Source of the DNA: a virus
DNA length: 20,879 nt
IMG/VR virus record: IMGVR_UViG_3300029813_000238
Coordinates: 1 to 20,879 of that record
Direction: 5' to 3' (one strand)
In this document: piece after piece, positions 1 through 20,879 of the stretch
Numbering within the stretch: position 1 is the first letter of the stretch
Layout: each line of letters opens with the position of its first letter
Notes under the pieces: generated by a model
Seen by the model: only the letters and a program-made list of their open reading frames with translations
Database searches by the model: none
What the model was told of the DNA's origin: nothing
Translations under genes and position numbers: made by a program

Positions 1-605
1 ATCGCCAGATACGTCGGGTAAATGTCGCTGTCCCGGGCCGCCACCAATAGCACCTGCCCACAGTCGATGCCAACGCGCTCGAGCCCATCCACGGGGGTCG
101 CGTCAAACACCATCGGTCCCAGCGTCCAGGCAGCGTCGATAACCGGATACTGCCCGGCCGGCAGGTCGGCCGTCTCGTCGAAGGCCAACGGCTCAGTCGC
201 TCCATCCTTCCGGGCCAATATGTCGGCGGTCAACAACGCCGTCCCCCGATGCACCATCTCCAACGTGCGCGGCAAGACCAGGCTCTTTGAGATGGTGACG
301 GAGTAATGGAGGCTTGAGTCGTAGGCCTCGCGCGTTCCGCCCTGCTTGTAGCTCTGGAAATACATGATGACGACCGGATTGGCGCCCTCCAGCCCGGCCG
401 CGTCGAGCAGGGCCTTCAGGTCCACCACCGTAGCCCGGGCCGCCGGCGCCCCCGACGCTAGATAGCCGAAAGTGTTGTAAGGCAGCCCGTCGCCACCTTC
501 CAACCTGGTCTGGAGTCCAATGTTGAGAGACTGGTCGACAACACCGTCGATGTAGTCTGAATCAAGCTTCAACGCAAAGTTGGTATACATCTTCTTCAAA
601 GCCAT
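1..605 (-). CDS. Probable major tail (tube) protein, partial
   Basis: The minus-strand frame is open from an ATG at 605 to the left edge (about 201 codons, no stop reached), so the 3' end is missing. The protein starts MALKKMYTNFALKLD and contains LEGGDGLPYNTFGYLASG, then a mixed beta-rich stretch with SLHYSVTISKSLVLPRT. The start has a good site, GGAGGAAGGGCT just before ATG. I do not recognise a family motif. The tail-tube assignment is inference from position: it follows the connector, terminator-like and neck genes, where siphophages and myophages place the tube protein. It could equally be another tail structural protein. The reading frame itself is well supported by the Shine-Dalgarno site, the tight 11-base spacing to the upstream gene and the continuous open frame. 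Confidence 0.7.
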   Translation of the reverse strand, partial: MALKKMYTNFALKLDSDYIDGVVDQSLNIGLQTRLEGGDGLPYNTFGYLASGAPAARATVVDLKALLDAAGLEGANPVVIMYFQSYKQGGTREAYDSSLHYSVTISKSLVLPRTLEMVHRGTALLTADILARKDGATEPLAFDETADLPAGQYPVIDAAWTLGPMVFDATPVDGLERVGIDCGQVLLVAARDSDIYPTYLA

Positions 606-616
606 AGCCCTTCCTC

Positions 617-1108
617 CTACGCGGCCCGGTGCCCGCCCGTTATGTCCACTGTGCCGGTTCCCCGGTTTGCCTCCTGCCTGATGTGCTCATCGAGAACCTC
701 AGCCAGGAGCTTCGCATCACGCTTGCTCACCGTCTGCAGCTCGGCGGCCTTGTTGGGCTGGCCGTAATCCTTGCGATACTGCCACAGGTAGCGCGGCCCG
801 TGCAGCACCACCCGCGCTCCCTTGCTGCTGGCACGCACGTCCACTACCCTTGATACTTGGCGCTCCAGGTCACCGGTAAACACCAGAGGCCGCCGATGCC
901 CGTACTTCCGGAGCTTCCGGGTCTCGTGGCCCTTGCTCCGTCGCTGGTACCCGTACTCGCTGGCACCGGCCACGGTGAAGTGCTTGCGCAGAATGACCCG
1001 GTGCCAAAACCGTCCCACCTTCCCCCAACCGCTCTTGAGCAGCGGCCGCCACTCTCCGGCGCTGAAGCCCAACCCCTTCCGGGTCAGTTTCTGTTTTATG
1101 GGTATCAT
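617..1108 (-). CDS. Neck/tail completion protein, HK97 gp10-like (putative)
   Basis: A 163-residue basic protein. It has the pattern often seen in phage virion-morphogenesis or gp10-like proteins: an N-terminal helical segment rich in Lys/Arg, then HRVILRKHFTVAGASEYGYQ, a basic linker RRSKGHETRKLRKYGH and RPLVFTGDLERQV, followed by beta strands (GARVVLHGPRYLWQYRKDYG). The 'LVFTGDLER' element resembles the 'L.. TG.L...' motif common in this group. Its ATG overlaps the stop of the upstream 610-residue gene as ATGA, so translation is probably coupled. It sits between connector/terminator genes and the presumed tail tube gene. The family call rests on pattern and position only. Confidence 0.65.
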   Translation of the reverse strand: MIPIKQKLTRKGLGFSAGEWRPLLKSGWGKVGRFWHRVILRKHFTVAGASEYGYQRRSKGHETRKLRKYGHRRPLVFTGDLERQVSRVVDVRASSKGARVVLHGPRYLWQYRKDYGQPNKAAELQTVSKRDAKLLAEVLDEHIRQEANRGTGTVDITGGHRAA

Positions 1109-2937
1109 TGTCCCTCGAAGGTGACCCCGTAGACGACCTCATAGAAGTCCCCGATGAGCAGGTCGTCGTCGTCGTCGACGGCGCCTGCCACTTCGTCCTC
1201 GCTCGGTCGGCGCGGCCCGCCGGCGAGCACAATACCGGTGATGTTCAGATAGCCGGGCAACCCGGCGAGCTGCTCCATATCCGCAACCACCGCGCCGACC
1301 GTGTTCATGAACCTGTAGGCGGCCTCCGAATCGGTGTCGCTACTCTCGACGGCCGCACGAAAGACGAGCGCCAACACCCCGGCCTGGTCGAAGAAGTTCC
1401 TGGAGCCACCGGCCACCTTCTCGCGCGCGAAGTCCGGGCCCCAGTCCACCAGAGCCCAGGGAAGGTCGCGCGGCCCGGCCGAGACAGCGTACACGTGCTC
1501 CAGCGCCTGCGTTTCGTTCCCGACCCCGACCCCGGCCTGAAAGCTGGCGCTGCCGGCGACCGTGTGGCGGAGGTAGTGAAGGGGGAGACTCGCTAGGCCG
1601 GTCGGCGTCCCTGGGTCGCTCGCGTGCCCGGCCCGGTACCAACTCCAACTAGCCAGGTCCAGCCCGAACTCCTGCGTCCCGACGGTGAGCGTGACGCGCG
1701 AGAGGTCGACGTAGGCGCCGACCTGGTACTCCCTGACTCGGAACTCAGCGGGGATCAGGGTAGAATAGTCGCCACTGTCGAGTGTACCCGTAACCTCAAA
1801 CACCGTCTCGGTGAGCTCAGCATCCTTGGTCTCGATAGCCTGGGCGCCATTGAGATTATCAGGGTCGAGTGCGCACGAGCATTCGAGAGGCACTGTAGCC
1901 TGGACTGTGGCCCTCAGCGTGATGCTGTCGCCACCCTGAGCGGAGATGGGTGGGAGTTGGAGCTTGAACGGCTTTGTTGTGCTCACATCGCTGTTGGTGA
2001 TTATCCTACGCGTCGGATCAGTCGATGAGACTTTCTGACAGGTACCCACACCAGCCCAGTTTAGGTAATCCTGCCAAGGTGTGCTCTCGTCGTTGCAGAG
2101 ATGGCTGGGGGAGATATAGCCAGGGCCACGAAGCTCAAAACACGTATGTCCTGAACGGCTATTGTCAATCAATATAGGGGCTTGGTCGAGGATTGAGTTT
2201 GCTAACTCCAGATGAGCATCGGCAACTCTGATCCCAGCATTGTTGGCGTCAATTGCGCCAGTGCTATCTTTGCCAAGAATCAGCCCATGTCCCCACATAT
2301 ACGTAGCTGCGGAGAGACAAAGGGAGTAGCTGCCAAATAAGCCACGCAGATAGACCTCGCCATCGACTTGAATCAAAGCGCCTATTATATACCAACGTGC
2401 CGAAGCGTACAAATCAATCTCAGAAAGATAAACGCTGCCTGAAGCATTTATCCACCCAATGCTTTTGATGCCGTGAATCTTTAGACCCTTGGCATAGACG
2501 GTTCCGGATGGGGTGTCTCTGTTGAGATAAATCGCATCAATGCGATGACTGTCATCATCAATGGCGGGTGCGATCTCAAATGCACTTGCTGCGCTGAGAT
2601 CGAGAAACATACTATAAATATAGATACTCCAGGTGCCATCGGCTGCGCAGGTGACCAGAAGTTTCCCGCCACCAACACTGTCCTCAATTTTTACCCGGTA
2701 AAAAGCGTAGGAGCCCGAGCCCGACGTCGTGGTCATTGTGTAGCCAGTAAAGTCGATGGTCCCGTAGCCGCTGTCCCTGGTGACGTGCTGAACTGTCACG
2801 TCACCATCGAGCGTGACTACGTTGTCATCGCCATTGCAGAAAAACACATCATCCGCACCAGGAGCTACGCCTGTGTCGAAGATGGTTTCTGCATCTGCGA
2901 ACCAGAAACCCGAGCCAATAAGTTTTACGTCTCCCAT
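1105..2937 (-). CDS. Beta-solenoid protein fused to tail-terminator-like C-terminal domain
   Basis: A 610-residue structural protein. Residues about 30-275 are made of short beta strands with repeated small turns (VTLDGDVTVQHV, GSVYLSEIDLY, VDGEVYLRGLFGS), as in right-handed beta-helix fibres or spikes. Residues about 320-425 look like a beta sandwich. Residues about 450-610 resemble phage tail terminator proteins: LRHTVAGSASFQAGVG, then DLPWALVDWG, a GGSRNFF turn, VLALVFRAAV, FMNTVGAVVADMEQLAGLPG and a final GDFYEVVYGVTF strand, with an Asp run near 588-592. It starts at ATG 2937, overlapping the upstream stop as TGATG, with GAGGCG upstream. The DNA of the first half (about 2000-2900) is visibly more AT-rich than its neighbours, suggesting acquisition of the solenoid part. 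The terminator role is inference from sequence pattern and gene order. Confidence 0.75.
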   Translation of the reverse strand: MGDVKLIGSGFWFADAETIFDTGVAPGADDVFFCNGDDNVVTLDGDVTVQHVTRDSGYGTIDFTGYTMTTTSGSGSYAFYRVKIEDSVGGGKLLVTCAADGTWSIYIYSMFLDLSAASAFEIAPAIDDDSHRIDAIYLNRDTPSGTVYAKGLKIHGIKSIGWINASGSVYLSEIDLYASARWYIIGALIQVDGEVYLRGLFGSYSLCLSAATYMWGHGLILGKDSTGAIDANNAGIRVADAHLELANSILDQAPILIDNSRSGHTCFELRGPGYISPSHLCNDESTPWQDYLNWAGVGTCQKVSSTDPTRRIITNSDVSTTKPFKLQLPPISAQGGDSITLRATVQATVPLECSCALDPDNLNGAQAIETKDAELTETVFEVTGTLDSGDYSTLIPAEFRVREYQVGAYVDLSRVTLTVGTQEFGLDLASWSWYRAGHASDPGTPTGLASLPLHYLRHTVAGSASFQAGVGVGNETQALEHVYAVSAGPRDLPWALVDWGPDFAREKVAGGSRNFFDQAGVLALVFRAAVESSDTDSEAAYRFMNTVGAVVADMEQLAGLPGYLNITGIVLAGGPRRPSEDEVAGAVDDDDDLLIGDFYEVVYGVTFEGQ

Positions 2938-3233
2938 CAGCTTCGCCTCACAATGGGCTCGATGACGAGCTCGCGTCGGCGGACTTCGCCCAAAAGCTGC
3001 TCATCGCTCACGTCTGTCAACTCCAGCATCAGCGGTTCGGGAGGAGGATTGACAAGGTCCTCCTTCTGTCGGTTGAAAGCGTCCCAGAAGCGTTGCTCCC
3101 AGTCTTCTCCCACACGAACGGGAATAGGGGAAGTGGGCTCACCAGGGCCGGGCCGCCCTGTAGCAGACAGCCCGAACCAGACCGTGAGCCTGCCCGGAGA
3201 GAGCTCGGCGCTATCCAGAATCACGCTGGTCAT
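2937..3233 (-). CDS. Small conserved-position head-tail region protein, unknown
   Basis: A 98-residue protein read from the ATG at 3233. A GTG at 3245, four codons earlier and overlapping the upstream stop as TAGTG, is an alternative. The ATG has GAGGG five bases upstream and is preferred. The protein begins MTSVILDSAELSPGRLTVWF, has a helical middle (DWEQRFWDAFNRQKEDL), a Pro run (NPPPEP) and a charged C-terminus. I recognise no domain. It lies between the head-tail stopper-like gene and the solenoid/terminator gene with one-base overlaps on both sides, so it is part of the same translational unit and probably a neck or connector component. That role is inferred from context only. Confidence 0.65.
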   Translation of the reverse strand: MTSVILDSAELSPGRLTVWFGLSATGRPGPGEPTSPIPVRVGEDWEQRFWDAFNRQKEDLVNPPPEPLMLELTDVSDEQLLGEVRRRELVIEPIVRRS

Positions 3234-3244
3234 CGGTTCCCTCA

Positions 3245-3601
3245 CTATCGGTCGATGCGCCTGTCCCCGCCTATGACCCTGCGTACCCGGCGCGTCTCAA
3301 GCTGGAGGTCTACGATGGGGGATGTCCGACCGATGAAGACGACAGCCCAGGTCACGCCGTCCATGGTTACCGTGTCGCGCGTGTCCGGGTCGCTCACGTC
3401 GAGTGCACTGGCCCGCAACAGCCCCAGCCTGACCTCCTGCTCGCTGTCGGGCATGTAGCCAGCCAGGACCTCGCTCTCCGTCCAGACCGCAGTGATCGAC
3501 GTGCCCTGTCCGCCATGGGGCGTGTAGGTGACCGTCCGCCCTCGAGTGAGGACCATGGCGGCCCAGGCTGTCCCCTGTACCATCTCGTCAAAGACGGTCA
3601 C
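3245..3601 (-). CDS. Head-tail joining (stopper/FII-like) protein, putative
   Basis: About 118 residues from a GTG at 3601. A longer reading starts at GTG 3610, but GGAGGTG lies six bases before the 3601 codon and directly abuts the 3610 codon, so 3601 is favoured. The protein has an N-terminal helix, then RTVTYTPHGGQGTSITAVW, a beta-rich middle and DTVTMDGVTWAVVFIGR near the C-terminus. The 'VTYTP.GG...  AV' start and 'D.VT.DGVTW.V' strand pair are typical of small head-completion proteins such as the gpFII/SPP1 gp16-like group. It sits immediately after the capsid gene, where those proteins are encoded. It probably closes the head-tail connector after packaging. Confidence 0.65.
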   Translation of the reverse strand: MTVFDEMVQGTAWAAMVLTRGRTVTYTPHGGQGTSITAVWTESEVLAGYMPDSEQEVRLGLLRASALDVSDPDTRDTVTMDGVTWAVVFIGRTSPIVDLQLETRRVRRVIGGDRRIDR

Positions 3602-3706
3602 GGCAAGCACCTCCAGGCAGCGGACAACTCCACCAGATGCTCCCGGCCGGGCCGGGCGAAGCCACCCGACCGGAAGCCCTGGTGCGCTGTCGCGGTGATA
3701 TCTTGC

Positions 3707-4663
3707 CTATGCCTCGATCTGCATGAGGTGAGCGAAGGCGGCGTCAAACACCTTCTCTTCCACGAACTCGCGCCCCCGGAAGATGTCGCTCTCCGTCTGG
3801 ACTTCCCGGTACTGGACAATGGGCACGCCGCCGGTATCCATCAACTGCCACCGGAAGGTGCGCCCCAGGCCTCCGCTTCGGAGGCCGCCGGTGTTCCGAC
3901 GCAGCACCATGGCATAGCTGCCGGACCAGACATCGGCCGCCGTGAACGACTGCCCCTCGTCGGCCGAGTCATAGGTCTTGCGACCCACAAACAGCTCCCG
4001 CAGCCCGAGGATTCCCGCCAACTGCGACCGCAACACCGCTTCGGTCAGAACGGTGATCCCGGGGAACCGCGCTATAATGCCCGTGTTCTTGAGCATGTTG
4101 TTCAGCGCCTTCTCGCCGATGACCAGCGTTTCCGGCACCATGCCCGTAGCCTCCCGCACCTTCTCCTTGACCGCCTGCACCTGGGCGATAACCTCCGTCG
4201 CCGCAGTACTCCAGGGGCTGCCGGAGTTGTCGGTGAAGAGCGCCGCTCCCGTCCAGGTGTTGGTGTTGAACGTGAGCGTAGCTACGCGGATCTCCTTCTC
4301 CATAAGGATTTTGTGCCGGAGGATGTCAACGGTCTCCAACTCGGCGTCGAAGTCGCTGACGTAATTGGCGCGGTCGGTGTCGGTGAGCTGCGCCTCAAGC
4401 CCCCTGTCCCGGCAACTATAGGCCAGGTCCTCACCGCCTATGCCGATGCGATTGAACACCGCGCCGTTGGCGTGAAGCGAATTGGCCCGCTTCAGGATGC
4501 TCTCGCGGGTGATCACCGACACCGTGGCCGCCTTCTTAGTCACCGGGCGGTCAGGGAACACGTCCTGGGCTATGAAGCCGGCCGCCGACATGTCGTACTC
4601 GTGGTAGGCTTCACCCAGGTCGGCTCGCGGAACAGCGTAAGTGCCGTACTGGAGAGGTGGCAT
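3707..4663 (-). CDS. Major capsid protein (lambda gpE-like family)
   Basis: A 318-residue protein with the features of the gpE-type HK97-fold capsid family: N-terminal 'AAGFIAQDVFPDRPVTKKA', a long helix region (LRHKILMEKEIRVATLTFN), a conserved 'GMVPETLVIGEKALNNML' segment (the 'P.tlvig...w..l' strand-helix of this family), 'ILGLRELFVGRKTY', 'WSGSYAMVLRR' and a C-terminal beta part. Order (protease, decoration, then capsid) is that of lambda gpC-gpD-gpE. The ATG at 4663 has GAGGAG eight bases upstream and a 122-base leader that contains a hairpin, which may help set its high expression. It should form the icosahedral shell. No delta-domain is evident, in keeping with a separate scaffold nested in the protease gene. 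Confidence 0.93.
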   Translation of the reverse strand: MPPLQYGTYAVPRADLGEAYHEYDMSAAGFIAQDVFPDRPVTKKAATVSVITRESILKRANSLHANGAVFNRIGIGGEDLAYSCRDRGLEAQLTDTDRANYVSDFDAELETVDILRHKILMEKEIRVATLTFNTNTWTGAALFTDNSGSPWSTAATEVIAQVQAVKEKVREATGMVPETLVIGEKALNNMLKNTGIIARFPGITVLTEAVLRSQLAGILGLRELFVGRKTYDSADEGQSFTAADVWSGSYAMVLRRNTGGLRSGGLGRTFRWQLMDTGGVPIVQYREVQTESDIFRGREFVEEKVFDAAFAHLMQIEA

Positions 4664-4785
4664 TACCCTTTCTCCTCAACTCTGCCTCCTTTCCGACGAG
4701 GAGCAGCCTTCCGAGAGACAAACCCGGGCAGGCGCCTCGGAACCACGCTTTTCGGGAGCTACCCTATCCCGGGCCGGCCTCGACC
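4664..4785 (-). promoter_or_regulatory. 122-base capsid leader with hairpin
   Basis: This is the longest gap within the structural gene run. It holds an exact 7-bp inverted repeat, TTCCGAG at 4709-4715 and CTCGGAA at 4736-4742, enclosing a 20-base loop that itself contains CCCGGG. A second CCCGGG occurs near 4774-4779. Between the hairpin and the capsid start are purine-rich tracts and the GAGGAG ribosome site. No T-run follows on the minus strand, so this does not look like a standard terminator. An mRNA-stabilising or expression-tuning 5' leader for the capsid gene is plausible. The function is inference. Confidence 0.4.
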
Positions 4786-5745
4786 CTACGACGTCAGCAG
4801 AGCCGCTGTGTATTCGAGCCAGACGGCATACAGCAGGCAGTCGTCCGTCCCGAGTTCACCGTCCTTCGGGTGCAACACGACGGTCAACGCCGACGGTGAG
4901 GCCGGTACATCGGCGTTGGCGATGGTGTTCAGGTACTCGGTGAGGATCGTGCCGCCGTCGATCTCATCGTCAGTGCCGGCGCAGTCGGTGTCGGCCTTGT
5001 TGAAATAGGCCTCCATCGTCAGCTCCGGAGTGTCCGTCGCCCCAGACATCAGTGCCAGCGCGTGAATGATAACGTCCGCGCTCTCGTCCAGGTCCTCCGG
5101 CAGCGGCACGGTGAACGCGACGTCGCCAGGGGTCGCATGGTTGTTCCACCTCAGCACGACCTCTTTGTTGCTCTCCTGGCTGAACCCGGGAGTCGCCGAC
5201 GCGCCGTCTGAGAAGGTGTCGATGGCCGTGCCGTCCTCCAGCATCAGCGAGCCCAACGGAATCATGATCGACCGCTGAGCGCTGAGGAGGTGCTGGTAGA
5301 CCTCTTGCAGCGCCGCTTCCACCTCCGTCTGCGCGGTGAAGGCGCCAGAGTCGGTGATGCTCACAGTGGCAGCGGTGGTACTCTTGAGACTCCAGGCTTC
5401 CATTTCGATGATGGAGCCGTCGCCGCTGGCCGCCTCGAGCGCGATACCGATTGCCGACCCACTTGAGCTGTCCTGCACCTTCCCGTCGGCGCCACCGTAG
5501 AGGACTGCCCCGACCGCCGACGCTTCGACAGCCGTCACCTTCACTGTCCCTTCGGCCGTTCGCAACCGCACGGCCACCGGCGCCTCGTTCGCCGCCGCCT
5601 TCTCGGTCACCCCGATATAGTCCTCACCGGCATCGGCGTACTCGACCACAGTACCACTGGCGGCCGACAGCTTCACCCGGCGGAACGCCTCCAGCGCCTC
5701 GCCGGCGGTGAAGGCCTTGACCGGCCCTTCCGTCCTCTGAGACAT
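4786..5745 (-). CDS. Head decoration protein (DUF2190-like) with extra C-terminal domain
   Basis: A 319-residue protein. Residues 1-118 match the small beta-barrel capsid-decoration type (DUF2190): FRRVKLSAASGTVVEYADAG, EDYIGVTEKAA, VAVRLRTAEGTVKVTA and a GSAIGIALEAASGDG closing strand. Residues about 133-155 (SGAFTAQTEVEAALQEVYQH) form the helical linker common in phage structural proteins. Residues 158-319 are an additional beta-rich domain (MIPLGSLMLEDG, LRWNNHATPGDVAFTVPLPE, SADVIIHALALMSG) of unknown function, which is more than twice the length of the usual stand-alone protein. It lies between the protease/scaffold and capsid genes, the lambda gpD position. It probably coats the capsid surface and projects the extra domain outward. 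The latter is inference. Confidence 0.75.
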   Translation of the reverse strand: MSQRTEGPVKAFTAGEALEAFRRVKLSAASGTVVEYADAGEDYIGVTEKAAANEAPVAVRLRTAEGTVKVTAVEASAVGAVLYGGADGKVQDSSSGSAIGIALEAASGDGSIIEMEAWSLKSTTAATVSITDSGAFTAQTEVEAALQEVYQHLLSAQRSIMIPLGSLMLEDGTAIDTFSDGASATPGFSQESNKEVVLRWNNHATPGDVAFTVPLPEDLDESADVIIHALALMSGATDTPELTMEAYFNKADTDCAGTDDEIDGGTILTEYLNTIANADVPASPSALTVVLHPKDGELGTDDCLLYAVWLEYTAALLTS

Positions 5746-5778
5746 TCCTTCTCCCCTTTACCTTCAACACGCAGTCCG

Positions 5779-5797
5779 GCCGGGGACCGACCCCGGC
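5779..5797 (-). other. GC-only hairpin between protease and decoration genes
   Basis: A perfect 7-bp inverted repeat, GCCGGGG and CCCCGGC, with a 5-base loop, lies in the 62-base gap just after the protease/scaffold stop. No poly-T follows on the transcribed strand, so it is not a convincing intrinsic terminator. It could attenuate transcription, protect an mRNA 3' end after processing, or have no role. Confidence 0.35.
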
Positions 5798-5807
5798 GCC
5801 CGGCCGC

Positions 5808-6284
5808 TCAGGCGATGTTGCGGAGTTGGATCGGCTTCTGCGACGCGACCCAGCCGCTATGAAGCTCGGGCTGCTCGGCAGCCACCAGCTTCATCGCCTG
5901 GGTTATGCCAATGCCGTCACCCTTGGCCCGCTCCCGCGCCACGGCCATGAAGTCCGCGTCCCCCTCCTCATCAGCTTCGCCACCGTGAGGAACGGGGACC
6001 GCACCGTCGACCGGCGGGGCGGCCTTCGCTTCGTCCAGCTCGGTTTGCAGCCGCTCCACCTCTTGCTGGCCGGTCTGCACCCGCTCAGCCAGCACGTCGG
6101 CGTAGGCCGCCTTCGCCTGCTCGACCGACGCGCCCGCCTGCGCCTGCGTGGCCGCGAAGCCCGGGTCAGCAGGAAAAGCTGCAAACAGGTCTACGACCCG
6201 CTGCCGCTCGGCTTCCTGGCCCTCCGCCGCTGCCTGGACACGCGCCGCCTCCAGTTCGCCAGCCTGGACATCTTCCTCCGACAT
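5808..6284 (-). CDS. Nested scaffold protein from internal start (lambda Nu3-like)
   Basis: Within the protease gene and in the same frame, ATG at 6284 (residue 283) is preceded by AAGGAGG at 6298-6292, seven bases upstream, as good a ribosome site as any in the window. A second ATG at 6290 is too close to the site. Initiation here would give a 158-residue protein beginning MSEEDVQAGELEAARVQ that consists almost entirely of the Ala/Glu/Gln-rich helical scaffold part. The same arrangement is known for lambda gpC/gpNu3. The sequence supports the start; that the product is made is inference. Confidence 0.65.
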   Translation of the reverse strand: MSEEDVQAGELEAARVQAAAEGQEAERQRVVDLFAAFPADPGFAATQAQAGASVEQAKAAYADVLAERVQTGQQEVERLQTELDEAKAAPPVDGAVPVPHGGEADEEGDADFMAVARERAKGDGIGITQAMKLVAAEQPELHSGWVASQKPIQLRNIA

Positions 6285-7130
6285 AGCCATCCCTCCTTTA
6301 CCCTGCGCTTGCCGGGCCGCAGCCAGCGCGTCGTCGAACCCACCGACGGTATCAATGAGCCCCAGTTCGCGGGCTCGGCCAGCCAACCACACGCGCCCGC
6401 TCGCCAGCTCCGCAACGAGCGTCCGGCTTACGCCCCGACCCCGGGCAACAGCCGATACGAAGACGCCAGCAAAGTCGTCCACGACCTCCTGTAGAGCCGC
6501 TACCTGTTCGTCGGTGATGGGCACGCCCGCGTACCCCCCCCCTTTGTGCTCACCGCTCCGACTCAGCTTTACCTCTATCCCTTCTTTCTCGGCGCGAGCG
6601 CTGGAATCAACGACCACCATGTAGACCCCCACCGAGCCCACTTGTGCCGTCTCGTTCGCCGTCACGGGAACCCCCTGCGACGCCAGCCAGTAGGCCCCCG
6701 ATACACCCATGTCGTCGATGTAGGCCGCCACCGGCTTCTCGGACCGAGCAGCAAAGATGAGATCCGCTGTCTCCTGCGCCCCCTCCGCGTCACCCCCCGG
6801 CGAGTCAACATGCAGCAAGATCGACTTCACCGCCTTCTGCCTCAGTGCCTGGGTAACGTCGCGTCTGATCTCATCAAACGTGGTAAGGCCGATGCCGAAC
6901 AGTCGCAGGAACCAAGGCGCCCCCTTCACCAACACGCCGGTCACCGGCACGATTGCGATGCCGTCCTCCACCTTCATCCGACTCGCTGGTTCCTCGCGCT
7001 GGGCCTGGAGCGCCGCCATGTCGACCGACAACGCCGACAGGTGCACCATCTGACGCACGAACGCATCCAACGCCAGGGGCTCCATAGCCCACCGGCGCTT
7101 CTGTAGCTCGGCAATCACCCCGTCGTTCAT
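5808..7130 (-). CDS. S49 (SppA/ClpP-fold) prohead protease with C-terminal scaffold region
   Basis: A 440-residue protein, the counterpart of lambda gpC. Residues about 52-270 are an S49 peptidase: VKSILLHVDSPGGD (oxyanion region, 101-114), the nucleophile Ser144 in MGVSGAYWLAS, the GSVGVY strand (165-170) and the probable dyad Lys196 in SRSGEHKGGGY. Residues about 270-440 are an Ala/Glu/Gln-rich helical region (QTGQQEVERLQTELDEAKAA) typical of a scaffold. Within it is a strong internal in-frame start at residue 283, described separately. The ATG overlaps the portal stop as ATGA, with GGAGGAAGA upstream. In lambda-like phages this protease matures portal and scaffold inside the prohead. Context (portal before, decoration and capsid after) agrees fully. 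Confidence 0.93.
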   Translation of the reverse strand: MNDGVIAELQKRRWAMEPLALDAFVRQMVHLSALSVDMAALQAQREEPASRMKVEDGIAIVPVTGVLVKGAPWFLRLFGIGLTTFDEIRRDVTQALRQKAVKSILLHVDSPGGDAEGAQETADLIFAARSEKPVAAYIDDMGVSGAYWLASQGVPVTANETAQVGSVGVYMVVVDSSARAEKEGIEVKLSRSGEHKGGGYAGVPITDEQVAALQEVVDDFAGVFVSAVARGRGVSRTLVAELASGRVWLAGRARELGLIDTVGGFDDALAAARQAQGKGGMAMSEEDVQAGELEAARVQAAAEGQEAERQRVVDLFAAFPADPGFAATQAQAGASVEQAKAAYADVLAERVQTGQQEVERLQTELDEAKAAPPVDGAVPVPHGGEADEEGDADFMAVARERAKGDGIGITQAMKLVAAEQPELHSGWVASQKPIQLRNIA

Positions 7131-8713
7131 TCTTCCTCCTCGCCTTCGGCCCGCTCAGCCTGCTCATCTTCGCTGGGCTCACGAGGCCCGGTTGGTGTAT
7201 CCCCCCCCGCTGGTGTGTCGCCCGCCCGCCGGCCGCCCTTCACCCCGGGCGGACGCAGACCGGCAAAGATCTCCCACGGTACCTCGACGCCCGTTTGCTT
7301 TTCCAGCTTCTGCGCCCTTTTGATCGCGTCGAGCACTTCGGCCTGCCGTGCCTCCACCACGTTCTCGCGCTCAAGATTGAGTGACTTGCAGACTATCGCA
7401 TGGGTCGTGAAGCCTCGGTCGAGCTTGGCACCTTGGGCCTGAGCCTCCTTCAACTGGTCAATCCAAGGGAACGTCGGCTTTATCCAGTCATGCTGTAGCG
7501 CGTCAGCCCGCTCAGCCAGGAGCCCCGACCTCACCCACTGCCCCACCTTCCACTCATAGACCGGCCGGTTGAACCCGCCGGCGATGATGTTCTGCCAATC
7601 CTGGAAAGTCTGGTAGGCCTGCTCAAGCACGGCCCGGGATTGGCTGTAATTGGACTTGGTCCAGTCCAGCAGGACGATCTCCAGGGGCATACCCAGCGGC
7701 AACCCGAGCAACCGGAGGAACATCACCACCGACTCCTGGAAGTTGCGGCCGGGGATGTTCCGCTCAATACCTTTGATCTCGTCTCCGCTCTCGCCGTGGA
7801 AAACCAGCGCATAGGCGAGCTCTGTGATGCGCACCGCCAGCTCGTCACCGCTGGCCCCTGGGTCCTCCGTGCTCTCTTCCTGACCAATCTGCGGGCCTGC
7901 TTCCCTGGTGATACTCAGGGCCAGCCGAGCCAGAAGCTGCCAGGCGATTGCCTCGGAATCGCAGACGTCATTGATTCGGTGAAGCATGGGGAAGCTGGCT
8001 TGACAGGGGGGCACGCTGCGCACCCCAGTTGGCCGTTCCGGTGTAGTCATAAACAAGAAGAACTCGGGCTCGATCTGCCTGGCCCTCTCATTGGCGAGCT
8101 GGCCCCGGGCCCCGTAGGCCGTCACGAAGAACTTAACAGGCATCCCCCACTCGTCCTTCTTTATCCCGTCCCTGTAGGTCTTGGACGTGATCTGCTCGGC
8201 TTCGATTAGTTGAATAAGGCCGGCTCGCGGCTTTCCGAGTTTCACAACACCGGTGTCACCGCACTTCAAGAGCTCGGTGCATACCATTCGCTCTGTCTGC
8301 TGTCCCGAGAGGAGTTGCTTCACCCCTGGCTTGCGCCAATACTCTCGCCAGAGCCTTTCCGCCTCACGGTTCCAACGCTTACTTGTCGTCCGCGCCTGGA
8401 GCCCGAAACCGCCGCCGATGATGTAGCCAGCCGCGCGTTCGATGATGCCCCGGTAGATGCCGTTATTACGGACGAAGTCCCGGCTTTGGTTGAGCAGCGC
8501 GGGTCGGTGATACTGTGTGTGAACTGCGCCGGACCCGCCAACCGTGCCCCGCCCCTCTTTCGACGCGACGGTCACGGCGCGATAGCCCAAGGCAGTATAG
8601 GTCCCCCGGTGCTGTAGAACGTCGTAGGTCTGCCGGCGGGCCCCACGCTTCGGCTTTGCTATCGCCGGCGCGCTCACGAAACGACCAGTGTTGGGGTCCC
8701 GCCGCCTCACCAT
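7127..8713 (-). CDS. Portal protein (lambda gpB family)
   Basis: A 528-residue protein of the lambda-family portal type. Recognisable parts are the basic N-terminus, 'LLNQSRDFVRNNGIYRGIIE' (the typical 'l..RsRdl.rNn.ia.g.i' helix), 'IIGGGFGLQA', 'EYWRKPG', 'CGDTGVVKLG', 'IQLIEAEQITS', 'INDVCDSEAIAWQLLARLAL' and 'LPLGMPLEIVLLDWTKSNYSQSRAVL' (portal helix and C-terminal 'NYSsaRaal'). The C-terminal 40 residues are acidic and disordered-looking. ATG 8713 has AAGGA eight bases upstream and overlaps the preceding gene by seven bases; its stop overlaps the protease start as ATGA. It forms the dodecameric vertex through which DNA is packaged and to which the neck attaches. Confidence 0.94.
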   Translation of the reverse strand: MVRRRDPNTGRFVSAPAIAKPKRGARRQTYDVLQHRGTYTALGYRAVTVASKEGRGTVGGSGAVHTQYHRPALLNQSRDFVRNNGIYRGIIERAAGYIIGGGFGLQARTTSKRWNREAERLWREYWRKPGVKQLLSGQQTERMVCTELLKCGDTGVVKLGKPRAGLIQLIEAEQITSKTYRDGIKKDEWGMPVKFFVTAYGARGQLANERARQIEPEFFLFMTTPERPTGVRSVPPCQASFPMLHRINDVCDSEAIAWQLLARLALSITREAGPQIGQEESTEDPGASGDELAVRITELAYALVFHGESGDEIKGIERNIPGRNFQESVVMFLRLLGLPLGMPLEIVLLDWTKSNYSQSRAVLEQAYQTFQDWQNIIAGGFNRPVYEWKVGQWVRSGLLAERADALQHDWIKPTFPWIDQLKEAQAQGAKLDRGFTTHAIVCKSLNLERENVVEARQAEVLDAIKRAQKLEKQTGVEVPWEIFAGLRPPGVKGGRRAGDTPAGGDTPTGPREPSEDEQAERAEGEEEE

Positions 8714-8976
8714 AACTTCATCCTTCCCCTGGTGAACGACGAGCGAGCACTGTTCCCGACCGACCCGACGTACTGCGCCAGGCGCTTTTCCTGAGCCTGT
8801 AGGTCCACATAGTCCAGACGGATCGCCTGGTCACTGATGCTTTGCTGTCGGTTCACGAGCAGCCAACGCACCGCTTCCAACGCCAGCCGTGCTTTGGCAG
8901 CGTCGCCCTCCCAGACTAAGTTGTCGTTCCACTGGCCGAGCGCATCCGCCAGCGTTGAGGAACTGTCAAGCGCCAT
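8707..8976 (-). CDS. Small protein at the gpW position
   Basis: An 89-residue, mostly helical protein: MALDSSSTLADALGQWND, AAKARLALEAVRWLLVNRQQ, then IRLDYVDLQAQEKRLAQYVG and a basic Ser/Arg tail. It sits between the terminase block and portal, exactly where lambda encodes the head-tail joining protein gpW (68 residues), and overlaps the portal start by seven bases. ATG 8976 follows GGGGAGG. The helix-strand layout fits a gpW-like or portal-associated assembly factor, but I see no diagnostic motif, so the role is inferred from position. Confidence 0.7.
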   Translation of the reverse strand: MALDSSSTLADALGQWNDNLVWEGDAAKARLALEAVRWLLVNRQQSISDQAIRLDYVDLQAQEKRLAQYVGSVGNSARSSFTRGRMKLW

Positions 8977-9141
8977 GGGCCTCCCCTAAACAAGCGGGCG
9001 CGACTGATTGAAGGGTTGGCTCCAACCAGCCGCGCCCCACGCGAAAGGAAGCAACACTATAAGGGTTGCCTGTAACCCGCCGGCGCGCCAGCAAAAAACA
9101 CTACATCCTGGGTTTTTCTTACCAATCTTGGTAAGTTTCCG
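8977..9141 (-). promoter_or_regulatory. Intergenic region with repeated hairpins and an 18-base inverted repeat
   Basis: 165 bases separate the terminase/zinc-ribbon genes from the head genes. Three inverted repeats are visible: GGTTGG-ct-CCAACC at 9014-9027, nested inside GGGCGCG (8996-9002) and CGCGCCC (9031-9037); GGGTT-(6 bases)-AACCC at 9063-9078; and CTTACCAA-tc-TTGGTAAG at 9118-9135. The first two are diverged copies of one element (AAGGGTTG..., about 50 bases apart, each followed by a CGCGCC run). The segment 9085-9160 is AT-rich compared with its surroundings. It probably carries the control signals for the head operon, or a packaging-protein site. I find no convincing -35/-10 pair by eye. 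Confidence 0.5.
9118..9135. repeat. Near-perfect palindrome, operator-like
   Basis: CTTACCAATCTTGGTAAG has two exact 8-base arms around a 2-base spacer. It lies seven bases downstream of the zinc-ribbon gene stop and is AT-rich, unlike most of the window. The form is that of a binding site for a dimeric regulator. It also could fold in RNA, but no U-run follows it on the transcribed strand, so a terminator is less likely. Confidence 0.45.
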
Positions 9142-9492
9142 CTAAATAGGCTGCCCTTTGACCGCGTACCGGACACGGCAAATGGGCGTCAAGCACTCCC
9201 GGTACTGGACGTCGGCCTTGGTGCTGTAGGCCCTGGTCTCACTGCCGCCGCACCGTGGACACCGGGACCGTGTCGGGAACGCGAACACCCGGGCCTCCTG
9301 CGCACCATCCTCGGCCGGCTCTACGTCCTCAACCGCCGGCGTCTCCTCGGCCGCCGGCGTCTCCTTGACCGGCGGCGTCTCCTCCACCGGGGGCGTCTCT
9401 CCGACAGCCGCCGGCGCCTCCACCCCTTCGTCTGGGGAGACTGCCGCCTCCTCCCTGTCTCGCTTTTGCTTTCTGCTCCTCCGCTTTGACAT
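9142..9492 (-). CDS. Zinc-ribbon protein with Pro/Glu repeat linker
   Basis: A 116-residue protein from ATG 9492 (MSKRRSRKQKRDREE), which has GAGAGGGGA upstream. A longer reading from 9582 would run deep into the terminase gene and lacks a good site. The N-terminus is strongly basic. The middle is an acidic, proline-rich repeat (units like VEETPP and AAEETP). The C-terminus carries a Cys4 zinc ribbon, CPRCGG...ECLTPICRVRY, with a C-x2-C and C-x4-C pair, similar in layout to Ogr/Delta-type fingers. It sits just after the large terminase, starting 14 bases before the terminase stop is reached in reverse. A packaging accessory or transcription-related role is possible; function unknown. Confidence 0.75.
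   Translation of the reverse strand: MSKRRSRKQKRDREEAAVSPDEGVEAPAAVGETPPVEETPPVKETPAAEETPAVEDVEPAEDGAQEARVFAFPTRSRCPRCGGSETRAYSTKADVQYRECLTPICRVRYAVKGQPI
9338..9409. repeat. 18-bp minisatellite, four copies
   Basis: Four head-to-tail 18-bp units, each starting GGCGTCTC on the plus strand (9338, 9356, 9374, 9392), encode a six-residue repeat of the type EETP(A/P)(V/A) on the minus strand. The copies differ mainly at third positions and in the second half of the unit. Such in-frame tandem repeats expand and contract by slippage, so linker length may vary between relatives. Confidence 0.75.
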
Positions 9493-9505
9493 ATGCTTCC
9501 CCTCT

Positions 9506-11479
9506 CTAATAGTTCGTTCTGATGCGCCGCTGACCCTGCGCGGGTCCACCCCGCCGCCGGCGCTTTGTCTTGGGCTTTCCATCTTTCATAAGCCGTATGC
9601 CCAGCATGTCGGCAGCACACCGACAGCCGTAAGCGCAGTCAAGATAATGGTTCTTCGCTGAGACTTGGTCCCAGAAGGCAATCGTGCCCTTCCCAGGCTT
9701 GAACTCCTCCAACTGGCGCTCCGCCGCGATCTGCCGCGCGTAGGACTGATGGTCGCGCGGCTGCGCCTGGTAAAGCTGCAAGCTGCCGGGCGTTCCAGCA
9801 GCGGCAACAAAACCTTCATGCACCTGACGTTTCCAATAGTCACTGTGCATATTGACCAGCCGGATCCCATTGGCTTGCAGAGTTATAAACCATTCGTGGC
9901 CGAGCACCCGCTTGTCTCCCTTCTTCGGCGCTCTCGGCGGCCGCCAATTTCCTTGTTTACGAGTAGTGCCGAGCCCCTGGGATGCGAAGTAACGGCCCTG
10001 GCCGGACTCGCGCACAAAGGTATAAGCCACGTCCTTCCCGTAGGACATGTCGACAAGGCACAGGTCGTGCACCCTGGGGTTCCCCCCCTGCTGCCAGCCG
10101 GGGACCAGCGTACTCGTCCGGAAGGCCCGCAGCACTGTGAGGATCGCCAGTGTGTTCGCTTCTCGTTCCTGGGGCACCTCCAGCGCCCCATAGTCGATAA
10201 GGTGCCCCTCGGCCTTCTCCGTCCAACCCCATGCCGACCACCAACACCAATATAGGCCCAGGTCGATAAAGACCGTCAGCTTTGTGCACTCCGCCGGTAC
10301 CACGCCCCGTGGATTGTTGGTGACCTTCTGCAAAACGATGTCCCGACCGAAGCTCGACAGGTTCAGCATTTGGTCACGGTAGGGTTGAGCCCAGATGAAC
10401 TGCATAACCTCCTTCATCGCCTCGGCTTGGTCCGACTGGTCCGCGCGAAACTCGACCTCGGCAATATCACTCATCTCCGTCAGCGCCGAGTGCATAGCGT
10501 TCCAGCGGATCCCGAAGGTGAAGGTTCTGGGCGGCTTCCCCACAGTCGCCCCCGCCTTCGTGACCTTCTGACCCCGTGCCGCGAGCGCCGGCCGTCCAAG
10601 GCTCTGCCGCCGGTCGCTCTCGCTCCACGCCCCACCACACTCAGGGCAGATGAAATGAGCCTCAGCCTGGGCCTCCATTATGTCCGCCGCGCCCTGCCAG
10701 CCGCCAAAGTTCTCCCGCTCAGGCGCCACAAATGCTCCACAGTGTTCGCAGGGAATGTAAATCCGGGTCTCTGTCCCGTACTGACAGACCTCTTGGTAAA
10801 TGCGCCCGTCCTCGTTCGACATGGTGCATTCGCCATAGACAACCGCCCGACTGCCAAAGGCCCGGGTCCGCGCTTCGAATTGCCTGACGGGGTCAGCCTC
10901 CCGACTTACGGCGCCGGGCTTATCCATCTTGTCAATCTCCGTGATCACCACGACGCGCGACGTAAAGGTGGAGCGCTGGTCGTCGCCACCGCCCGCTCCC
11001 ATAAACCGGAGTGTGGCCCCGTTCTGATACCGGATTGCCAGTGCCCGGCCGCCTTTGGACCCGACCCCGCGCGTCGGCAGCAGCCGCCGGTACCGGCTCT
11101 TCATTATGGCCGGCAACAGCCGCTCCTCGTAAATCCCCTGACCCGTCTCGATGCGGGGGACTGCCAATATCACCGTTTCCTCAACCTCAAACAGGTGGTA
11201 GAGCAGTGGGATCACAAAGAATAGCAGCGTCTTACTGCACTGCACCGGCCCCGACCCGAAGAACCGGCGGTAGCGTCCGGCCGAGAACGCCTCCAGCACC
11301 AGCCCCGTCCAGGGCATAAACTTCACTCGGAACGGCAGGCCCGCGCGCGGCCCCGTCGGTAAGATTAGCTCTTTCTCTGCAAACACCTGGAACGGCCGTT
11401 TCTTCACCGGGCGAGCGTTCGCGAAGAACTGGCGGACCGGCGCCGTTCGCCGTGCCGCAACCTCCGTGCTGGTCGTCAT
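9506..11479 (-). CDS. Terminase large subunit (GpA family)
   Basis: 657 residues from ATG 11479, which overlaps the small-subunit stop as ATGA; a start at 11503 would run 28 bases into that gene. The ATPase has a GpA-type Walker A-like loop, GSGPVQCSKT (residues 75-84), and Walker B VVVITEID (176-183). There is a Cys4 zinc element (CEHCG...CPECGG) in the middle. The nuclease half shows TVFIDLG, a later LCLVDMSYGKD and a C-terminal KNHYLDCAYGCRCAADMLG, the acidic segments expected for an RNase H-fold nuclease. The C-terminal tail is basic. With the small subunit it cuts concatemeric DNA and drives it through the portal. GpA-type terminases usually act at cos sites, so cohesive ends are likely but not shown. 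Confidence 0.95.
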   Translation of the reverse strand: MTTSTEVAARRTAPVRQFFANARPVKKRPFQVFAEKELILPTGPRAGLPFRVKFMPWTGLVLEAFSAGRYRRFFGSGPVQCSKTLLFFVIPLLYHLFEVEETVILAVPRIETGQGIYEERLLPAIMKSRYRRLLPTRGVGSKGGRALAIRYQNGATLRFMGAGGGDDQRSTFTSRVVVITEIDKMDKPGAVSREADPVRQFEARTRAFGSRAVVYGECTMSNEDGRIYQEVCQYGTETRIYIPCEHCGAFVAPERENFGGWQGAADIMEAQAEAHFICPECGGAWSESDRRQSLGRPALAARGQKVTKAGATVGKPPRTFTFGIRWNAMHSALTEMSDIAEVEFRADQSDQAEAMKEVMQFIWAQPYRDQMLNLSSFGRDIVLQKVTNNPRGVVPAECTKLTVFIDLGLYWCWWSAWGWTEKAEGHLIDYGALEVPQEREANTLAILTVLRAFRTSTLVPGWQQGGNPRVHDLCLVDMSYGKDVAYTFVRESGQGRYFASQGLGTTRKQGNWRPPRAPKKGDKRVLGHEWFITLQANGIRLVNMHSDYWKRQVHEGFVAAAGTPGSLQLYQAQPRDHQSYARQIAAERQLEEFKPGKGTIAFWDQVSAKNHYLDCAYGCRCAADMLGIRLMKDGKPKTKRRRRGGPAQGQRRIRTNY

Positions 11480-12051
11480 CCCACCCCCAACATCTGCTTC
11501 CACTCCCGTTCGGCCTGGTCAATCATGCTTCGTATCGCGTCCCCAACTTCGGCCCCGTGCATCCGCTCGATCGCGTCAGCCCCCTCACGGAACACCCGTC
11601 CGATTTCAGCCAACTCAGACTGGAGCTTGGTCACGTCGTACAGCGTGCCTTCCTCTATGTCGTTCTGCCGCCGTGCCCGCCGCGCCTGCTCCCGGTACAG
11701 CTCCTCGCGCGGGTCGCCGCTTCCTCCCTTGCCCTTCTGCTTCCGTTCCTCCAACCAACGCATTACGTCCACTGCGTCATACAGCGCCGCCCTGTTCCCG
11801 GCGTTTGCGCGAAACAGCGGCATGTCCTCACGCGCCCACAGTTGCACCGTCCGCTGGGTCACGCCAAGCCGCCGGGCAAGCTGCTTCGTTGTCACCAGCA
11901 CCGCATCCTCGTCCCGTTCGGCGACGGCCACGTACCCGCTCGAAACCAGGAGCCTGTGCAGCCATTGAGCCGCAGGGACCCCAGCCCGCGCCTTGCGCAC
12001 GAGCTCCGCCATCGCCTCCTGCTGCCCGCTCGTTGGCTGTCGTTTCGCCAC
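11476..12051 (-). CDS. Terminase small subunit (Nu1-like)
   Basis: 191 residues from GTG 12051. A winged-helix/MerR-type DNA-binding region lies at about 50-105: LVTTKQLARRLGVTQRTVQL (the helix-turn-helix), then WAREDMPLFRANAGNRAALY and DVMRWLEERKQ, as in lambda Nu1. A basic linker (KQKGKGGSGDPREE) and a long helical C-terminal half (REQARRARRQNDIEEG, then LQSELAEIGRVFREG) follow, suited to oligomerisation and to binding the large subunit. It is the first gene of the packaging/head operon, preceded by a 109-base gap after galE. Ribosome site AGAGGA lies rather far (12 bases) from the GTG. It recognises the phage packaging site. Confidence 0.9.
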   Translation of the reverse strand: MAKRQPTSGQQEAMAELVRKARAGVPAAQWLHRLLVSSGYVAVAERDEDAVLVTTKQLARRLGVTQRTVQLWAREDMPLFRANAGNRAALYDAVDVMRWLEERKQKGKGGSGDPREELYREQARRARRQNDIEEGTLYDVTKLQSELAEIGRVFREGADAIERMHGAEVGDAIRSMIDQAEREWKQMLGVG

Positions 12052-12160
12052 GTCGCAACGCTGTCCTCTGCGAAGTCATCAGAAAAAGATTTGTGTACAA
12101 AAACCCGGGAATGCAACAAGTTTGGTCTTTGGGGCCTTCCAGGAAGGACCCACTAATGGT
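12052..12160 (-). promoter_or_regulatory. Intergenic gap before the packaging operon, with imperfect hairpin
   Basis: This 109-base AT-rich gap separates galE from terS. At 12131-12151, GGGGCCTTCC and GGAAGGACCC form ten-base arms around one base with a single mismatch, just after the galE stop. It is not followed by a clear U-run on the minus strand, so termination is uncertain. Further on lies a T-rich stretch with TTGTTG and, 16 bases on, TACACA, a weak -35/-10-like pair. A promoter for the late packaging/head genes would be expected here, but the sequence evidence is modest. Confidence 0.4.
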
Positions 12161-13135
12161 TTAGCGTCCGTACTGTGCCTTGTGCCAGTTCCAGGCGCTC
12201 CGAACGATGTCCTCCAGGTCCATCACCTCTGGCGTCCAGCCCAGTTCGTCCCGTGCGGCGGTTGCGTTGGCGTAGAGCATTGCCGGGTCGCCAGGGCGCC
12301 GTTCACCAATCCGCATCTTCAGACTCCCGCCGGTTACCCGGGTGACCACCCCTAACACAGTCATGACACTTAACCCTATGCCCGTCCCCAGGTTGTACGC
12401 CCGCCGGTCCCCGCGCTCCAGCGACTCCATCGCCAGCCAGTGAGCCCGGGCAAGGTCATCCACGTGGACGTAATCCCGAACGCAGGTCCCGTCCGGGGTA
12501 TCGTAATCACGCCCGTGGACCATTACGTACCCGTCGCCGTCCAGCACCGCCTGAAGAGCGACGGGTATAAGATGCACCTCCGGAGCGTGTTGCTCTCCCA
12601 GGCTTCCATCGAGCGCGGCACCGGCAGCATTGAAGTACCGGAGCGACACGAACCCAAGCTGCCAGGCCCGGCAGCAGTCGCCCAGTATCCGCTCCACCAT
12701 TGCCTTGGTCACGCCATAGGGACTGACGGGATTGACGGGCGTTAGCTCGTCGACGTACCCGGTCGGCGGGTTCCCATAGACGGCACAACTGCTGGAGAAC
12801 ACCAGCCGGCGTACCCCGCAGAAGCGCATGGCTTCCAGCAGCCGGGCTGTGCCCCCGACGTTGTTCTGATAGTAGGCCAGCGGGCGCTTCAGGGATGCGG
12901 CCGGCGACGTGAGCCCGGCGAAGTGCATCACCGCGTCAGGCCGGAAGTCCCGCATCGTGCCCTCCATCAGCCGCTCGTCGCTCATGTCCCCCACGACCAG
13001 GGGCACTCCTGCGACTGCCGACCTGTGCCCAGTGCTGAGGTTGTCATACACCAGCACGTCAGCGCCGTGTTCCACCAAGGCCTTGACACAGTGGCTACCC
13101 ACATAGCCCGCTCCGCCGACCGCCAGCACCTTCAT
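12161..13135 (-). CDS. galE: UDP-glucose 4-epimerase
   Basis: 324 residues from ATG 13135, which has AGGAGG six bases upstream (an earlier in-frame start at 13150 is less likely). It is a complete extended short-chain dehydrogenase: NAD-binding GGAGYVGSH at residues 7-15, VYDNLSTGHR (29-38), HFAGLTSPAAS (71-81), the catalytic Ser region FSSSCAVYG (113-121), Tyr140 and Lys144 of the YxxxK motif in SPYGVTK, LRYFNAAGA and the substrate-binding CVRDYVHVDDLARAH. Length (about 330) is normal and no key residue is missing. It interconverts UDP-glucose and UDP-galactose. In a phage it may supply the sugar donor for the glycosyltransferase encoded just upstream in the transcript, for DNA or virion glycosylation, or alter host surface sugars. 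The enzyme call is firm; the purpose is inference. Confidence 0.95.
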   Translation of the reverse strand: MKVLAVGGAGYVGSHCVKALVEHGADVLVYDNLSTGHRSAVAGVPLVVGDMSDERLMEGTMRDFRPDAVMHFAGLTSPAASLKRPLAYYQNNVGGTARLLEAMRFCGVRRLVFSSSCAVYGNPPTGYVDELTPVNPVSPYGVTKAMVERILGDCCRAWQLGFVSLRYFNAAGAALDGSLGEQHAPEVHLIPVALQAVLDGDGYVMVHGRDYDTPDGTCVRDYVHVDDLARAHWLAMESLERGDRRAYNLGTGIGLSVMTVLGVVTRVTGGSLKMRIGERRPGDPAMLYANATAARDELGWTPEVMDLEDIVRSAWNWHKAQYGR

Positions 13136-13146
13136 CAGTCCCCTCC

Positions 13147-13389
13147 TCACGACTGAGAAACGTCGTCCACTGTCCCATAAACCGCGCGTACCTCTGACGG
13201 GTCAAAAGCGAATTCGCTCACGGACAGCCGGGCGAGCCGGCCCTTGCGCGGCCGCCGATTCACCTGCCTGACAACCTGGTAGAACACGGCAGTGCTTAGT
13301 GCGTGACTACGGAGTGCTCGGTGGTCCAGGGGGATCACGTCCTCCGTGGTCCCGTCGCGGAACACCACGTACACTTGATACTGCTTCAT
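13147..13389 (-). CDS. Small protein of unknown function
   Basis: An 80-residue protein with ATG at 13389 and GGAGGGG seven bases upstream. It begins with a beta strand (MKQYQVYVVFRDGTTEDVIPL), continues with a helix (LRSHALSTAVFYQVVRQV), then a basic patch (NRRPRKGRLAR) and an acidic C-terminal end. It ends 12 bases before the galE start. I recognise no family. The clear ribosome site and tight coupling to galE support it as a real gene of the same unit. Confidence 0.65.
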   Translation of the reverse strand: MKQYQVYVVFRDGTTEDVIPLDHRALRSHALSTAVFYQVVRQVNRRPRKGRLARLSVSEFAFDPSEVRAVYGTVDDVSQS

Positions 13390-13405
13390 TCCGTCCCCTC
13401 CTTGG

Positions 13406-13450
13406 CTACAGTCGCCTGAAACGCCCCAGAATACGCCTTAGCAAGCTCAT
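13406..13450 (-). CDS. Possible 14-residue cationic peptide
   Basis: A tiny reading frame encodes MSLLRRILGRFRRL. Its ATG overlaps the stop of the doubtful 76-residue frame as ATGA, the coupling pattern used by confirmed genes here. The peptide alternates Leu/Ile/Phe with Arg, as amphipathic membrane-active peptides do. No independent ribosome site is convincing, and frames this short are common by chance. Confidence 0.2.
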   Translation of the reverse strand: MSLLRRILGRFRRL

Positions 13451-13677
13451 GGAGGCCCCTGAGCGGTCGCAGGAGCCGTCGCGCGCCCCCGACAGGTCCA
13501 AGGGAGCCGCCCTCCGCCACAACCCTTGAGGCAACATGTAGGGCCTCCCTGACAGCCCTTCTCTTGAAACAGCCTTGTAAGGCTCACAGAGGCCTCCCCT
13601 GGTGTAAATGTATTCGCCGCCTCGACCAGCCGCTGACTGCCGGGTTCCAGCCGTTTCCAGGCATCCCAGGCAGCCAT
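13447..13677 (-). CDS. Doubtful small ORF in the 13390-13710 gap
   Basis: The 321 bases between the glycosyltransferase stop and the next firm start hold only this 76-residue frame. Its first half (MAAWDAWKRLEPGSQRLVEA) looks protein-like, while its second half is an odd Cys/Gly-rich run. AGGAGG precedes the ATG but only two bases away, which is too close. The gap also has several short GGCCTCC- and CAGGAGGC-type repeats and small hairpins (for example GCCT-gtcagg-AGGC near 13684-13697). It may be a decayed gene or an untranslated spacer. Confidence 0.3.
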   Translation of the reverse strand: MAAWDAWKRLEPGSQRLVEAANTFTPGEASVSLTRLFQEKGCQGGPTCCLKGCGGGRLPWTCRGRATAPATAQGPP

Positions 13678-13710
13678 AGCCTCCTGACAGGCTCAGAACA
13701 GGCGGTCAGC

Positions 13711-14475
13711 CTATGAGCCGCGCGTTGCCGCCACCTGACTCCGCCGTCTTACGCGCAGCGACATCCCTGTCGTCCCACGTTTCTTCCGGCCACCCATGTC
13801 CAGATAGGGGCCCCACCGCCGGGTCATGATCTCCAGGTCCCGTTCGTGGGTCGCGGCCGTCCGTACCCCTTGCAGGCCGCCGGCGCCACCCCAGATATCC
13901 CCGTGGTCGAAGTAGAAGCGGCGGTCGCAGTAGACAATCCGATGGTCGCGCAGGACCCGCAGGGTCAGGTCGACGTCCTGCTGGCCGACAATGTTTGTGT
14001 CGTAGGCCAGGTCTCGGCCGACAATGCCATAGGAGCAGGACGCCGGCGCCGCCAGCGCCACCGGGTCGTTGGCCCGGAAATACATTGGGTTAGACTGCCG
14101 GTCCCAGCAGAACAGTTTCAGCCCCAGGTCCTCACAGATGGTGATTGAGTTCTCGATGATGCGCAGGATTGCACTTGGTTCTGTGATCGCGCGGAACCCC
14201 CGCCGGCCTACCTGACACCGCACACAGCGCAGGTCGTCATCGACGTTGACCATGACCTGCGTCTTACAGTGCTCCAATATCCACTGCATGATTGCGCCCA
14301 TGCCGACCAAGGGCGGGTGAGCCAGGAGCTTCTTCCCGGGCACGACCTGAGCGTAGGCCTCGACCTCGCTCTCCTCCACGCAGACCCGGGCCGTCGGCAG
14401 GAGCGCCAATATCCGCTCCATGTTCCCGACGCGCTGCCGGCTCGGGACTATGATGCTGTAGCTACTTCGGGCCAT
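13711..14475 (-). CDS. GT-A glycosyltransferase, TET-associated (TAGT)-like
   Basis: 254 residues from ATG 14475, with GGGAGAT eight bases upstream and a 14-base overlap with the preceding gene. It starts with a strand-loop SYSIIVPSRQRVGNM, typical of the 'i.iPSRgRa' opening of TAGT-type enzymes. It then has VCVEESEVEAYAQVVPG, a helix GAIMQWILEHC and the metal/nucleotide-binding VNVDDDLRC (Asp79-81, the DxD motif). Later come SYGIVGRDLAY and the acidic QQDVDLTLRVL (Asp167, Asp169), followed by RRFYFDHGD. The C-terminal 30 residues are basic. TAGT enzymes are known from phage gene clusters that make modified pyrimidines, where they are thought to add sugars to oxidised or hydroxymethylated bases in DNA. 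The GT-A fold is well supported; TAGT membership is recognition by pattern and needs a profile search. Confidence 0.7.
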   Translation of the reverse strand: MARSSYSIIVPSRQRVGNMERILALLPTARVCVEESEVEAYAQVVPGKKLLAHPPLVGMGAIMQWILEHCKTQVMVNVDDDLRCVRCQVGRRGFRAITEPSAILRIIENSITICEDLGLKLFCWDRQSNPMYFRANDPVALAAPASCSYGIVGRDLAYDTNIVGQQDVDLTLRVLRDHRIVYCDRRFYFDHGDIWGGAGGLQGVRTAATHERDLEIMTRRWGPYLDMGGRKKRGTTGMSLRVRRRSQVAATRGS

Positions 14476-14746
14476 CGCTCGGATCTCCCTGCTCGCCCTC
14501 GACTGACTCGAGTAACGGGAGCTCGGCCCCCTGGTCTGTGTTCTCTTTGGTGACCACAAGCTCGGCCGCCGACTTGCCTCCCTCGATGCTGACCGTGATT
14601 TCGTCCTCTTTAGTGACCGCCACGCTCTCGCAGGTGCGGTCGATCTGCTTCAGCAGCACCTCGAAGCCGTGGGCCAATCCGAGCAGGTTGGTCGCCTTAG
14701 TGAGCAGGTCGAGCGGAAACAGTTCCTTCTGTGTCGGGTTCCCCAT
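14462..14746 (-). CDS. Small acidic protein of unknown function
   Basis: 94 residues from ATG 14746, with AAGGAGGAGGAG immediately upstream, one of the strongest sites in the window. A longer in-frame reading to 14986 overlaps the HhH gene and is rejected. The N-terminal half is helical (LFPLDLLTKATNLLGLAHGF, then EVLLKQIDRTCESV). The middle is beta-like (DEITVSIEGGKSAAELVVTK). The C-terminal 25 residues are acidic (LLESVEGEQGDPSDGPK). It lies between the HhH protein and the glycosyltransferase. An accessory or inhibitor role for one of these is conceivable, but no family is recognised. Confidence 0.7.
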   Translation of the reverse strand: MGNPTQKELFPLDLLTKATNLLGLAHGFEVLLKQIDRTCESVAVTKEDEITVSIEGGKSAAELVVTKENTDQGAELPLLESVEGEQGDPSDGPK

Positions 14747-14760
14747 GCTCCTCCTCCTTC

Positions 14761-15318
14761 TTAGATAAGGCCAAGGTTGGCCGCCCTCCAAAACACCACG
14801 TCCACGACGCCTATCCGATGCCCGGTGTCCTGCGCGACCTCGCCACACAGGTCTTGAACCGTTATCCCGAACTCCTCCGCCAGACTTGTCAGGTGACGGT
14901 CGGGTTTGCACACGTCCATCCCCAGGTTCCGGGCCAGATGGTAGCAAGTGATTCGGCCGACCCAGGGCAACTCGCGCAGGAAACACAGTCTGCCCTCGTC
15001 GGTCTCGCAGAGCCGGTAGTCTGAGAACAGCACTTCCCGATGCCGCCAGATGTAGTCAATGGCCTTAGCCTTGCCTTCGTGGTGGAAGTGCTGAAGTGCT
15101 GCCTCACCCCCTTTTAACCCAGGGCCGAGCCGTGCCCATATCGTCCGCGCAACCTGCTCTTTGAGGCCGGAACAGAGGATCACCCAGATTGCTTCCTCTG
15201 CAAAGGTGAGGGCGTCTGAGCAACAGCCCACCTCTTCGGCCCAGGTTATTTCGTCAACATAGCCTTGGTTCAGCAACTGCTCACGGAGCCCCAGGTAAAG
15301 GTTGGTCGCATTCCTCAC
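14761..15318 (-). CDS. Helix-hairpin-helix DNA-glycosylase-fold protein (aGPT-Pplase-like candidate)
   Basis: 185 residues from GTG 15318, overlapping the previous stop as GTGA. It is all-helical. FAEEAIWVILCSGLKEQVAR (39-58) corresponds to the first core helices of HhH-GPD proteins. FLRELPWVGRITCYHLARNL (113-132) is the hairpin 'LP.vG..ta..la', and DVCKPDRHL (135-143) carries Lys138 and Asp140 at the place of the catalytic Lys/Asp of DNA glycosylases. GHRIGVVDVVFWRAANLG closes the fold. Length is short for a classical glycosylase (no iron-sulphur or extra domains). It resembles the stand-alone phage family proposed as alpha-glutamyl/putrescinyl thymine pyrophosphorylases, which act on hypermodified thymine. 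Fold call fairly firm; exact activity is inference. Confidence 0.65.
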   Translation of the reverse strand: MRNATNLYLGLREQLLNQGYVDEITWAEEVGCCSDALTFAEEAIWVILCSGLKEQVARTIWARLGPGLKGGEAALQHFHHEGKAKAIDYIWRHREVLFSDYRLCETDEGRLCFLRELPWVGRITCYHLARNLGMDVCKPDRHLTSLAEEFGITVQDLCGEVAQDTGHRIGVVDVVFWRAANLGLI

Positions 15319-15743
15319 TGACTGCTCTTCCCCTCCAGCAGTTCAATGAGCCGGCGTGCGGGGATCGCGCGGCCCAGACCGATCTGCTTCTTCCCCGTGA
15401 GTGCACTTGCGTTCACCGGTTTGAGCTTGAGCTTGTCGCACAGCCACTCCCAGTCCTCGGTATTGTCGGCGAGCACCAGCACATAGTCGTAATGCTCGAA
15501 GGGCTGGAGCTCCATGCGCTCGTCGACGTCGGCCGCCGGGGGCTTGCCCACAGCCCCGTCCGACGGCTGCTCGGGAACGTCAATGGCGTCGAGCAGCAGG
15601 CTCTCAAACAGATCCGGGGTCGCCGCTTCGATGTCCTCAAGAATGGCGGCGACGTCCGGCGTGAAGTCGCCGGCCAGGGCCGGGTTGTTGGCAGCGACGT
15701 TGGCAAGCTTCGCGCTCTCATCGTCCCAGTCCACTACGCGCAC
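15315..15743 (-). CDS. ParB-like C-terminal fragment
   Basis: 142 residues from GTG 15743. Residues 1-45 continue a ParB-like domain after the missing centre (VVDWDDESAKLANVAANNPA). The middle is acidic, and residues 78-138 form a separate compact region (PFEHYDYVLVLADNTEDWEW, then LKLKPVNASALTGKKQIGLG) that resembles the C-terminal part of phage ParB-like proteins implicated in DNA modification clusters. Its stop overlaps the HhH gene start as GTGA, so the downstream gene stays translationally coupled to it. Coding character is good throughout, suggesting that the C-terminal part may still be made. Confidence 0.55.
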   Translation of the reverse strand: MRVVDWDDESAKLANVAANNPALAGDFTPDVAAILEDIEAATPDLFESLLLDAIDVPEQPSDGAVGKPPAADVDERMELQPFEHYDYVLVLADNTEDWEWLCDKLKLKPVNASALTGKKQIGLGRAIPARRLIELLEGKSSQ

Positions 15744-15909
15744 CGGCCACCGCCCAGTAGCGTGTCCGGACGTTGTAGACGAAGCCGCTCAGATCTCCGA
15801 AGCGGCCCATCGACGCCTTCAGCCCCTCCAGGGCCTCGGCGGTGATCGTGCGCGGGTTGTAGGGTGCATCCCGCAACTGCGCCAACGTCAGCCTGGGTTT
15901 CTTCGCCAT
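15718..15909 (-). CDS. ParB-like N-terminal fragment
   Basis: 63 residues from ATG 15909 (MAKKPRLTLAQLRDAPYNPR). It holds the N-terminal strand-helix part of a ParB-like domain and ends in 10 residues (AGARSGLGR) that diverge from the family because of the frame change. Starts three bases... after the stop of the upstream 68-residue gene. Alone it lacks the nucleotide/DNA-contacting core and is unlikely to have ParB-like activity. See the combined broken-gene entry. Confidence 0.55.
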   Translation of the reverse strand: MAKKPRLTLAQLRDAPYNPRTITAEALEGLKASMGRFGDLSGFVYNVRTRYWAVAGARSGLGR

Positions 15910-15911
15910 TC

Positions 15912-16118
15912 TTATTTGACCTTTCCAAGTTTGACGTCCAGCACTTGACGTAGCAGCCGCGCCGTCTTCCGCTCACGCTCTGGCACCGGGCGAAGCACAG
16001 CAAGCACCCTCGTCTCCCCACGTGCCTCGGCCACCTTTATCTGCCGCTCCGTCCGCTGCGCGCGCTCCTCGAACTCCTCAGCCCAGTCCTTCAGGATGGT
16101 CGGATGCAGGCCCATCAC
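15912..16118 (-). CDS. Small helical protein of unknown function
   Basis: A 67-68-residue protein starting at GTG 16118 or the adjacent ATG 16115 (TGATG overlap with the preceding stop; GGGAGG is five or eight bases upstream). It is nearly all helix and highly charged (LKDWAEEFEERAQRTERQIK, later RERKTARLLRQVLDV). It reads as a short coiled-coil. No family recognised. The stop lies two bases before the start of the ParB-like fragment. Confidence 0.6.
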   Translation of the reverse strand: MMGLHPTILKDWAEEFEERAQRTERQIKVAEARGETRVLAVLRPVPERERKTARLLRQVLDVKLGKVK

Positions 16119-16318
16119 TCGGCCCTCCCCGTCGCCACGACCACTGCCTTCAGCGCTCGTAGCAGCTTGTTCTCCCCCATGGAGTCCAGCAGGTGAAAGT
16201 AGCGCTTCCGCAGAGTGAACTCGCAGTCGTCAATGGTATGCTGTTCGTCCGACGCACCCGACCAGCCACACGTCTGACATGTAATCAGCATCACCGGCGG
16301 CATTGCTTCCGTCATCAT
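16115..16318 (-). CDS. Small Cys-containing protein
   Basis: 66-67 residues; two adjacent ATGs (16318 and 16315). AAAGGAGGT is three and six bases upstream respectively, so 16315, which overlaps the ASCH gene stop as ATGA, is better spaced. Contains LITCQTCGWSGAS (CxxC) and a third Cys in DDCEFTLRKR, so it may bind zinc. The C-terminal half is a helix (HLLDSMGENKLLRALKAVVV). Function unknown. Confidence 0.65.
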   Translation of the reverse strand: MMTEAMPPVMLITCQTCGWSGASDEQHTIDDCEFTLRKRYFHLLDSMGENKLLRALKAVVVATGRAE

Positions 16319-16710
16319 TTACCTCCTTTGGCCCTGAGTAGCGGCGGGTCGATGATCTCCACCAACTCGAACTCCAGCACCCAGACCACGTCGCCCTTGC
16401 CCTGGTCGAGCATGGCCGCCTGGTATTCGACCCGGTCTCTCCAGAGTGGCTTACCCGTTTGGTCCTTCCAGAGTGCGCCTTCTTTCAGAAAGTCCTCGTG
16501 CGTCATCTGGTTGAGCGTCTGCTGGTAGGGCTCGTGCGTCAGCCTGATCGTGGCCACCTGCTCGCCGCCGAAGCGCGGCTGTCTGTTGTCGGCCTTCACC
16601 AGGTCTCCCTTGTGAAAGCCTCGGGCATAAGCGTCAGTCCAGAACCGGCGCGTCGCCGTCTTTAGGCCGGCCACCAGCGCCTCCGTCGTCCAGGCGAAGG
16701 ACATTCGCAT
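16315..16710 (-). CDS. ASCH (PUA-like) domain protein
   Basis: 131 residues from ATG 16710, overlapping the upstream stop as TGATG; a longer frame to 16812 is an artefact over the nuclease gene, and a second ATG at 16704 is possible. It opens with MSFAWTTEALVAGLKTATRR, the hallmark of phage ASCH proteins ('fsWTt.all.g.KtvTRR'), followed by GFHKGDLVKADNRQPRFGGE (loop after the GD turn), VATIRLTHEPY and, at the C-terminus, VWVLEFELV. ASCH folds bind nucleic acids or modified nucleosides, and related PUA-like domains read modified bases. Being next to putative base-modification genes makes a reader or editing role attractive. The fold is well supported; the role is inference. Confidence 0.8.
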   Translation of the reverse strand: MRMSFAWTTEALVAGLKTATRRFWTDAYARGFHKGDLVKADNRQPRFGGEQVATIRLTHEPYQQTLNQMTHEDFLKEGALWKDQTGKPLWRDRVEYQAAMLDQGKGDVVWVLEFELVEIIDPPLLRAKGGK

Positions 16711-16904
16711 CACCGCCGGATCTCCCCTGCCCCGCCCTGCTCCCCCCGAAGAACTCCGCTGACAAATGGTTTCAGGGCCTTCTTCAACCCTTCCTTCCAG
16801 CACTTGGAGCACAGGGGCGGCGTCGGCGTTTTACCCGGAAGCGTCATCGTCACGACCATGTCCACGAGCTTTCCGCACCTGCTGCATTTGGTTCCATCAG
16901 TCAT
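16710..16904 (-). CDS. Possible internal-start zinc-ribbon protein
   Basis: In frame inside the nuclease gene, ATG 16904 (MTDGTKCSRCGKLVDM) is preceded by GGGGAGAGG five bases away. It would give a 64-residue Cys4 protein equal to the C-terminal domain of the nuclease. The same kind of strong site marks true starts elsewhere in the window. Either a once separate gene has fused to the nuclease, or both forms are produced. Confidence 0.4.
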   Translation of the reverse strand: MTDGTKCSRCGKLVDMVVTMTLPGKTPTPPLCSKCWKEGLKKALKPFVSGVLRGEQGGAGEIRR

Positions 16905-17396
16905 TACAACCTCTCCCCGAAACACGTCCCACAGCAACAGCCGATAATCTTCCGTATGGCCCAGCCATCTGTCGTGGTCCTGCCACCATCGAAGGTGGGC
17001 AATCAGAAGCTGCATCTCCCGGTAGGTCCTGCCCGTATCGCGCGGGATGCGTGGCGCCATGAGCTTTCTCCGCACCATCGACGGATGCACCTCAAGCAAC
17101 CCCCATCCTTCTGGAAGTTTCCTGCCCGACAGCAGACCGGGTTCCGTCATGTACCACCGCTCGTCTCCCAGGCCAAGGCACTCCGGCACTCGGCGGGTCG
17201 GCTTTGCTCGGTCGGAGTAGAAGTCGGAGACAGAAGCCTTGCACTCGACCAGAATGCACACGCCACGAGCAGTCCACCCGATAGCGTCCGGGATTTCGGA
17301 TACGACACGACACCCGCTCTCCTCAAAGACCACCCCACAACGACGGCTATTGAGCAGCCAGCGCGTCGCCCGACTCACAAGTTCATCGTGCGTCAT
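16710..17396 (-). CDS. PD-(D/E)XK-type nuclease with C-terminal zinc ribbon
   Basis: 228 residues from ATG 17396, overlapping the upstream stop as ATGA. Residues 1-110 fit a small restriction-like nuclease: an N-terminal helix HDELVSRATRWLLN, then SEIPDAIGW (Asp37), GVCILVECKAS (Glu51 and Lys53, the ExK), DRAKPTRRVPECLGLGDERW and LPEGWGLLEV, much like MmcB or phage VRR-type nucleases. Residues 165-228 carry two CxxC pairs (TKCSRCGK and LCSKCWKE). A good ribosome site precedes Met165, so the zinc part may also be made alone (separate entry). The enzyme may act in DNA repair, recombination or against foreign DNA. Confidence 0.75.
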   Translation of the reverse strand: MTHDELVSRATRWLLNSRRCGVVFEESGCRVVSEIPDAIGWTARGVCILVECKASVSDFYSDRAKPTRRVPECLGLGDERWYMTEPGLLSGRKLPEGWGLLEVHPSMVRRKLMAPRIPRDTGRTYREMQLLIAHLRWWQDHDRWLGHTEDYRLLLWDVFRGEVVMTDGTKCSRCGKLVDMVVTMTLPGKTPTPPLCSKCWKEGLKKALKPFVSGVLRGEQGGAGEIRR

Positions 17397-17803
17397 TCCT
17401 CTGCGTCCCCCTGCTCGGCGGGCTTGCCCGCCTTCCGTGTGGCGGGGTTGGGGTCGATGGGGCGGACTTGTCCGACTTCTGTGTGGCGGAGGAGGGCAAC
17501 CCTCGTACCGGGCGCGAGGCTGTTTGGCCCACTAAAACCCCAGCTCCCCACCCACGGATGGTCCCCGTCCCAGCCAACGGGGAAATGCACCTCACCAACG
17601 GTCACGATCTCCTCCTCGGTGATGCAGTTGCGGTGGGCTTCGAGTTCCGCCCACGCTGCGCGAAGCGTGCGGATGAGCGGTTCGAACATTTCACCAGCCA
17701 CGCCCAGAGCCTCACAGGTCATTTCCTCGCTGCGCAGTTCTGCCTCGTCTACTTGCTCCGGCGTCAGCAGTTCGCCTTGCCCGGCTTCAGTGTGACGGGT
17801 CAC
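17393..17803 (-). CDS. Protein of unknown function carrying a DNA-level repeat
   Basis: 136 residues from GTG 17803 with GGAGG six bases upstream (GTGA and ATGA style packing). The N-terminal half is acidic and helical (LLTPEQVDEAELRSEEMTCE). The middle reads EIVTVGEVHFPVGWDGDHPW, beta-like. The C-terminus is low-complexity. Motifs RHTEAGQ (residues 3-9) and RHTEVGQ (near residue 107) come from a 24-bp DNA repeat described separately. No family is recognised. Confidence 0.65.
   Translation of the reverse strand: MTRHTEAGQGELLTPEQVDEAELRSEEMTCEALGVAGEMFEPLIRTLRAAWAELEAHRNCITEEEIVTVGEVHFPVGWDGDHPWVGSWGFSGPNSLAPGTRVALLRHTEVGQVRPIDPNPATRKAGKPAEQGDAEE
17424..17800. repeat. Three copies of a 24-bp repeat
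   Basis: Copies at 17424-17447, 17468-17491 and 17777-17800 follow the pattern TTGYCCGNCTTCNGTGTGRC then GG. Copy 1 matches each of the others at 20 of 24 positions. Copies 2 and 3 are read in the same codon phase, but copy 1 is in another phase, so the DNA rather than the peptide seems conserved. Confidence 0.6.
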
Positions 17804-17814
17804 CGCTCACCTCC

Positions 17815-17994
17815 TCATTTCCTCATCTGATAGAGCGCGGTCCAGAGCACCGTCAGGCCGACGGCGAAGATCACGCCCGTCGCCCAGAAGGGGTGGACGG
17901 ATTCGGCCACCGCCACCACAACCGCGACCCCTAATATCAAGAGCCCCGTCCCCACCGTAAGAGCCGTCGCTTCTCCAGCGGCCTTCCAGTTCAT
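17815..17994 (-). CDS. Small membrane protein, two transmembrane helices
   Basis: 59 residues from ATG 17994 (MNWKAAGEATALTVGTGLL). GGGAG lies about eight bases upstream; the long in-frame extension to 18246 overlaps the Zn protein gene and lacks a site. Two hydrophobic helices (about 12-30 and 37-54) are joined by ESVHPFW, and the C-terminus is YQMRK. The size and topology allow a holin-like or membrane-targeted role, but lysis genes are not clearly adjacent except for the 3D-domain protein 500 bases upstream in the transcript. Holin is only a possibility. Confidence 0.65.
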   Translation of the reverse strand: MNWKAAGEATALTVGTGLLILGVAVVVAVAESVHPFWATGVIFAVGLTVLWTALYQMRK

Positions 17995-18046
17995 TGCCTT
18001 AGCTCCCTTTCTTCGGGCTCGCCCCTTTTCGGTCTGCTGCCGGAGG

Positions 18047-18253
18047 TCATTCCGCCTCCTTCTCCGAGAAAACGCGCATGGGTTGGAGGCACCATTCTCC
18101 CCCACAAAACTCACAGCGGGCCGGCGTGTGCCCGCCCAAGCGCAGAGAGAATCGCCGACACGCGGAGCAGCGCCAATACCGCTCCCCCCCCGAAGCTCTG
18201 TATTTCTTCTCGGCAGTGCTAAGGGCACGGGCCCCGGGCTTGGCATCAGTCAC
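18047..18253 (-). CDS. Small zinc-finger protein
   Basis: 68 residues from GTG 18253, overlapping the preceding stop as GTGA and preceded by GGAGGTGA. Two Cys pairs, WRCSACRRFSLRLGG and ARCEFCGGEWC, form a likely Cys4 zinc ribbon flanked by basic residues. Such small phage proteins often bind DNA or host polymerase, but nothing here fixes its role. Confidence 0.7.
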   Translation of the reverse strand: MTDAKPGARALSTAEKKYRASGGERYWRCSACRRFSLRLGGHTPARCEFCGGEWCLQPMRVFSEKEAE

Positions 18254-18516
18254 CGTTCACCTCCCTCCTTAGCAGGGCTACGGCGGACGGGCCCGGCTTC
18301 CCACCTGGCGTTCTCCTGAGCCGCGCGCTCGGCCGCCCGCACACATCCAAGCCGCTGACATGTCACCCTGGCCGGGTCCTCCGTCCAGTTCCGCCCGGCG
18401 CCCTCGCCACAGGCAATCGCCCGATAGTGGTGCACAGTCCTCCGTCCCGCCGGGCTGGTGTCAAGTTCCGCGTCATACTCGTGATAGACCCCAGCGTAGT
18501 GCACGACCTTAGTCAC
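18250..18516 (-). CDS. Small protein of unknown function
   Basis: 88 residues from GTG 18516 with GGGAGGT five bases upstream, overlapping the 3D-domain gene by eight bases. It begins MTKVVHYAGVYHEYDAELDT and has a middle with RTVHHYRAIACGEGAGRNWT and a single further Cys pair spaced at CQRLGC; the C-terminus is Arg-rich. No family recognised. Position between a lytic-type protein and a zinc protein is uninformative. Confidence 0.65.
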   Translation of the reverse strand: MTKVVHYAGVYHEYDAELDTSPAGRRTVHHYRAIACGEGAGRNWTEDPARVTCQRLGCVRAAERAAQENARWEAGPVRRSPAKEGGER

Positions 18517-19048
18517 CTTTGACCTCCCTCACCCAACACGGCCGCCGGCCCCAGTCCAGGGCTTCCCGGTGCGTCCAGAAGAACACGTCGAGCCTGCGTC
18601 CCTTGATGGCGCCACCTCTATCTGCGACCACGGCAAATCCATAAGCTGGGACATAGAGAACCGTGCCAAATGGGATTCCCGGAGGAGCAGCAACAATCCT
18701 GGACCCCGGATGCAAAGTGGTGCCGTCCGCTGTCTTGCCATCAGCCCATCTCCCACAACAACAAGCGCCTGGACAAAATGCGGTTACTTCAAACAGCCCC
18801 CACGACTTTCCCCGGGATGATCCAACCGTGGAAGCCGCGGACGTGGTGCTTGAAGTGCTCGGCATCTGAAGCAACAACGGCGAGATTTTCTGCGCGGTTA
18901 TCTCGCTTGTTGCCATTCTTGTGGTGGACGATCTCATTTGGTTTGAGAGCGCGGCCAAGCGCCCGTTCCGCAACAACACGATGCAGAAGCCGGTAACCAT
19001 TAGAACGGTCAGAATGGTGCGGCGCCACCTTGATATAGACATAGCCAT
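18509..19048 (-). CDS. 3D-domain (lytic transglycosylase-like) secreted protein; start uncertain
   Basis: The C-terminal 95 residues are a clear 3D domain: VTAFCPGACCCGRWADGKTA, SRIVAAPPGIPFGTVLYVP, then VVADRGGAIKGRRLDVFF, with the three conserved Asp. These double-psi barrels occur in MltA-type and Gram-positive cell-wall lytic enzymes. The 3' end is firm (TAA at 18509). The start is not: an ATG at 19048 gives a 179-residue protein with a signal-anchor-like N-terminus (MAMSISRWRRTILTVLM...) and a Ser/Thr-rich linker, but those 260 bases also encode the HNH domain in another frame. The next in-frame ATG before the domain is at 18865. None has a good ribosome site. It may help degrade peptidoglycan. 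Confidence 0.75.
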   Translation of the reverse strand: MAMSISRWRRTILTVLMVTGFCIVLLRNGRLAALSNQMRSSTTRMATSEITAQKISPLLLQMPSTSSTTSAASTVGSSRGKSWGLFEVTAFCPGACCCGRWADGKTADGTTLHPGSRIVAAPPGIPFGTVLYVPAYGFAVVADRGGAIKGRRLDVFFWTHREALDWGRRPCWVREVKGD

Positions 19049-19325
19049 TTCCCGCAACGTAGGTTCCTCCAGTTCTGTACTTAGCGCGAGATCTGCATTC
19101 GTGCGAACAGAAGGCCTTTCTGGCTGTGCTGGCACTCGTTAGAAAGCGGTGTCCACACGCAGGGCATCGAGCGTGTTCCGTCTTTGCGGCGTGGTGAGAA
19201 AGGTAGCAGGCCCGGTCGCAGAAGCGACTCCGCCTGAACTGCCACATATCAGAGAACATTTCTGGAGTCAGTTCTCTACCGCACTGAACACATCTCTTAG
19301 CCACGGGGAGCCTCACATTAGGCAT
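18789..19325 (-). CDS. HNH endonuclease (homing type) with two zinc fingers
   Basis: 178 residues from ATG 19325. Two Cys4-type fingers lie at the N-terminus (RCVQCGRE...FCDRACYLSHH and ARCPACGHR...FCSHECRSR). Then comes the HNH_3-type core: NGYVYIKVAPHHSDRSNGYR, LLHRVVAERALGRALKPNE, IVHHKNGNKRDNRAENL with the His pair (134-135) and Asn residues, and SDAEHFKHH. Free-standing phage HNH enzymes of this type spread as homing endonucleases, cutting a homologous phage lacking them. The 3' half overlaps the 3D-domain gene out of frame. The local DNA is less GC-rich than the structural genes, in keeping with transfer. Confidence 0.92.
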   Translation of the reverse strand: MPNVRLPVAKRCVQCGRELTPEMFSDMWQFRRSRFCDRACYLSHHAAKTEHARCPACGHRFLTSASTARKAFCSHECRSRAKYRTGGTYVAGNGYVYIKVAPHHSDRSNGYRLLHRVVAERALGRALKPNEIVHHKNGNKRDNRAENLAVVASDAEHFKHHVRGFHGWIIPGKVVGAV

Positions 19326-19327
19326 GT

Positions 19328-19561
19328 TTAGTTGATCCTTTCGTAGTCACCCTTTCGCTTCGGCCACTCCTCGGGAGTGCAGACCTTCCTGAGTGCCTTG
19401 AGGTCCTGCTGCGCCGCAAGGACGTTGATATTAGCATCGGCCAGCTTGTTCCGCTGGTCGCTGGTCGGCGTTACAAGGATTAACTCGCCGATGTCCGTGG
19501 ATGCCTGCTCCAATACGACCTGCAACTCATCCAGGGCCACCTGAATCTCCTCCACGTTCAT
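19328..19561 (-). CDS. Small helical protein of unknown function
   Basis: 77 residues from ATG 19561 with AAGGTG about five bases upstream, ending two bases before the HNH start. Mostly acidic helix (MNVEEIQVALDELQVVLEQA, then RNKLADANINVLAAQQDLKA) with a charged C-terminus (PEEWPKRKGDYERIN). A short coiled-coil. Overlaps the preceding gene by 35 bases. No family recognised. Confidence 0.65.
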   Translation of the reverse strand: MNVEEIQVALDELQVVLEQASTDIGELILVTPTSDQRNKLADANINVLAAQQDLKALRKVCTPEEWPKRKGDYERIN

Positions 19562-19772
19562 GCTTCACCTTCCTTCCTGCCTGGTTTCCAATCTGGCGCG
19601 TTCTCTCAACTGCCCCAACAAAGTCCTCAAGTATTAGCCGTTCGAGTAGCTGTTTGAGCCGGTTCACCTTTGCACGTCTCAACACTATGCCCGCGCCCTT
19701 CTGCCTTTCCAAAACAACCGTCAAGTGCTTTAGAAGTGTGTTTCTTTCTGCGAGCACCGACGTCGTGTTCAT
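19527..19772 (-). CDS. Small basic protein of unknown function
   Basis: 81 residues from ATG 19772, overlapping the upstream stop as ATGA. N-terminal helical, basic (NTLLKHLTVVLERQKGAGIV, LRRAKVNRLKQLLERL) and a Gly-rich C-terminus (KHERGGDSGGPG) that lies in the overlap with the next gene. Leu-rich heptads suggest a coiled-coil. Possible nucleic-acid binder; no family recognised. Confidence 0.55.
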   Translation of the reverse strand: MNTTSVLAERNTLLKHLTVVLERQKGAGIVLRRAKVNRLKQLLERLILEDFVGAVERTRQIGNQAGRKVKHERGGDSGGPG

Positions 19773-20002
19773 CTCTGCTTCCAGTCTGCGGGAACCTCAT
19801 CTGTCGTATGCAATCCCGAATCTAACTCGTGGAGCGCATTGGCATAGTGAGCCGAGCACCGGACCGTACCCTTGTGGCACTCGCATCCTTTCCTCGCACA
19901 GTCCCCGTCGATATGGACGATCGCAGCCGCCAATGCCCCACGCACGACCTCAGCGGTGTCCTTGTGTATCAACCACCAGCTTCCGGGCGTTCCATCGACC
20001 AT
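19769..20002 (-). CDS. Small Cys/His-rich protein
   Basis: 77 residues from ATG 20002, with GAGGAGGTAA just upstream. Helix AEVVRGALAAAIVHIDG is followed by a cluster CARKGCECHKGTVRCSAHYA, whose four Cys and two His could hold zinc. The C-terminus is acidic (ELDSGLHTTDEVPADW). It lies three bases downstream of the RusA stop. Function unknown. Confidence 0.65.
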   Translation of the reverse strand: MVDGTPGSWWLIHKDTAEVVRGALAAAIVHIDGDCARKGCECHKGTVRCSAHYANALHELDSGLHTTDEVPADWKQR

Positions 20003-20005
20003 TTC

Positions 20006-20617
20006 TTACCTCCTCGTGGTGGCCTGAAGTTTCTCGTTCCTGGAGGCCTCATAGGTTTCGCTCCAGGGAGAGATGACCTGAAACCGACTGTAATCGAACT
20101 CGCCGGCAAGCCGGCGCACCCCTCGGGTCTCGACTTGGCAGTCGTCGTGCCACAAGACGCTATTGCCGGCGTCCATCAACTGCTTGATGCAGTTGTCTGC
20201 GTCGGGCCGCTTGTTCACTCTGCCATGCAGGTAGGCCCGCTTCTTCTTCAGGCTCATGGATTTCGGCAGGGCGATCCAGCGGGTGAGTTTCACGTAGACG
20301 GTCTGCTCGGGGTGGTAGGGCCCGTCGCATGGCACCATGATCCACCCCTGCTCGTTGATGGCTATCTGCAAGTAGGCCTCGATGGTCCGCTCGTCCTGGC
20401 GCTCCTTCTTGCTCTTGAAGATCATGCCCCGAGGCTTGGGGCCTTTCGTCACGCCCACACGCCCTCGAGACTTGCCCGACAGATCGCCGGGGACATCGAC
20501 CACAAGCCATTGATAGCCGCCGCTCATCAAGTCGAGCACCAGACGGTCGGCCTCGGGATGCCAGACAAAACTTGGAATGACTGGGCTGAGTCGCGGGCGC
20601 AGAGTAGTCTCGGTCAT
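20006..20617 (-). CDS. rusA: RusA-family Holliday junction resolvase
   Basis: 203 residues from ATG 20617, which overlaps the preceding stop as ATGA and has GGGAG upstream; the longer frame to 20716 runs through the zinc-protein gene. The RusA signature is NKRPDADNCIKQLMDA (Asp139, Asp141) followed by VLWHDDCQV (Asp158/159), which hold the catalytic metal. An earlier strand-basic region, VDVPGDLSGKSRGRVGVTKG and MIFKSKKERQ, fits the family core. It is longer than E. coli RusA (120 residues) by an N-terminal extension and a C-terminal tail. It resolves branched DNA before packaging. Confidence 0.9.
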   Translation of the reverse strand: MTETTLRPRLSPVIPSFVWHPEADRLVLDLMSGGYQWLVVDVPGDLSGKSRGRVGVTKGPKPRGMIFKSKKERQDERTIEAYLQIAINEQGWIMVPCDGPYHPEQTVYVKLTRWIALPKSMSLKKKRAYLHGRVNKRPDADNCIKQLMDAGNSVLWHDDCQVETRGVRRLAGEFDYSRFQVISPWSETYEASRNEKLQATTRR

Positions 20618-20841
20618 CCCTTCTCTCCCTGCTTGCCCGGGTCCTTCACAATGAGGATGTTCACCAGTTTGTCCCGGAATCTGTAGGCACACGGGATGCA
20701 GGCATGGAAAAACCATCGCCCGGTCCCGTCCTTCATGCCGATCGTGATGTCAACCCGGTGTTTCTGACACACATCTTGCCGACATATGGGGCATCGGACA
20801 TCTGTCTCTAAGGCACAGTCTTCCTTGTCGCACACCCTCAT
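20614..20841 (-). CDS. Small zinc-binding protein
   Basis: 75 residues from ATG 20841 with GGGAGG seven bases upstream. Cys-rich: VCDKEDCALETDVRCPICRQ, then DVCQKH and FHACIPCAYRF, giving CxxC pairs and His residues in a RING- or B-box-like spacing. It precedes rusA with ATGA coupling. Likely zinc-bound; role unknown. Confidence 0.7.
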   Translation of the reverse strand: MRVCDKEDCALETDVRCPICRQDVCQKHRVDITIGMKDGTGRWFFHACIPCAYRFRDKLVNILIVKDPGKQGEKG

Positions 20842-20879
20842 CGCTCATCCTCCCTTGCTATTTTCCGGAGCCTGCGGTC
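20838..20879 (-). CDS. 3' end of an upstream gene (partial)
   Basis: An open frame enters from the right edge and encodes DRRLRKIAREDER before a TGA that overlaps the next start as ATGA, the coupling seen throughout this region. Too short to identify. Confidence 0.35.
   Translation of the reverse strand, partial: DRRLRKIAREDER

Follow-up and report, generated by a model that had tools for sequence, protein, structure and literature searches.

Devices for contact with the host are usually sought at the tip of the phage tail. The tail terminator, as is established for its family, is a hexamer that closes off the tail tube and contacts the stopper. Appendages at the neck are known already: in XM1 the collar spike gp40 docks on the terminator gp5 (PMC10457771), and in lactococcal 936 phages binding modules are found on neck and tail proteins (PMC6669499). 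What is new in the material described below is a set of unlike N-terminal additions on one family of terminators, present in five of 21 loci. The starting point was a 610-aa ORF, which probably encodes the sole recognisable tail terminator of its phage, with an appendage on its N-terminus.

Gene Layout of the Contig

The window, i.e., the whole stretch of 20,879 nucleotides that was analysed, is a 20.9-kb virus fragment from IMG/VR, whose structural genes are all located on the minus strand (this applies to all window coordinates given below). Along that strand the genes are ordered as follows: small terminase, large terminase, gpW-like protein, portal, S49 protease, decoration protein, major capsid protein, lambda FII-like stopper, 102-aa ORF, 610-aa ORF, Z-like protein, and a truncated tail-tube-like protein. 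The portal (7127-8713) and the major capsid protein (3707-4663) were assigned by their matches to PHROG 21 (portal, 4e-46) and PHROG 1005 (major head protein, 5e-41), and the stopper, or head-closure protein (3245-3610), by Pfam Phage_attach (29.5 bits at a cut-off of 26) and PHROG Hc1. The Z-like (tail-completion/neck) protein (617-1108) was recognised from its position and from a 57% identical orthologue, which adjoins the terminator in the related locus L003; in a more distant locus, L088, an HK97-gp10_like protein directly follows the terminator. The tail-tube-like protein (1-605) is cut by the contig end, and its homologues of ~300 aa occupy the same position in L003, L054, L078, and L084.

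The 610-aa ORF is a single unbroken frame (2937 to 1105), whose ATG start overlaps the stop of the upstream gene. It consists of a solenoid-like beta-rich block of foreign composition (residues 1-310; 2008-2937), a predicted, weakly CBM-like beta-sandwich (residues 311-440; 1618-2007), and a C-terminal domain modelled with the gpU/p142 terminator fold (residues 441-610; 1105-1617). The 102-aa ORF lying between the stopper and the fusion (2937-3245) has no homologue in the related loci searched; it is missing from the nearest relatives, the stopper directly abutting the terminator in L003, L083, L084, and L085. This small ORF is possibly a part of the same insertion as the N-terminal block.

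Some other features of the contig deserve mention. The first ~115 residues of the decoration protein (4786-5745) are conserved among relatives and the remaining 200 or so are variable, the length of the protein in relatives ranging from 114 to 377 aa; it is a possible further site of variable display, located on the head. Near the terminase genes, a TET-associated glycosyltransferase (Pfam TAGT, 13711-14559) and an NAD-dependent epimerase (12161-13150) may constitute a module for DNA base hypermodification. Two short overlapping ORFs (15315-15909) resemble a single ParB-like gene that changes frame, and neither of them matches Pfam.

The C-Terminal Domain as a Tail Terminator

The AlphaFold2 model of residues 441-610, obtained with nine aligned members, had a pLDDT of 85.8 and a pTM of 0.81 and is predicted to have the terminator fold, i.e., an antiparallel sheet with two main flanking helices. 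When this domain was compared with PDB structures, at least 40 of the best 45 matches were tail-terminator or neck-ring chains of phages or phage-like particles, the top one being T5 p142 (E 8.5e-6); the others included cyanophage A-1(L) gp7, lambda gpU, P74-26, DT57C, R4C, NF5, Chi, GTA, Mu, and XM1. The TM-scores to terminators were moderate (about 0.3-0.5), which is to be expected, since terminators have their fold in common and lack sequence similarity (PMC11784142). For the same reason a match to a curated family is not a defining feature of terminators; searches of Pfam and PHROGs gave no match to a curated terminator family. As to size, terminators are usually small single domains of about 130-166 aa, and here the domain comprises 170 aa of a 610-aa protein; larger terminators exist, so size is typical rather than defining (PMC11784142). 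Of the 50 matches listed for the domain in the viral model library, one was a protein of 667 aa and all others had 125-224 aa. The gene slot is also that of a terminator, between the stopper/neck genes and the tail tube, both in the window and in L003, L084, L092, L105, and L106. We conclude that residues 441-610 are a tail-terminator domain. The preliminary description had proposed a terminator-like domain in the C-terminal 160 or so residues; the structural comparison assigns the fold to ~170, so that the lack of a match to terminators, which would have spoken against that description, did not occur, and a stand-alone 161-aa homologue occupies the same slot in relatives.

Relatives with the Stand-Alone Terminator

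The portal yielded one relative directly and, with an alignment as the query, 80 loci; scanning with the Z-like protein as well provided 15 further contigs. Without duplicates, this terminator family is present in 21 loci, in 16 of them in a free-standing form of 152-176 aa and in five with an N-terminal addition. In L003, the closest relative (major capsid protein 63% identical), a free 161-aa protein encoded between the stopper and the Z-like gene matches residues 444-609 at 48% identity, and among the nearest relatives the identity of the stand-alone orthologue is 48-50%. Homologues lacking the N-terminal part, for which the preliminary description had proposed a search, are thus present in the same slot. 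L083, L084, and L085 have the same arrangement as L003, with terminators of 161-163 aa, the order being stopper, terminator, Z, and tail tube in all four. An HMM built from four stand-alone forms only and searched against the ORFs of all loci recovered the domain of the window (5e-50) as well as those of L054 (6e-26), L078 (2e-7), and L088 (9e-6). With HHalign, this family was not linked to the proteins presumed to be terminators in the sister tail type (c3), and we accordingly claim no sequence homology between the two. One contig, L096, has two copies of the family (3104-3634 and 6793-7905). Its 370-aa terminator ORF was considered as one more extended case and rejected, its first 195 codons having a non-coding composition (GC2 0.75).

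Since the contig is a fragment ending in the tube gene, one could suppose that the 610-aa protein is a dedicated collar protein built on a duplicated terminator-like base, with the true terminator encoded outside the contig. Duplication does occur in this family, as in L096, but only one copy is present in each of L003, L084, and L085, where it lies in the same slot, flanked by the stopper and Z, and the window has no spare gene of terminator size between the stopper and the tube. A separate terminator gene, which would have spoken against the preliminary description, was sought in the orthologous loci as well, and no second gene of terminator size was found from the stopper to the tube. A duplicated base is therefore very improbable in our opinion, and we retain the reading of the 610-aa protein as the terminator itself.

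Composition and Fold of the N-Terminal Block

The GC3 value is 0.52 for residues 1-310, 0.75 for residues 311-440, and 0.85 for residues 441-610; in the other structural genes it is 0.75-0.84, except for the 102-aa ORF (0.69). The segment encoding residues 1-310 is the lowest-GC kilobase of the contig (GC 0.51), and the first 930 nt of the ORF fall within the lowest 0.3% of equal-length windows in the contig. The first 440 residues are an added block of foreign base composition, and the preliminary description was right in considering the extra part more AT-rich than its neighbours. The low GC3 as compared with the terminator and the other structural genes supports a recent acquisition. The insertion of the block into a terminator gene, also proposed in the preliminary description, agrees with structure, synteny, stand-alone orthologues, and GC3.

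The sharp change of GC3 within the ORF, together with the lack of a close relative with the same N-terminus, might also be explained by an assembly chimera or by a dead read-through fusion. Against this, the C-terminal domain and the genes on either side of the ORF have the composition of the contig itself and match its kin, all 610 codons are open, and the start overlap is normal. Moreover, four other loci are fused at the same junction, and one of these fusions (L077/L078) is present in two contigs. Because of these in-frame fusions, an artefact is the least probable of the explanations considered, and we treat the fusion as a real gene.

As for the fold of the added block, searches of Pfam, PHROGs, NCBIfam, PDB, INPHARED, IMG/VR, and GTDB contigs yielded no homologue of the whole 610-aa protein, and the N-terminal part searched alone, also against the related loci, gave none either; for residues 1-320 there was no Pfam, PHROG, or PDB match. 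An apparent similarity of the N-terminus to the solenoid-like part of L054 (local alignment z 4.0) was rejected, as it was equalled by a shuffle. In the full-length model, residues 1-320 appear as strands and coil with a pLDDT below 50, and hydrophobic autocorrelation revealed no significant rung period in the block; a beta-solenoid in residues 1-310 is plausible as a model. The beta-sandwich, with strands at about 324-426, was modelled with a pLDDT of 44-65, and its Foldseek likeness to CBM3b is weak (probability 0.96 but E 0.04); residues 311-440 are moderately predicted to be such a sandwich. Of the solenoid and sandwich that the preliminary description had placed in about 450 residues, the sandwich is thus a moderate model prediction and the solenoid a plausible one.

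Different N-Terminal Modules on the Same Domain

The five extended terminators, that of the window and those of its distant relatives L054, L078, L088, and L095, carry unlike additions. In L054 the addition is composed of a solenoid-like stretch and an FnIII-like module, in L078 it is an FnIII-like sequence of about 245 residues, and in L095 it is a beta-rich-looking domain of 160 residues with coding composition. The terminator of L088 (8074-10440) has four GLUG and five PASTA matches. The L088 contig was assigned to a Kiritimatiellae MAG; the terminator domain was found in only one of 346 genomes of this class, and we accordingly assign no host to the window. In L078, directly upstream of the terminator, there is also a separate 466-aa ORF, by eye a beta-helix plus sandwich, for which database searches gave no convincing match.

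Additions of a related kind are present on the stopper. FII-like stoppers in L012 (19891-20583), L016 (18415-19098), L027 (12663-13358), and L037 (13990-14727) carry N-terminal additions homologous to the FnIII-like module on the L054 terminator (phmmer, 9e-13 to 4e-7), the stopper domain of all four being confirmed by HMM (1e-21 to 2e-26). The designation FnIII-like denotes a resemblance, since the module matches Pfam fn3 only below the cut-off. Many relatives also possess large unshared ORFs between the capsid and neck genes, some of them with LamG or beta-helix matches (Pfam Laminin_G_3 in L012, 16634-18181, and L060, 16124-18937; Pfam Beta_helix in L027, 9482-11056).

The tree of the terminator domain is poorly resolved; on the best tree the extended forms represent five changes, and their single origin was not rejected (p-AU 0.11). 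Judging mainly from how unlike the modules are, the additions may have been gained independently. Taken together, the sequences suggest that the terminator serves as a hexameric anchor for exchangeable neck appendages, which it would display for binding. A broader proposal, in our estimate evenly balanced between true and false, is that terminator and stopper together form a general display hub, N-terminal modules of solenoid-like, FnIII-like, GLUG, PASTA, and other types being swapped on and off the neck rings so that six or more copies of an adhesin are presented.

Possible Function and Origin of the Appendage

The six terminator domains would form a ring capping the tail tube and receiving the head. 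In the ring of the R4C terminator the two main helices are peripheral (PMC10276861), so a fusion that precedes the first helix at the N-terminus could exit sideways, giving six arms at the neck, i.e., a collar of beta-rich appendages projecting from it. The location of the appendage at the neck should follow from its fusion to the terminator domain. The arms may aid reversible attachment by binding to glycans or to a surface, be it host envelope, matrix, or particles. Since the modules are variable and some belong to types often found in adhesion proteins, binding to host, matrix, or particles would be the likeliest role for them. The fibre- or whisker-like host-contact device supposed in the preliminary description gains in strength from the FnIII-like, GLUG/PASTA, and beta-rich modules at the same site, and we still infer it rather than observe it. 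As to the origin, an appendage gene was probably joined in frame to the terminator gene immediately following it; L078 has the beta-helix-plus-sandwich-like ORF in exactly this upstream position.

The added domains could instead reinforce the structure or decorate the neck, bracing it or contacting the capsid vertex, with no contact with the host. There are precedents: the Milano collar, for which no role in binding is known, braces the neck to the tail sheath (PMC10491603), and the base of XM1 gp40 also strengthens the head-tail joint (PMC10457771). A fixed structural brace, however, would not be expected to vary as the modules do among relatives (FnIII-like, GLUG, PASTA), and the nearest relatives encode no N-terminal block at all. 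We consider bracing unlikely, though less so than a chimera or a duplicated base, and prefer the binding function.

If true, the proposed arrangement represents a class of neck appendages built into the terminator ring rather than docked on it. If the tail-end ring does carry swappable modules, many unnamed ORFs of 300-800 aa that uncultured phages have between their capsid and tail genes would become identifiable as neck appendages, and terminators lost to length filters would be recoverable. The question of what a phage gains from binding at the neck is thereby made testable.

Comparison with Known Systems

The terminators of siphophages (lambda gpU, T5 p142, R4C, SPP1 gp17) share with the C-terminal domain of the window protein its predicted fold and its slot near the stopper and tube; they are single domains of about 130-166 aa, whereas here 440 residues are added N-terminally. 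The gene order also differs, being stopper-terminator-Z-tube here and FII-Z-U-V in lambda. A literature search for N-terminal fusions of terminators found no earlier description. The uncultured Caudovirales phage protein A0A6J5NHA8 (667 aa, 'collagen triple helix repeat'), which we know as a database match alone, has a terminator-like predicted fold (E 1.1e-4, BFVD) and an appendage of a type different from that of the window protein. Enlarged terminators of contractile systems (e.g., PVC16) resemble the window protein in having extra domains, but these serve the sheath or are located C-terminally, and none has been described as a variable N-terminal surface module (PMC11784142).

T4 whiskers (fibritin) and the Milano collar are neck structures too, but they are made of separate proteins without fusion to a terminator. 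The lactococcal 936 phages, to which we liken the window case, have CBMs added to structural proteins of the neck and tail and variable between relatives; these decorations are reported for the neck passage structure (NPS), the major tail protein, and Dit, but not for the terminator (PMC6669499). Like the appendage proposed here, gp40 of XM1 is a neck spike positioned at the terminator ring; it is, however, a protein of its own, trimeric and tailspike-like in its C-terminal part, whereas the appendage of the window protein is covalently a part of the terminator.
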